A stretch of 64,000 bases of DNA from NCBI RefSeq assembly GCF_022763305.1, contig NZ_JALEGT010000072.1:1-64000 (forward strand), read 5' to 3'. Below, piece after piece: positions 1-64,000 of the stretch. The position numbers and the translations under genes are program-made. Below the pieces are notes generated by a model. That model worked only from the letters and a program-made list of their open reading frames with translations, was not told the DNA's origin and ran no database searches. Numbering within the stretch: the stretch's first letter is position 1; every line of letters begins with the position of its first letter. The stretch is from Marivita sp. (GTDB lineage: Bacteria; Pseudomonadota; Alphaproteobacteria; Rhodobacterales; Rhodobacteraceae).

Positions 1-83
1 AAGGCGGCGGTTGTATCGGGAATGGCGCCGTTGAGGGATTTCAACTGCGCCTTCATGTCCTTGAGTTTGTCTTTCCAGCTCAT
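1..83 (-). CDS. partial hypothetical protein (N-terminus MSWKDKLKDMKAQLKSLNGAIPDTTAA..., runs off window)
   Basis: Reverse complement opens with ATG at 81-83 and stays open to the window edge. Confidence 0.55.
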   Translation of the reverse strand, partial: MSWKDKLKDMKAQLKSLNGAIPDTTAA

Positions 84-148
84 ATCGTGCTCCTGAGATG
101 TGTTTGGCCTGCAAGAGCATTCTGTCGCGCGACGGTCTTTGATGCAGA

Positions 149-628
149 TCAGGTGGCCCCTGTTGCGGTGCGCATCACGCGAAGCGCGCGACCGAAGAAG
201 ATGCCGGACAGTCCTCCTGCCAGCGTGCCGAAGGCGGCTGCATAGAGCGGAGTTGCCGCAAGCGACGGGGCCATGGCGTTGATCGTGCCGGTCGCGAAGT
301 TCAGAAAGAACACCCCCATGACGGTGATCATGGTCATCCATTCGCCCCGCAAGCTGACATGAGAGCGGGTTGATGAGATGGTCCATTTGCCCTGGGCGCG
401 AAATCCCAGAGCGGTTCCGGCCGCGTAGGCCAGTGTAAAGGCACCGATGGCGATCCACTGGGCGTCAAAAAAGATAACCGTTCTGAGTGTGAGAAGGCCA
501 AGACAGGGCAGGGCGTAGATCACCGCTTTCGGAACCGTCCGCGACCGGGTCGCGCGCAGGCTGATGTAGAGAAGGCCCAGAAAGAGGGGCAGAACCCAGA
601 CGGGGATATTGGTGAGAACGTGCGGCAT
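149..628 (-). CDS. small multi-TM membrane protein (DUF6622-like)
   Basis: 159 aa ORF, hydrophobic segments, typical of this uncharacterised family. Confidence 0.6.
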   Translation of the reverse strand: MPHVLTNIPVWVLPLFLGLLYISLRATRSRTVPKAVIYALPCLGLLTLRTVIFFDAQWIAIGAFTLAYAAGTALGFRAQGKWTISSTRSHVSLRGEWMTMITVMGVFFLNFATGTINAMAPSLAATPLYAAAFGTLAGGLSGIFFGRALRVMRTATGAT

Positions 629-832
629 GTGGTGTCTCCGAATTGCGGTGTCGCCACTTCCGCAATCAGAGGGTCTTCCTGCCAGAGCGCCTTCGTGAAA
701 GGCTGAATTTCTGCGTCAAAAGCGGGATACGCCGTTCACGATGCGCCGATGACGGAGAGTGCACACGGCGAAACGATGAAGGCCCCGCAGTTCTGCGAGG
801 CCTTGTTCGGTTTTTCGCTGTCCGGGCGGAGG

Positions 833-2521
833 TTATCCGAGCAGACGACGCGCGATGACCTGCGCCTGAATTTCTGCGGCACCTTCAAAGATGTTCAGGA
901 TGCGCGCGTCACACAGGATGCGGCTGATCTTGTATTCCAGCGCAAAGCCGTTGCCGCCGTGGATCTGCAGCGCATTGTCGGCTGCAGCCCAAGCCACACG
1001 GGCACCGAGCAGTTTCGCCATACCCGCTTCGAGGTCGCAGCGGCGGCCTTCGTCTTTTTCACGGGCCGAGAAATAGGTGAGCTGACGTGCGATCATCAAC
1101 TCGACCGCCATCATCGCCAGCTTCGACGCCACGCGCGGGAAGTGGATCAGCGCCTTGCCGAACTGCTTGCGGTCCTGCGAGTATTTCATGCCTTCGTCGA
1201 GGGCCGATTGCGCGACGCCGATGGCGCGGGCAGCGGTCTGGATACGGGCCGATTCAAACGTCTCCATCAGCTGTTTGAAGCCTTTGCCTTCTTCCATGCC
1301 GAGCAGGTTTTCGCCCTTCACTTTGAAGTCGTCGAAGTTGAGCGTGTATTCCTTCATGCCGCGATAGCCGAGCACTTCGATTTCACCGCCCGAAATGCCG
1401 GGATCCTGCCAGGGTTGCTCGTCGGTGCCGGGCGTCTTTTCAGCGAGAAACATCGACAGACCACGGTAATCGGTGGTGTCGGGAACTGTCCGTGCCAGCA
1501 CGGTCATCACATGGGTGCGCGCGGCGTGGGTGATCCATGTTTTGTTGCCGTTGATGATCCAGTCGCCGTTTTCATCTTTCACGGCGCGGGTCCGCAGCGA
1601 GCCGAGGTCGGAGCCGGTGTTCGGTTCGGTGAAGACAGCGGTGGGCAGGATTTCACCTGAGGCAAGGCCCGGCAACCATTTGGCTTTCTGTTCGTCGGTC
1701 CCGCCTGCGATCACCAATTCGGCCGCGATCTCGGACCGTGTGCCGAGTGAGCCGACGCCGATGTAACCACGCGACAGTTCTTCGGACACAACGCACATGG
1801 AGTTCTTGGAAAGACCAAAGCCGCCGTGCTCTTCCGGGATCGTCAGGCCGAACACGCCCATCTCGGCCAGCTCTTCGATGATCTCCATCGGGATGAGTTC
1901 GTCCTTGAGGTGCCATTCGTGGGCGTAGGGCTCCACCTTGTCGAGCGAGAAACGGCGGAACTGTTCGCGGATCATGTCGAGTTCATCGTCAAGGCCACAG
2001 GCCCCGACCGTGAGTTCAGCGCTGCGCTCTTGCATCAGTTCGACAAGGCGAACGCGGGCTGCTTGCGTGTTGGCCTCTTGTGTGAGGCGCATGACCTCCG
2101 GTGTCATCAGAGCACGCATGTCATCCTGAGACAGGCCGATGTCCTGAAGGCGCACGATCTCGCCCTGGTTCATCTGGATGCCGCCGTAGATCTGCCAGAG
2201 ATACTCACCGAAGGCGATCTGATGGATCAGGTGTTCCACCTCGCCAAACTTGCCATCGGCTGTCAGACGTTCGGCCCAGCCCTGCATCTGACGCAGCGAT
2301 TCCGCATAGGTGGCCAGCCATGCAAGCCCGTGCGCTGCCGTCTGGTGCTCTTCGATCAGGGCCCCGGACACGCGGCCATCTGCCTCGACCATATCGCGCA
2401 CGCGGGCTGTTGCCGTCTCGAGAATGGCCGTGACTGGTGCAACTGCGGCAGCCGTCAATGACAGCAGGTCGGGCAGGATCGTTTCGGTGGTCAGGGTCAG
2501 GTCTTGTCCGTCATGGGCCAT
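833..2521 (-). CDS. acyl-CoA dehydrogenase family protein
   Basis: 562 aa; ACAD motifs (AVFTEPNTGSDLGSLRTRA, YSQDRKQFGKALIHFP, QIHGGNGFALEYKISRILCDARILNIFEGAAEIQ). Confidence 0.9.
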   Translation of the reverse strand: MAHDGQDLTLTTETILPDLLSLTAAAVAPVTAILETATARVRDMVEADGRVSGALIEEHQTAAHGLAWLATYAESLRQMQGWAERLTADGKFGEVEHLIHQIAFGEYLWQIYGGIQMNQGEIVRLQDIGLSQDDMRALMTPEVMRLTQEANTQAARVRLVELMQERSAELTVGACGLDDELDMIREQFRRFSLDKVEPYAHEWHLKDELIPMEIIEELAEMGVFGLTIPEEHGGFGLSKNSMCVVSEELSRGYIGVGSLGTRSEIAAELVIAGGTDEQKAKWLPGLASGEILPTAVFTEPNTGSDLGSLRTRAVKDENGDWIINGNKTWITHAARTHVMTVLARTVPDTTDYRGLSMFLAEKTPGTDEQPWQDPGISGGEIEVLGYRGMKEYTLNFDDFKVKGENLLGMEEGKGFKQLMETFESARIQTAARAIGVAQSALDEGMKYSQDRKQFGKALIHFPRVASKLAMMAVELMIARQLTYFSAREKDEGRRCDLEAGMAKLLGARVAWAAADNALQIHGGNGFALEYKISRILCDARILNIFEGAAEIQAQVIARRLLG

Positions 2522-2665
2522 GAATCACGTCCTTTTCAGCTTTGGGGCTGGATATCTATTTTGCAGGTGCAGCGCAACAAAAATACCCAACCAGACCTAA
2601 ATTTGTTCCAATCTTTCGCTCTGAATCGCTGCCGTGCGGCGCCGGGCGGATGCACGTGCAGAAAC

Positions 2666-2711
2666 AATAAAGGGCGAGTGCACCAGAATATGGTGCGCTC
2701 GCCCCTTTATT
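2666..2711 (-). terminator. long hairpin, probable terminator downstream of pckA
   Basis: AATAAAGGGCGAGTGCACCA-GAATA-TGGTGCGCTCGCCCCTTTATT, near-perfect inverted repeat between the pckA stop and the next gene. Confidence 0.8.
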
Positions 2712-2737
2712 TCCAAGCGCCTTTCGACGCAGCTGCC

Positions 2738-4336
2738 TTAGCCGATGGCCGCGGCTTTGACGTCTTCGTCGATATACGGAACGTATTGCGCGAAATTGTC
2801 GGCGAACATCTGCACCAGCTTTTCCGCCTGCGCGTCATAGGCCGCCTTGTCATTCCAGGTACGGCGCGGATCGAGCAGCATGTCCGGCACACCTTCGACC
2901 TGGACCGGCACTTCGAAGCCGAAGTTGGGATCCTTGCGGAACTCGGCCTCGGCAAGGCTGCCATCGAGGGCGGCTGTCAGCAGGGCGCGGGTTGCCTTGA
3001 TCGGCATCCGCTGGCCCGAGCCATAGGCTCCGCCGGTCCAGCCGGTGTTCACCAGCCAGCACGTTGCGCCATGTGACGCGATCTTCTCGCGCAGCAGATT
3101 GCCATAGACCTCGGGACGGCGCGGCATGAACGGTGCGCCAAAGCAGGTCGAGAAAGTGGGCTCGGGTTCGGTCACGCCACGCTCTGTCCCGGCAACCTTG
3201 GAGGTGAAGCCGGACAGGAAGTGGTACATCGCCTGCGCTGGTGTCAGGCGCGCGATCGGAGGCAGCACACCGAAGGCATCGCAGGTCAACATGATGATGT
3301 TCTTGGGATGCCCGCCCAGGGCCGTCGAAGACGCGTTCGAAATATATTCGAGCGGGTAGGCGCAGCGCATGTTCGCGGTCAGGCTGTCGTCCTTGAAATC
3401 CAGCTCGAACGTTTCGGGATCGAAGACCATGTTTTCGATGACCGTACCGAATTTTGTGGTGGTCGCGTAGATTTCCGGCTCGGCCTCGGCAGAAAGGTTG
3501 ATCGTCTTGGCATAGCAGCCGCCTTCAAAGTTGAAGGTGCCGCGGTCGGACCAGCCGTGTTCGTCATCACCGATCAGAACGCGGTTCGGGTCTGCCGACA
3601 GCGTGGTCTTGCCGGTGCCGGACAGGCCAAAGAAGATTGCCGTATCCACCGGGTTGCCGACCGCGTGGTTGGCCGAGCAGTGCATCGGCATGATGCCTTT
3701 CTCGGGCAACAGGTAGTTCAGCAGCGAGAAGATGGATTTCTTGTTCTCGCCCGCGTATTCGGTGCCACCGATCAGGATGAGCTTCTTGTCGAAATTCATC
3801 GCGATCACGGTTTCCGAACGGCAGTTGTGTTTCTTGGGGTCTGCCTGGAAGGACGGGCAGTTGATGACCGTGAAATCGGCGGTGAACGTGTCGAGGTCGT
3901 CACGTTCCGGACGGCGCATCATGTGGCGGATGAAGAGGTTGTGCCACGCCAGTTCCTGAACGAAGCGCACGTCAATGGAGTGCTTGGGGTCTGCACCGCC
4001 GACAAGATCCTGAACGAAGTATTCGCGGCCCTTCATGTGCTCGAGCATGTCGGCGTAGAGCGCATCGAAGCCTTCGGGCGACATCGGTGCGTTGTTTTCC
4101 CACCAGATCGTGTCGGCCACGCTGTCGGTCTTGACGACGTGCTTGTCCTTGGGCGACCGGCCGGTGAACTTGCCGGTGGTCACAAGGAACGCCCCGCCAT
4201 TGCCCAGAGTGCCTTCGCCGCGTTTCAAGGCCGCTTCGATCAGAGCGGGCTCTGTGAGGTTGTAATAGACATTGCCAAGCCCGGTGATCTGTTGATCCTC
4301 AAGCCGGAATTCCGGGTTCACCCGTCCAAATGTCAT
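2738..4336 (-). CDS. pckA: phosphoenolpyruvate carboxykinase (ATP)
   Basis: Kinase-1a motif [29 protein letters not shown]; start [10 protein letters not shown] preferred over the upstream ORF extension. Confidence 0.95.
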
Positions 4337-4476
4337 TTGCCAAGCTCCTGTAGCCGCGCTCGTAGCGGCAGTATTGAAGAGGGACGAAGAGTACGCGTCC
4401 CACCCGAAGCGGTGCGCCAAGGGTGATCGCCTCTTAGCATGTCGCTTCCAAATCTGAACAGGACGCAATCGCGCAG

Positions 4477-4508
4477 TTAGCGCAACCAAAACGGGTTTAG
4501 CGCAACCA
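4477..4508. repeat. tandem direct repeat TTAGCGCAACCA-N8-TTAGCGCAACCA
   Basis: Two identical 12-mers (4477-4488, 4497-4508) with 20 bp period in the pckA/chvI intergenic region. Confidence 0.7.
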
Positions 4509-4679
4509 TGGCTGCTCTCCGCCGACCGTGGTGATGCAATTTAGCCATCCGTAAGGATTTTTAGGTCTCAATATTGCTGGCGTGGCGGAGTGATTCGCAG
4601 AATTGAGTTGGCGCAAACGGAAAAAAGACACATAATGGCGAAAAAAACATAATTGAGAGCAGTACAAGGAACACACTTC

Positions 4680-5384
4680 ATGTCGAAAATCGCCCTTGTG
4701 GACGATGACAGGAATATCCTGACATCGGTCGCGATCACCCTCGAGGCCGAAGGTTTCGAAGTCGAGACCTATAACGACGGACAGGCCGCGCTGGACGCGT
4801 TCAACAAGAAGATGCCGGACATGGCTGTCTTCGACATCAAGATGCCGCGCATGGATGGCATGGACCTGCTTCAGCGGGTGCGCCAGAAATCCAAGATGCC
4901 CGTCATTTTCCTGACGTCCAAAGATGACGAGATTGACGAGGTGCTCGGTCTGCGCATGGGGGCGGACGACTACGTCAAGAAGCCGTTCTCGCAGCGTCTT
5001 CTGGTCGAGCGCATCCGTGCCCTACTGCGGCGGCAGGATGCCATTTCCGGCGATGCGGCCGGTGGCGAGGTCGAAGAGACCAAGCTGATGGTGCGGGGCA
5101 ACCTGACAATGGACCCGCTGCGCCATTCCGTGTCCTGGAAAGGGCAGGATGTGTCGCTCACGGTTACGGAATTCCTGTTGCTGCAGGCGCTGGCACAGCG
5201 CCCCGGCTTCGTCAAATCCCGCGATCAGCTGATGGATGTGGCCTATGACGATCAGGTCTATGTCGACGACCGCACCATCGACAGCCACATCAAGCGTCTT
5301 CGCAAGAAAATGCGCTCGGTCGACAATGATTTCTCGGCGATCGAAACGCTTTACGGGATCGGGTACCGTTACAACGAAGAGTGA
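4680..5384 (+). CDS. chvI: response regulator ChvI (OmpR/PhoB family)
   Basis: Receiver ([20 protein letters not shown]) plus winged helix; followed by ChvG and hprK. Confidence 0.92.
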
Positions 5385-7102
5385 CCATGGCACTGGTTGA
5401 AGGTGTGACCCACGGCAAGGACGGCGGGCGCAAGGATGCGGATGTTGTGCTCGGGGACGATTGGGTCGCCCCCGACAAAACAGTCGAGTCCGAAGTGCGC
5501 AGCATCCGTGAAAAGCGCGGATTGTTTTCTCTCAACAAATCGCCGCTGACCCGCAAGATCATCACCTTCAACCTGGTCGCCCTCAACTTTCTGGTCGCGG
5601 GTATTCTGTTTCTCAATTCCTCGCGGGACACACTTGCCGAACAAAAGGCCACGTCCGTCCGTATCGAGGCGGAACTGATCGCGAATGTATTCGAGGCGCA
5701 GGCGCTGGAGGCGCAGTCCGTCAACCTTGGCGTCGGCGAAGGCATCGACGTTGCACGGACCCTCGACACGCTCGACATGCGCCCAGGACGCGAAGTTTTC
5801 GTGTTCGACGCGGCCCGGTTTCTTGTCGGGAATGTCGGATCGACAGCCGGTCTTGGTGCTGGTGTGTCAGCTGCCGAAAAACCGACGGTGATCTCGGATT
5901 TTCTACTGTCTGTCTGGAGCAGCGTGTCGTCCGTGTTTCAGACGGATGCCGGCCTGCAACCCCTGACACTGGAAGACATTCTGCGCCGCCAGATCGAAGA
6001 GACCGATCCGACGGTCACACGGATCGAGCGGTCCGAAGGCCCCAACGGTGAAACGATCTTTACCGCGCTGAGCCCGATCCAGGTGGAAAGCGGCGTTGCA
6101 GGGACCATTGCTCTTGTCAGCTATGCGCCGGAAATCGACGCGGCGGTGAGGCTGGAACGCGAAAACGTGCTGCAGATGTTCGTGATCGCCACACTGGTGT
6201 CGATTGGTCTGAGCCTCGTTCTGGCCTCGACCATTTCGAACCCCATCTCGAACCTCGCGGATGCCGCCGAGGTCGGGCGTGACCGCAATCGCCGGAACGT
6301 GTCGTCGGGCCGTATCCGAATTCCGGACCTGACGGCCCGCCCTGACGAAATCGGGCGTCTGTCCGGGGCGCTGCGCGGCATGGTCGCCGCGCTCTATGAC
6401 CGGATCGACGCCAACGAACAGTTCGCTGCTGACGTTGCGCATGAGATCAAGAACCCGCTTGCCTCGCTGCGGTCAGCCGTGGGCACGTTGCGCCTTGCCA
6501 AACGCCCGGATCAGGTCGAACGCCTGCTTGATGTCATCGACCATGATGTCCGCCGGCTGGACCGGCTGGTCAGCGACATCTCGAACGCATCGCGGCTGGA
6601 CAGCGAACTGGTCAAGGAAGAAGAGGCCGAGTTCAATCTTCTCGACATGCTGCGCAATATTGCGCAGTTCCTGGGTGAAGATGCGAAACGTCAGGGGATC
6701 GAATTCATTTCGGACCTGCCGGATCGGCCCATCCTTGTGCATGGGCTCGAGGCACGGCTGGCGCAGGTTTTCGTCAATCTCATCACCAACGCGATCAGCT
6801 TCTGTGAAGACGGCGACGCCATTCGCATCTGGGCGCGCCGCCGCGAGAACCGTGTGCTGATCGTGGTCGAGGATACAGGTCCAGGTATCCCGGACGAGGC
6901 ATTGACCAAGATCTTCAAACGCTTCTACTCGCAACGGCCTGAAACGGATTTCGGCAACAATTCCGGCTTGGGCCTCGCGATCTCCAAGCAGATCGTCGAA
7001 GCGCATGGTGGTGTGATCTGGGCGGAGAATATCCGCCCGACCGAAGCGGACGCCACATCCGAACCGCTTGGCGCGCGCTTTGTCGTGGGCCTGCCGCTTT
7101 AG
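5381..7102 (+). CDS. chvG: sensor histidine kinase ChvG
   Basis: H-box [20 protein letters not shown] boxes; overlaps chvI; possible start ATG 5387. Confidence 0.92.
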
Positions 7103-7110
7103 GGCGCGCC

Positions 7111-7551
7111 ATGCCCGATCCGGCCCCGCAGATCCTGCATGCTACTGCGGTCGCTTTGGGGGACAGGGCGGTTCTCATCACAGGCGCATCTGGCAGCGGA
7201 AAATCAGCACTGGCGCTTGAGATGATGGCCCGAGGAGCAATGCTTGTCGCCGATGATCGGGTGATCCTGTCGACGATGGGAGCAAAGGTCATGCTGGATT
7301 GTCCAGAGCCATTGCGCGGCATGATCGAGGCGCGTGGCGTGGGCCTTTTGCATGCGGAGTACAGGTCTCCGGTCGCACTGGCGCTGGCCGTCGACATGGA
7401 CCAGACGGAGACAGAGCGATTGCCGCCCCATCGCGGCATCACATACCTTTCACAAACATTTCCGTTGCTTCACAATGTGGCATCGCGGCATTTCCCTTCT
7501 GCCGTTTTGCAATATCTACGAAGCAACGGACGGGCCGACACAGCGCCCTGA
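7111..7551 (+). CDS. hprK: HPr kinase/phosphatase, short alphaproteobacterial type
   Basis: Walker A GASGSGKSALALEMMARGA; 146 aa; syntenic with chvIG. Confidence 0.88.
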   Translation: MPDPAPQILHATAVALGDRAVLITGASGSGKSALALEMMARGAMLVADDRVILSTMGAKVMLDCPEPLRGMIEARGVGLLHAEYRSPVALALAVDMDQTETERLPPHRGITYLSQTFPLLHNVASRHFPSAVLQYLRSNGRADTAP

Positions 7552-7567
7552 GCGACGAAGCAGAGAC

Positions 7568-8491
7568 ATGGCGACCCAGCCCAATCCGACCCGCGTTGTT
7601 CTGGTCACCGGCCCTTCGGGCGCCGGGCGCAGCACTGCAATCAACGTGCTCGAGGATCTCGGGTTCGAAGCGATCGACAACATCCCGCTGCGCATGATCA
7701 GCCGACTGTTCGAGGAAGACCCGCCCGGGCATCCTCTGGCCCTTGGCATCGACGTGCGCAACCGCGACTTCTCGCTCGATCGGTTGCTGGACTTGCACAC
7801 CGATATGGTGAGCCAGACCGAAGGCAATGCCACGCTGCTTTATCTCGACTGTCGGCCCGACGTCCTGTTGCGGCGCTATTCCGAGACGCGGCGCCGCCAT
7901 CCTCTGGCGCAAAGCGAAACGCCCGAGATCGGAATCGCCCGCGAGATCGAGCTACTTCAACCGATCGAGGAACGGGCTGATATCCTGATCGACACATCCA
8001 ACTTGTCGCCGCACGATCTCAAGGCTCAGCTCCATCAATGGTTTGCGGATGCGTCGTCGCAGAAACTGTCGGTCGCTGTTCAGTCGTTTTCCTTCAAGCG
8101 CGGGATCCCGCATGGTGCGGACATGGTGTTCGATTGCCGATTCCTCGCCAACCCGCATTGGGAGCCGTCGCTGCGCGAGTTGACGGGCCTTGACGAGTCC
8201 GTCCGCACATTTGTGGCGGCCGATGGCCGGGCGCAACCATTCCTTGAGAAGATCGGCGATATGTTGGGATTTCTGTTGCCCGAGGTGGACCGGGAAGGGA
8301 AAACCCATCTCTCGGTTGCCATTGGGTGCACGGGAGGGCAACACAGGTCGGTTGTCGTAGCGGAACATGTGGCGCGGACCCTTGCAGAGCAGGGCTGGCG
8401 GGTGTCAATTGGCCATAAGGAATTGGCGCGCCGGGGGATCGCGCCCGCGGGCGGCGTTGTGCTGTCCGATCTTGGAGGGACGGGAGAGTGA
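7568..8491 (+). CDS. rapZ: RNase adapter RapZ (P-loop, YvcJ family)
   Basis: VLVTGPSGAGRSTAINVLEDLGFEAIDNIPL; IGCTGGQHRSVVVAE. Confidence 0.93.
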   Translation: MATQPNPTRVVLVTGPSGAGRSTAINVLEDLGFEAIDNIPLRMISRLFEEDPPGHPLALGIDVRNRDFSLDRLLDLHTDMVSQTEGNATLLYLDCRPDVLLRRYSETRRRHPLAQSETPEIGIAREIELLQPIEERADILIDTSNLSPHDLKAQLHQWFADASSQKLSVAVQSFSFKRGIPHGADMVFDCRFLANPHWEPSLRELTGLDESVRTFVAADGRAQPFLEKIGDMLGFLLPEVDREGKTHLSVAIGCTGGQHRSVVVAEHVARTLAEQGWRVSIGHKELARRGIAPAGGVVLSDLGGTGE

Positions 8492-8889
8492 TCGGGATCG
8501 TGATCGTGGCCCATGGCGGTCTGGCGCATGAATACCTGTCCGCGGTGGAGCATGTTGTCGGCCATCAACCCGGCATGGCCGCCGTGTCGATCGACGCCGA
8601 TCACAACCGGGATGCCAAGCAGAAAGAGATTTGCGCGTTGGCTGACGAGGTCGATACCGGCGATGGCGTCGTAATCGTGACCGACATGTTCGGTGGATCG
8701 CCCTCGAACCTCAGCTTGCGCGCCTGCCAGCCCGAGAACCGCAGGATCGTGTACGGCGCAAACCTGCCCATGTTGATCAAACTGGCGAAAAGCCGCGACA
8801 AGTCCGTGCCCGAAGCCGTACGTGCGGCATTGGATGCCGGTCGGAAATACATTGACAGTCAGGACGTAACGCTGGATCAGGGCGCCTGA
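8488..8889 (+). CDS. PTS fructose/mannose-type EIIA component
   Basis: GIVIVAHGGLAHEYL; VTDMFGGSPSNLSL. Confidence 0.9.
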   Translation: MIGIVIVAHGGLAHEYLSAVEHVVGHQPGMAAVSIDADHNRDAKQKEICALADEVDTGDGVVIVTDMFGGSPSNLSLRACQPENRRIVYGANLPMLIKLAKSRDKSVPEAVRAALDAGRKYIDSQDVTLDQGA

Positions 8890-8917
8890 TCAGGTGGGTT
8901 GAGGGAGGCCCGGCATC

Positions 8918-9196
8918 ATGTCCGCCACGGCGCAGCGCGTTTTGAAAATCGTGAACGAGAAGGGTTTGCACGCTCGGGCGTCTGCAAAGCTGGTCGAAGT
9001 CGTCGAAGGCTTTGATGCAACCGCTGAGGTGCGCAAGGACGGCATGAGCGCGTCGGGGGACAGCATCATGGGGCTTTTGATGTTGGCAGCTTCCAAAGGA
9101 ACCTCTATTGAGGTAGTCACATCCGGGCCAGACGCAGAGGCCCTGGCCACCGCCATCGAAACCCTGGTGGCCGATCGCTTTGGAGAAGGCTGCTGA
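8918..9196 (+). CDS. ptsH: phosphocarrier protein HPr
   Basis: NEKGLHARASAKLVEVVE active-site His region; SIMGLLMLAASKGT. Confidence 0.93.
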   Translation: MSATAQRVLKIVNEKGLHARASAKLVEVVEGFDATAEVRKDGMSASGDSIMGLLMLAASKGTSIEVVTSGPDAEALATAIETLVADRFGEGC

Positions 9197-9244
9197 TCTT
9201 TGTGATCGGCCGTGCCAACCGGACACAGGACGTCACGCTGCCAT

Positions 9245-10126
9245 ATGGTTGAAAGCTATCAGCACACATCGACGGACGCGCGCCCAGTGGGGCAGGTCGA
9301 TGTGCCGTATGACAAGCGCAAGCTGAGCTACGCCAACACCTTTACCAATCCGTGGAAAGCCAACACGATCCGTGCGATGGAGTGGATGACGGGCAAGATC
9401 CCGCTGCTGCGGCTGGTGCGACGCTTTGAACGTATGGGCCCGGCCGAAGGTCAGGCGTTCTGGGGACAGGCGCTCGGGTTGATGGACATCCGTCTCGAAA
9501 CGCCGCCCGAGCAAATCGCGCGTATCCCGAAAGACGGTCCGGTGATCGTTGTGGCGAACCATCCGCACGGGCTGGTCGACGGGATGATCCTGGCCGAGCT
9601 GATCGGACGGGTGCGCACGGATTACAAGATCCTGACGCGATCCCTGCTGACAGGGGTCACCGAGATCGAGGAATTCATGATTCCCGTCCCGTTTCCGCAT
9701 GAAGCGGATGCCCGGGAACAAAGCCTCGAGATGCGCAGCCGCGCGATGGCACATCTCAAGAAGGGTGGGGTGATCGCGCTTTTCCCATCCGGCGTTGTTG
9801 CATCGAGCGACAGTTTCTTCGGTCCTGCGATCGAACGGACATGGAATCCGTTTACTGCGAACCTGATCCAGCGGTCCGGCGCGACGGTAGTACCGATCTT
9901 TTTCCCGGGACAGAATTCACGCGCCTATCAGATCGCAAATCAGCTGTCGGCGACGCTGCGGCAGGGCTTGCTGATCCACGAGGTCATTCATGCCTGCGGC
10001 AAACCGCAGGCGCCCATTGTAGGTGAGCCGATCCTGCCCGACGCGATCGAGGCTTTCGCAGGGCGCAGTCGCGATTTCGTGGCCTCCCTGCGTGAGACGA
10101 CGATGGGGTTGGGCTCGGCGGATTAA
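9245..10126 (+). CDS. lysophospholipid/1-acylglycerol-3-phosphate acyltransferase family
   Basis: NHPHGLVDGM (HX4D-like) and FPSGVVASSD motifs. Confidence 0.82.
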   Translation: MVESYQHTSTDARPVGQVDVPYDKRKLSYANTFTNPWKANTIRAMEWMTGKIPLLRLVRRFERMGPAEGQAFWGQALGLMDIRLETPPEQIARIPKDGPVIVVANHPHGLVDGMILAELIGRVRTDYKILTRSLLTGVTEIEEFMIPVPFPHEADAREQSLEMRSRAMAHLKKGGVIALFPSGVVASSDSFFGPAIERTWNPFTANLIQRSGATVVPIFFPGQNSRAYQIANQLSATLRQGLLIHEVIHACGKPQAPIVGEPILPDAIEAFAGRSRDFVASLRETTMGLGSAD

Positions 10127-10998
10127 CGCGTCGGCACCGGGGTTTCACCGCGATAATCGTAGAATCCGCGCTGCGTCTTGCGCCCCAGCCACCCCGCCTC
10201 GACATACTTGGTCAGAAGGGGGCAGGGGCGATACTTGGTGTCCGCAAGCCCATCATGCAGAACGTTCATGATCGCGAGGCAGGTGTCGAGACCGATGAAA
10301 TCCGCGAGTTCCAGTGGCCCCATCGGGTGGTTCGCGCCCAACTTCATCGACTGGTCGATGGAATTGACGTTACCGACGCCCTCGTAGAGCGTGTACACCG
10401 CTTCGTTGATCATCGGCATCAGGATGCGGTTGACGATGAAGGCGGGAAAATCCTCGGCCGAGGCGGCGGTCTTGCCCAGTTTCTCGACGACACCGAGGCA
10501 GGTTTCGTACGTTTCCTTGTCGGTTGCGATGCCGCGGATCAGTTCGACCAGCTGCATCACGGGCACGGGGTTCATGAAGTGGAACCCCATGAATTTCTCG
10601 GGGCGGTCCGTGCGACTGGCCAGGCGCGTGATCGAGATCGACGAGGTGTTCGAGGTCAGGATCGTATGCGGGTCGAGATGTGGCAGGAGGCTGTCAAAGA
10701 TCTTCTGCTTGATGGCTTCCTGTTCGGTCGCGGCCTCGATGATGAGGTCGGTCTTTGCCACCTGCGGCAGGTCCTGCGTGGTGGTGATCCGGCTCATGGC
10801 CGCGTCACGTTCGGCCTGCGTGATTTTTTCACGACTGACCTGCCGGTCCATGTTGCGTTCGATCAGCGTGATGGCGCGTGTCAGGGCGTCTTCGCTGATG
10901 TCATTCAGGACAACATCATAACCGGCAAGAGCCATCACATGGGCGATCCCGTTGCCCATCTGTCCAGCCCCGACCACGCCGATTGAATTGACCGTCAT
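10123..10998 (-). CDS. 3-hydroxybutyryl-CoA dehydrogenase
   Basis: GVVGAGQMGNGIAHVMALAGYDV; MGFHFMNPVPVMQLVELI; HPMGPLELADFIGLDT. Confidence 0.93.
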   Translation of the reverse strand: MTVNSIGVVGAGQMGNGIAHVMALAGYDVVLNDISEDALTRAITLIERNMDRQVSREKITQAERDAAMSRITTTQDLPQVAKTDLIIEAATEQEAIKQKIFDSLLPHLDPHTILTSNTSSISITRLASRTDRPEKFMGFHFMNPVPVMQLVELIRGIATDKETYETCLGVVEKLGKTAASAEDFPAFIVNRILMPMINEAVYTLYEGVGNVNSIDQSMKLGANHPMGPLELADFIGLDTCLAIMNVLHDGLADTKYRPCPLLTKYVEAGWLGRKTQRGFYDYRGETPVPTR

Positions 10999-11138
10999 GC
11001 AATTGCTCCATTCGTTTCGACGCAACAATGACTTGTGGACCGGGACGCTGCAAGGCGGATCGGTCGATTTTTAGCATTAGGCATTTGGGAACCGAATCGC
11101 GGCACTTTTCCTGTCGGGTGAAGAAAAGGGTTGGGTGT

Positions 11139-11957
11139 ATGGATGTATCCTCCACGCACGATCAAGCGATTGATTATGCGCCCTGTCGCTATGGCGGGTC
11201 GCGTCTTTGGTTCCGGGGGCCGCGACGCGCGCTGCGGTCGCCTTACGTGGCCTGTCTTGGCGGGTCCAACGTCTACGGGCGGTTCGTGGCTGAACCTTGG
11301 ACGCAGTTGTTGGAAACCCGGTGTGCCGCACCGGTGGTGAATCTCGGGGTCGAGAATGCCGGTATCGACGCCTACCTGAACGACCCGGGGGCGCTGTCCA
11401 CCGCGGCACAGGCCAAGGTGGTTCTGATCCAGCTCACAGGGGTGCACAACACGTCCAACCGGTTCTACGCCACGCACCCCCGTCGCAATGACCGGTTTCT
11501 CAAGGCGTCGCAGGCGCTGATCTCGTTATATCCCGAAATGGACTTTACCGAGGTGCATTTCACCCGGCATCTGCTTGCGCGGCTGAACGGGATATGTCCT
11601 GACCGCTTTGCCATGATTGCCCGAGAAGCGCGCATGGCCTGGCAGGCGCGGATGAAGACGGTGATTGCCCAAATGAAGGGCAAGGTCATTCTGTTGTGGT
11701 TTGCGCAAAGCGGAATGGGTGACGATGCGGACTGCAAGATCGGGGAAGAGCCGTTCCTGACACGTAAGACGGTGCTGGGGCTTCTGCCGCATGTGCATCA
11801 GCTGATCGAAGTCGTCCCCCCAGAGTGGCGCGGCCCTGAAGAAAGCCTTGACGTTCCACCGTTCGAATTGACGCGGGCGGCGCATTTGCCCGGACCGGCG
11901 GCACATCGTACGGTGGCACAAACGCTGGCACCAGTGGTGCGCGACTTGCTGACATAG
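11139..11957 (+). CDS. DUF6473-like protein
   Basis: 272 aa; MDVSSTHDQAIDYAPCRYGGSRLWFRGPRR...VACLGGSNVYGRFV. Confidence 0.65.
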   Translation: MDVSSTHDQAIDYAPCRYGGSRLWFRGPRRALRSPYVACLGGSNVYGRFVAEPWTQLLETRCAAPVVNLGVENAGIDAYLNDPGALSTAAQAKVVLIQLTGVHNTSNRFYATHPRRNDRFLKASQALISLYPEMDFTEVHFTRHLLARLNGICPDRFAMIAREARMAWQARMKTVIAQMKGKVILLWFAQSGMGDDADCKIGEEPFLTRKTVLGLLPHVHQLIEVVPPEWRGPEESLDVPPFELTRAAHLPGPAAHRTVAQTLAPVVRDLLT

Positions 11958-11959
11958 AA

Positions 11960-11987
11960 AACGGCGCGCCGGGTCTGGCGCGCCGTT
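11960..11987. terminator. bidirectional terminator hairpin
   Basis: AACGGCGCGCC-GGGTCT-GGCGCGCCGTT, perfect 11-bp stem between convergent genes. Confidence 0.85.
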
Positions 11988-12005
11988 CTTTCGTTCAAAC
12001 CAGTC

Positions 12006-12935
12006 TCAGCCGAGCTTTTCGGTGAGTTCCGGGACCGCCTGGAAGAGGTCTGCAACAAGGCCATAATCCGCGACCTGGAAGATCGGGGCTTCTTCGTCCT
12101 TGTTGATGGCGACGATGATCTTGCTGTCCTTCATACCCGCAAGGTGCTGGATCGCACCCGAGATGCCAACGGCGATATAGAGATCCGGCGCGACAACCTT
12201 GCCGGTCTGGCCCACCTGCCAGTCGTTCGGGGCAAAGCCCGAGTCGACGGCTGCGCGGGATGCGCCCACGGCCGCGCCCAGCGTGTCGGCCAACTTTTCG
12301 ATCATGGCGAAGTCGCTTTCCGACCCAACGCCACGACCGCCGGAAACCACGATGCCCGCAGAGGTCAGTTCGGGACGGTCGCTTGCGGCGACCTTGTCTT
12401 CGACCCATTCGCTGAGGCCCGGATTGTCGCCGGCTGCGATGGCTTCGACGGATGCCGAGCCGCCGGTCGGTGCGGCGTCAAAGGTCGAGGTGCGGAACGA
12501 GATCACCTTGGTCGCGTCCGAGGATTTGACAGTCTGGATCGCGTTGCCCGCGTAGATCGGGCGCTCGAACGTGTCGGCATCCACAACGGCGGTCACGTCG
12601 GTGATCACCATCACATCCAGAAGCGCTGCAACGCGCGGCAGAATGTTCTTGGCGTCCGTCGTCGCAGGGGCGACGATGTGGCTGTAATCGCCCGCAATCG
12701 ATGCGATCAGGCCCGCGACAGGCTCGGCCAGGCGATGCCCGTAAAGCGCGTCCTCCGCCAGCAGAACCTTGGAGACACCTTCGATCGTGGCAGCTTCGTC
12801 AGCGGCGGCCTTGGCGGACGCGCCAGCAGCCAGAACGGTCACATCGCCCAGTGCCTTTGCAGCGGTCACGGTCTTGGCGGTGGCGTCCATGGCCAGTGCG
12901 CCATCGGTGATTTCGGCAATCAGAAGAACGGCCAT
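12006..12935 (-). CDS. etfA: electron transfer flavoprotein alpha subunit
   Basis: [59 protein letters not shown]. Confidence 0.95.
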
Positions 12936-13693
12936 TACACAGCTCCCACTTCTTTGAGTTTCGCAACCAGCTCGTCGACCGAGCCCACCTTGATACCTGC
13001 GGCGCGCTCTTCGGGTTCCGAGGTTTTCACGATCTCGAGGCGCGGTGTGACATCCACGCCGTAATCGGCGGCTGTCTTTTCATCCAGCGGCTTTTTCTTG
13101 GCCTTCATGATGTTCGGCAGCGATGCGTAACGCGGCTCGTTCAGGCGCAGGTCGGTCGAGATGATGGTCGGCATCTTGACCTTGATGGTCTGCAGGCCGC
13201 CGTCGACTTCGCGGGTCACGACAGCATGATCGCCGTCGATATCGACCTTGTTGGCGTACATTGCCTGCGACCAGCCCAGCAGCGCCGACAGCATCTGGCC
13301 GGTGGCGTTCATGTCATTGTCGATGGCCTGCTTGCCGCAGAGGACCAGCCCCGGCTCTTCTTCCTTGACGATAGCGGCCAGGATCTTGGCAACCGCGAGC
13401 GGCTCGATGTCGGTGTGGACGTCTTCGGCTGCAACCACGAGGATCGCGCGGTCGGCGCCCATGGCGAGTGCCGTCCGCAGGGTTTCCTGGCTCTGCTTGA
13501 CGCCGATGCTGACGGCGACGATCTCGTCGGCTTTGCCTGCCTCTTTCAGACGAATGGCCTCTTCCACGGCGATCTCGTCAAAGGGGTTCATCGACATTTT
13601 CACGTTGGCGAGATCGACACCGGAACCATCCGCTTTGACGCGGACCTTCACGTTGTAGTCGATCACGCGTTTGACAGGTACCAGGACCTTCAT
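12935..13693 (-). CDS. etfB: electron transfer flavoprotein beta subunit
   Basis: [19 protein letters not shown]; adjacent to etfA. Confidence 0.95.
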
Positions 13694-13861
13694 GGGCGCG
13701 TTCCTCTCGTTGGGATCGCAGGGAAATCTGCGATTCTGATATTTCGTTCCGGGCAAGGGATACCCAACCCGAACCGGGGGAAACAGGGCAAAATCGTCAC
13801 GTTAGCGCCATCGGACGTCGCGTTTCCGGGATAAAGACTGCTCCGGCTGCCTTTGGCAGCT

Positions 13862-14983
13862 TCAGTTGCAGATGTTCCGAAGCGCGCGCCATTCCTGTGC
13901 GGTCAGAAGCGGCACCGCCTCAAAGCCGGGAGGGGTAGCATCGCGCGCCGCTTGAATCCGGTCGCCCAATGCAGGGTGGCTCAGGAAATGCGCCACAAAC
14001 GGGCCCGCCTCGCCGCCGAGGTCCCGGAACCGTTCGAACATCGTGGCCAAGGCTGCGGGGGCAATCCGGGCTTGGATGATAACGGCATGGGCAAAGACAT
14101 CCGCCTCTGCCTCGGCCTCCTGGCTGTATTGGGCCTCGATCAGGCGTTCGGCCAGAAGCAGCACCGCAGCACCACCTGCGAAATCGCCGAAGATCAGGCC
14201 CAGCACACCTAGGGATCCTGCCGAACGAAGGGCGTGGCGCGTGGGGTCGCGACTGACGACATGGCCGATTTCGTGGGCAAAGACGGCGGCAACCTCGTCC
14301 GGAGTTTGCGCTTTTTCGATCAGACCACGGAAAAACACGATATAATTGCCGGGCAGGGCAAAGGCATTGATCATCTCGTGATCCAACACCGAGACGGTCA
14401 GCGGCTGTTCCTCGGGCAACGCGTCTTGCAGACGCGCTTCCATTTTCGCGAGGGCGGCCAACCCTTCGGGATTGTCGCAGACGGGCACCGGGTTCAGTCC
14501 GGTCTGGTCCAGGGCGGTCCGGATTTGGGTCAGCGTCACTTCGCCCAGCGCCCGCTCGCCTTCGGGGGGAATGAAGCGCGCGAGCTGGTTCGCCATCGTC
14601 GGCACAAGCACGAAGATGATGAGCGCAACGGAGGCGACAGCCGCAATCGCCCAGCCGATCAGAGGGCCACGCCGTGTGAGCTTTGGGCGTTTATGGCGGT
14701 TGGGCAGACGTGGGGCCAGAGTGTGATCGGGCAGGATGATGCGCCGAACCGGATCCTGGGACAGTTGCAGCACCATCTGGTCGCGCCCGGCCTGATCCGG
14801 CACTTCGCGGATCTCTGACAGGCGCCAGTGGATTGGAGGATGCGCGCCGGTGTCGGCAACCAGCGTCCCCGCGGATTCGTCGATGCTCAGCGACACTGTC
14901 CGTGGTGCGGACAGTGCCCCGTCGAAATAGATGCCAGTGGCGCGGAAGGCTTCGGGCACTCGACCCACTCGCAGCACGGTCAT
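13862..14983 (-). CDS. M48 family metallopeptidase
   Basis: HEIGHVVSRD zinc motif, 1 TM segment. Confidence 0.88.
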   Translation of the reverse strand: MTVLRVGRVPEAFRATGIYFDGALSAPRTVSLSIDESAGTLVADTGAHPPIHWRLSEIREVPDQAGRDQMVLQLSQDPVRRIILPDHTLAPRLPNRHKRPKLTRRGPLIGWAIAAVASVALIIFVLVPTMANQLARFIPPEGERALGEVTLTQIRTALDQTGLNPVPVCDNPEGLAALAKMEARLQDALPEEQPLTVSVLDHEMINAFALPGNYIVFFRGLIEKAQTPDEVAAVFAHEIGHVVSRDPTRHALRSAGSLGVLGLIFGDFAGGAAVLLLAERLIEAQYSQEAEAEADVFAHAVIIQARIAPAALATMFERFRDLGGEAGPFVAHFLSHPALGDRIQAARDATPPGFEAVPLLTAQEWRALRNICN

Positions 14984-16320
14984 AGCGAAGCTCCCACGTC
15001 GAGCGCGTCGGCAAAGCCTTCTGCTTCTGCAAATTCATCGCGCGGGCGCTGGCGGATGGCGGACACGGTCGCGTCGGGCGACAGGGTCAGGGTCGAGAAA
15101 TAGTGCCGGATGACGGGAAGGGTGATGAAGACATTGGTCAACGCGGACCACAACAGGAAGATCGTGAAATAGATCATGACGCTCAGCACGATGATGGCAT
15201 AGCGGCCCATTCCGGCAATCGGCGCGACCATGTCGTCAAGACCCATTTCGGCCAGCATGTCTGCGGACTGGATCAACAAGAGAAGTATGCCGAGAACCAT
15301 GAAGGGCAGGAACACCGCTGCGGCGGCAAGGAGTGTTCCCAGCACATAGATCATCATCACCCGGAAGCCACTGGGCGCCAGGGTGAAGCGGACGCCATCG
15401 ATCGTCTTGGTTTCGGTTAGGCGACGCAGGCTGTCGACCCGAAAGTGGAAAAGCCCGTAAAATCCGGCCAACCCGGCCAGAAAGAAAATGCCCACACCCA
15501 GCGGGATGTTTTCAAACAGAAGAGCCAGACCACCCGTGATCGCCATCGCAAGCGCGACGAACATTGGTTTCATCGACGGATAGAGCATCGTCCATGTGCC
15601 GCCCTGATCCATCCGCGCCGTGCCGTAGAAGGTGCGGTCGGTCTTGTATTTTTCGAGCCAGAAGGTCATGCGCGGCAGCAGCAGACCAAGGCTCAGGATC
15701 GTGACGATCCAATGCAGAACCGCGCGCCAGGCATAGCCCCAGGCTCCGGGTTCGAGGCCAAACCGCAGGCCACGCCAGCGAGTGCGGGCCAAAATATAGC
15801 GACGGGCCCGGTATTGGGCGAAGAACCAGAGCGGAATGACGCCAACAAGGCTGACCGCATAGGCCGCGAAGTTGTCTTGAAACAAAGAAAAGCTCGCGAA
15901 CATGAGGATCAGGTTCACGATGCCAATGTAAAAGGCCAAGACCACTACGGCGAACAGAAACCCGAGCAGCTTTTCCACCGGGTCTCCCACATATTCCAGA
16001 GGGTGGCCACCGGGGCGGATCGACGACCAGTACCAGCGGCGCAGGCGTGTGCGCATCCAGAAGCGGTAAAAGCCCAGCGTGAGCACAGTCAGCAGGCCGG
16101 TTTTCAGGGCCAGCCAGAACAGGGTGCCCCGCGTGCCGACAACCTCGGTGCGCAGGGAGTCCGTGTCAGGTGAAGGTGTTGTCTCGGGGGAAGCCGCGCG
16201 GGGCCATGCGTCCGGAGCCGGCGCGCTTTCCGGTCCATTCGGCGAGGTCGGTTTCTGTTCTGGTGCGTCCGGCCGGGTCGCGCCAGGTGAGGCCTTCTGC
16301 CAAGGTGAAGGTGGTTGCAT
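14980..16320 (-). CDS. YjgN family (DUF898) membrane protein
   Basis: [36 protein letters not shown] and repeated TM region; start uncertain (first ATG 16320 lies inside parC). Confidence 0.78.
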
Positions 16321-18481
16321 CCGACAGGCCCCCGTCCTTGTACTTCTGCAGCCGCACGCCCTTGCCGCGTCCCATTTCGGGCAATTCCTCAAGAGCAAAA
16401 ACCAGAACCTTGCGGTTTTCGCCCACGACCGCAACGGCATCGCCGGTCACAGGTTTGCACAGTTTCGCGCGTACGTCGCCCTTGACGTTGAGCACCTGCT
16501 TGCCTGCCCGCGTCTGCGCGACCACTTCGGTTTCGGGCACAATGAATCCATCTCCGGCGTTGGAAGCCACAAGCAGCTTGCGTTCGGGCTGATGGATGAA
16601 GAGCGACACGATTGCCGCCTCGTTCGGCAGGTCAACCATGAGGCGCAGCGGTTCGCCCATGCCGCGCCCGCCGGGCAGGTTGGCCGCCGGAATGGTGTAG
16701 AACCGGCCATTCGAGCCGAAAACCAGCAGCTTGTCCGTCGTTTCCGCGTGGAAAATGAAGCGCGGCCCATCCCCGTCCTTGAACTTCAATTCGCGGTTAA
16801 GGTCGATATGACCCGTCATCGCGCGGATCCAGCCCATTTCCGAACAGACGACGGTGATCGGTTCACGCTCGATCATGGCTTCGATCGGGACGTCCTCGAC
16901 CTCGCCGGCCTCTGCAAAGGTGGTGCGGCGTTCGCCACCGGCGTAATTCTTGCCAAAGGTTTTCCTGGTCTCGCGGAGCTGATCCGCAATCGCGTCCCAT
17001 TGCAGATCGCCGCTTTCGAGCAGGTCTTCGAGACCGGCGCGTTCCTCCATCAGGCGGTCGCGTTCGGCCACAAGCTCCATCTCTTCAAGCTTGCGCAACG
17101 ACCGCAGACGCATGTTGAGGATCGCTTCGGTCTGCACCTCGGTGAGGCCCAGTTCGTCATCGCCCGACACCATCGGCGGCGAGACATAATCCCGCTCGTT
17201 AATGGCGCGGGGATGGTCCTTGCCCCAATCCTCGCGCATCAGGGCGGCCTTGGGATCGTCGTCATAGCGGATGATGTCGATCACGCGGTCGAGGTTGAGA
17301 AAGGCGACGATCAGGCCTTCCAGCACTTCGAGCCGGTGGTCGATCTTGTCCATCCGATGCTGGCTGCGGCGGATCAGAACCTCGCGCCGGAAGTCGAGGA
17401 AGGCGCGCAGAACCTCCTTCATCGAACAAACCTTGGGGGTCAGCCCGTCGATGAGCACGTTCATGTTCAGGCTGAACCGCGTTTCCAGATCGGAGTTGCG
17501 GAACAGCATGTTCATCAGAACATCCGGGTCCACGTTCTTGGTGCGCGGTTCCAGCACCATGCGAATGTCGTCAGCCGATTCATCGCGGATGTCTGCGAGG
17601 ATCGGCACCTTCTTGGTCTGAATCAGTTCGGCCAACCGTTCGACAAGCTTGGATTTCTGCACCTGGTAGGGGATCTCGGTGACGACAATCTGCCATTGCC
17701 CGCGCCCCAGATCCTCGACCTCCCATCGGCAGCGCAAACGGATTGATCCGCGGCCTGTGCGATACGCCTGCGCGATGGACGCGCGATCCTCGACGATCAC
17801 CCCGCCGGTCGGGAAATCCGGGCCCGGCACGTAGTTGAGCAGCGTATCGTCGCGCGCATCGGGCACCTTGATCAGGTGAAGACAGGCGTCGATCAGTTCT
17901 GATATGTTGTGCGGCGGAATGTTCGTCGCCATGCCGACCGCGATGCCGGATGCGCCATTGGCCAGCAGGTTCGGAAACTGCGCAGGGAGGACAACAGGTT
18001 CTTCCAGCGTGCCATCGTAGTTCGCGCGGAAGTCGACTGCGTTCTCGTTCAGACCGTCCAGCAGCGCTTCGGCCACGCTGGTCAACCGCGCTTCGGTGTA
18101 ACGCGCAGCCGCCGGGTTGTCGCCGTCGATATTGCCGAAATTGCCCTGACCATCGACCAGCGGGTAGCGGACGTTGAAATCCTGCGCGAGGCGCGCCATC
18201 GCGTCGTAGATCGCGGCATCGCCATGCGGGTGGTAGTTGCCCATCACGTCGCCGCTGATCTTGGCCGATTTTCGGAAGCCGCCCGTGGAACTCAGACGCA
18301 GTTCGCGCATTGCGTACAGGATGCGGCGGTGAACGGGCTTCAACCCGTCCCGGGCATCGGGCAGGGCCCGGTGCATGATCGTCGACAGCGCATAGGTCAG
18401 GTACCGTTCCCCGATGGCTCGGCGGAGCGGTTCCGCAAAGTCGCGGGGGGTCATCTTGGGGTCGTCGACATCATCAGCCAT
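16166..18481 (-). CDS. parC: DNA topoisomerase IV subunit A
   Basis: [34 protein letters not shown]; catalytic Tyr region [10 protein letters not shown]. Confidence 0.95.
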
Positions 18482-18618
18482 AGATGATGTGATACTCACC
18501 CCCTCTGAGGCCGTAAAGCAATTGCGGGAATATTTTTTCTCTTTCCCCTTCGGAGGGAGCGGAGAATCGCGGTATTCCTCTGGAAGTGGTGGGCGAACAG
18601 TCTTCCGTGGGGGTTGTT

Positions 18619-19164
18619 ATGAACAAGTACATTTTGATCGCATTCGCGGTCATGGGGTTTGGATTCTATGAATTGTCCGGTGGCGCCGATTTTGAGCCGG
18701 GCACGCAGTCGCTTGTCATCTTTGCGGAACCCAGACCTTCGGAACCTGCCCCCAAACCGCGTCCTGAATTCGTGGCACGGGCCGATACCGGATCGGCCAG
18801 CCTGACGGATATCGCCCCCGTGCGCGCGGTGATCGAGCCTGTCGTGGCTGCGGCCCCTGCTTCCCTCGACAGCGACCCGACCCCTGATGCCGCGACTGCC
18901 GCGACTGCCGCGACCGAAGCTGCCACCGTCTCCGAGCCTGAACCCGGACTGCCGGACATCCTGCCCGATCTGCGATTTGTCGATGGAGACCGGGTGAACC
19001 TGCGCGGTGGTCCGGGCACCGATTATGCTGTCGTGGGCAAGCTCTACCGCAATGACATGGTCGAAATCCTTGCCGATGAAGGCAATGGCTGGCTGCATCT
19101 GCGCGATACGGCAACAGGCGATGAAGGCTGGATCGCCGATTGGCTGGTGACGGCTGCCAATTGA
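18619..19164 (+). CDS. SH3-domain (bacterial SH3b) exported protein
   Basis: DGDRVNLRGGPGTDYAVVGKLYRNDMVEIL...GWIADWLV; N-terminal hydrophobic segment. Confidence 0.82.
   Translation: MNKYILIAFAVMGFGFYELSGGADFEPGTQSLVIFAEPRPSEPAPKPRPEFVARADTGSASLTDIAPVRAVIEPVVAAAPASLDSDPTPDAATAATAATEAATVSEPEPGLPDILPDLRFVDGDRVNLRGGPGTDYAVVGKLYRNDMVEILADEGNGWLHLRDTATGDEGWIADWLVTAAN
18888..18914. repeat. 9-bp tandem repeat (TGCCGCGAC x3) in the SH3 protein linker
   Basis: Encodes AATAATAATE-type low-complexity linker. Confidence 0.8.
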
Positions 19165-19165
19165 C

Positions 19166-19993
19166 GTGACATCGAAGACCGTTCTCATCACCGGATGTTC
19201 GTCCGGAATTGGGCTCGACACCGCGCGGCGGTTGAAGGCGCGGGGGTGGACTGTCTTCGCCTCCTGTCGGGCAGAGGCCGATTGCGCAGCCCGCACCGCC
19301 GAAGGGTTCTTGGCGCCGCAACTGGATTACGAAGACCCCGCCAGCATCGCTCGCTGCGCCGAAGATGTGCTGACGCAAACCGGCGGCACGCTGGACGCGG
19401 TCTTTCATAACGGCGCTTACGCCTTGCCCGGACCAATCGAGGATATTCCTGCTGCAGGTATGCGCGCGCAGTTCGAGGCGAATTTTCTTGGCTGGCACGA
19501 TCTCAACCGCCATGTGATCCCGGCAATGCGCCGCGCCGGTCGGGGGCGTATCCTTTTCAATTCGTCGGTGCTGGGCCTTGTCGGGATGAAGTATCGGGGG
19601 CCCTACGTGGCGACCAAGTTCGCACTGGAAGGCTATGCCGACGTCCTGCGTATGGAGATGGCCGGCACGGGCATTCATGTCGTGCTGATCGAACCCGGCC
19701 CGATCGAAACCGATTTCCGCAAAAACGCGATCAAGCAGTTCGACAAATGGGTGGACTGGCAAAGCTCACCACGGCGGGCGCAGTACGAATCCAGTCTTCT
19801 CGACATGCTCAAGAAGGGGGGCAGTTCCCGCGCGCAATGGCCGGCATCTGCCGTGACGGATGCGGTTCTGGCAGCGCTTACGGCCCCACGTCCCAAGGCA
19901 CGCTACCGGGTCACGACACCCACGCACGCGATGGCCATCGCCCGCCGCCTGTTGCCGACGCGGGCGCTGGACTGGCTTTTGTCCAAAGGCTGA
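19166..19993 (+). CDS. SDR family NAD(P)-dependent oxidoreductase
   Basis: TGCSSGIGLDTARRLKARGW; YVATKFALEGYAD. Confidence 0.9.
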   Translation: MTSKTVLITGCSSGIGLDTARRLKARGWTVFASCRAEADCAARTAEGFLAPQLDYEDPASIARCAEDVLTQTGGTLDAVFHNGAYALPGPIEDIPAAGMRAQFEANFLGWHDLNRHVIPAMRRAGRGRILFNSSVLGLVGMKYRGPYVATKFALEGYADVLRMEMAGTGIHVVLIEPGPIETDFRKNAIKQFDKWVDWQSSPRRAQYESSLLDMLKKGGSSRAQWPASAVTDAVLAALTAPRPKARYRVTTPTHAMAIARRLLPTRALDWLLSKG

Positions 19994-20061
19994 CTTTTCA
20001 TTCGCCTTGTGGCGCGCTACGGCTACATCCCCGGAAACACCCACCAAGGAAAGACCCTGCC

Positions 20062-20262
20062 ATGTTGCAAGATCCCCTCTTCATCATTGCGGCCATTGCC
20101 TGTCTGGCCGTGGTCGCCGTTCTTCTGTTCGGCATCGGCAGTTTCGCCAAGGGAGGGGAATTCAACAAGAAATACGCCAACAAGGCGATGCGCTGGCGGA
20201 TCATTGCACAATTCGTTGCTGTCATGCTGATCCTGCTGTTCGTCTGGCTGCGAGGAGAGTGA
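20062..20262 (+). CDS. twin-transmembrane small protein (HIG1-like)
   Basis: 66 aa, two TM helices, KGGEFNKKYANKAMRWRI; between SDR and cobalamin adenosyltransferase. Confidence 0.75.
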   Translation: MLQDPLFIIAAIACLAVVAVLLFGIGSFAKGGEFNKKYANKAMRWRIIAQFVAVMLILLFVWLRGE

Positions 20263-20265
20263 AGC

Positions 20266-20838
20266 ATGGTCGTTCTGAACAAGATCTACACGAAGACAGG
20301 CGATGACGGGGAAACCGCGCTGGGCAACGGGGCGCGGGTCGCCAAGCATTCGATGCGGGTGACGGCCTATGGCACCGTGGACGAACTCAACTCGATCGTC
20401 GGTCTTGCCCGGCTGCATGCCGACGGCGACATCGACCAGAGCCTGTCGCGCATCCAGAATGACCTGTTCGATCTCGGGGCGGACCTGTGCCGGCCGGACA
20501 TGGAAAAAGATGTAGAGGCCGAATACACGCCGCTGCGCATCGTTGCATCCCAGGTAAAACGGCTTGAGGCCGAAATCGACGCGATGAATGGCAAGTTGGC
20601 GCCGCTGCGCAGCTTCATTCTGCCCGGAGGATCAGCGCTGTCGGCCCATCTGCACCAGTGCCGCACCGTGGCGCGAAGGGCTGAACGGCTGACGGTGGAG
20701 CTGGCCACGATGGAAAGCGCCAATCCGGATGCGGTCAAGTATCTCAACCGGCTGAGCGATTGGTTCTTTGTGGCTGCCCGCATTGCCAATGATGATGGTA
20801 AGGCGGATGTGCTCTGGGTTCCCGGGGCAAACCGCTAG
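20266..20838 (+). CDS. cob(I)alamin adenosyltransferase, PduO type
   Basis: IYTKTGDDGETALGNGARVAK; YLNRLSDWFFVAAR. Confidence 0.93.
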   Translation: MVVLNKIYTKTGDDGETALGNGARVAKHSMRVTAYGTVDELNSIVGLARLHADGDIDQSLSRIQNDLFDLGADLCRPDMEKDVEAEYTPLRIVASQVKRLEAEIDAMNGKLAPLRSFILPGGSALSAHLHQCRTVARRAERLTVELATMESANPDAVKYLNRLSDWFFVAARIANDDGKADVLWVPGANR

Positions 20839-20864
20839 GACAGGCCGTTTTGGTCGGCCAATAC

Positions 20865-20888
20865 GGGCGATGCGTCGTCGCATCGCCC
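20865..20888. terminator. hairpin between convergent genes
   Basis: GGGCGATGCG-TCGT-CGCATCGCCC, perfect 10-bp stem. Confidence 0.65.
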
Positions 20889-20899
20889 CGCCGCGGGGA

Positions 20900-21220
20900 T
20901 CACCCTTGCTTGTCGGTCACGTTTTCCTTGAACGCCACGTCGAACGCCGCTTTTTGCGCGTCTGACGCCTCGGTCTGGTAACGCGCTTTCCATTCCGACA
21001 TGGGCATCCCGTAGAACGCCTCGCGCCCCGCATCTTTGTCCATCTCGATGCCGCGCGCGTTGGCCGCTTCCTGATACCAGCGGCTCAGGCAATTGCGGCA
21101 GAATCCCGTCAGGTTCATCATGTCGATGTTCTGAACGTCCGGGCGATCCTCGATGAGGTGCTGCCGCAAGCGGCGGAATGCGGCGGCTTCGATCTCGATT
21201 TGGGTTTGTTCGTCCATCAT
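20900..21220 (-). CDS. DUF1244 domain protein
   Basis: AFRRLRQHLIEDRPDVQNIDMMNLTGFCRNCLSRWY. Confidence 0.85.
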   Translation of the reverse strand: MMDEQTQIEIEAAAFRRLRQHLIEDRPDVQNIDMMNLTGFCRNCLSRWYQEAANARGIEMDKDAGREAFYGMPMSEWKARYQTEASDAQKAAFDVAFKENVTDKQG

Positions 21221-21233
21221 TGGTCTCCTCGGG

Positions 21234-21971
21234 TCAGTCCGTCACCTGCGCCAGAGCTTTGGCCAGCAGCGGCGCCAGCCGTTGGCCCCAGGCCAGCTGC
21301 GTCGCGTCGGTGGCGATCAGGTCGTTGCGCAGTTCGATAAGTGTGTTCAACCGGCCGTGATGCAAGGCATGTCTATCGATCGCATCGCCGGGCAGGTGGC
21401 CAGGATAGGGCTCATTGCGCCCCACGACGAGGTCGGGTTCGGCCTCGAGCGCCGCAATGAACGGGTCCGACAGGCGCCGGTCGTAGGCATGCAGGATGCC
21501 GACATGCCACGGGCGGCTGGGCCGCCCCTTGAGTTGGCGGGTGAAGGAATGGACGGCCACAATCACCGTGTCGTCGCGCCGTGCCGCGAACTCGGCCAGC
21601 GCATCGTGGTAAGGCCGGTAGTAGGCGGTCATGCGACGTTCCCGTTCGGCTGCATCGACACAGCGGTTTCCCGGGATGACCGATCCGTCATAGAGCCGCA
21701 TCACCAGCGTCGGATCATCCTCGCCCCGGTTCGGGTCAATCACGAGGCGCGAGAAGTTGGACAGGAGCGCCGTGCCGCCCAAAGCATCGGCAAGCGCGCG
21801 CGTGACGCCGGCTGCGCCGGGGTCATAGGCGATGTGCCGCGTCATGTCCGACTCGGGCAGACCGAGAGTCCCGCCCAGATCGGGCGGCACGGTGTTGGTG
21901 GCATGGTCACAGGTGATCAACCAGCGCGAAGACCGGTTCTCTCCATGCACGGTGAATGGTACATATGTCAT
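21234..21971 (-). CDS. N-formylglutamate amidohydrolase family protein
   Basis: LITCDHATNTVPPDLGGTLGL; VAVHSFTRQLKGR; start MTYVPFTVHG. Confidence 0.85.
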   Translation of the reverse strand: MTYVPFTVHGENRSSRWLITCDHATNTVPPDLGGTLGLPESDMTRHIAYDPGAAGVTRALADALGGTALLSNFSRLVIDPNRGEDDPTLVMRLYDGSVIPGNRCVDAAERERRMTAYYRPYHDALAEFAARRDDTVIVAVHSFTRQLKGRPSRPWHVGILHAYDRRLSDPFIAALEAEPDLVVGRNEPYPGHLPGDAIDRHALHHGRLNTLIELRNDLIATDATQLAWGQRLAPLLAKALAQVTD

Positions 21972-22152
21972 AGGTCTGTGATCTCCTGCGCGCATCAGAT
22001 AGTTGAGTTGCGCCGGAAAGGGAAATGGGCAATAACCCGAACCGGAAGTTAGCGGTAACATGACCATGTCAGCCTGCCCGCGACCGGGCAGGGCAGAGTG
22101 CCCTGACAAGCTGGGGCGTCGCCCCGAACACAGGTGAAGGACGGAATTCCTG

Positions 22153-23598
22153 ATGAGACGTTTGCGGAGTGTGAAAATCGTGGCCACCCTTGGCCCCGCG
22201 TCAAGCAGCTACGAGATGATCCGGGCCCTGCACGAGGCCGGGGCAGATGTCTTTCGTCTGAACATGAGCCACGGCAGCCATGCCGAGATCGCCGAACGCC
22301 ACGCTACCATCCGAAAGGTCGAACAGGATCTCGACAGCACGATCGGCATTCTGGCCGATCTTCAGGGGCCGAAGCTGCGGGTCGGTGTCTTTGCAAATGG
22401 CGAGGAAGACCTTGTCGAAGGTGCCGCTTTCCGGCTCGACCTCGCGGACGAGGAGGGCAGCGCCTCGCGGGTCACGCTGCCCCACCCGGAGATCTTTGCC
22501 GCGCTCGAACCCGGTGCGCACCTGCTTGTGAATGATGGCAAAATCCGCCTTCGGGTCGAAGCCTGCGGTGCTGATTTCGCGGATTGCAAGGTCATCACCG
22601 GCGGTACGATTTCCAACCGCAAGGGCGTGAACGTGCCGGACGTGGTGTTGCCGCTCGCGGCACTGTCCGAAAAGGATCGCGACGATCTGGAATTCGTGGC
22701 CGATCTGGGTGTCGACTGGCTCGCGCTCAGTTTCGTGCAACGCGCGCAGGACGTGATCGAGGCGCGTGAGTTGTGCAAGGGCCGCGCGGCGATCCTGTCG
22801 AAGATCGAGAAGCCCGCAGGCGTCAAGGCTTTCGACGAAATCCTCGAGGTGTCCGACGGCATCATGGTGGCACGGGGCGATCTTGGTGTTGAACTTCCCG
22901 TTCAGAACGTGCCGCCGATTCAGAAGCGCCTGATCCGTCGCTGCCGTGCCGCTGCCAAGCCGGTGATCGTGGCGACGCAGATGCTCGAATCGATGATCGA
23001 GTCTCCCATGCCGACCCGGGCCGAGGTATCCGACGTGGCGACGGCGATCTACGAAGGGTCAGACGCAATCATGCTGTCCGCCGAATCCGCGGCCGGGGAT
23101 TACCCGGTCGAGGCTGTGACAACGATGAACAACGTCGCCGTCGAGGTGGAAAGCGATCCCACCTATACCGAGATCATCGAGGCGTCGCGTGCCGCGAAGC
23201 GCGCGACCGTGGCGGACGGCATTGTCGCCGCCGCCCGCGAGATTGCCGAGACAACGGATATCAAGGCGATCTGCTGTTATACATCTTCGGGAACAACCGC
23301 GCTTCTGACGGCGCGGGAACGTCCGCGTGTACCGATCATCGCCATGACCAATTCCGTACGCACCGCGCGCCGCCTTGCCCTGACTTGGGGAACGGAATGT
23401 GTCATCACGGGTGAACTCGAGCGCTTCAAGCAAGCGGTCGTGAACGCGGCCCGTGCCGCGCGGTCGGGCGGATATGCGGAGCCTGCGGATCAGATCCTCG
23501 TGACGGCCGGTGTGCCCTTCAACACGCCCGGCACGACGAACATTCTGCGCGTTGCGCCTTGTGACGAACGTTTGATCTACAACACCGATCCGGAGTAA
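22153..23598 (+). CDS. pyk: pyruvate kinase
   Basis: KIVATLGPASSSYEMIRALHEAGADVFRLNMSHG; IMVARGDLGVELP. Confidence 0.96.
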   Translation: MRRLRSVKIVATLGPASSSYEMIRALHEAGADVFRLNMSHGSHAEIAERHATIRKVEQDLDSTIGILADLQGPKLRVGVFANGEEDLVEGAAFRLDLADEEGSASRVTLPHPEIFAALEPGAHLLVNDGKIRLRVEACGADFADCKVITGGTISNRKGVNVPDVVLPLAALSEKDRDDLEFVADLGVDWLALSFVQRAQDVIEARELCKGRAAILSKIEKPAGVKAFDEILEVSDGIMVARGDLGVELPVQNVPPIQKRLIRRCRAAAKPVIVATQMLESMIESPMPTRAEVSDVATAIYEGSDAIMLSAESAAGDYPVEAVTTMNNVAVEVESDPTYTEIIEASRAAKRATVADGIVAAAREIAETTDIKAICCYTSSGTTALLTARERPRVPIIAMTNSVRTARRLALTWGTECVITGELERFKQAVVNAARAARSGGYAEPADQILVTAGVPFNTPGTTNILRVAPCDERLIYNTDPE

Positions 23599-23633
23599 TC
23601 TGTCCCACGTGTAACCAGTGGGAGCAGGGTGCA

Positions 23634-23855
23634 ATGGATCCTGACACGCTTTTTGTTATCGGCCTCGGGCTTGGGGTTCTGTCCATTCCCGCGGTCGTGT
23701 CCTCCATATCCAAAGGTGACAGGCCCCGGATCGCCACGATCACGCTCATGATCGCGGGAACGATGATCGTCTGGGCCATCTCGAATAAACCGGGGGGATA
23801 TTCGATCGAGAACATCCCCGCAGTCGTCGCCCGAGTGCTGAAGGACTTTACCTAG
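23634..23855 (+). CDS. small two-TM hypothetical protein
   Basis: 73 aa ORF downstream of pyk. Confidence 0.55.
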   Translation: MDPDTLFVIGLGLGVLSIPAVVSSISKGDRPRIATITLMIAGTMIVWAISNKPGGYSIENIPAVVARVLKDFT

Positions 23856-23931
23856 ACCCCGTTTGTTTTTGTGACGTTCGATCACAGTAGATCCATCAGG
23901 AATATGCCTTTAGCTATTCTCTGACATGCAG

Positions 23932-23958
23932 CGCCCGGCCCGCACAGGCGGCCGGGCG
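23932..23958 (+). terminator. GC-rich hairpin followed by a T-rich stretch in the leader of the CoA ligase
   Basis: CGCCCGGCC-CGCACAGGC-GGCCGGGCG then GTGTTTTG; about 22 nt before ATG 23980. Confidence 0.45.
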
Positions 23959-23979
23959 GTGTTTTGGGAGGAGGATGGG

Positions 23980-25701
23980 ATGACAGAGGACATGCGTCCT
24001 TGGACGGCATTTTACGGGCCGGCGGTCCGGAAGGACATCGATACAGCGTCGTATCGGACACTTGCGGATCTGATCCGCTCGGTCTCGGGAAGTTACGGGC
24101 AGGCGCCCGCTTTCACGACATGTTTGCCGAACGGCATGAACGGCACGCTGAGCTTTCAGCAGGTGGACGAGATGTCCGATGCCTTCGCGGTCTACCTTCG
24201 CAAAGTCGCCGGCCTTCGGCAGGGCGACCGGGTCGCGCTGCAGATGCCGAATTGCCTTTCCTTCCCGGTTGCCGCCTTCGGCATCCTCAAGGCGGGCTGT
24301 ATCCTAGTAAACGTGAACCCGCTCTATACGGCCGAGGAAATGGCCAAGCAGTTCACGGATGCGGAACCGCATGCGCTGGTCATCGTGGACATGTTCGCCG
24401 ACAAGATCCCGGCAGCCACCCAAGGACATCCGATCCCAAACATCATTGTCACGCGGGTTGCCGAATTCCTGCCCTCCTTGCCACGCGGGATTGTCGGCCT
24501 GGTGCAGAAGCACTGGGACAAGTCCGTCAAGCCGGTCGAAGTGGCCCATATCCGCCTGCCCGATGCGTTGGCCGCTGGGCGTGATCACATGCAGCGTGAA
24601 CGCATTGCGCCGGATGTCTATTCTCAGAGCGTCGATGCGCATGACGTGGCCTGCCTTCAGTATACCGGCGGTACGACCGGCGTGGCCAAGGGCGCGATGC
24701 TGACCCATGCCAATCTCATCATGAACATGGAACAGACGATGGAGATGCTGGAGGGTGTCGAGAAGGGCAGGGAAACCGCCCTGACTGCGCTGCCGCTCTA
24801 TCACATCTTCGCCTTCACGGTGAACATGCTGGCGTTCTACTGGCTCGGTGCGCGCAACATCCTGATCCCGAACCCCCGGCCCTTGTCGAACCTCAAGCGG
24901 GCGTTCGAGAACTACAAGATCACCTGGATGAGCGGGGTGAACACGTTGTTCAACGGTCTGACGAACGAGGTTTGGTTCACCGACAGCCCGCCCAAGTATC
25001 TCAAGTTTTCCTCTGCCGGCGGCATGGCGCTTCAGGCCGCTGTGGCACAGAAATGGGAAGGGATCACCGGAAAACCTGTCCTGCAGGGCTACGGTCTCAC
25101 CGAAACCTCGCCGGTTCTGACGTTCAATCCTTTGGGAAAAACGCGGGATGGCTCCATCGGGATCCCGGTGCCCGGCACGATGGTGGCCTGTCTGGATGAG
25201 AGCGGCCAGCCCGTGGCACAGGGCGAAACCGGCGAGATCGCGGCCAAAGGCCCGCAGATCATGGCCGGGTACTGGAACAAGCCTGATGAAACCGCACATG
25301 CCCTACGTGATGGATGGTTCCTGACCGGCGACATCGGTGTCATGGACCCGGATGGGTATTTCCGTATTGTCGACCGCAAGAAGGACATGGTGGTTGTTTC
25401 CGGCTTCAACGTCTATCCGAACGAGGTCGAGGACTGCCTTGCCGGACATCCCGGCATCCTTGAGGCAGCGGTGATCGGCGTGCCAGACGATGCCACCGGC
25501 GAAGCGGTGAAGGCTTTTGTCGTAAAACGCGACAGCGGGTTGTCCGAGGCTGACATCCGCGCCCACTGCAAGGCGCATCTGACCGCCTACAAGGTGCCCA
25601 AGCGGGTCGAATTCCGCGATGAGTTGCCGAAATCGAACGTTGGTAAAATCCTCAGAAAAGACCTGCGCGCCGAGGAACTGGCCCGCATCGCGGCGGAGTA
25701 A
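23980..25701 (+). CDS. long-chain fatty acid--CoA ligase (AMP-binding)
   Basis: QYTGGTTGVAKGAMLTHANL; GYGLTETSPVL; DRKKDMVVVSGFNVYPNEVE. Confidence 0.93.
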   Translation: MTEDMRPWTAFYGPAVRKDIDTASYRTLADLIRSVSGSYGQAPAFTTCLPNGMNGTLSFQQVDEMSDAFAVYLRKVAGLRQGDRVALQMPNCLSFPVAAFGILKAGCILVNVNPLYTAEEMAKQFTDAEPHALVIVDMFADKIPAATQGHPIPNIIVTRVAEFLPSLPRGIVGLVQKHWDKSVKPVEVAHIRLPDALAAGRDHMQRERIAPDVYSQSVDAHDVACLQYTGGTTGVAKGAMLTHANLIMNMEQTMEMLEGVEKGRETALTALPLYHIFAFTVNMLAFYWLGARNILIPNPRPLSNLKRAFENYKITWMSGVNTLFNGLTNEVWFTDSPPKYLKFSSAGGMALQAAVAQKWEGITGKPVLQGYGLTETSPVLTFNPLGKTRDGSIGIPVPGTMVACLDESGQPVAQGETGEIAAKGPQIMAGYWNKPDETAHALRDGWFLTGDIGVMDPDGYFRIVDRKKDMVVVSGFNVYPNEVEDCLAGHPGILEAAVIGVPDDATGEAVKAFVVKRDSGLSEADIRAHCKAHLTAYKVPKRVEFRDELPKSNVGKILRKDLRAEELARIAAE

Positions 25702-25706
25702 TCGGC

Positions 25707-26588
25707 ATGGTTGGAGCTTTCGAACAGGCGCTGCTGGCGCTGATGATCTTCGTCATCATGCTGGGCATGGGCGCATCCCTCACGCCGCGCGATTTCTATC
25801 TGGCCCTGCGGCGGCCCTATGGCCTCGCCATCGGCGTGATCTCGCAATACGGGTTTATGCCATTGATCGGGTTTCTTCTGGCGACCTTTCTGGTCGTTCC
25901 CGAAGCCATCGCGCTGGGCATTCTCATCATGGCCTGTATGCCGGGTGGGACGACCTCGAACATCTTTACCTACTTCTCCAAGGGCAATCTGGCGCTGTCG
26001 GTTCTGATGACGGTGACATCGACCGTGACCGGGGTCGTGATGATTCCGCTGGTGCTGCTGCTCTACGCGTCTGCGCTCGATCTCGAGATCCCGCGCGAGA
26101 ACATCATCGTCACGCTGGTTCTGCTGCTGGTTCCGGTGGCCATCGGGATGGTGCTGCGGAAACTGAGCGCAAATGTGGGCGCTGTGACGGAATTCTTCGG
26201 GTCTGCGCTGGCGCTTTTCTTCATCATCTTCCTGATGGTCAGCTGGATTCCGCGAAACTGGCAGTTCCTTCTGGAAACGACGTCCGCCACGTATGTTGCC
26301 TCGATTGGGCTGGGGCTGTTCGGGATCACCATCGGCTATCTGTTCGCCCGCGCGCTGCGGCTGCATCCCCGGAATGCGCGGACCGTGGCGCTTGAGACCG
26401 GTATCCAGAACGGGCCGCTGGCGATTGCCATCATCGTCTTCACCTTCGAGGGGGCCGAGGCGCAGGCGATCATGGCGGTTCCGGTGCTCTATTCGCTCTT
26501 CATCGTGATCGTTTCGACCTGCGTGACATTGGTGTTCCGCCGCGCCAATACGGCGGCTGAGCAGAAAATACCCGACAGCCTGCTTTGA
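25707..26588 (+). CDS. bile acid:sodium symporter family transporter
   Basis: MLGMGASLTPRDF; MACMPGGTTSNIFTYFSKGNLALS; ETGIQNGPLAI. Confidence 0.87.
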   Translation: MVGAFEQALLALMIFVIMLGMGASLTPRDFYLALRRPYGLAIGVISQYGFMPLIGFLLATFLVVPEAIALGILIMACMPGGTTSNIFTYFSKGNLALSVLMTVTSTVTGVVMIPLVLLLYASALDLEIPRENIIVTLVLLLVPVAIGMVLRKLSANVGAVTEFFGSALALFFIIFLMVSWIPRNWQFLLETTSATYVASIGLGLFGITIGYLFARALRLHPRNARTVALETGIQNGPLAIAIIVFTFEGAEAQAIMAVPVLYSLFIVIVSTCVTLVFRRANTAAEQKIPDSLL

Positions 26589-26699
26589 AACAGTTGCATT
26601 GCCCTCAAACCCCGCCTATACGGCGCGCTCTACCCGCGGGACCGGTCGAGTTGGCATACCGAGTCGCGCGTTAAACCGACCCAAGTACAGGAGACGGAA

Positions 26700-26900
26700 A
26701 TGCCGAAGATGAAGACGAAGTCGAGCTGCAAAAAGCGGTTCAAGGTGACGGCCACGGGCCGCATCAAGGCGGGTCAGGCCGGCAAGCGCCATGGCATGAT
26801 CAAGCGCCACAAGAAGTTCATCCGCGATGCGCGCGGAACAACCACGCTGTCCAAGCCTGATGAAGGTATCATCAAGCCGATGATGCCCTACGCGCGCTAA
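26700..26900 (+). CDS. rpmI: 50S ribosomal protein L35
   Basis: [33 protein letters not shown]. Confidence 0.97.
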
Positions 26901-26912
26901 GGAGGAAGAACC

Positions 26913-27278
26913 ATGTCCCGAGTAAAAGGCGGAACCACCACACACGCCCGTCACAAGAAGGTCATCAAGGCCGCCAAAGGTTACTATGGCCGCCGCAAGA
27001 ACACCTTCAAGGTTGCACGTCAGGCCGTCGACAAGGCCAACCAGTACGCCACACGCGACCGCAAGAACCGCAAGCGCAATTTCCGTGCGCTGTGGATCCA
27101 GCGGATCAACGCGGCTGTGCGTCTGCATGACGAAGCGCTGACATATTCCCGCTTCATCAACGGCCTGAACCTAGCCGGCATCGAAGTGGACCGCAAAGTG
27201 CTGGCCGATCTGGCCGTGCACGAGCCCGAAGCCTTCGGCGCAATCGTCGCCCAGGCCAAAGGCGCGCTGGCCGCATAA
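26913..27278 (+). CDS. rplT: 50S ribosomal protein L20
   Basis: [30 protein letters not shown]. Confidence 0.97.
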
Positions 27279-27301
27279 GCGACCCACAATAATAAGCTTT
27301 G

Positions 27302-27331
27302 AAAGCCCTGCCGGACTGGCGGGGCTTTTTT
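27302..27331 (+). terminator. intrinsic terminator of rpmI-rplT
   Basis: AAAGCCCTGCC-GGACT-GGCGGGGCTTTTTT. Confidence 0.9.
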
Positions 27332-27365
27332 GATTCTCCGGATGGCATACCGGATTTTGCCGAAT

Positions 27366-27379
27366 TGATAACGCTACCA
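27366..27379. promoter_or_regulatory. LacI-family-like operator TGATAACGCTACCA
   Basis: Imperfect palindrome (10/14 self-complementary; TGrTArCGyTAyCA) about 70 bp before the monooxygenase. Confidence 0.4.
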
Positions 27380-27450
27380 AAGTTTCCCTAGCGTCATGGG
27401 GGCGCTCTTGGCACTTTCGGATCAGAACAGCAAAAATCTGGGAGGAATTT

Positions 27451-29250
27451 ATGCTCGACTCGACACTGTCCGATACAACGCAGGCCTTTCTTGATGAATT
27501 CGGGAAAGCGCTGGAAGAGGGCGACATCGCCCGCGCGCGCGAGATGTTCGCGGATGATTGCTACTGGCGCGATCTCGTCACCTTCACCTGGAACATCAAG
27601 ACAGTCGAAGGCAAGGATCAGGTCGCGGACATGCTGAAACATCAGCTTGGCACGACCAAACCACACAACTGGTCCATCGCCGAAGGTGAAGTGGTGACCG
27701 AGGATGGTGGCATCGTGACCGCCTGGATCACCTTCGAGACCGAAGTTGCACGGGGCTATGGTCTGATCCGGCTGCGCGAAGGAAAGATTTGGACGCTGTT
27801 GACCACAATGGTCGAGTTGAAGGGTTACGAAGAACCCAAGGGATTTGCCCGTCCTCTGGGCGCCAATCATGGCGCGGGCAAGAACCGGACCACGTGGCTT
27901 GAAGAGCGGCAGCGCGAAGAGGCCGAGCTGGGCTACACCACCCAACCCTATTGCGTGATCATCGGCGGCGGACAGGGCGGCATCGCCTTGGGCGCGCGGC
28001 TGCGCCAGCTTGGGGTACCGACGATCATCGTCGAAAAGAACGACCGCCCCGGCGACAGTTGGCGCAACCGCTACAAGTCGCTCTGCCTGCACGACCCAGT
28101 CTGGTACGACCATCTGCCCTACATCAAGTTCCCCGAGAACTGGCCCATCTTCAGTCCCAAGGACAAGATCGGTGACTGGCTGGAAATGTACACCAAGGTG
28201 ATGGAGCTGAATTACTGGACCCGCACCACCGCCAAGTCCGCCAGCTTTGACGAAGCCAGCGGCGAATGGACCGTGGTCGTCGACCGCGACGGGCAAGAGG
28301 TTGTCCTTAGGCCCAAGCAACTTGTCATGGCAACCGGCATGTCCGGCAAGGCCCGGATGCCCGATTTCCCCGGCATGGACAAATTCAAGGGCGACCAGCA
28401 CCATTCGTCCAAACACCCCGGCCCTGATGCCTACAAGGGCAAGAAAGCGGTGGTCATCGGTTCGAACAATTCGGCGCACGACATTTGTGCCGCCCTTTGG
28501 GAAAACGACGTCGATGTCACGATGGTGCAGCGGTCCTCGACCCATATCGTGCGCTCGGACACGCTGATGGAGGTGGGGCTTGGGGCGCTCTATTCTGAAG
28601 AAGCGGTGGCAAACGGCGTGACCACGGAAAAGGCGGACCTGATCTTTGCCTCGTTGCCTTACGCGATCCTGCATGAATTCCAGATCCCCGCCTATGCCGA
28701 AATGAAAAAGCGGGATGCGGACTTTTACGAGGGGCTGGAAAAAGCGGGCTTCTGGCTTGACTGGGGCGACGACGACAGCGGTCTTTTCATGAAATACCTG
28801 CGCCGCGGGTCAGGCTATTACATCGACATCGGGGCCAGCCAGTTGATCATCGACGGAAAGATCAAGCTCAAGCGGGGACAGGTGGTCGAAGTCGACGAGA
28901 CCGGCGTGATCCTTGACGATGGCACCCATCTGGATGCGGATGTGATCGTCTATGCCACGGGTTACAACTCGATGAACGGCTGGGTGGCCGATCTGATGGG
29001 GCAGGACAAAGCCGACCAACTCGGCAAGGTCTGGGGCCTGGGGTCGGACACCACCAAGGATCCCGGCCCATGGGAAGGCGAACAGCGCAACATGTGGAAA
29101 CCCACGCAGGTTCCGAACCTTTGGATGCACGGCGGCAACCTGCATCAGTCGCGCCACTATTCACAGTTCCTCGCCCTGCAGATCAAAGCCCGGATGGAAG
29201 GCATTCCAACCCCGGTCTACGCGCTGCAAGAGGTGCATCACACGTCGTGA
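27451..29250 (+). CDS. NAD(P)/FAD-dependent (YUCCA-like) flavin monooxygenase with N-terminal NTF2/SnoaL-like domain
   Basis: CVIIGGGQGGIALGARLRQLG; KGDQHHSSKHPG FMO-type motif; VVIGSNNSAHDICAAL; N-terminal ~130 aa precedes the first Rossmann motif. Confidence 0.88.
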   Translation: MLDSTLSDTTQAFLDEFGKALEEGDIARAREMFADDCYWRDLVTFTWNIKTVEGKDQVADMLKHQLGTTKPHNWSIAEGEVVTEDGGIVTAWITFETEVARGYGLIRLREGKIWTLLTTMVELKGYEEPKGFARPLGANHGAGKNRTTWLEERQREEAELGYTTQPYCVIIGGGQGGIALGARLRQLGVPTIIVEKNDRPGDSWRNRYKSLCLHDPVWYDHLPYIKFPENWPIFSPKDKIGDWLEMYTKVMELNYWTRTTAKSASFDEASGEWTVVVDRDGQEVVLRPKQLVMATGMSGKARMPDFPGMDKFKGDQHHSSKHPGPDAYKGKKAVVIGSNNSAHDICAALWENDVDVTMVQRSSTHIVRSDTLMEVGLGALYSEEAVANGVTTEKADLIFASLPYAILHEFQIPAYAEMKKRDADFYEGLEKAGFWLDWGDDDSGLFMKYLRRGSGYYIDIGASQLIIDGKIKLKRGQVVEVDETGVILDDGTHLDADVIVYATGYNSMNGWVADLMGQDKADQLGKVWGLGSDTTKDPGPWEGEQRNMWKPTQVPNLWMHGGNLHQSRHYSQFLALQIKARMEGIPTPVYALQEVHHTS

Positions 29251-29259
29251 TATCGGCAT

Positions 29260-29284
29260 GGGGCGGGCCCGCTAAGTCCGCCCC
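29260..29284 (+). terminator. hairpin after monooxygenase
   Basis: GGGGCGG-N11-CCGCCCC 7-bp stem. Confidence 0.45.
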
Positions 29285-29350
29285 ACTGCACGGAGTCGTG
29301 ACAGCGGTCTTCTGGACACCCAGACGTGGGGCGTTACACCCAAATGCATG

Positions 29351-30325
29351 ATGCACCGACGTAGATTCCTGACAACGACAGCCGCCGCGCTGTCCACTCC
29401 CTACCTTGCGCGGGCGCAGACCGACGACCTGCGGAGTGCGATTGACGCCCTGCCGCAGCTGCATTCCATTCAGGTCAGCAAGGGCGACGAAACCTTATTG
29501 GCCGAGGCGCCTCGCGGGCCCGGACTTGACCGGCTTGCGAATATCAAATCCTGTTCCAAGAGCATCGTGGCGCTCTTGCTGGGGGCGGCCATCGACCGTG
29601 GCGAGGTGGGTTCGGTCCAAGCGCCGCTCTCCGAAGTTGCGCCGAACATCCTGCCTGCCAACGCAACGCCGGGGGTAGAGGCCATCACGCTTGAGGATCT
29701 TGTCACGCTGCGCGCCGGTCTGGAGCGCACCTCGGGCGGGAACTACGGTGCATGGGTCAGTTCCCGCAACTGGCTGGCCGATGCGCTGTCACGGCCAATG
29801 GTGGCCGAACCCGGTGGACAGATGCTCTATTCGACCGGATCGACCCATATCCTGGGCGCGGCCCTGACCGAGGCCACAGGGCAGAGCCTCTTGGCGCAGG
29901 CACGTGAGCGGATTGGACGGCCCTTGAGTATCGAAATCCCCCCTTGGACCCGCGACCCGCAGGGCTACTACATGGGCGGCAACGAAATGGCGCTGCGTCC
30001 GACGGCCATGCTGAAAATTGCAATGCTGATGCGGGACGGTGGGCAATACGAGGCTGCGCAGGTGATCACGGAAAGCTGGGTGGCTGCGTCCACCCGACCC
30101 TATGCCCGGTTGCCTTGGTCCGGCCTGTCCTACGGCTACGGCTGGTTCCTGTCGCCGTCGGGCTACACGCTGGCGCGCGGCTATGGCGGCCAGATCATCG
30201 CAGCGCACAAGTCGCGCAACCTTGCGGTGGCGATCACCTCCGATCCGACGCAACCCGCTCGCTCCGGAGGCTATTTCGGCGATCTCATGAGCCTTCTGGA
30301 TGGACCGGTCCTGGCCTTGGGCTGA
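29351..30325 (+). CDS. serine hydrolase (class C beta-lactamase-like), Tat-like signal
   Basis: MHRRRFLTTTAAALS; SCSKSIVALLLGAAID (SxxK); YSTGSTHILG. Confidence 0.85.
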   Translation: MHRRRFLTTTAAALSTPYLARAQTDDLRSAIDALPQLHSIQVSKGDETLLAEAPRGPGLDRLANIKSCSKSIVALLLGAAIDRGEVGSVQAPLSEVAPNILPANATPGVEAITLEDLVTLRAGLERTSGGNYGAWVSSRNWLADALSRPMVAEPGGQMLYSTGSTHILGAALTEATGQSLLAQARERIGRPLSIEIPPWTRDPQGYYMGGNEMALRPTAMLKIAMLMRDGGQYEAAQVITESWVAASTRPYARLPWSGLSYGYGWFLSPSGYTLARGYGGQIIAAHKSRNLAVAITSDPTQPARSGGYFGDLMSLLDGPVLALG

Positions 30326-30393
30326 CGCAAAGCCTGCTTGCTTTCGCCCCTGCGCTCCGCAAGATGCGCGGATACGAACCGTGCGGAGTCACC

Positions 30394-31878
30394 ATGCCCA
30401 CAGCCCCCCTCTGGCTGCTTGTTGCCCTTCAGGCCACCGTCTCCGCTGCGTCGATGGTGGTCGAAATCGTCGCCGGGCGCATGTTGGCACCCTATGTCGG
30501 GATGTCCCTTTACACGTGGACTTCGGTGATTGCCGTTGTGCTGGCGGGCTTTTCCGCCGGACATTGGTGGGGTGGTCGATTGGCAGACCGCCCCGGTATC
30601 AACCCGATGGTTGCCACAGGTTGGGCGCTGGTTGCGGCGGCGGTCACGACGGCGCTGGCGGGTGTTGCGTTGCGTGCTTCGGCTGAAACGGTGCTGTCCG
30701 CCTTCCCGCAACCGGTCTGGGGGATCACCGGGCTGACGCTGGCGGCGTTCTTTCTGCCTTCGCTGTTCGCGGGCATCCCTGCGCCCTTGCTGACGCAGGT
30801 GTCGCTTTCCGGGCCATCCCGGCAAGGGCAGGCCTTGGGGGCGATGTTCGCATCCGGTGCCATCGGGGCGATCCTGGGAACGCTGCTTGCGGGCTTCGTG
30901 TTTATCTCGTGGCTTGGCAGCCTCTGGACCCTGGCGACCGTGACCGTGGTTTATGCACTCGGCGCCGGGCTGTGTTTTGCTCTTGGACGGCGCTTGCGCA
31001 TGGTCCACGCGGCCGGTCTTGTGGCGCTGGTCGGCTTCGCGCTGACCGCTGCGCTGTCGAAGGGACCATGCACCATCGAGAGCCGCTATTTCTGTCTGCA
31101 ATCCGTCGATGTCTCGGCCGATCCGTCACACCCGACACGTGCCATGGTGATCGACCATCTCGTCCACGGGATTTCGGCCCAAGATGCGCCGGATGTCATG
31201 TTCACCGATCATGCCGCGATGCTGGACGCTTTGACCCGCCTTCGCGCCCCGACAGCGGACCCCGCCACGTTCCATATCGGCGGCGGCAATTACGCGCTGC
31301 CTCGGGCCTTCGCTCATCGCGGGTTTACGCAGACCACCGTTGCCGAAATTGATCCGGCGGTCACTGAGCTGGCTCAACGGGACTTCTGGCTCGATCCAAC
31401 GCAGCTGCGTGTCCTTCACATGGACGCGCGACGGGCGCTTCTGACCGAAGATCATCGATATGACGTGGTGATCGGGGACGCCTTCACCGACACAGCCGTG
31501 CCGCAGCACCTTGTCACGGCTGAATTCTTCCAACTGATCCGCGACCGCCTCACGTCTGACGGCACCTATCTGATGAACGTGATCGACTATTCGGATCGGA
31601 TGCAGGCGGTGGGCAGTCTTGTGCGGACCCTGCGTGACGTGTTCCCGGTAGTCGAAGTCTGGGCTGAAGCGCGGCGGCCTGTGCCAGGAGAGCGAGTGGT
31701 CATGGTGATTGCGGCGGGGAGAACCGAAACACCGACCAACAGCTTCACGGCACCGGCGCCGGAACAAACGACCTTTGCGGCGCTGGGGCCGGCTTTTGTG
31801 GATCAGCTTGCCGCAGCTGGCGTCTATCTGACAGACGACTATGCGCCGATAGATCGTCTGGTCGGACCGCGCGATTGA
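30394..31878 (+). CDS. fused membrane/spermidine synthase-like protein
   Basis: N-terminal TM region (EIVAGRMLAPYVGMSLYTWTSVI), C-terminal methyltransferase fold (TFHIGGGNYALPRAFAHRG; DVVIGDAFTDTAVPQHL). Confidence 0.87.
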   Translation: MPTAPLWLLVALQATVSAASMVVEIVAGRMLAPYVGMSLYTWTSVIAVVLAGFSAGHWWGGRLADRPGINPMVATGWALVAAAVTTALAGVALRASAETVLSAFPQPVWGITGLTLAAFFLPSLFAGIPAPLLTQVSLSGPSRQGQALGAMFASGAIGAILGTLLAGFVFISWLGSLWTLATVTVVYALGAGLCFALGRRLRMVHAAGLVALVGFALTAALSKGPCTIESRYFCLQSVDVSADPSHPTRAMVIDHLVHGISAQDAPDVMFTDHAAMLDALTRLRAPTADPATFHIGGGNYALPRAFAHRGFTQTTVAEIDPAVTELAQRDFWLDPTQLRVLHMDARRALLTEDHRYDVVIGDAFTDTAVPQHLVTAEFFQLIRDRLTSDGTYLMNVIDYSDRMQAVGSLVRTLRDVFPVVEVWAEARRPVPGERVVMVIAAGRTETPTNSFTAPAPEQTTFAALGPAFVDQLAAAGVYLTDDYAPIDRLVGPRD

Positions 31879-31899
31879 CGTGACCCGACCAGACCCATG

Positions 31900-31926
31900 C
31901 CAGCGCCCTCGCCGGAGAGGCGCTGG
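31900..31926. terminator. hairpin between convergent genes
   Basis: CCAGCGCC-CTCGCCGGAGA-GGCGCTGG, perfect 8-bp stem. Confidence 0.6.
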
Positions 31927-31935
31927 ATGTTTGTG

Positions 31936-33057
31936 TTACGCCGCCTTGAGCAGCTTCTGAGGCTCGGTCACATCGAGGCCAAGCGCCTGACCCACTGCGC
32001 CGTAGGTCAACTGACCTGCGTGCACGTTGAGACCGGCCAGCAGATGCGGATCGTCTGCACAGGCCTGCTGCCAGCCCTTGTCCGCCAGTGCCAGCATGAA
32101 CGGCATCGTCGCATTGCCCAGCGCGATGGTCGACGTGCGGGCAACCGCGCCCGGCATGTTGGCCACGCAGTAATGCATGATGCCATCGACCTCGTAGATC
32201 GGGTTCTCATGCGTGGTGGCCTTCGAGGTCTCGAAGCATCCGCCCTGGTCGATGGCCACGTCCACAAGCGCGGAACCCGGCTTCATGAGGCCAAGGTCTG
32301 CACGGCTCACCAGTTTTGGGGCCGCGGCACCGGGGATCAGTACGGCACCGACAACCATGTCGGCGGTCGTGATCATCTCGGCAATATTCGCCTGGCTGGC
32401 ATAGCGTGTGCGGAAGGTGCCCCCGAACACGTCGTCCAGATAGCGCATGCGGGGCAGGGAGCGGTCAAGCACCGTCACATCCGCGCCCATGCCAGCCGCC
32501 ACTCGGGCTGCATGGGTGCCAACGACACCGCCGCCGATGACGACGACCTGTGCCGGGCCAACACCGGGCACGCCGCCCATCAGTACGCCACGGCCGCCAT
32601 TGGCCTTCTGCAAGGTCCACGCGCCCATTTGCGGCGCAAGCTTGCCGGCGACTTCCGACATCGGGGCCAGCAGGGGCAGGCCGCCATTGCGGTCGGTCAC
32701 GGTTTCATAGGCGATGGCGGTGCAGCCCGAGGCAAGCAGGTCTTTGGTCTGTTCGGGGTCCGGCGCAAGGTGCAGATAGGTGAACAGCAACTGGCCTTCG
32801 CGCAGCATCTTGCGCTCGACCGCCTGCGGTTCCTTGACCTTGACGATCATGTCTGCGGTCGCGAACACCTCTTCTGCGGTGTCGATGATCTGCGCACCAG
32901 CGGCGGTGTAGGCCGCGTCGTCAAAGCCTGCGCCAATGCCGGCACCTTTCTGGATCAGAACGGTGTGGCCATGTGCAACGGCTTCCTGTGCCGCGCTCGG
33001 AGTGATGCCGACGCGGAATTCCTGGGGTTTGATTTCGGTTGGGCATCCGATTTTCAT
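31936..33057 (-). CDS. ald: alanine dehydrogenase
   Basis: MKIGCPTEIKPQEFRVGITPSAAQEAVAHGH; VVVIGGGVVGTHAARVAAGMGADVTVLD. Confidence 0.95.
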   Translation of the reverse strand: MKIGCPTEIKPQEFRVGITPSAAQEAVAHGHTVLIQKGAGIGAGFDDAAYTAAGAQIIDTAEEVFATADMIVKVKEPQAVERKMLREGQLLFTYLHLAPDPEQTKDLLASGCTAIAYETVTDRNGGLPLLAPMSEVAGKLAPQMGAWTLQKANGGRGVLMGGVPGVGPAQVVVIGGGVVGTHAARVAAGMGADVTVLDRSLPRMRYLDDVFGGTFRTRYASQANIAEMITTADMVVGAVLIPGAAAPKLVSRADLGLMKPGSALVDVAIDQGGCFETSKATTHENPIYEVDGIMHYCVANMPGAVARTSTIALGNATMPFMLALADKGWQQACADDPHLLAGLNVHAGQLTYGAVGQALGLDVTEPQKLLKAA

Positions 33058-33194
33058 GACTGTCGCCTCCGACTCTGTCTGATGACAGGATGACCCGGAT
33101 CCTGCGCAATTTCGTATGGATCTTTGGCGGCTGGCAGGCCATCTTGCGAAGACCCTTCGAAGAAAGGGGCAAATTTCGGGAGGAAACTGGCGCA

Positions 33195-33653
33195 ATGTCT
33201 CTGGATGACACGGATCGGCGGATTCTCCGCGTGCTTCAGCGCAAAGGGCGCATCTCCAACGCGGAACTGGCCGAGTCGGTCAATCTGTCGGCCTCGGCCT
33301 GTCATCGCCGGGTGCAGAGACTCGAAGCGGATGGGTACATCCGGGACTATGTCGCGCTCCTGAATGCGCGCAAGCTGGGCCTTCCGACAACCGTCTTTGT
33401 CGAGATCAAGCTGAGCAGTCAGGCCGACGAGTTGCTCGAGGCCTTCGAGAAGGCGGTCGCGCGCGTGCCGGATGTTCTGGAATGTCACCTGATGGCGGGA
33501 ACGGCGGATTACATCCTAAAGATCGTGGCAGAAAACACCGAGGACTTCGCCCGCATCCATCGGCAATACCTCACCCGGTTGCCCGGCGTGGCGCAGATGC
33601 AAAGCTCGTTTGCACTGCGTACGGTGTTCAAGACCACCGCGCTGCCCGTCTGA
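33195..33653 (+). CDS. Lrp/AsnC family transcriptional regulator (probable ald regulator)
   Basis: LDDTDRRILRVLQRKGRISNAELAESVNLSASACHRRVQRLEADGYI; divergent from ald. Confidence 0.92.
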   Translation: MSLDDTDRRILRVLQRKGRISNAELAESVNLSASACHRRVQRLEADGYIRDYVALLNARKLGLPTTVFVEIKLSSQADELLEAFEKAVARVPDVLECHLMAGTADYILKIVAENTEDFARIHRQYLTRLPGVAQMQSSFALRTVFKTTALPV

Positions 33654-33695
33654 AGGCTCAGTCAGCAAGGCGGGCAAACATCGCCGGAGCAAAAT

Positions 33696-33710
33696 GTTCT
33701 TAATTTGTTC
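33696..33710 (+). promoter_or_regulatory. LexA-type SOS box GTTC-TTAATTT-GTTC
   Basis: Exact GTTC-N7-GTTC, 53 bp upstream of ATG 33764. Confidence 0.6.
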
Positions 33711-33763
33711 TTTTTGTGATATGCTCCACTAGCGACTCACTCAAGAATTTAAGGATCAGAGCG

Positions 33764-34153
33764 ATGCAAACCCCACATGGCGCTGTCGCGTGGAGCGAAT
33801 TGATGACCAGAGACATCGATGCGGCCAAGGCGTTCTACACTGAAACCTGCGGCTGGTCCTATGATGCGATGACCATGGATGATGGCAGCGCCTATTTTGT
33901 GGCCATGGTCGGCGGAAAACCTGTGGCCGGGCTCATGGACATGAGCGGAACGCCCGGCATGACCGACATCCCGCCCCATTGGTTCACTTATTTCGCAGTC
34001 GATGATGTCGATCATGCAGTCGAACAGACCCGTGCCTGTGGCGGTGAGGTGATCCGGCCTCCTTTTGATGTCGAAGGGATCGGCCGCATCGCCATTCTGA
34101 AGGACAGCGCTGGTGCTGCAATGGGGATGATCACCGAAGCCTCACCGGGCTGA
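33764..34153 (+). CDS. VOC family (glyoxalase-fold) protein
   Basis: [49 protein letters not shown]. Confidence 0.88.
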   Translation: MQTPHGAVAWSELMTRDIDAAKAFYTETCGWSYDAMTMDDGSAYFVAMVGGKPVAGLMDMSGTPGMTDIPPHWFTYFAVDDVDHAVEQTRACGGEVIRPPFDVEGIGRIAILKDSAGAAMGMITEASPG

Positions 34154-34264
34154 AAGCCCCTGTTTGCGCCTTTGCGCCAAAGACGGTAGAGTTTGCCCAG
34201 TACGCTGGAGCACCCGCAGGGCATGCGGCCTCCCACATCAACCCCCCCGACATACGGAGTACTC

Positions 34265-34699
34265 ATGACCCAGGTAAAAACGGGCGATACCGTTTCGATT
34301 CATTATACCGGAACCTTGTCCGACGGTTCGACATTCGACAGTTCCGCAGGCCGCGATCCGCTCGAGTTCACGGTGGGTGCCGGACAGATCATTCCCGGTC
34401 TCGATCAGGCGATCCCCGGCATGTCCGTGGGTGACACCAAGACCGTGCAGGTGCCTGCCGATCAGGCCTATGGTCAGCGGGACCCGAACGCTCAGCAGGC
34501 CGTGCCGCGCGCGGAAATCCCCGCCGACATTCCGCTGGAGCCGGGCACGCAGCTGCAGATGCAGACGCCGAACGGTCAGGTTGTGCCGGTCATGGTCGCT
34601 CAGGTGACGGACACCGAAGTGACGCTCGATGCGAACCATCCATTGGCGGGCCAGGACCTGACCTTCGACGTGGAACTCGTCGAGATCAAAGCGGCCTGA
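34265..34699 (+). CDS. FKBP-type peptidyl-prolyl cis-trans isomerase (SlyD-like)
   Basis: VKTGDTVSIHYTGTLSDGSTFDSSAGRDPLEFTVGAGQIIPGLDQAIPGM. Confidence 0.93.
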   Translation: MTQVKTGDTVSIHYTGTLSDGSTFDSSAGRDPLEFTVGAGQIIPGLDQAIPGMSVGDTKTVQVPADQAYGQRDPNAQQAVPRAEIPADIPLEPGTQLQMQTPNGQVVPVMVAQVTDTEVTLDANHPLAGQDLTFDVELVEIKAA

Positions 34700-34708
34700 T
34701 CCGATAAG

Positions 34709-34742
34709 GTCGGAGTGAGGGGATGATGCCTCTCGCTCCGAC
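34709..34742. terminator. hairpin between convergent genes
   Basis: GTCGGAGTGAGG...CCTCTCGCTCCGAC imperfect stem. Confidence 0.55.
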
Positions 34743-34778
34743 AGCTCTGCTGTGATCCTCGCAGAGGCGCTGCGGACG

Positions 34779-35591
34779 TCAATTCGCGCGCAGGATGGCC
34801 GCAACCTCGTCCAGCGCGGCACGCACCGGCGGATCATGCCGGGCATCCTGATGCGCCACCAGCCAGGATTGATGACGTAGTTCCTCGATCGGATCGGATT
34901 GGCATGACAACGTGTTCAGCGCGTCACCGATGAACGTCGGAAGAACGATCTTGCCATGTCCGGCTTCAGCCAGATCGAGGCACAGTCTCGGGTCACTGGC
35001 ATAGGCGCGAATGTCGGCATGATGGTGGGCATGCAGCCATTTTTGCGATGGGACATCCGCGTTCGACGCGACGAAGCCTTCGACGCCCTGTTTGCCATAA
35101 ATCGCGAAGTGCACTTCGGCCAGTTGCTGGCGGGCAAGCCATGAATGAGCGGGCGGCGAGTTGCGGATGCCGATATCCGCCTCGCGCCGGGCCATATCGA
35201 GGACGGTGTTCGCAGGCACGAAGCGCAGCTGCCATGGGCGGGCGCTGTCTGCTGCAAGACCAATCGCGATGGCGCGGGAGGTCCAGAACCCGGCTGTGAT
35301 GCGCACCGGTGGCGCTGTTGTCTGTGATGCGGCCCAACGCGCGACACGGTGCCGTGTATCGGCAAGCCCGCCCAGTTCCTCGGCAAGCGCACGACCCTCG
35401 GCCGTCAAGGCATAGCCCTTGGGTCCACGCTGAAAAAGGGTGCGTCCAAGATCGCGCTCCAGGGCCGCCATACGCCGCGACAGCGTGGGCAGCGAAACTC
35501 CTGTGGCGCGCTGCGCCGCGCTCAGAGAGGCCTGATGTGCCACCGCCGCGAAGAGCGCGAGGTCGTCAAGAGAGGCTGGGCTTTCATTCAT
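34779..35591 (-). CDS. LysR family transcriptional regulator
   Basis: LDDLALFAAVAHQASLSAAQRATGVSLPTLSRRMAALERDLG. Confidence 0.92.
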   Translation of the reverse strand: MNESPASLDDLALFAAVAHQASLSAAQRATGVSLPTLSRRMAALERDLGRTLFQRGPKGYALTAEGRALAEELGGLADTRHRVARWAASQTTAPPVRITAGFWTSRAIAIGLAADSARPWQLRFVPANTVLDMARREADIGIRNSPPAHSWLARQQLAEVHFAIYGKQGVEGFVASNADVPSQKWLHAHHHADIRAYASDPRLCLDLAEAGHGKIVLPTFIGDALNTLSCQSDPIEELRHQSWLVAHQDARHDPPVRAALDEVAAILRAN

Positions 35592-35643
35592 GAAACCCAT
35601 GTTGCGGTTCTGGTTGGTCCCAAGTCAAGAAATCAGGCCTTAA

Positions 35644-35670
35644 TTTCGCTCCTGAGTAACAGGAGTGAAA
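35644..35670 (+). repeat. inverted repeat TTTCGCTCCTG-AGTAA-CAGGAGTGAAA overlapping a putative SD
   Basis: 11-bp arms with one G.T-type mismatch; AGGAG in the right arm lies 9 nt before ATG 35675. Confidence 0.6.
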
Positions 35671-35817
35671 GCCGATGACTGATATCCAGCAGGACTGGGG
35701 TTGCCACAATCATCCCTTGACGGAACGCGACATGATCCGTGCGCGGGTGCAAAGCTACAGAAAATGGTCCCGGAAGCGCAGGCTGCTACGCCTCCGGGCC
35801 GCGCTATTGGGTTGGAC

Positions 35818-37536
35818 TCAGGTCCGCACGCCGGCGAAGCGGGATTGCCAATCCGCACGTTCATCATCGCTGATCTTGCGGAAGGTCACGTCCGGCACGG
35901 TGAAGGCGTGACCGGCCGGAAGGGCCGTGATGGCCGAGGCCACGTCTGACGGCCAGTCCGCATCTTCGGAATGCATCGCGGTCAGCAATTGCGCCGAGGC
36001 GTCGGGGATGAACGGGCTCGACAGCACCGCATAAAACCGGATGAGGTTCAGCGCGATGCGGATCTGCATGGCGGCGGTATCCGTGTCCGCCTTGAAGGTG
36101 GTCCAAGGGGCGACATCCTGAAGGTATTCGTTGCCCAGCACCCAGAGCGCCCGCAGCGCGGCGGCGGATTTGCGCACCTCGATGGCGTCCATGTGCGCCT
36201 CGTATTCGCGCAGACCCTTTTCCAGATCGGCGATCAACTGGTCTTCGCGCGCGCCGGGTGTGCCTGCGGCAGGCACCTCTTCGTTGAACTTGGAGCGGCA
36301 GAACTTGGTGACGCGGCTGGCGAAGTTGCCAAGCACGTCGGCCAGATCCTTGTTGACCGAGCTTTGGAAATTCTCCCAGGTGAATTCACTGTCCGAACTT
36401 TCGGGCGCATGGCTCAAAAGCCACCAGCGCCAATAGTCGGCAGGCAGAATCTCAAGCGCCTGATCCATGAACACACCTCGCCCCTGCGAGGTACTGAACT
36501 GGCCGCCATCGTAATTCAGGTAGTTGAACGACTTGATGTAATCCACCAGCTTCCAGTCCTCGCCCGAACCAAGGATCGTTGCCGGGAAGCTGAGCGTGTG
36601 GAAGGGCACGTTGTCCTTGCCCATGAACTGCGTGTAGCGGACATCACCGGCACCCTTTTCGGTCCGCCACCAGCGTTCCCAATCGGCGTCGGTCTTGCCA
36701 TTGGCCTCGGCCCATTCACCGGCGCAGGCAATGTATTCGATGGGCGCATCGAACCAGACGTAGAACACCTTGCCTTCCATGCCTGGCCAATCTTGGTCGC
36801 CTTTCCTGACCGGGATGCCCCAGTCCAGATCGCGGGTGATGCCCCGGTCCTGCAACCCGTCGCCGTCGTTCAGCCATTTCTTGGCGATGGAGGTGGTCAG
36901 CACCGGCCAGTCCGTCTTGCTGTCGATCCAGTCCTGCAGCTTGCCGCGCATGTCGGACTGGCGCAGGTAGAGATGCTTGGTCTCGCGCACCTCCAGATCG
37001 GTCGACCCAGAAATGGCCGACCGCGGGTCGATCAGGTCGGTCGGGTCAAGCTGCTTGGTGCAGTTCTCGCACTGGTCGCCGCGCGCCTTGTCATAGCCGC
37101 AGTTCGGGCAGGTGCCTTCGATGTATCGGTCCGGCAGGAACCGTTTGTCCGCGTGGCTGTACATCTGTTTTTCGCTCACTTCGCGGATCAGCCCCGCTTC
37201 GGCCAAACGGCCTGCCAGATGCTGGGTCAGCCTGTGGTTCTGTGGGCTGGACGAGCGCCCGAAATGGTCAAAGGACAGACGGAAGCCCTGGGCGATCTCG
37301 GACTGAACGGCGTGCATTTCGGCGCAATACTCGGCCACCGGCTTGCCTGCTTTCGCGGCCGCCAGTTCGGCGGGTGTGCCGTGTTCGTCGGTGGCACATA
37401 GGAACATCACCTCGTGCCCGCGCGCCCGAAGGTAGCGGGCGTAAAGGTCGGCGGGCAATTGGCTGCCCACGAGGTTTCCAAGGTGCTTGATCCCGTTGAT
37501 ATAGGGGATTGCCGACGTGATGAGATGCCGTGCCAT
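35818..37536 (-). CDS. metG: methionyl-tRNA synthetase
   Basis: [52 protein letters not shown] zinc knuckle. Confidence 0.96.
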
Positions 37537-37604
37537 GCTGTGCGTCCACGCTGTAACTGCGGTTTGGGCCGCTTTAGCGGATCATCGGTCCAAGTGCCAG
37601 AGGA

Positions 37605-38825
37605 TCAGTCCTTTTCACGGCTGGTGCGGAGGAGCCGTCCGATCAGGAAAGATGTGCGTGGAGCGTAGACATAGGGGGTTTTCGGCTGTGCCGGACGGAC
37701 CCGCATGCGGATCAGGCCGAAGACCACCAGCCCCGCATGCCCGACCGCAATCATCGCAAAAAGGGCCGGGGGGCCGTAGAGCCCCATGAGCACCGACGCG
37801 AGATAGGGCGCCGCGATGGCGCCGCAGGCATACCAGAACATCAGAGCGGCCGAGAGTTCGACCCGTTCGCTCGAGCTTGCGAAGTCATGGGCATGGGCCG
37901 CGGCGACGGAATAGATGGGAAAGGTGGTCAGGCCAAAGATCATGGCCGTGATGAACACGCCTTCCGTGGACAGATCTGTCAGGCTCGCCGTCATCACGCA
38001 CGAGGCAATGGCTGCAACCGAGAGCCAGATCAGCACCCAGCGCCGGTCATATTTGTCGGCGAGCCAACCCACGGGATATTGGGCCAAGGCCCCGCCTGCC
38101 ACGAAAGCCGCCATGAAAAGTGCGATCTGATCGAGGGCGAGGCCAACACCCTGCCCGTAGACCGGGCCCACCATGCGGAACGACGCCGACGAGATCGCGG
38201 CGACGATCACGCCCGCAACGGCAAGGGGCGACCGCGCCACCGCCATCTTGGGGCGCAGTCGTGGGGCATCTGGCGTTTCCGGCTGGGGCCGGGTGGTCAG
38301 CGCGAGTGGCAGCAGCGCGGCGCAGCAGAAGATCGCAAGCAGGTTGTAGCTGACATAAGCGGCTGGCGTCAGCACCCCGATCAGCAATTGCGCGACCAGT
38401 GATGCGCCCATATCCGCGATCCGGTAAAGGCCCATGGCCCGTCCCCGGGTCTCGTTTGTGACTTCGGCCTGAAGCCAGGCTTCGATCACCGTATAGCAGC
38501 CGGCCACGCACACCCCTGTCGCGATCCGCATCAGCGCCCAGGCGATGGGGTCTGCCAGCATCATGTGGCTGATCAGACCGATTGCGCCCAAAACGGTGAA
38601 GGCGGAAAAGGCCCGCGCATGGCCGACAGTGCCCATCAGGCGCGGTGCCCACCAGCAACCGATGAAGAACCCGACAAAATGCGCTGATCCCAGCATCCCG
38701 ATCTCGGCGGTGGTGAAACCCAGAGTGATGCCCGAGATGGCGTCGAGCGGTCCCACACCTCCGGAGGAGATCTGCAAAAGCGCGACCGAAAGAAACAGGG
38801 CAGCAAAGGACAGAGGCAGGCGCAT
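37605..38825 (-). CDS. MFS transporter
   Basis: 12-TM-like; LPLSFAALFLSVALLQISSGGVGPLDAISGI. Confidence 0.88.
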   Translation of the reverse strand: MRLPLSFAALFLSVALLQISSGGVGPLDAISGITLGFTTAEIGMLGSAHFVGFFIGCWWAPRLMGTVGHARAFSAFTVLGAIGLISHMMLADPIAWALMRIATGVCVAGCYTVIEAWLQAEVTNETRGRAMGLYRIADMGASLVAQLLIGVLTPAAYVSYNLLAIFCCAALLPLALTTRPQPETPDAPRLRPKMAVARSPLAVAGVIVAAISSASFRMVGPVYGQGVGLALDQIALFMAAFVAGGALAQYPVGWLADKYDRRWVLIWLSVAAIASCVMTASLTDLSTEGVFITAMIFGLTTFPIYSVAAAHAHDFASSSERVELSAALMFWYACGAIAAPYLASVLMGLYGPPALFAMIAVGHAGLVVFGLIRMRVRPAQPKTPYVYAPRTSFLIGRLLRTSREKD

Positions 38826-38873
38826 GTCGGCCAGCCTACCCGACAAGGCCGGGGAAGGTCGCCCATATTCGAC

Positions 38874-39578
38874 TTAGGGTGTCGTTTCCCGAGTGCGGTC
38901 CAGGGAATTTCGCACGAAATTCCTTGGGCGTGCGGGCATTTCGTCCGAAATGTTAGGCTCCGGAGCCGCAGGCACCAGCCCTGCCGCCCCCCATGTCATC
39001 CGCCAGTCGCGGGGCGGGGCCATGCGGGCGCGCAGGCGGCTCAGGGTCCAGTGGCCTGTCCCGGTGTGATGGGCGGGTTCCAGCGACCAGCGCGTTTCGA
39101 TTCCCGCTGCTCCGCCCTGGCCCGGGGTCAGAAGCAGCGCAAGGGGACGGCAGGCTCCCACGCCACAGCCTGCCTCGGCCGCCAGATGCAGACGGCGGAT
39201 CGGAACCATTGCGGGGGGCGCTGTCAGATCGGCCACCACCACTGGGGCATGACCGTCGCGCAGCGCCTCTTCCATGGCCCAAAGCAGCATGTCCCGTTTG
39301 GAGGGTGTGACGAACAGGACGTGGCCGGGTTGCACATGCCGGGCCATCGCCTCGGGGCAGAGAAACTCGGGCGCCGCCTGTGGCGCGATCCAGACCACGG
39401 GTCCGCCCAACTGTCCTGCGATCGCCAACGCAAGCGTATGCCGCGCCTGACCGCAAAGTTCGTGTACGCGACCCAGCCGCAGCGCGATTTCGGGATCCCC
39501 CAGCGTGATCTGCGGCGCGGGGCGATGGGGACGGCGGGACAGGAGATCGGCGGCACTCTGCATGGTGCCATTCTGCAT
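38874..39578 (-). CDS. imuA: ImuA-like (RecA-fold) protein, orphan
   Basis: GRVHELCGQARHTLALAIAGQLGGPVVWIAP...LWAMEEALRDGHAPVVVADL...IRRLHLAAEAG pattern; LexA-type box abuts the start. Confidence 0.68.
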   Translation of the reverse strand: MQNGTMQSAADLLSRRPHRPAPQITLGDPEIALRLGRVHELCGQARHTLALAIAGQLGGPVVWIAPQAAPEFLCPEAMARHVQPGHVLFVTPSKRDMLLWAMEEALRDGHAPVVVADLTAPPAMVPIRRLHLAAEAGCGVGACRPLALLLTPGQGGAAGIETRWSLEPAHHTGTGHWTLSRLRARMAPPRDWRMTWGAAGLVPAAPEPNISDEMPARPRNFVRNSLDRTRETTP

Positions 39579-39593
39579 GTTCCTGTTTTGTTC
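39579..39593 (-). promoter_or_regulatory. LexA-type SOS box GTTC-CTGTTTT-GTTC
   Basis: Exact GTTC-N7-GTTC immediately upstream of the ImuA-like start codon. Confidence 0.75.
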
Positions 39594-39695
39594 TCAAGAG
39601 ATTCGTCGCAGTCCGTGCGTCAACCCTTGCCTCGGATCGGTGCAATTGGTCAGGTACGCCAAAGCGTTGCCCCCAAACACAAGGACCTGCCTTCC

Positions 39696-40469
39696 GTGAT
39701 CCAGATTCTGCGCGCCACATTGGTTGCGATCTGCCTCGCCCTGCCGGCGAAAGCGGCGGACCTGACGGTGTTTGCAGCGGCCTCGCTGGGGGATGCGATG
39801 GCAGAGCTGGCAATGGCATGGGAAGCCGACACCGGGCACTCCGTGACGCTGGTGCTCGCGGGCAGTTCGACGCTGGCCCGCCAGATCGACGCAGGGGCCC
39901 CCGCCGATATTTTTGTTTCCGCCAACGAAAGCTGGATGGATTGGCTGGTCGAGCAGGGCCAGGTCAGCGCTGAAAGCCGGGTCGACATCGCGTCCAACCG
40001 TCTTGTGCTTGTGGCCCACGATCCCGCTGCCGCCTCCACCGCCGATATCACTAGCCAGACAGACATCCTTGGCGCTCTCGGAGCATCGGGACGTCTAGCC
40101 ATCGCCCTGCCCGAAGCGGTGCCCGCAGGCATCTACGCCAAGACCGCGCTTACCGATCTGGGGCTCTGGGACGGGCTGAGCACGCGGCTGGCGCCAACCG
40201 ACAATGTCCGCGCAGCGCTGGCTCTGGTGGCCTTGGGTGAAGCGCCCCTTGGCGTGGTCTATGCGACCGATGCCATGGCAGAGCTGCGCGTCGTGACTGC
40301 GGGTGTGTTTCCCCAAGACAGCCATCCGCCCATTCTCTATCCGGCGGCCGTAACCACGTATACGCCATCTCCCGAAGCCGCGCGCGCGTTTGCGGCCTGG
40401 CTGCCCAGCGATGCCGCGCAGGAGATCCTCGCACGCTACGGCTTCCTTCCGGTCGGGATGCAGGAATGA
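39696..40469 (+). CDS. modA: molybdate ABC transporter substrate-binding protein (GTG start)
   Basis: AADLTVFAAASLGDAMAELAMAWEADTGHSVTLVLAGSSTLARQIDAGAPADIFVSA. Confidence 0.95.
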   Translation: MIQILRATLVAICLALPAKAADLTVFAAASLGDAMAELAMAWEADTGHSVTLVLAGSSTLARQIDAGAPADIFVSANESWMDWLVEQGQVSAESRVDIASNRLVLVAHDPAAASTADITSQTDILGALGASGRLAIALPEAVPAGIYAKTALTDLGLWDGLSTRLAPTDNVRAALALVALGEAPLGVVYATDAMAELRVVTAGVFPQDSHPPILYPAAVTTYTPSPEAARAFAAWLPSDAAQEILARYGFLPVGMQE

Positions 40470-41164
40470 CCGGATGGCTTGGGCCAGAGGAATGGCAGGC
40501 GGTGGCCCTGTCGCTCAAGGTGTCGTTCTGGGCGACACTGGTCAGCCTGCCCTTCGGCCTGGTCTGCGCTCTGGCGCTGGCGCGGGGCCGGTTCTTCGGG
40601 CGTGACCTTCTCAATTGGCTGGTCCACCTGCCGCTGGTGCTGCCGCCGGTTGTCACGGGCTATCTGCTGCTTCTGGGGTTCGGGCGACAGGGGCCCATCG
40701 GGTCCGGTCTCGACACCCTGTTCGGCATCACTCTGGCGTTCCAGTGGACGGGCGCTGCCCTCGCGGCGGCGATCATGGCCTTTCCCCTCATGGTGCGCGC
40801 CATGCGCCTTGCGATCGAGGCCGTCGATCCCAAGCTGGAAGAGGCCGCTGCTACCTTGGGGGCAAGCCGGATCAAGGTGTTCAGCACCGTGACCCTGCCG
40901 CTCATCCTGCCCGGGATCATCGCGGGGGCCGTTCTGGCCTTCGCCAAGGCAATGGGCGAATTCGGTGCGACCATCACCTTCGTCTCGAACATCCCAGGTG
41001 AAACCCGCACTGTGCCGTCTGCGATCTACGCTTTCCTTCAGGTCCCCGGTGGCGAGACCAGCGCCATCCGGCTGGTCATTGTTGCGGTAGCCATCGCGAT
41101 TGGCGCGCTGATCCTGTCGGAATGGCTGTCCCGCCGGGTGGCCCAACGGATCGCGGGATCATGA
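40466..41164 (+). CDS. modB: molybdate ABC transporter permease
   Basis: VTGYLLLLGFGRQGPIGSGL; LAKAMGEFGATITFVSNIPGETRT. Confidence 0.95.
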   Translation: MTGWLGPEEWQAVALSLKVSFWATLVSLPFGLVCALALARGRFFGRDLLNWLVHLPLVLPPVVTGYLLLLGFGRQGPIGSGLDTLFGITLAFQWTGAALAAAIMAFPLMVRAMRLAIEAVDPKLEEAAATLGASRIKVFSTVTLPLILPGIIAGAVLAFAKAMGEFGATITFVSNIPGETRTVPSAIYAFLQVPGGETSAIRLVIVAVAIAIGALILSEWLSRRVAQRIAGS

Positions 41165-42258
41165 GTCTTTCCGTTGACATTCGGCGCGCATTGGGCGGCT
41201 TTGACCTCGCCACGAGGTTCGATGCACCCGAAGGGGTGACGGTGCTGTTCGGCCGGTCTGGAAGCGGCAAGACCTCGGTGGTCAAATCCGTGGCAGGCCT
41301 TGTGACACCGGACAGCGGGCGGATCACGTTGAACGGACGCGTCCTGTTCGATGCATCGGACCGGACGAATGTGCCGGTTCATCAACGCCGACTGGGCTAT
41401 GTGTTTCAGGACAGTCGCCTGTTCCCCCATCTGAGCGTGCGCGAAAACCTGTGCTACGCCGCCCGCGTAAGTGGCCGCGGTGCCAAGGATCCCCGGCAGG
41501 TGGCCGAACTTCTGGGCATTTCCGATCTGCTCGCCCGACGCACCCATGCCCTGTCCGGGGGCGAGGCGCAGCGCGTGGCGATTGGCCGGGCACTGCTGTC
41601 GGAGCCCGATATGCTTTTGATGGACGAGCCTCTGGCGTCGCTCGACGGGCCGCGCAAGGCCGAGATCCTGCCCTATCTCGAAACGCTGCGGCGCGAGACC
41701 GGTCTGTCGATCCTCTATGTCACGCACAACATGGCCGAAGTGGCGCGCCTTGCCACGCATATCGTCCTGATCGACGACGGTCGCGTGATACGCTCGGGCG
41801 CGCCCGAAGAGGTGCTGACCGATCCCGACATGGTGCGTCTGCTGGGCATCCGGGATGCCGGTGCCGTGATCTCCGCCACCGTTGCCGCGCATCATCCTGA
41901 CGGGCTGAGCGCGCTGGCGATCTCTGCCGGGCAGCTCTTGCTTCCAACAGTCGATGCACCGACAGGGGCCAGAATTCGGGTCCGCATTCTCGCGCAGGAC
42001 GTCATCCTTGCCCGCGCGCGGCCCGAAGGGCTGTCCGCGCTCAACATTCTGCCGGTGCGCGTGCTGGCGGTGCGTCGGGGGGACGGCCCGGGTGTCATTG
42101 TGCAATTGCGGGCCGGAGAGGATCGTCTGCTCGCCCGTATCACGCGCCGCAGCGCCGATGCGCTGAACATCGTCGAAGGCGCGGAATGTTACGCGATCAT
42201 GAAATCGGTCGCTGTCTCGCAGACGGACATCGCTGTCGGCTTGCAGACCGGGCTCTAG
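41161..42258 (+). CDS. modC: molybdenum ABC transporter ATP-binding protein
   Basis: FGRSGSGKTSVVKSVAGL; LSGGEAQRVAIGRALLSEPDMLLMDEPLASLD; C-terminal TOBE/Mop region. Confidence 0.95.
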   Translation: MSLSVDIRRALGGFDLATRFDAPEGVTVLFGRSGSGKTSVVKSVAGLVTPDSGRITLNGRVLFDASDRTNVPVHQRRLGYVFQDSRLFPHLSVRENLCYAARVSGRGAKDPRQVAELLGISDLLARRTHALSGGEAQRVAIGRALLSEPDMLLMDEPLASLDGPRKAEILPYLETLRRETGLSILYVTHNMAEVARLATHIVLIDDGRVIRSGAPEEVLTDPDMVRLLGIRDAGAVISATVAAHHPDGLSALAISAGQLLLPTVDAPTGARIRVRILAQDVILARARPEGLSALNILPVRVLAVRRGDGPGVIVQLRAGEDRLLARITRRSADALNIVEGAECYAIMKSVAVSQTDIAVGLQTGL

Positions 42259-42297
42259 CCGCTAATTTGCGCGCAATCGAAGGTGAAGGAACGCGCG

Positions 42298-43341
42298 ATG
42301 AAGATGAACCGACTGGGCAAGACCGATCTGATGGTGTCCGAACTGTGCCTTGGCACGATGACTTACGGCAACCAGACACCCGAGGCGGATGCCCATACCC
42401 AGATGGACATGGCGCTGGATGCCGGGATCAACTTCATCGACGCGGCCGAAATGTATCCGGTGAACCCGGTTGCCAAGGAAACCATTGGTCTGACCGAAGA
42501 GATCCTTGGCAACTGGATGCAGAAAACCGGGCGCCGCAATGATTGGGTTCTGGCGACCAAACACTCCGGCGAAGGCATGGAGCATGTCCGCGACGGTGCG
42601 CCGATCTCGAGCGAAACCATTCCCGGTGCGGTTGAGGGTTCGCTGAAGCGGCTCAAGACCGATCATATCGACCTCTATCAACTGCACTGGCCCAATCGCG
42701 GCTCTTACATGTTCCGCAAGAACTGGACCTTTGACGCGACGACCCAGGACCGCACCGAAACGCTGCAGAACATGGCGGATGTGCTGGGTGCGCTGGGTCG
42801 CGAGATCGAAAAGGGCCGCATCCGGCACATCGGTCTGTCAAACGAAAGCGCGTGGGGCACGATGATGTGGCTGCAGGTGGCGCATGCGATGGCCGGGCCG
42901 CGCATGGAAAGCATCCAGAACGAATATTCCCTCATGTGCCGCATGGCTGACACCGATCTGGCCGAGGTCATGGTGCATGAAGAGGTGTCGCTCCTGCCGT
43001 TCTCGCCTTTGGCGGCGGGCTTGCTCACCGGCAAGTACCAGAACGGAGCCGTGCCCGAAGGATCGCGCATGGCGCTGAATGGTAACCTGGGGGGCCGCAA
43101 GACGGACCGGGCGTTCGGCGCTGTCGATGCCTATGCGAAGGTGGCCAAAGAGGCTGGTCTGGACCTGGCGCATATGGCGCTGGCGTGGTCGGCGCAGCGG
43201 CCTTTTGTGGCTTCGTCGATCTTTGGCGCAACGACGGCGGATCAGTTGACCCATCTGCTGAAGGCGGTCGGCATGACGCTGAGTGACGATGTCCTCAGGG
43301 CGCTCGACGCTACGCACAAGCAGCACCCGATGCCGTACTGA
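42298..43341 (+). CDS. aldo/keto reductase
   Basis: MNRLGKTDLMVSELCLGTMTYGNQT; FIDAAEMYP; HIDLYQLHWP. Confidence 0.93.
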   Translation: MKMNRLGKTDLMVSELCLGTMTYGNQTPEADAHTQMDMALDAGINFIDAAEMYPVNPVAKETIGLTEEILGNWMQKTGRRNDWVLATKHSGEGMEHVRDGAPISSETIPGAVEGSLKRLKTDHIDLYQLHWPNRGSYMFRKNWTFDATTQDRTETLQNMADVLGALGREIEKGRIRHIGLSNESAWGTMMWLQVAHAMAGPRMESIQNEYSLMCRMADTDLAEVMVHEEVSLLPFSPLAAGLLTGKYQNGAVPEGSRMALNGNLGGRKTDRAFGAVDAYAKVAKEAGLDLAHMALAWSAQRPFVASSIFGATTADQLTHLLKAVGMTLSDDVLRALDATHKQHPMPY

Positions 43342-43359
43342 GTTCCGCGCGGTGTCCGG

Positions 43360-44637
43360 TTACACCGAGCTTCGAATCTCGGCCCCGCCAGCCGCCGCCA
43401 TGTCAGGTTCAGGCGGCTCGGGGATTGGGGCAGGGCGGCTTCCCGTCTTGCCCAGTCGTGCGGGAAGCGTGCCGGACAACGCCCATGCGCCCAGCAGGGC
43501 GGTCGCCCCTGCGCCAAAGATCCCGGCCAAGGGGGCGACCAGCAGGACAAGCCACGCCACGCCGGGTGTCAGAATGCCCGACACGTCGCGGAAACTGGAA
43601 TACACGGCGGACATTTCGGTCCGTTCCGATGGTTTCACCGCCAGCAGGAAAGGCAGGCCTGCCGAGACATCGAGCAGGATCAGGAAGAACGACCCGCACA
43701 TCAGGCAGAGCACGGCGACCCAGGGCAGTCCCGACAGGATCCCTGCAACCGCGAACAGCAGTCCTGACATCAGGAACCCTGTTCGCACGGCGTGCCGGAT
43801 CGAATAGCGCTGCATGAACCGCAGCATGAAGGGTGTGACAAACAGGGCCGCGTTCGAGATCGACAACGCGATCCCGCCCAATTGTTCGCCCAGTCCCGAC
43901 TGGATGGCGAAGATCGGCAGATAGACGACATAGACCCACCACCCGCAGGACCGGATCACGGCAAAGAGCCAACCTGCCACAAGACGAGGCTGTGCAAAGA
44001 ACCTTGGCAGGAACCCAAGCGGATTGGTCGGCGCGCGGCGGCTTTTCGTGATCAGCTTGCCATTGCCCATGCGCATGGCGAGGAACATCAAGAGCATGGT
44101 GCACGATGCCGTCGCCGCCACAAGAAACGGGGCCGGCTCCCACCATTTGAGCAGCGTCACGCCCAGCACGGGCCCGACCGTCCAGCCCGCAGCACTGTAG
44201 AACATGCGCGAGGTTTCGCAGCGCCCAAGCTCGATCTTGGCGATGTAGTCCAGCACGTAGGCGTTGAAGCAGACAAAGGTCGTGACCGTCGCCATGGATG
44301 TCAGCGACAGGCCGATGATGGTTGTCATGGCCGACCCGTCGATGGCCAGAAGCGATCCGGCGATGAAACAGGACGCGCCGGTCATGTAGACCCAGCGCCG
44401 GGGCAAGAACCGTGCGAGGAAAGGCACAAGCAGCCCGGTCAAGAGCGACACGATCCCGATCAGGAAATAGACCTGCGAAACCAATGCGGCGTCCTGCAGG
44501 GCCTGATACATGCGCAGCGGAAAGACCGAGATCAGGATGCCCCGTGCCACGGCCTCGGCTCCCGCCAGCATGGCAAAGCCCCGCACGCTGGGGGCGGGGG
44601 CGTGGCGGAGCCACTCGGGTATGCGTCTTTCGTGCAT
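43360..44637 (-). CDS. MFS transporter
   Basis: 425 aa, 12 TM-like segments. Confidence 0.85.
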   Translation of the reverse strand: MHERRIPEWLRHAPAPSVRGFAMLAGAEAVARGILISVFPLRMYQALQDAALVSQVYFLIGIVSLLTGLLVPFLARFLPRRWVYMTGASCFIAGSLLAIDGSAMTTIIGLSLTSMATVTTFVCFNAYVLDYIAKIELGRCETSRMFYSAAGWTVGPVLGVTLLKWWEPAPFLVAATASCTMLLMFLAMRMGNGKLITKSRRAPTNPLGFLPRFFAQPRLVAGWLFAVIRSCGWWVYVVYLPIFAIQSGLGEQLGGIALSISNAALFVTPFMLRFMQRYSIRHAVRTGFLMSGLLFAVAGILSGLPWVAVLCLMCGSFFLILLDVSAGLPFLLAVKPSERTEMSAVYSSFRDVSGILTPGVAWLVLLVAPLAGIFGAGATALLGAWALSGTLPARLGKTGSRPAPIPEPPEPDMAAAGGAEIRSSV

Positions 44638-44707
44638 GACTGGCCTTCGAAGTCGTGGGCGACAGATACGCGCCTGTGCGGTTCATGCATTGCTGTCTGC
44701 GACCCGA

Positions 44708-44728
44708 TGTCGTTTTCTGGAAACGACA
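44708..44728. promoter_or_regulatory. inverted repeat TGTCGTTT-TCTGG-AAACGACA
   Basis: Perfect 8-bp arms in the divergent MFS/CaiB intergenic region. Confidence 0.5.
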
Positions 44729-44770
44729 CAGAGGGTCGCTGGCGGCAGGTCTCATTTGGAAAGGGTTAAG

Positions 44771-45904
44771 ATGCTGAATGACAAACCCCTCAACGGCGTG
44801 CGCATCGTCGAGGTCGAAGGCATCGGTCCCGGTCCGTTTGCCGCGATGATGCTGGCCGATCTGGGCGCAGATGTGATTGTCGTGCACCGGCCGCGATCTG
44901 GTCCCGTGGTCGGGTTGAAGGATCGTCCCGTCACCGACCGGGGCAAACGGTCGCTTGTGCTGGATCTGAAATCGGATATCGACCGGGCTGTATGCCTTGA
45001 CCTTATTGCCCTTGCCGACGGTCTGATCGAAGGGTTCCGCCCCGGTGTCATGGAGCGGCTTGGCTTGGGTCCCGATGTCCGCCTCGGGCGCAACCCGCGC
45101 CTTGTCTATGGTCGGATGACCGGATGGGGGCAGGACGGGCCTTTGGCAAACCGCGCGGGGCATGACCTGAACTATATCGCGCTGTCGGGCGCCTTGTGGT
45201 CGTCCGCTCTGGAAGGTGAGCGCCAGAGCGTGCCACCGACGCTGGTCGGCGACATTGGTGGCGGGGCACTTTATCTGGTTGCCGGGATGCTGTCCGGCAT
45301 CATCGCTGCCGGGCGCACCGGGCGGGGGACCGTTGTCGATGCGGCGATCTATGACGGCGCGGCGCATATGCAGAACCTGCTCATGTCGATTGCGGGTGCC
45401 GTTGAGGAGGGACCATCCGCGCAGGCCAATCCGCTGGTCGGTGCACATTGGTCCCGCACCTATCGTTGCGCCGATGGCGGATTCATCAGCGTGCAATGTC
45501 TCGAGCCGAAATTCTATGCCGAGTTCCTGAGCAGACTTGGTCTGTCTGAAGACGCCGATTTTGCGATGCACCAATTCGACCGGGCGGCGTGGCCCCGGCT
45601 GTCTGCAAGACTGTCGGATATTTTCTCCGCACAGAGCCGGTCGCATTGGGAAAATGTCTTCGCTTGCAGCGATGCCTGCGTCGCGCCTGTCCTGTCGCCG
45701 CGCGAAGCGTTTGCCCATCCGCAGAATGCGGCACGTCAGACGTGGCACGAAGTTGATGGCACAGTGCAAGCTGCCGCCGCTCCACGCTTTGGCGGGCAAC
45801 CTCCCGCGCCGCCAGAAAAGGTTCGGGCACGCGGGCAGGACACCGAAACGATCCTCGCCGCGCTATCGGCGTCAAAAGGCTGGCCTGACCGGACCGAGCC
45901 GTGA
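44771..45904 (+). CDS. CaiB/BaiF family CoA-transferase (alpha-methylacyl-CoA racemase-like)
   Basis: LNGVRIVEVEGIGPGPFAAMMLADLGADVIVVHRP; GRMTGWGQDGPLANRAGHDLNYIALSGAL. Confidence 0.93.
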   Translation: MLNDKPLNGVRIVEVEGIGPGPFAAMMLADLGADVIVVHRPRSGPVVGLKDRPVTDRGKRSLVLDLKSDIDRAVCLDLIALADGLIEGFRPGVMERLGLGPDVRLGRNPRLVYGRMTGWGQDGPLANRAGHDLNYIALSGALWSSALEGERQSVPPTLVGDIGGGALYLVAGMLSGIIAAGRTGRGTVVDAAIYDGAAHMQNLLMSIAGAVEEGPSAQANPLVGAHWSRTYRCADGGFISVQCLEPKFYAEFLSRLGLSEDADFAMHQFDRAAWPRLSARLSDIFSAQSRSHWENVFACSDACVAPVLSPREAFAHPQNAARQTWHEVDGTVQAAAAPRFGGQPPAPPEKVRARGQDTETILAALSASKGWPDRTEP

Positions 45905-46753
45905 TCACGGCAGCGCCTCGCGCAACTCATTCAGATGGTCCGGAAAGGACCGTGCAGTGATGCGGGCTTCGCGCACCAGATTGTCGAAATGGTCCGAGAA
46001 CGCCCGCACCCGCTGGGTGTCGCGGAAAGCGAGATAGTTGCTGCCCAGATAGATCACCGCCAGCAATGGTCCGAAGACGGTGATCGGCGCGGAATAGACC
46101 TGTCGTGCGTCAAACAGGTAAATGCGCATCCGGGGATAGAGCGCCTTTGTCAGGTCGAGCCAGTGATCGACCTGGCGCAGGCGCACGTCCTTCGGCAGAT
46201 CGGCGTAATATCCCGAGCCTTCGACAAAGCTGTGGAGTTCGAACAGGGGCATGGCGATTTCGTAATCCGACGCGGACTGACGCATCCAGGCAAGGCGATT
46301 GGCCGAGGCTGTGATCGCCTGCGCCGTGGTGCGGCCCAGATGCGGTTCGTATTCCCAGGTCAGCACGTCATTCGTCTTGAGCATGTCCGGCAGTGCGGCA
46401 GGCACGTAGCGGATCTTGTAACCTTCCGCCTCGCGGTGCCAGTCGAAGATTTGCTGGTCCACCAGGGCGCGCGGTGCATTTGTCAGCGTCAATGCGCTTG
46501 CCAGAAGGTCGGTCGCGTTTTCAGGATGTTCAGCCAGCCCCAGCAGCCAGTCGGCGGATACGCCGAGGGCACTGGCGCAAGCGCCGACCACATGGGCGTT
46601 GGGCAGCCGTGCTGCGTCGTCCCGCAAGAGCTGCGAGATGGTTGACCGGTCGATCCCGGTCCGCCGGGCCAGTTCGCTCTGGTTCGTGCCCGCCCGCCGG
46701 ATCGCGATAAGCAGGCGGGTGCGAAACAGATCGGCGCGTTGCAGCTTGTGCAT
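45905..46753 (-). CDS. XRE-type HTH regulator with C-terminal sensor-like region
   Basis: AGTNQSELARRTGIDRSTISQLLRDDAARLPNAHVVGACASALGVSADWLLG; divergent from a desaturase. Confidence 0.85.
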   Translation of the reverse strand: MHKLQRADLFRTRLLIAIRRAGTNQSELARRTGIDRSTISQLLRDDAARLPNAHVVGACASALGVSADWLLGLAEHPENATDLLASALTLTNAPRALVDQQIFDWHREAEGYKIRYVPAALPDMLKTNDVLTWEYEPHLGRTTAQAITASANRLAWMRQSASDYEIAMPLFELHSFVEGSGYYADLPKDVRLRQVDHWLDLTKALYPRMRIYLFDARQVYSAPITVFGPLLAVIYLGSNYLAFRDTQRVRAFSDHFDNLVREARITARSFPDHLNELREALP

Positions 46754-46860
46754 GTTACGAAACACCCAATGCGTGACAAAAATCACGGTTATAGACAATT
46801 GTGCACCGTTCTCAGAATTCTGCAAGCCGCCTGAGCGGACTAGTCTGACCCCCGGAATTC

Positions 46861-47805
46861 ATGGGGTTTTTTATGACAGACATGCCTTTGCCGAGATTGG
46901 CAGAGCTGCGCCGCGTGGCCGAATGGCCGACGCTTCTGATGCTGGGCGTCACCTACGGGCTCTGGGGTCTTGCCACCGTCTGGATCACCGATATCTCCAT
47001 CTTCCTGGCCATTCTCATCTGCGCATGGACAGCCGCGCAGCACTCGTCCCTCACCCACGAGGCGCTGCATGGGCACCCTACGCGCAGCAAGCTGGTCAAT
47101 GCAGCACTTGTCTTTCCGCCCCTCACCGTGGTGGTGCCCTACCTTCGGTTCCGGGACACGCATCTTGCGCATCACAGGGATGAGCGTCTGACCGATCCCT
47201 ATGACGACCCCGAGTCCAATTACCTCGACCCGACGGTCTGGGATCGCCTGCCGCAATGGCGCAAGAAGCTGTGCCGGATCAACAACACGCTTGCAGGACG
47301 TTTGATCCTCGGGCCGATCCTTGGCCAGGTGTCCTTCATGGCGGCTGACTTCCGGCTCATCCGGACCGGTGACCGCCGCGTTCTGGCCGGGTGGCTTCTG
47401 CATATCCCTGCGGTCGCGAGCGTTGTCTGGTGGATGCTCTCGGTGGCGGAGATGCCCGTCTGGGCCTGGTTGCTGTCCGTCTACCTGTCGCTGTCCATCC
47501 TCAAACTGCGCACGTTCCTCGAACATCGCGCCCATGACCGCACCACCGCCCGTACCGCGATTGTCGAGGATCACGGGCCGTTCGGACTGCTGTTCCTCTA
47601 CAACAATCTGCATGTGGTGCATCACATGCATCCGGGCGTGCCATGGTACGCCCTGCCGGATCTTTACCGGGCCCGGCGCGCACAGTTTCTCGCGGCAAAC
47701 CAGGACTACCGCTATCGCACCTATGCCGAGGTTGCGCGCAAGTACCTGTTCCGCGCCAAGGATCCCGTGCCGCATCCTCTCTACCGGGATGGACAAGCGC
47801 GCTGA
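46861..47805 (+). CDS. fatty acid desaturase family protein
   Basis: His boxes HSSLTHEALHGHP, HLAHH, NLHVVHHMHP. Confidence 0.9.
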   Translation: MGFFMTDMPLPRLAELRRVAEWPTLLMLGVTYGLWGLATVWITDISIFLAILICAWTAAQHSSLTHEALHGHPTRSKLVNAALVFPPLTVVVPYLRFRDTHLAHHRDERLTDPYDDPESNYLDPTVWDRLPQWRKKLCRINNTLAGRLILGPILGQVSFMAADFRLIRTGDRRVLAGWLLHIPAVASVVWWMLSVAEMPVWAWLLSVYLSLSILKLRTFLEHRAHDRTTARTAIVEDHGPFGLLFLYNNLHVVHHMHPGVPWYALPDLYRARRAQFLAANQDYRYRTYAEVARKYLFRAKDPVPHPLYRDGQAR

Positions 47806-47824
47806 GCTGACGCCATAGAGGCGC

Positions 47825-48727
47825 ATGGAACTCTGGATCGTCGCCAGCGTCGCAGCCGCATTGTTTCAGACCATCCGGTTCATGCTGCAAAAAGTGCTGA
47901 GCATGGATGTGCTGAGCACCGCCGGCTCGACCTTTGCCCGTTTTGCCTATGCCGCGCCTGCCGCGCTGCTGGTCACTGTCGCCTATCTCTGGGGACAGGG
48001 GGCAGCGGTGCCCGTGCTCGACGGCTGGTTCTGGTTCTATGCACAGCTGGGGGGCGTGTCGCAGGTCCTGGCCACGGTCTGTGTTGTCGCGTTGTTCCGG
48101 CAGCGCAATTTCGCCGTGGGAATCACGTTCAAGAAAACCGAAGTGATCCAGACAGCCATTGTGGGTGTCGCGCTCTTTGGAGCCGAGGTGTCGCTGGCGG
48201 GGTGGGGTGCGATCCTGATCGGGCTGATCGGTGTTCTGCTTCTGTCGCGCACGCCTGGACTTGAGCAGGGTATCTGGGCCAGCCTGACAAGCCGGGCCAC
48301 GGTGCTGGGCCTGACCTCCGGGTTCTTCTTTGCCTTCTCGGGCACCAGCTACCGGGCGGCGTCCTTGCAGATCGACAGCAAGGATGCATTGCTGCGGGCC
48401 GCCGTCACCCTGACCTGCGTGACCGCGTCGCAATTCATCGGCATGGCACTTTGGCTGCGCTGGCGCGAACCGGGGCAGCTCAGCGCCGTGTGGCGGGCGC
48501 GCAGGGTGGCGGTCTGGGTCGGGTTGACCTCCATGGCGGGATCGATGGGGTGGTTCACCGCCTTCACGTTGCAGACGGCCGCCTATGTTCAGGCGGTGGG
48601 CCAGATCGAACTGATCTTCTCGCTCATGGCGTCGGTGCTGTTCTTCAAGGAACGCGTCACCGCGCGCGAACTGGTCGGGATCGGGTTTCTCGCCCTGTCG
48701 ATCCTGACCTTCATCCTCGTGATCTAG
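47825..48727 (+). CDS. EamA/DMT family transporter
   Basis: 10-TM-like, ELIFSLMASVLFFKERVTARELVGIGFLALSI. Confidence 0.87.
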   Translation: MELWIVASVAAALFQTIRFMLQKVLSMDVLSTAGSTFARFAYAAPAALLVTVAYLWGQGAAVPVLDGWFWFYAQLGGVSQVLATVCVVALFRQRNFAVGITFKKTEVIQTAIVGVALFGAEVSLAGWGAILIGLIGVLLLSRTPGLEQGIWASLTSRATVLGLTSGFFFAFSGTSYRAASLQIDSKDALLRAAVTLTCVTASQFIGMALWLRWREPGQLSAVWRARRVAVWVGLTSMAGSMGWFTAFTLQTAAYVQAVGQIELIFSLMASVLFFKERVTARELVGIGFLALSILTFILVI

Positions 48728-48739
48728 TCGGAGACGATC

Positions 48740-49444
48740 CTAGTCCGTCATGGGGTGGCCATGGATCCGCAGGAACAGGCTTTCCTCGTCATCGTTTCGA
48801 AAGAACGGGACAGAGGCGGGCGGATGCGGATCGGTCACGCGCGCGGCCACTTCGGCCAGCACAACTTCGGTGATGAAGGGCAGATCAAAGCTGCGCACCT
48901 TGTCGAGTGCGATCCACTGCAGATGCGCCAACTCGTCGGATGCGGCAGAAAAGTCATCCGGGTCGCTGGCAAGATCATCGGCATCAAGCAGGAAGAACCG
49001 CGCATCGAATCTCCGGGGACGGCCCGGGGGCGTGATGGCACGGAAGACGAATTGCAACGGTGCAGCCGTCGGCACATGGCCGCTGGACGCGAAGCCGCGC
49101 CATGCGTCCGGCGGGGTGTCCCATGTGCCGGGACGCCCGAGAATCTGCCCGGTCTCCTCCCACAATTCGCGGATCGCGGCGGCCGCCAGCATCGGGGCGC
49201 GGTCCGGGACCACGCCATCCGCAAGCCGTCCGTGACACAGCGGAGCGAGGGGTTCGGCAAAAGGCACATTGGCGTCCTCGGGATCCGCTGCGCCGCCGGG
49301 AAACACGAACTTGTTGGGCATGAACGCCGCCGTCGCACCGCGCTGGCCCATAAGCACGCTGGGTTGGTGGGAACGATCCCGCAGCACGATCACGGTGGCC
49401 GCGTCCCGGATGGCGGTCTTGTCAATCGGTCCCTGTTCGGTCAC
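48740..49444 (-). CDS. NUDIX hydrolase
   Basis: FPGGAADPED...AAAIRELWEETGQILG (variant Nudix box). Confidence 0.85.
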   Translation of the reverse strand: MTEQGPIDKTAIRDAATVIVLRDRSHQPSVLMGQRGATAAFMPNKFVFPGGAADPEDANVPFAEPLAPLCHGRLADGVVPDRAPMLAAAAIRELWEETGQILGRPGTWDTPPDAWRGFASSGHVPTAAPLQFVFRAITPPGRPRRFDARFFLLDADDLASDPDDFSAASDELAHLQWIALDKVRSFDLPFITEVVLAEVAARVTDPHPPASVPFFRNDDEESLFLRIHGHPMTD

Positions 49445-49471
49445 GCCTGCCCCTTTTCTTTGGCCAAGGGA

Positions 49472-49867
49472 TCAGGACGCGCTGTCAGCGAACCCGTGCA
49501 TCTGTCGTGACCATTGAAACGCCACGATCGCCCCTTTCAGTCTGGGCAGAAGGTAGAGCGTCAGCGCGACGCAGCCAACTGCGAAGATCGTGAAAAGCAC
49601 CAGTGGCTCCGGGCGAAAATTCACGAACACGATATGCAGGAGAGGTGCCATAAGATGTCCGACGATCAGGATCGTCAGATAGGCCGGGCCGTCATCGGCA
49701 CGGTGATGGTGCAGCTCTTCGCGGCACACGGGACAGGTGTCGCGTACCTTGAGATAGCCGCTCAATAACGGACCGCTGCCGCATTTCGGGCACTTCCGCC
49801 GCCAGCCCTTGCGCAAGGCCGGCCATGTCGGACGCTCGTCCTGATCTGTCACGTGTGATGTGGTCAT
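49472..49867 (-). CDS. DUF983 family protein
   Basis: RKCPKCGSGPLLSGYLKVRDTCPVC, two TM helices. Confidence 0.87.
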   Translation of the reverse strand: MTTSHVTDQDERPTWPALRKGWRRKCPKCGSGPLLSGYLKVRDTCPVCREELHHHRADDGPAYLTILIVGHLMAPLLHIVFVNFRPEPLVLFTIFAVGCVALTLYLLPRLKGAIVAFQWSRQMHGFADSAS

Positions 49868-50101
49868 GTTCGCTCTCCCACGCCCAAGATGGCGACGCCC
49901 GATAGGGATGAACAGTGACCAAACTGTCCTTGCGGCTGGATGTCGCAAATCACGCAGCCGTGACCCCGCATCTGCATTTTCTGCGACGGAAGTTTCGATC
50001 TGTCCCGTGAAACACAGTGGATGCCAGAGAGACAGGGTGTCGCTCTGGGCCAGTGTTGAAAGGATCCGGCAAGACCGCCGGACATGGAAAGGAAAAGAGA
50101 C

Positions 50102-50590
50102 ATGACCATGAAGAAGCAGGTTTCCGCACTCGTGATCGCAGCGCTTCTGGCCAGCACCGCCGGGATGGCCTTTGCCCAGGATGCGGATTCGCGGGCAGAG
50201 CGCCGGGCGCAGGCCTTTGCCGAGCTCGACACAAATGGGGATGGCAGCGTGTCCGCCGAGGAATTCGCCACGCGTCCCAACCGCTTTGCCCGCGCCGATA
50301 CGAATGGGGACGGCGTTCTGAGCGCGGAAGAGATCGTTGCCGCCGGTCAGCAGCGCGCCGCAGATCGCGCCGACCGCATGATCGCGCGACTGGATGCCAA
50401 TGGCGACGGGGCTCTGTCCGAGGACGAGCTGACCGCGCGCCGCGATCCCGCCCGCATGTTTGATCGGCTGGATGCCAATGACGATGGCGTGGTGAGCGCC
50501 GAGGAATTCGCCGAGCTGCGCATGGGCGACCATGGCGGCAAGCGCGGCGGGTTTTGGGGCGGCAAGCGTCACGGTGGCGACAACCGCTGA
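50102..50590 (+). CDS. secreted EF-hand protein (four canonical loops)
   Basis: Signal peptide MKKQVSALVIAALLASTAGMAFAQD; DTNGDGSVSAEE, DTNGDGVLSAEE, DANGDGALSEDE, DANDDGVVSAEE. Confidence 0.9.
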   Translation: MTMKKQVSALVIAALLASTAGMAFAQDADSRAERRAQAFAELDTNGDGSVSAEEFATRPNRFARADTNGDGVLSAEEIVAAGQQRAADRADRMIARLDANGDGALSEDELTARRDPARMFDRLDANDDGVVSAEEFAELRMGDHGGKRGGFWGGKRHGGDNR

Positions 50591-50668
50591 CCCCGAACAG
50601 CGCCATGAGCGATATGTGCATCGCTCATGGCACCTGATAGGCTTGATCTGAACCTGACACGCGGTGGA

Positions 50669-51268
50669 ATGACCCAGAGCCAGACCGATCCTGCTGCAGA
50701 AGCAGCCTTGCTTCGGGCCTATGCCGCCGGGGATGCCGACGCGGCGCGCCGTCTTGCGTCGACCTACACGCCCTTGGTGTTTGCGCACGCGGTGCGCATG
50801 CTCAACGACCGCGCCGAGGCGGAAGATGTCGCGCAGGAAGCCATGCTGAAGCTGTGGCGACAGGCGCCGGGATGGGATGCACAGGGAGGCGCATCGGTGC
50901 GCACGTGGCTCTACCGGGTCACGGCCAACCTCTGCATCGACCGGCTGCGCAAGACGCGGCCTGACGCGATGCCCGAGGATCTGGACGTGGCCGATGACGG
51001 ACCGGGGGCCGAGGCACAGCTACAGGCGCAGGCCCGGCAGATGGCGCTGGAAGAGGCGCTCATGCAGTTGCCGGACCGTCAGCGACAGGCCGTCGTGCTG
51101 CGACATATCGAAGGTCTGGGCAATACCGAGATTGCCCAGATCATGGACATTGGGCCCCGTGCGGTGGAAAGTCTGACCGCACGCGGCAAACGGGCCCTGA
51201 CCGCGCTTTTGGCCGGTCAGCGCAAAGGCTTGGGGTACACAGATGACACAGTCGAAACCTCCGTTTGA
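50669..51268 (+). CDS. ECF-type RNA polymerase sigma factor
   Basis: DRAEAEDVAQEAMLKLWRQ (region 2), LPDRQRQAVVLRHIEGLGNTEIAQIMDIGPRAVESLTARGKRAL (region 4). Confidence 0.92.
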   Translation: MTQSQTDPAAEAALLRAYAAGDADAARRLASTYTPLVFAHAVRMLNDRAEAEDVAQEAMLKLWRQAPGWDAQGGASVRTWLYRVTANLCIDRLRKTRPDAMPEDLDVADDGPGAEAQLQAQARQMALEEALMQLPDRQRQAVVLRHIEGLGNTEIAQIMDIGPRAVESLTARGKRALTALLAGQRKGLGYTDDTVETSV

Positions 51269-51584
51269 CGATCCGCTCGAGGCGGCCTTCGCCACGGCGC
51301 GTCAGTCGCCGCCGCAGCTCCCCGACGGGCTTCTGGCGCGCGTGGTTGCGGATGCCGAGGCGCAGATGCCACGCCCGGATCGGCCACCGCTCTGGCGGCA
51401 GATTTTTGGCGCGCTGGGCGGCTGGCCCGCGATGGCGGGTCTGGCCATGACGGCCTGTGTCGGCGTGTGGGCGGGGGGTGCGCTGACGGACGACCTGATG
51501 TTTTCCCTGACCCCAGTCGATGGCGCAACGCTGGATATCGGCGCGGGTCTTGGCCCGTTCGACCTGCTGTTGGTGGATGGCTGA
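51243..51584 (+). CDS. small single-TM protein, candidate anti-sigma component
   Basis: Overlaps sigma gene end; cytoplasmic N-terminus plus one TM helix. Confidence 0.6.
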   Translation: MTQSKPPFDDPLEAAFATARQSPPQLPDGLLARVVADAEAQMPRPDRPPLWRQIFGALGGWPAMAGLAMTACVGVWAGGALTDDLMFSLTPVDGATLDIGAGLGPFDLLLVDG

Positions 51585-51585
51585 C

Positions 51586-52068
51586 ATGACCGAGATGACA
51601 CAGACAAAAACCCCGCTCTGGATGCGACTGACGCTTCTTGTGTCACTTGCACTGAACCTTCTGGTCATCGGGGCGGTTGTCGGCTTTGTCGCTATGGGCG
51701 GCCACGACCGGCGACCGGATCGGGATCGGTTTGACTATGGGTCATTCTTCATGCGGGCTCTGGGCGATGACGACCGACGCGCGCTGCGGCGGGATTTCGA
51801 AGAGGGTTTGCGGGGGCAGGGACGCGATCGCGGGGCATTTGTGGGTGAGTTGCAGTCCACGCTCGACACTCTGCGCACGACACCGTTCGACCGCGATGCC
51901 TTCGCCGCGGCCTTGGCTGCCCAGTCGCGGGCCCGTGCCGAGCGTGAAGACATGGGTCGGGAAGTGTTGGCCAATCGTGTTGCTGCCATGAGCGATGCCG
52001 ATCGCGCAGCCTATGCGGACCGTATCGAAGAGCGCCTGACCGAGTTGGCAAACCGGGTTCGTCGTTGA
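51586..52068 (+). CDS. periplasmic heavy-metal sensor-like protein
   Basis: N-terminal TM anchor then Arg/Asp-rich helical periplasmic domain. Confidence 0.72.
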   Translation: MTEMTQTKTPLWMRLTLLVSLALNLLVIGAVVGFVAMGGHDRRPDRDRFDYGSFFMRALGDDDRRALRRDFEEGLRGQGRDRGAFVGELQSTLDTLRTTPFDRDAFAAALAAQSRARAEREDMGREVLANRVAAMSDADRAAYADRIEERLTELANRVRR

Positions 52069-52083
52069 GGGGTGAGCCTGTGC

Positions 52084-53481
52084 TCAGAAGGCCGCGCGGG
52101 CAGAGGCGACAGGGATGCCATGTTGAGCGGACTGGGCCTGCGCAATCTCGATCCGGTTTCGACCGTTCCGCTTGGCCTCGTAAAGCGCAGTATCTGCGGC
52201 GCGCCTGAGATCCATCGTTGAAACGCGTTCGGATCGGGAACGGAGTGCAATCCCGATGCTGATCGTTGCACGCACATGAGTGCCGTTTTCGATGGCGGTT
52301 GCACCGCCTGCCACCGCGTCGCGCAGCCTTGATGCGACGGCGCGTGCCTGACCCGGTCGGACATCCGGCAACACGATCAGGAATTCTTCGCCGCCATACC
52401 GCGCGATGAAATCGCCGTCGCGCAGGCTCGATTTCATGATCTGGGCGATACGCGAAAGAACCATGTCGCCGGCTGAGTGACCATGGTTGTCGTTGATGGA
52501 CTTGAAGTGATCGATGTCCGCGATCAACACGGCCAGCGCGCGCGGTTCTTCGGCCAGTGCCCGATCCGTTCGCGCAAGGTACTCCTCCATTGCGGTGCGG
52601 TTGTTCAACCCGGTCAGTCCGTCCACATAGGCCTTCCGCTCAAGATCGGTGGTCGCCCGGCGCTCGCGGTCGGCATCACGCCTGCGACGGGCGAGGCGCT
52701 GGATCCGCAGGACAAGCTCGGTCGCGCTGACGGTTGTGGGGACCTGATCATGTGCACCGAGATCCAGCGGCGAGGCCCCGGTTGCCGCGCAGTCGGTGAC
52801 AAAAAGGATGCGGCTGTGCTGGCTGACGGGATGGGTCAGCAGGGCGGCAAGGGTTTCACGAGCCTCATCGGTTTGCTGCGTTTCCCACAGGACGAAGACA
52901 TCGGCGTCTGGATGGGGCTCGCGCCGTGCGACATGCGCCGCCACGCGCCGGATCTCGATCCCTGAGTCCGCAGGGTCCGGTGCCGACATCGGCGCGGACA
53001 GGGTGCCCGTCACGAAACAGGCCACGGTCTTTGGTGCAAAGTCCACAGTCGGTTCGGACAAACCCGAAGCAATATGCGCTCCGGATCGGGCGAGATACAG
53101 GCCGGAGCCTTGCTGCAACCGCATGAAGCTGCGCATCCGGGCCCTGAGGTCGGCTGACTCGGCCGACATCTCGATCACGTCATGCGCTCCGTCCACCAGC
53201 GCGCTGACCCGTGCGGACTGGTTTTCGCGTTGCACGGCGACGACAAGCGTCGTGCCCTGGGTGGAGGGCGTGCTGCGCATGAGCTTGCAGAACTGGCGCA
53301 ACCGAAGGCCGGGGAGGTCATGTGCAAGGATCACGACTTCGGGTGCTTCCTTGCGGATCAGGGTAAGCCCTTCTGCCAGCGACTCGGCCAAATCTACGGG
53401 ATAGGCGGTGGTGTCGAGCTTTGCGCGCATCTGGATGCGGCGATGGCTCATGGCGTCGATGATGAGAACGGACCTTGGCAC
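52084..53481 (-). CDS. PleD-like diguanylate cyclase (degenerate REC + GGDEF)
   Basis: VLIIDAMSHRR...; RDGDFIARYGGEEFLIVLPD (I-site RxxD and GGEEF). Confidence 0.88.
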   Translation of the reverse strand: MPRSVLIIDAMSHRRIQMRAKLDTTAYPVDLAESLAEGLTLIRKEAPEVVILAHDLPGLRLRQFCKLMRSTPSTQGTTLVVAVQRENQSARVSALVDGAHDVIEMSAESADLRARMRSFMRLQQGSGLYLARSGAHIASGLSEPTVDFAPKTVACFVTGTLSAPMSAPDPADSGIEIRRVAAHVARREPHPDADVFVLWETQQTDEARETLAALLTHPVSQHSRILFVTDCAATGASPLDLGAHDQVPTTVSATELVLRIQRLARRRRDADRERRATTDLERKAYVDGLTGLNNRTAMEEYLARTDRALAEEPRALAVLIADIDHFKSINDNHGHSAGDMVLSRIAQIMKSSLRDGDFIARYGGEEFLIVLPDVRPGQARAVASRLRDAVAGGATAIENGTHVRATISIGIALRSRSERVSTMDLRRAADTALYEAKRNGRNRIEIAQAQSAQHGIPVASARAAF

Positions 53482-53572
53482 GGCAGCTCCGACATGGTGG
53501 CTTCTGTTAAGACTTTGCTCACCAATTCATTGCCGCTATTTGGTTAAAAAAGTGTTTGGGAAATATCTCAAA

Positions 53573-53857
53573 ATGTCGATTTCTCGCGACCGCGCAGAAC
53601 AGATCGCCATCAAGGCCATCGTCTGGCTTGCAGGCAATGACGACTTGTTGCCGGTTTTCATGGGCTCTACCGGCGCGGACGAAGCGGTGTTCCGTGAGGG
53701 CCTCGCAAAGCCCGAATTTCAGGCCTCCGTTCTGGATTTTCTGCTAATGGACGATGCTTGGGTGATTTCCTTCTGCGACACGGAAGGCATCCCCTACGAT
53801 CACCTCATGCAAGCGCGGGCAGCGCTTCCCGGTGGTCAGCAGGTGCATTGGACATGA
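53573..53857 (+). CDS. DUF3572 family protein
   Basis: AIKAIVWLAGNDDLLPVFMGSTG...VLDFLLMDDAWVISFC. Confidence 0.85.
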   Translation: MSISRDRAEQIAIKAIVWLAGNDDLLPVFMGSTGADEAVFREGLAKPEFQASVLDFLLMDDAWVISFCDTEGIPYDHLMQARAALPGGQQVHWT

Positions 53858-54564
53858 CGCCAGCCGATCCGCAGACAATCGAGGCGATTCTCTTCGACAA
53901 GGATGGCACGCTTTTCGACTTTGGGGCGACGTGGAACGCCTGGGCCAAATCGCTTCTGCTGCGTCTTGCCGAGGGCAACGAGGCGCGTGCGGCAGCGCTG
54001 GGGCAGGTGATCGGTTTCGACTGGGCGGCAGGCGTGTTCAACGCGGACAGCCTGGTGATCGCAGGCACGCCCGACGAAGTGGTCGAAACATTGTCGCCCG
54101 CCTGTCCGACACTGTCGCGGGCAGAGCTTCTTGCCCTAATCAACGAAGAAGCGGCCGCCGCACCCATGGCTCCAGCTGTCCCCCTGGCGCCGTTGCTGGA
54201 TCGTTTGATCGCTGCCGGACTGCGTCTTGGTGTGGCCACGAATGATGCCGAAGCGCCCGCTTTCGCCCATCTCGATTCCGCCGGCGTGCGGGACCGATTC
54301 GCGTTCATCGCAGGATCGGACAGCGGTCACGGGGCAAAGCCCGAACCGGGTCAGCTGCTGGCCTTCTGTTCCGCCGTCGGTGTCACGCCGGACCGGGCGC
54401 TGATGGTCGGGGACAGCACGCACGACCTGATCGCGGGGCGCGCTGCCGGGATGCGGACCGTCGCGGTCCTGACCGGTCTTGCCGGACGCGCCGAGCTTGA
54501 GCCCTTTGCCGATCTGGTCTTTCCGAACATCGGTCATCTTGCAGACTGGCTTGGTCTGCACTGA
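53854..54564 (+). CDS. HAD family hydrolase (phosphoglycolate phosphatase-like)
   Basis: AILFDKDGTLFDFGATWN; MVGDSTHDLIAGRAAGMRTVAVLTG. Confidence 0.92.
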   Translation: MTPADPQTIEAILFDKDGTLFDFGATWNAWAKSLLLRLAEGNEARAAALGQVIGFDWAAGVFNADSLVIAGTPDEVVETLSPACPTLSRAELLALINEEAAAAPMAPAVPLAPLLDRLIAAGLRLGVATNDAEAPAFAHLDSAGVRDRFAFIAGSDSGHGAKPEPGQLLAFCSAVGVTPDRALMVGDSTHDLIAGRAAGMRTVAVLTGLAGRAELEPFADLVFPNIGHLADWLGLH

Positions 54565-54663
54565 TCGCCGACGAAAAGACCAAAAGCGACCGCATGAGTC
54601 GTGTTCCGGCAGGATAACCCGTCTCTGCGATGCCTAGCTAAAGTGGCAACGCAGGAGAATGCC

Positions 54664-56223
54664 ATGACAGAGGCCATCACACGCAAACGCAGGAGCGGAG
54701 GGCGGTCTGGACATGCCGTGCGCCGCGGGTCGTCGGTGATCGAACAGCTGCCTTGGAGCCTGCCGATCAACATCGACCGCCCGACAGAGCCTCTCAGCGA
54801 AGAAGGTGTGGCGCGGGTTCACGATGCGGCCATGATCATTCTCGAAGAGATCGGGATCGAATTTCTGAATCCCGAGGCGGTGCGCGTTCTCAAGGACGCT
54901 GGCTGCACTGTTGACGGCGAAAACGTACGTATGGGACGCGATTTCGTGATGGAGTGGGTGGGCAAAGCGCCCCGCTCGTTCACTATCACCCCGCGCAATG
55001 TGGACCGGAAGATCGTTGTCGGAGACGGGCATATCCTCTTTGGCAACGTGTCGTCGCCGCCCAATTACTGGGACATGGAAATGGGCCGAAAGGTGCCCGG
55101 CACGCGCGAGATGTGCCGCAATTTCCTCAAGCTGTCGCAGTATTTCAACTGCATCCACTTCGTTGGCGGCTACCCTGTCGAACCGGTCGATATCCATGCC
55201 AGCGTCCGCCATCTGGATGTGCTCTATGACAAGCTCACTCTGACCGACAAGGTCGCGCACGCCTATTCGCTGGGCAAGGAGCGTGTCGAGGACGTGATGG
55301 AGATGGTGCGCATCGCCGGTGGTCTGTCGCACGAGGAATTCGACGCCAGCCCGCGCATGTACACCAACATCAACTCGACCTCGCCGCTCAAGCATGACCA
55401 TCCGATGATGGACGGCTGGATGCGCTGCGCCGCGCGCGGGCAGGGGTGCATCGTCACGCCCTTCACCCTTGCCGGGGCGATGGCGCCCGTCACGATGGCG
55501 GGGGCTGTCGCGCAATCGCTGGCGGAAGGTCTGAGCGCCATTGTTCTGGCCCAGATCATCAACCCCGGTGCGCCCTGCGCCATCGGCACCTTCACATCGA
55601 ACGTCGATATGAAATCCGGCGCGCCGGCCTTTGGCACACCGGAATACATCCGCGCCACGCAAATGACCGGCCAGATGGCCCGCTTTTACGGTCTGCCGCT
55701 GCGATCCTCGGGCGTCTGTGCGGCCAACGTGCCGGATGGGCAGGCGATGTGGGAAACCGAGCACAGCCTCTGGGCCGCCATCCAGTCGGGCACCAACCTT
55801 GTCTACCACGCCGCCGGGTGGCTCGAAGGCGGGCTGATCGCCAGCCCCGAGAAATTCGTCATGGATTGCGAGGTGATCCAGCAGTTGATCCGCTACATGG
55901 ATCCGGCGATCTGCGACGTCAGTGATGACGGTCTGGGCCTCGAGGCGATCCGCGAAGTGGGCAGCAACGGACATTTCTTCGGCACCAAACACACGCAGGA
56001 ACGCTACACGACGGCGTTCTATCAACCCTTCCTGTCCGACTGGAAGAACTACGAGGCCTGGGAAGCTGCGGGCAGCATCTGGACGCCGGAACGGGCCCAT
56101 GTGATGTACAAGGCCATTCTCGAGGAATTCGAGGCGCCGCCGATGGATGAAGCCATCCACGAAGAGCTGCTGGCCTTCGTCGAACGCCGCAAAGCCGAAG
56201 GCGGCGCGCCAACGGATTTCTGA
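54664..56223 (+). CDS. trimethylamine methyltransferase (MttB) superfamily protein, non-pyrrolysine
   Basis: 519 aa with no internal UAG; EEIGIEFLNPEAVRVLKDAGCTVDGENVRM; TPFTLAGAMAPVTMAGAVAQ. Confidence 0.92.
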   Translation: MTEAITRKRRSGGRSGHAVRRGSSVIEQLPWSLPINIDRPTEPLSEEGVARVHDAAMIILEEIGIEFLNPEAVRVLKDAGCTVDGENVRMGRDFVMEWVGKAPRSFTITPRNVDRKIVVGDGHILFGNVSSPPNYWDMEMGRKVPGTREMCRNFLKLSQYFNCIHFVGGYPVEPVDIHASVRHLDVLYDKLTLTDKVAHAYSLGKERVEDVMEMVRIAGGLSHEEFDASPRMYTNINSTSPLKHDHPMMDGWMRCAARGQGCIVTPFTLAGAMAPVTMAGAVAQSLAEGLSAIVLAQIINPGAPCAIGTFTSNVDMKSGAPAFGTPEYIRATQMTGQMARFYGLPLRSSGVCAANVPDGQAMWETEHSLWAAIQSGTNLVYHAAGWLEGGLIASPEKFVMDCEVIQQLIRYMDPAICDVSDDGLGLEAIREVGSNGHFFGTKHTQERYTTAFYQPFLSDWKNYEAWEAAGSIWTPERAHVMYKAILEEFEAPPMDEAIHEELLAFVERRKAEGGAPTDF

Positions 56224-56290
56224 CCGTCCGCAATTTGCCGTTTCTTAAGACCTGACTGCCATGGTGTGCCTCAAACAGAAGGCGCATCCC

Positions 56291-56887
56291 ATGCACGGTC
56301 TCATCTTTCGCACGCTCGAAGCCTTTGTCTCGGATGTTTTTGGTCCGGACCACTGGGTGCGGGCTGTGGCCCTGGCCGACCTGCCTGTCACCTCGTTCGA
56401 GGCGATGCTGCAATATGACGCCGGGTATTTCCCCAGCTTGCTTGAGGCATGTGTCACGGTGCTGGATCGACCCGGGTCCGTGATCCTCGAGGATCTGGGG
56501 GCCTATCTCATCATTCATCAGAACCATGCTTCGGTGCGGCGTCTGATGCGGTTCGGCGGCGATACATTCGCGGAACTTCTGCAGTCCCTTGGCGATCTGC
56601 CTGACCGGACCCGCCTCGCGGTTTCTGGTCTGGACCTGCCAAGCATCCTTGTGCAGGAAACCATACCGCAAAGCTTCACGATCCAATGTGCGGACAATCC
56701 GATGGGGTTTGGGCACATCATGGTGGGATTGCTGCGCGCGATGGCCGATGACTACGGAACGCTTGCCCTGCTTGACCATCGCGGCCTGCGGAACGGGGCC
56801 GAGATCATCGAGGTGCAAGTCATCGAAACCGCCTTTGCCGATGATCGCGGCTTTTCATTGTCGGTTGCCCATGGGGCACATCACTAA
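56291..56887 (+). CDS. H-NOX (heme NO-binding) family protein, apparently degenerate heme site
   Basis: MHGLIFRTLEAFVSDVFG start; MGFGHIMVGLLRAMADDYG; followed by HNOBA-GGDEF gene. Confidence 0.82.
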   Translation: MHGLIFRTLEAFVSDVFGPDHWVRAVALADLPVTSFEAMLQYDAGYFPSLLEACVTVLDRPGSVILEDLGAYLIIHQNHASVRRLMRFGGDTFAELLQSLGDLPDRTRLAVSGLDLPSILVQETIPQSFTIQCADNPMGFGHIMVGLLRAMADDYGTLALLDHRGLRNGAEIIEVQVIETAFADDRGFSLSVAHGAHH

Positions 56888-57903
56888 TGATCGCCGCACC
56901 TGCCCTCTTGCACGCCATCCGTCCGCTCCATGTCTGCATCGGGCCAACCGGTCATATTCGGCAAGTCGGCAAAAGCTTCTCAAAGCTTGGCATAAACGAT
57001 CCAACCGGCTGCCGGTTTCTCGAAGTGTTCGAAATCCTGCGACCCGCCCGACCATCCTCCATGTCGGACCTGCGTCGCCTGACCGGAGAGGTCCTGCGCC
57101 TGCGCCTTCGGCAGGAACCCGAGATCGGCTTCCGGGGTCTGGTGATCGACGACGAGGCACAGGGCTTGATCCTCGATCTGTCGTTCGGCATCGCCGTGGT
57201 TGATGCGGTGCAGCGCTTTGGCCTCACGGCGCAGGATTTTGCGCCCGGCGATCTGGTGATGGAACTGTTGTTCCTGCAAGAGGCCAAATCCAGCGCAATC
57301 GCAGCCTCTTTCAGTCGCAACGCGCGGCTGAACGGGGCGCGGCTCGCCGCTGAAACCGATGCAATGACCGATGGTCTCACAGGGCTGCACAACAGGCGCG
57401 CGCTCGACGCGGCGCTGGCCCGGCTTGGACAATCAAATACCGAATATGCGATCCTCCACATGGATCTCGACCGCTTCAAGCAAGTCAACGACACGCTGGG
57501 TCATGGCATCGGGGACAGTGTTCTCAAACGGGTTGCCCTGATCCTGCGCAGCCACACGCGGCAGGACGATCTGCTGATCCGAGCGGGTGGGGACGAATTC
57601 GTCATCGTGTGCCCGGGCCTGACCGACCACCTGCGCCTGACAGAGCTGGCCATCCGTTTGATCGGTGACATCTCCGAACCGGCGCAGATCGACGGACAGG
57701 ACATCACGATCGGGGCCAGCATTGGCATCGCCGTGTCTGCCGCAACGGCGCGTTGTGATCCCGTGACCCATCTCTCTCGTGCCGACGTGGCGCTCTATGC
57801 CGCCAAGAGGTCAGGCCGGGGGCAATACCGCTTCTGGTCCACCGATATGGGCGAGTGCCTTGCATCGCTGGATCTCGAGGACGCTCAGCCAAAGGCCATG
57901 TGA
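56887..57903 (+). CDS. HNOBA-like N-terminal domain + GGDEF diguanylate cyclase
   Basis: PLHVCIGPTGHIRQVGKSFSKL...FGLTAQDFAPGDLVMELLFLQEA; RQDDLLIRAGGDEFVIV. Confidence 0.87.
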   Translation: MIAAPALLHAIRPLHVCIGPTGHIRQVGKSFSKLGINDPTGCRFLEVFEILRPARPSSMSDLRRLTGEVLRLRLRQEPEIGFRGLVIDDEAQGLILDLSFGIAVVDAVQRFGLTAQDFAPGDLVMELLFLQEAKSSAIAASFSRNARLNGARLAAETDAMTDGLTGLHNRRALDAALARLGQSNTEYAILHMDLDRFKQVNDTLGHGIGDSVLKRVALILRSHTRQDDLLIRAGGDEFVIVCPGLTDHLRLTELAIRLIGDISEPAQIDGQDITIGASIGIAVSAATARCDPVTHLSRADVALYAAKRSGRGQYRFWSTDMGECLASLDLEDAQPKAM

Positions 57904-57951
57904 CGGCACAGTGCGCTTGCAACCCTTTCCCACGTCGCGCATTGTTGCTGC

Positions 57952-59298
57952 ATGGGTCTGATTTTCCGCCTGATTTTTCTGAGCAGTCTTTTTGTCCTGA
58001 GCGTTCATGAGGCACCGCTTCAGGCGCAGACCGCAGATCAGCCCACAGGCACCATCACCGTCGAAGACAGCGCCGAACAGGACGCCGCCATCGCCAATCG
58101 CATCCGCGAAATCCTGATGGAACTCGACGGGTATGAAGACGTCACGGTCACCGTCAATTCCGGGATCGTCACGCTGCGGGGCACAGCCCTTGATGGTCCG
58201 GCAGTCACCCGGCTGAATGAAATCGCAGGCCGCGTCGAAGGGGTCGTGACCATCGAAAACCGGGTGCAGGAAACCACCGACGTGGTGCGCCGTCTTGACC
58301 CTGCGCTCGAACGGTTCCGCGCCCGGTCCAAGCAGTTCGTCAATTACCTGCCGCTTCTCGCCATCGCGGCCGCCGCGTTTGCGCTTGTCGTCGCGGTCGG
58401 CTTTCTGATCGCCCGCCTGAAACGGCCATGGGACCGGATCGCGCCAAATGCCTTCATTGCCGACATCTACCGGCAGGTGATCCGCATCGCCTTTATTCTG
58501 GGTGGTCTGGTGATCGCGCTCGACATCCTTGGGGCCACGGCCCTTCTTTCGACCATCTTGGGTGCTGCCGGGATCATCGGTCTGGCCATCGGGTTTGCCG
58601 TGCGCGACACGGTCGAGAATTTCATCGCGTCGATCATGCTGTCGATTCGCCAGCCCTTTCGCCCGAATGATCAGGTCGAGATCGAAGGCGACATCGGCAA
58701 GGTCATCCGCCTGACCAGCCGCGCCACGATTCTGCTCAGCTTTGACGGCAATCACATCCGCATTCCCAACGCGACGGTCTTCAAGAGCAGGATCGTGAAC
58801 TACACGCGGAATGACGAAAGACGGTTTCTCATCAGCCTCGGTGTCGCCTATGACACCGACCTCGCACGCGCGCAGGATCTTGCGCTGCAGACTGTCACGT
58901 CGCTGCCGTTCGTCATTGATGAACCTGCCCCCGCCGTCTGGATCGAAGAACTGGGGGACAGCGCGGTGATCCTCAACGTGGCCGGCTGGATTCGCCAGCA
59001 CGAAACCAGCTATCTCAAGGCCCGGAGCGAAGCATGGCGCCTCTGCCTTGCCGCATTCGACCACGCCGGAATCGTGATGCCGGAAACCACGCTGCGGATC
59101 GTCGGAGTGGGCGATGCGCCGGCGCCACAGTCAGCCCCCCGATCGCCCGGGTCGACAGCCGCCGCCGTGGCCGCCGCGACCGCCACGATCGGCGATGTCG
59201 AAGCCGCCATGGACAAGGAACTCGAACGGATCGTCGCCACCGAACGCGCCGAAAAGCGGGGGGACGATCTCCTCAAGAAAGACGCGCCGGAAGAGTAG
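57952..59298 (+). CDS. mechanosensitive ion channel (MscS) with N-terminal BON domain
   Basis: VTVTVNSGIVTLRGTALDGPAVTRLNEIAGRVEGVVTIENRV (BON); AGIIGLAIGFAVRDTVENFIASIMLSIRQPF (MscS). Confidence 0.9.
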   Translation: MGLIFRLIFLSSLFVLSVHEAPLQAQTADQPTGTITVEDSAEQDAAIANRIREILMELDGYEDVTVTVNSGIVTLRGTALDGPAVTRLNEIAGRVEGVVTIENRVQETTDVVRRLDPALERFRARSKQFVNYLPLLAIAAAAFALVVAVGFLIARLKRPWDRIAPNAFIADIYRQVIRIAFILGGLVIALDILGATALLSTILGAAGIIGLAIGFAVRDTVENFIASIMLSIRQPFRPNDQVEIEGDIGKVIRLTSRATILLSFDGNHIRIPNATVFKSRIVNYTRNDERRFLISLGVAYDTDLARAQDLALQTVTSLPFVIDEPAPAVWIEELGDSAVILNVAGWIRQHETSYLKARSEAWRLCLAAFDHAGIVMPETTLRIVGVGDAPAPQSAPRSPGSTAAAVAAATATIGDVEAAMDKELERIVATERAEKRGDDLLKKDAPEE

Positions 59299-59361
59299 GA
59301 AAATTTTCGGATTCCGGGTCTTGATCCCGCTCTCAGAGCGGCGTAAGTACGCCCGCACGGT

Positions 59362-59436
59362 TGGGGTGTAGCCAAGTGGTAAGGCAACGGTTTTTGGTAC
59401 CGCGTACCGTAGGTTCGAATCCTACCACCCCAGCCA
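59362..59436 (+). tRNA. tRNA-Gln(UUG), CCA encoded
   Basis: Acceptor TGGGGTG/CACCCCA, loop TTTTGGT (anticodon TTG), T-arm GTAGGTTCGAATCCTAC, GCCA end. Confidence 0.95.
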
Positions 59437-59468
59437 GTTTGTCCTGACAACTCCCCGCTACACCCGTC

Positions 59469-60155
59469 TTAGACGCCGATATAGGTGGTCGAGACCTCGG
59501 GGGTGATGTCGCTGAATCCGCCGGACCACACGGTTTGTCCACGGGCGAGGATCACGGCGCGGTCTGACACCTGTGCCAGTTCCCGGACCGATTTGTCGAT
59601 CAGCAGAATCGCTGTCCCGGTCTCTTGCTTCAACCGAGCGATGGCGGCCCAGATTTCCTGACGGATGATCGGGGCAAGGCCTTCGGTCGCCTCATCGAGG
59701 ATCAGGAGTCGCGGGTTCGTCATCAGCGCACGCCCGATGGCCAGCATCTGTTGTTCCCCGCCCGACAGGGACGCGGCGCGCTGGTGGCTCCGTTCTCCGA
59801 GCCGCGGAAAGAGGTCCGCGATGCTGCGCAAGGTCCACTCACCCGGTTGTGCAGCCGCGATCAGGTTTTCCTCGACCGTCAGATCGCGGAAACAGCGACG
59901 TCCTTCGGGGGCCAGACCGATCCCCAGACGCGCGACCTTGTGGCTGGGCAGCCCGTGAAGCGGCTGCCCGGCAAAGCGCAACCCGCCCTCTGACGCGATC
60001 ATGCGGCAGATGGCCTTGACGGTAGTCGTCTTGCCCATGCCGTTACGGCCCATGAGCGCCACAACCTCGCCCTCGGCCACCTCCAGCGTCACACCGAACA
60101 GCACCTGTGCCACGCCATAGCGGGCGGTCAGATTCTCGACGGACAGCAGCGTCAC
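59469..60155 (-). CDS. livF: branched-chain amino acid-type ABC transporter ATP-binding protein (LivF)
   Basis: LMGRNGMGKTTTVKAICRM; LSGGEQQMLAIGRALMTNPRLLILDEATEGLAP. Confidence 0.9.
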   Translation of the reverse strand: MTLLSVENLTARYGVAQVLFGVTLEVAEGEVVALMGRNGMGKTTTVKAICRMIASEGGLRFAGQPLHGLPSHKVARLGIGLAPEGRRCFRDLTVEENLIAAAQPGEWTLRSIADLFPRLGERSHQRAASLSGGEQQMLAIGRALMTNPRLLILDEATEGLAPIIRQEIWAAIARLKQETGTAILLIDKSVRELAQVSDRAVILARGQTVWSGGFSDITPEVSTTYIGV

Positions 60156-60901
60156 GCTTCTTCCCCCAGATAGGCCTCGCGTACGGCGCGGCTCTGACGG
60201 ATCTCGTCGACCGTGCCTGTGGCGATCACCTGACCATAGACCAGCACGCTGATCCGGTCGGCGAGGGCAAAGACGGCGTCCATGTCGTGTTCGACCAGCA
60301 GGATCGGAGCCTCTGTCCTGAGTTGGTCAAGGAACGCGGTCAAAAGTTTTGACCCTTCCGCCCCAAGCCCGGCCATCGGTTCGTCCATGACAAAGGCTTT
60401 GGGTGACAGGGTCAGCGCCACGGCGACTTCAAGCTGACGGCGTTGCCCGTGTGACAGCTCGGCACAGCGCGTGTGCCGGTGCTCGATCAGTCCAACACGT
60501 TCCAGCGCCGCTTCTGCCTTGGCGGTCAGGGATGCGTCCGACAGCGCCCGCGACCAGAAGCGCCATGGATTGCCCGATGCCCCCAAAGCGCCCAGCACGA
60601 CATTCTCAAGCACGCTGTCTTCCATCGCCAGCGCCGAGATTTGGAAGGTGCGCCCCAAACCAGCCCGCGCGCGGGCCTGCGTGCTGTCCAGCGTCACCTC
60701 GCGCCCCAACAGATGCACCGATCCTGCGTCCGGCCGCAAACCACCGCAGATCTGCGCGATCAAGGTCGACTTGCCTGCGCCGTTCGGGCCGATGATGGCG
60801 TGGATTTCCCCTGAGCGCAGGTCGATGGACACATCGTCGGTCGCGGTCAAAGCGCCGAAGCTCTTGCGCAGATTGCGCGTGGCAAGGATTGGCTCAGACA
60901 T
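60152..60901 (-). CDS. livG: branched-chain amino acid-type ABC transporter ATP-binding protein (LivG)
   Basis: IGPNGAGKSTLIAQICGG; AFVMDEPMAGLG; LLVEHDMDAVFALADRI. Confidence 0.9.
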   Translation of the reverse strand: MSEPILATRNLRKSFGALTATDDVSIDLRSGEIHAIIGPNGAGKSTLIAQICGGLRPDAGSVHLLGREVTLDSTQARARAGLGRTFQISALAMEDSVLENVVLGALGASGNPWRFWSRALSDASLTAKAEAALERVGLIEHRHTRCAELSHGQRRQLEVAVALTLSPKAFVMDEPMAGLGAEGSKLLTAFLDQLRTEAPILLVEHDMDAVFALADRISVLVYGQVIATGTVDEIRQSRAVREAYLGEEA

Positions 60902-61877
60902 GCGCGCCCTCCTTGCCGGTCAGAAGGCCAATGATCCCACCGCGCGCAAACAGCACGATCGCCAGCAGGATCAGGCCCAGATAAACGTGCCAGAACTCGG
61001 TCAGGGCACCCAGCCAATGCTCTAGCGCCACAAAGAGGCACGCCCCGATGACGGGGCCATAAAGCCGACTAACGCCGCCAATGATGATGAGCACGATCAA
61101 TTCGCCTGAAAGCTGCCAACTGAACATGGTGGGCGACACGAACCGGTTGAGATCGGCAAAAAGCGCCCCCGCGAGCCCGGTGATCGCGCCCGAGATCACA
61201 AATGCCACCAGCTTGAGCCGCATCGGGTTCAGGCCCACGGTCTCGACCCGCGTCGGCACCTGCCGGGCGGCGTTCAGTGCCAGACCGAACGGCGCGTTCT
61301 GAAGCTGGGCGTTCAGGAACAGGACAATGCAGAGCAGCACAAAGCACAGGCCGAAGAAATGGATCGGCACCAGCGTGTTCAGGCCGGGAAAGCCGTTGCG
61401 CACATAGATCGACAGCCCGTCTTCGCCGCCATAGGTGCTCCAGGAAATGGCGAAGTAGTAGAACATCTGCCCGAAAGCGAGGGTGATCATGATGAAATAG
61501 ACACCCGAGGTGCGCAGGCTCAGCAGACCAATGATCCACGCGGCAAGGGCGGACACGACGACCGCCGCCAGCCAGATGATCGGCATGGATTTCGTGCCGG
61601 CAAGGCTTAGCCCGAACAGATCGAGAGAGGTATAGGTCTGCGCGTGATAGGCGAGGATACCCATCGCATAACCGCCCAGACCAAAGAACACCGCGTGCCC
61701 AAGGCTCACCAGCCCGCCGATACCAAGCGCGATGTTCAGACCGACGGCGGCGATCGCAAGGATCACGGCGCGCGTCACAAGGGTGATCGTGAATGGCTCA
61801 TCGACGACAATGGCCCAAAGTGGCACCGCCAGAAGCCCCGCGAACACGATCCAGTTGACCAGCCGTTCCGGGATCAT
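60894..61877 (-). CDS. livM: branched-chain amino acid-type ABC permease (LivM)
   Basis: NIALGIGGLVSLGHAVFFGLGGYAMGILAYH. Confidence 0.9.
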   Translation of the reverse strand: MIPERLVNWIVFAGLLAVPLWAIVVDEPFTITLVTRAVILAIAAVGLNIALGIGGLVSLGHAVFFGLGGYAMGILAYHAQTYTSLDLFGLSLAGTKSMPIIWLAAVVVSALAAWIIGLLSLRTSGVYFIMITLAFGQMFYYFAISWSTYGGEDGLSIYVRNGFPGLNTLVPIHFFGLCFVLLCIVLFLNAQLQNAPFGLALNAARQVPTRVETVGLNPMRLKLVAFVISGAITGLAGALFADLNRFVSPTMFSWQLSGELIVLIIIGGVSRLYGPVIGACLFVALEHWLGALTEFWHVYLGLILLAIVLFARGGIIGLLTGKEGAHV

Positions 61878-62794
61878 GCGCGCGCTCCGAACAATCCGGT
61901 GGGTCGCCAGATCAGCACAAGGCTCATTAGGATGTAGATCGCCATGGAGGCCAGCGCCGATCCGGTCTGTGTGGCAGCCCCCGGCTCCATGAACAGTTTG
62001 AACAGTTCCGGCAGGAAGATGCCCCCCAGCGTGTCGGTCAGCCCCACCAGCAAAGCGCCGATGAAGGCGCCCTTGATCGACCCGATTCCGCCGATCACGA
62101 TCACGACGAAGGCCAGGATCAGAACGGGTTCGCCCATGCCCACCTGCACCGACTGGATCGCCCCAACCAATGCGCCCGCCAACCCGGCCAGCGCGGCACC
62201 AATGGCAAAGACCAGCGTGTAGAGCAGACGGATGTCTACGCCCAATGCGGCGATCATCTCGCGGTCATTCTCGCCCGCGCGGATCTGGATGCCGATGCGC
62301 GTGCGTTCGATCAGGGCCCACAGCCCAAGCCCCACCAGCAGTCCTACGGCAATCAGCGTCAGACGGTAGAGCGGATATTGAATGCCACCGGGCAGGGTGA
62401 CGGGGCCGGACAGGTAATCCGGAATGTCGAGGAACAGCGGGAAAGAGCCAAAGAGCCAACGTGTGCCTTCGGAAAAGATCAGGATGAGTGCGAAGGTCGC
62501 GAGCACTTGATCCAGATGCGCCTTTCCGTAAAGACGTCGGATCACCGTCATCTCGATCAATGCTCCGGCGATGGCGGCCACGGCCAAGGCGGCACCCAGA
62601 GCCAGCACAAACGATCCCGTCGCGCCCGCCACAGCGGCGGCGGCAAACGCGCCGATCATGTAGAGCGATCCGTGCGCGAGGTTGATCAGGCCCATCACGC
62701 CAAAGATCAGCGTCAGCCCCGCTGCCATGAGAAACAGCATGACGCCGAATTGCAGCCCGTTGAGGACCTGCTCGATGATCAGAAGTGTCGACAT
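61874..62794 (-). CDS. livH: branched-chain amino acid-type ABC permease (LivH)
   Basis: GLQFGVMLFLMAAGLTLIFGVMGLINLAHGSLYMIGAF. Confidence 0.9.
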   Translation of the reverse strand: MSTLLIIEQVLNGLQFGVMLFLMAAGLTLIFGVMGLINLAHGSLYMIGAFAAAAVAGATGSFVLALGAALAVAAIAGALIEMTVIRRLYGKAHLDQVLATFALILIFSEGTRWLFGSFPLFLDIPDYLSGPVTLPGGIQYPLYRLTLIAVGLLVGLGLWALIERTRIGIQIRAGENDREMIAALGVDIRLLYTLVFAIGAALAGLAGALVGAIQSVQVGMGEPVLILAFVVIVIGGIGSIKGAFIGALLVGLTDTLGGIFLPELFKLFMEPGAATQTGSALASMAIYILMSLVLIWRPTGLFGARA

Positions 62795-62848
62795 GCCTGC
62801 CCGAAACCCGATGTGCCGGGGCAGGACCCCGGCACGCCGTGTGATGTC

Positions 62849-63979
62849 TTACATCTTGCAATCGGCAGCGTAGACGTCGCCGTGGTTCTCAAGGGCGGTG
62901 CCGATGATCTTGTTGGTGAAGACATCGCCTTCCTTGATGACCTCACGCGCATAGATCGTCTGGATCGGGTGATGGTTCGGCCCGAACTTGAACTCCCCGC
63001 GGGTGCTGTCGAAATCCGCCGCCCGCAGTGCCTCGCGGAAGGCATCGGCGTCGGATACGTCGGCTTTCTCAAGCGCCGACAGGATCAGATTCGCCGTGTC
63101 AAAGCCCTGGCTTGCATAAAGCGACGGCAGACGCCCGTATTCGGCCTGGAAGCTTTCGACAAAGGCCGCGTTGGTCGGGTTGTCGATGTCCTTGTTCCAC
63201 TGGCTGGTGTTCACCACGCCAAGCGCCGCGTCACCGACCGCTTGCAGGATGCCCTGATCAAAGCTGAAGGCCGGTCCCACGACGGGCAGATCGACACCGC
63301 TGTCGGCATATTGCTTGAGGAAGGAAATCCCCATCCCGCCGGGCAGGAAGAAGAACACGCTGTCGGCGCCAGAGGCGCGGATCTGCGCGATCTCGGCGGC
63401 ATAGTCCGTCTGGCCTAGCTGGGTGTAAACTTCACCCGCCAGTTCACCCTTGAACATGCGCTTAAATCCGGTCAGCGCGTCCTGACCCGCCGGGTAGTTC
63501 GGCGCGAGGATGAAGGTGTTGGAATAGCCAGCCGAGGTCGCATAGGCGCCCGCCGCTTCATGCAGGTTGTCGTTCTGCCATGCCACGTTGAAGTAATTCT
63601 GGTGGCAGCCCTGGCCGGCCAGCGCCGAGGGGCCTGCGTTCGGGGACAGGTAGAACTTGCCCTGCGCGGTGACGCTCGGGATCACGGCCATGGCAAGGTT
63701 CGACCAGATGATCCCGGTCAGGATGTCGACACGTTCTGACTGGACCATCTTGTCGGCCAGTTGCACGGCGATGTCCGGCTTCTGCTGGTCATCCTCGATC
63801 ACGACTTCGATGTCATCCCGGCCCGACTGACCGATGGCCAGCATGAAGCCATCGCGCACGTCGATGCCAAGGCCCGCGCCGCCGCCGGACAGGGTTGTGA
63901 TCATGCCGATCTTGGTTTCGGCAAAGGCGGATGTCGCGCCAATCGCCAAGGCCGCAGTGGCCATCAATAGCTTTTTCAT
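62849..63979 (-). CDS. ABC transporter substrate-binding protein (branched-chain amino acid/amide type)
   Basis: Signal peptide MKKLLMATAALAIGATSAFA; ETKIGMITTLSGGGAGLGIDVRDGFMLA; heads livHMGF. Confidence 0.9.
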   Translation of the reverse strand: MKKLLMATAALAIGATSAFAETKIGMITTLSGGGAGLGIDVRDGFMLAIGQSGRDDIEVVIEDDQQKPDIAVQLADKMVQSERVDILTGIIWSNLAMAVIPSVTAQGKFYLSPNAGPSALAGQGCHQNYFNVAWQNDNLHEAAGAYATSAGYSNTFILAPNYPAGQDALTGFKRMFKGELAGEVYTQLGQTDYAAEIAQIRASGADSVFFFLPGGMGISFLKQYADSGVDLPVVGPAFSFDQGILQAVGDAALGVVNTSQWNKDIDNPTNAAFVESFQAEYGRLPSLYASQGFDTANLILSALEKADVSDADAFREALRAADFDSTRGEFKFGPNHHPIQTIYAREVIKEGDVFTNKIIGTALENHGDVYAADCKM

Positions 63980-64000
63980 CTGGTTCTCCCCGTTGTGACT

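Follow-up and report, generated by a model that had tools for sequence, protein, structure and literature searches.

What can an H-NOX protein without heme ligands do beside a diguanylate cyclase (DGC)? The question is raised by a gene pair of Marivita sp. (assembly GCF_022763305.1), located in the 64,000-nucleotide stretch of contig NZ_JALEGT010000072.1 that is called the window here. An initial annotation from the sequence alone had described the pair as an H-NOX apparently without heme-binding residues, overlapping a GGDEF gene by 1 nt. The overlap (TAATG) and the coordinates of both ORFs agreed with the sequence, and the overlap suggests translational coupling of the two genes. The order of genes in the window is HAD, MTTB, H-NOX, DGC, with the following features.

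52084-53481, minus strand: PleD-like GGDEF gene (GGDEF search of the genome)
53758..54564, plus strand: HAD-family hydrolase (Pfam); the listed start may be too early
54601..56223, plus strand: MTTB-family methyltransferase, directly upstream of the H-NOX gene (Pfam MTTB, 717 bits)
56291..56887, plus strand: H-NOX (HNOB-fold) protein without heme ligands, 198 aa (Pfam HNOB, AF2, Foldseek)
56600..56602, plus strand: codon CCT of Pro104, which aligns with the axial heme His, His105 of Nostoc (Ns) H-NOX (phmmer and MAFFT alignments)
56687..56701, plus strand: C133-A-D-N-P137, replacing the heme-propionate motif YxSxR (alignments)
56885..56889, plus strand: TAATG, 1-nt stop/start overlap of the H-NOX and cyclase genes (sequence)
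56887..57903, plus strand: diguanylate cyclase HNOBA(PAS)-coiled coil-GGDEF, 338 aa (Pfam, family profile, AF2)
56887..57363, plus strand: HNOBA-like PAS and coiled-coil linker, cyclase residues 1-159 (family profile, AF2 secondary structure)
57361..57822, plus strand: GGDEF domain of the cyclase (Pfam, active-site columns of homologues)
57559-57570, plus strand: RxxD I-site in the GGDEF domain of the partner cyclase
57586-57600, plus strand: GGDEF motif in the same domain

The H-NOX fold is kept without the heme ligands

The first ORF matched the Pfam profile HNOB (PF07700) with 65.3 bits and an E-value of 8e-18 at a gathering score of 25.5, which confirmed its identity as an H-NOX, and it aligned over its full length with the Nostoc H-NOX Alr2278. 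An AlphaFold (AF2) model from 58 homologues had a mean pLDDT of 90.9. The best PDB match of the model in Foldseek was 2o09, the Nostoc H-NOX, with TM 0.80/0.86 and an rmsd of 2.4, followed by the domain of sGC beta-1. Thus structural modelling, too, indicates that the H-NOX fold is kept.

In three alignments, phmmer and MAFFT among them, Nostoc His105 fell on Pro104, and no other His came to stand at the proximal site in any of them. The loss of the proximal His seen in the initial annotation therefore stands, but Gly as the replacing residue is ruled out by all three alignments; Gly101 is located three residues earlier. Nostoc YQSTR fell on CADNP with C133, D135 and P137 at the YxSxR positions, so that the motif is absent as had been claimed. 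Both canonical heme-binding features are missing from the window protein, and its proposed heme independence is well supported as far as a sequence can predict it.

The partner is predicted to be an active-type diguanylate cyclase

The HNOBA-like domain ascribed to the partner was not borne out by its single sequence, which scored 17.8 bits with HNOBA (PF07701), under the Pfam threshold of 23.4, but it was recovered by a profile of 53 partner relatives, which matched residues 208-384 of sGC beta-1 (PAS and coiled coil) with an E-value of 1e-6 and the Nostoc H-NOXA domain 2p04 with 2e-5. In the AlphaFold model of the cyclase, an N-terminal domain with mixed alpha/beta structure in PAS-like order is followed by a long helix from 123 to 159 and a GGDEF domain, and the whole model retrieved mostly PAS-GGDEF and GGDEF entries in Foldseek. 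The HNOBA/coiled-coil region, residues 1-159, is presumably the docking site of the H-NOX. The GGDEF domain scored 139.4 bits in Pfam. Its GGDEF motif, active-site residues and RxxD I-site were invariant among the 53 aligned homologues, in line with the intact domain and I-site read earlier from the sequence. The motifs thus predict a diguanylate cyclase of the active type.

The window H-NOX is the sole HNOB gene of its genome, and a canonical H-NOX which might act as the sensor was not found elsewhere in it. The genome contains three GGDEF and two EAL genes. Two of the GGDEF genes are located in the window, 3.4 kb apart, while the third matches GGDEF weakly and adjoins an EAL domain. Of the diguanylate cyclase genes two are strong, and the partner of the His-less H-NOX is one of these. 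A count of PleD-like neighbours was dropped because the query also matches the GGDEF domain of the partner. As for sources of NO, the search for NirK gave nothing over the cut-off and that for cytochrome d1 a weak match in this genome. NosP is a FIST protein; two FIST-domain genes (G000 C55:5729-6316 and C8:53995-54552) may encode the proteins that really sense NO in this organism.

Heme ligands are absent from most members of a Rhodobacteraceae clade

Of the 249 genomes sampled from the same family, 182 had HNOB genes. The first alignment contained 126 distinct H-NOX sequences, to which class-wide sequences were added, and the tree was computed without the heme-ligand columns. Among the family matches, the sampling took in those of about 73 bits or more and the window itself. 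A single clade of 98 sequences (SH-aLRT 99), 17 loci of which came from the window protein as a query, adjoined ligand-bearing Nostoc-type H-NOX. None of the H-NOX genes of other families, from 13 genomes of the class sample, was placed in this clade; among them, L144 was unalignable at the His position, and L141, a fragment with His and YSSER, did not enter the tree.

The residue at the His position was Pro in 72 members, His in nine, Asn, Ser and Gln in four each, Thr and Arg in two each and Gly in one, with at least 23 changes within the clade on the best, weakly resolved tree. The Tyr of YxSxR was found in none of the 98. Separately, in the canonical clade linked to kinases, one H-NOX (L027 of genome G087, HNOB frame at about 1383-2037) has an intact YxSxR and a Gln at the His position, apparently a separate loss of the axial ligand.

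A gene for an HNOBA-like and a GGDEF domain was located directly downstream of the H-NOX gene in all 98 loci. The GGDEF and the RxxD motif were each present in 97 of the partners, and a stop/start overlap like TAATG is possible in 68 members. The partner cyclase of Marivita lacus (L035, about 4597-5610) has GGDEC in place of GGDEF. Further upstream, the order HAD, MTTB, H-NOX, DGC recurs in Phaeobacter sp. G2. Of 93 clade loci, 63, about two thirds, had an MTTB gene and 54 a HAD gene.

Outside the clade, ligand-bearing H-NOX on adjoining branches precede an HNOBA-GGDEF-EAL gene (L147) or HNOBA-histidine kinase genes (L146, L148 and L149). Because these ligand-bearing neighbours also pair with HNOBA, the pairing is most likely older than the loss of the heme ligands. 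The supported clade of 98 sequences with a fixed HNOBA-GGDEF partner, the placement of the H-NOX of Dinoroseobacter shibae in it (see below), the dN/dS of about 0.1 and the location of two of the three GGDEF genes of the genome in the window are new here.

Selection acts on the H-NOX

Variable heme-ligand columns, such as those of S136 and R138 in the 87th and 93rd entropy percentile, and the several residues at the His position would be expected if the H-NOX gene had lost its function and were drifting. Yet dN/dS of the window H-NOX was 0.07-0.19 with 13 relatives of the Marivita group, dS being near saturation in most pairs, and 0.14 and 0.09 in the closest pairs. In addition, 27 residues of the H-NOX hardly vary within the clade but are seldom found outside. 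Many of these are charged and located on helices (E67, D68, R83, R84, R87, R106, R149, D153 and D154); F88 and Y155 also belong to them. The ORFs are intact beside the cyclase in all 98 loci, and deletion of hnoX has a phenotype in Paracoccus denitrificans (PMC5588039). Decay is thus extremely improbable, and a pseudogene is ruled out by dN/dS and conservation. Conservation appears to be aimed at the fold and a docking surface rather than at heme ligation. The coupling to a cyclic-di-GMP enzyme, which had been suspected to outlast the loss of the heme features, holds clade-wide and under purifying selection.

The locus belongs to the published Group 5

A 2022 review defined a Group 5 of H-NOX seeded with P. 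denitrificans, in which less than 10% keep the His, mostly replaced by Pro; there is no conserved Cys, the neighbourhood figure includes GGDEF, HAD and MTTB, and the question of how these proteins sense anything is raised (PMC8738867). The window locus has the Pro and all three kinds of neighbours, and the best conserved Cys column of the clade reaches 59%. It is placed by these features and by alignment with the P. denitrificans homologue, which has Pro at the His site and RRLLRFGG, MADDYG and LPxR in common with the window protein. Nothing distinguishes the latter from Group 5; thus the locus is a member of a published group and its kind is not new. Sensing by Cys/zinc redox chemistry of the Vibrio cholerae type was ruled out, as the clade has no conserved Cys.

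The H-NOX of P. denitrificans and of Rhodobacter sphaeroides have been reported to be without the His (PMC5588039). P. denitrificans HnoX/DgcA (Pden_3719/3720) resembles the window pair in the His-less H-NOX and in the overlapping GGDEF gene with an N-terminal HNOBA-like region, and differs in that HnoX is 32.5% identical to the window protein and its genes are located on a second replicon. Deletion of hnoX led to less and loss of the cyclases to more biofilm, and an inhibition of DgcA by HnoX was proposed (PMC5588039); c-di-GMP was not quantifiable in this organism (PMC12582929).

The genome of D. shibae DFL 12 is among those sampled (G035), as identified by a 2926-bp piece of plasmid pDSHI01 with a 100% match and identical coordinates, and L100, being its sole HNOB gene, was taken as Dshi_2815. 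It is a member of the clade with the same operon order as the window. In contrast to the window protein it keeps the His (DDLHDR), and the Arg ends a CIWHR. The literature describes it as an NO sensor with heme, by which Dgc1 is inhibited (Table 4 of PMC8846402; PMC7232146). The clade thus covers a reported heme sensor together with many proteins without heme ligands. At the site of the former Ser136, eight of the nine His keepers carry Trp or His, while 6 of the 72 Pro members have an aromatic residue or His (Fisher 8e-7). Because this covariation corresponds to one independent pair on supported branches, we take it as a lead only.

Alternative ligands

The listing of the D. shibae H-NOX as a heme NO sensor (PMC8846402) and the stimulation of P. 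denitrificans biofilm by NO (PMC5588039) would fit a relocation of heme ligation with NO sensing kept, for which His2, His76 or Cys133 come into question. His2 occurs in 91 of 98 members, against Tyr or Lys at this site in ligand-bearing H-NOX; His76 is found in 71% and Cys at 133 in 59% of the clade, so that neither is fixed. However, eight of the nine keepers of His105 also possess His2, which hence is no replacement for His105. The propionate-holding YxSxR is gone from all clade members, the D. shibae protein has retained its His, and the effect of NO in P. denitrificans persists in hnoX and dgc mutants (PMC5588039). We consider such a relocation rather unlikely.

The emptied hydrophobic pocket might take up some other small ligand that sets the activity of the cyclase: a lipid, a different tetrapyrrole or a metabolite connected with the methyltransferase. 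At the positions which we take to line the pocket, Ns Trp74, Pro118 and Met144, the clade is uniform and aliphatic with Leu (98 of 98), Pro (98 of 98) and mostly Val, respectively, and the MTTB gene adjoins about two thirds of the loci. Yet uniform aliphatic residues fit a collapsed, ligand-free core as well, and a ligand-binding signature was not identified in the clade. A ligand of this kind is conceivable, with the odds against it. A wider version has a slightly better, still tentative standing: the clade may have swapped heme for a non-heme ligand or a protein signal at the emptied pocket, controlling one of few cyclases, while a minority of the D. shibae type, with His and an aromatic residue at the old Ser position, would have kept sensing through heme.

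A probable heme-independent subunit of the cyclase

The reading we prefer, and hold to be reasonably probable, is that the H-NOX of the Group 5 H-NOX-DGC operon of Rhodobacteraceae is a heme-independent, most likely inhibitory regulatory subunit of the cyclase. The locus can be regarded as related to soluble guanylate cyclase, but split. Both have the order H-NOX, HNOBA (PAS and coiled coil), cyclase; unlike soluble guanylate cyclase, the window system consists of two separate polypeptides, with a GGDEF domain in the place of the class III cyclase and c-di-GMP as the product. The H-NOX domain in the alpha subunit of soluble guanylate cyclase is not known to bind heme.

In this mechanism the H-NOX would dock on the HNOBA/coiled-coil region of the cyclase, similar to the region onto which the H-NOX signals in sGC. 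Without the axial His and without YxSxR, the window protein cannot use a classical Fe-His/NO switch, and control is predicted to be independent of heme. By analogy with P. denitrificans HnoX/DgcA and D. shibae H-NOX/Dgc1, the H-NOX most likely restrains the cyclase; this direction is suggested by the mutant phenotypes of P. denitrificans and by D. shibae. The restraint may be constitutive and dose-dependent, with translational coupling keeping the subunits matched, or it may answer to another signal, received at the emptied pocket or at the interface.

The H-NOX without the His is the usual form among the sampled Rhodobacteraceae, and the database name 'heme NO-binding' is probably wrong for most such proteins. 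Since His-less members and a reported heme NO sensor share the same kind of partner, the role of heme is testable by exchanging one residue between related proteins. His-less H-NOX are paired with a main c-di-GMP synthase of these common marine bacteria.
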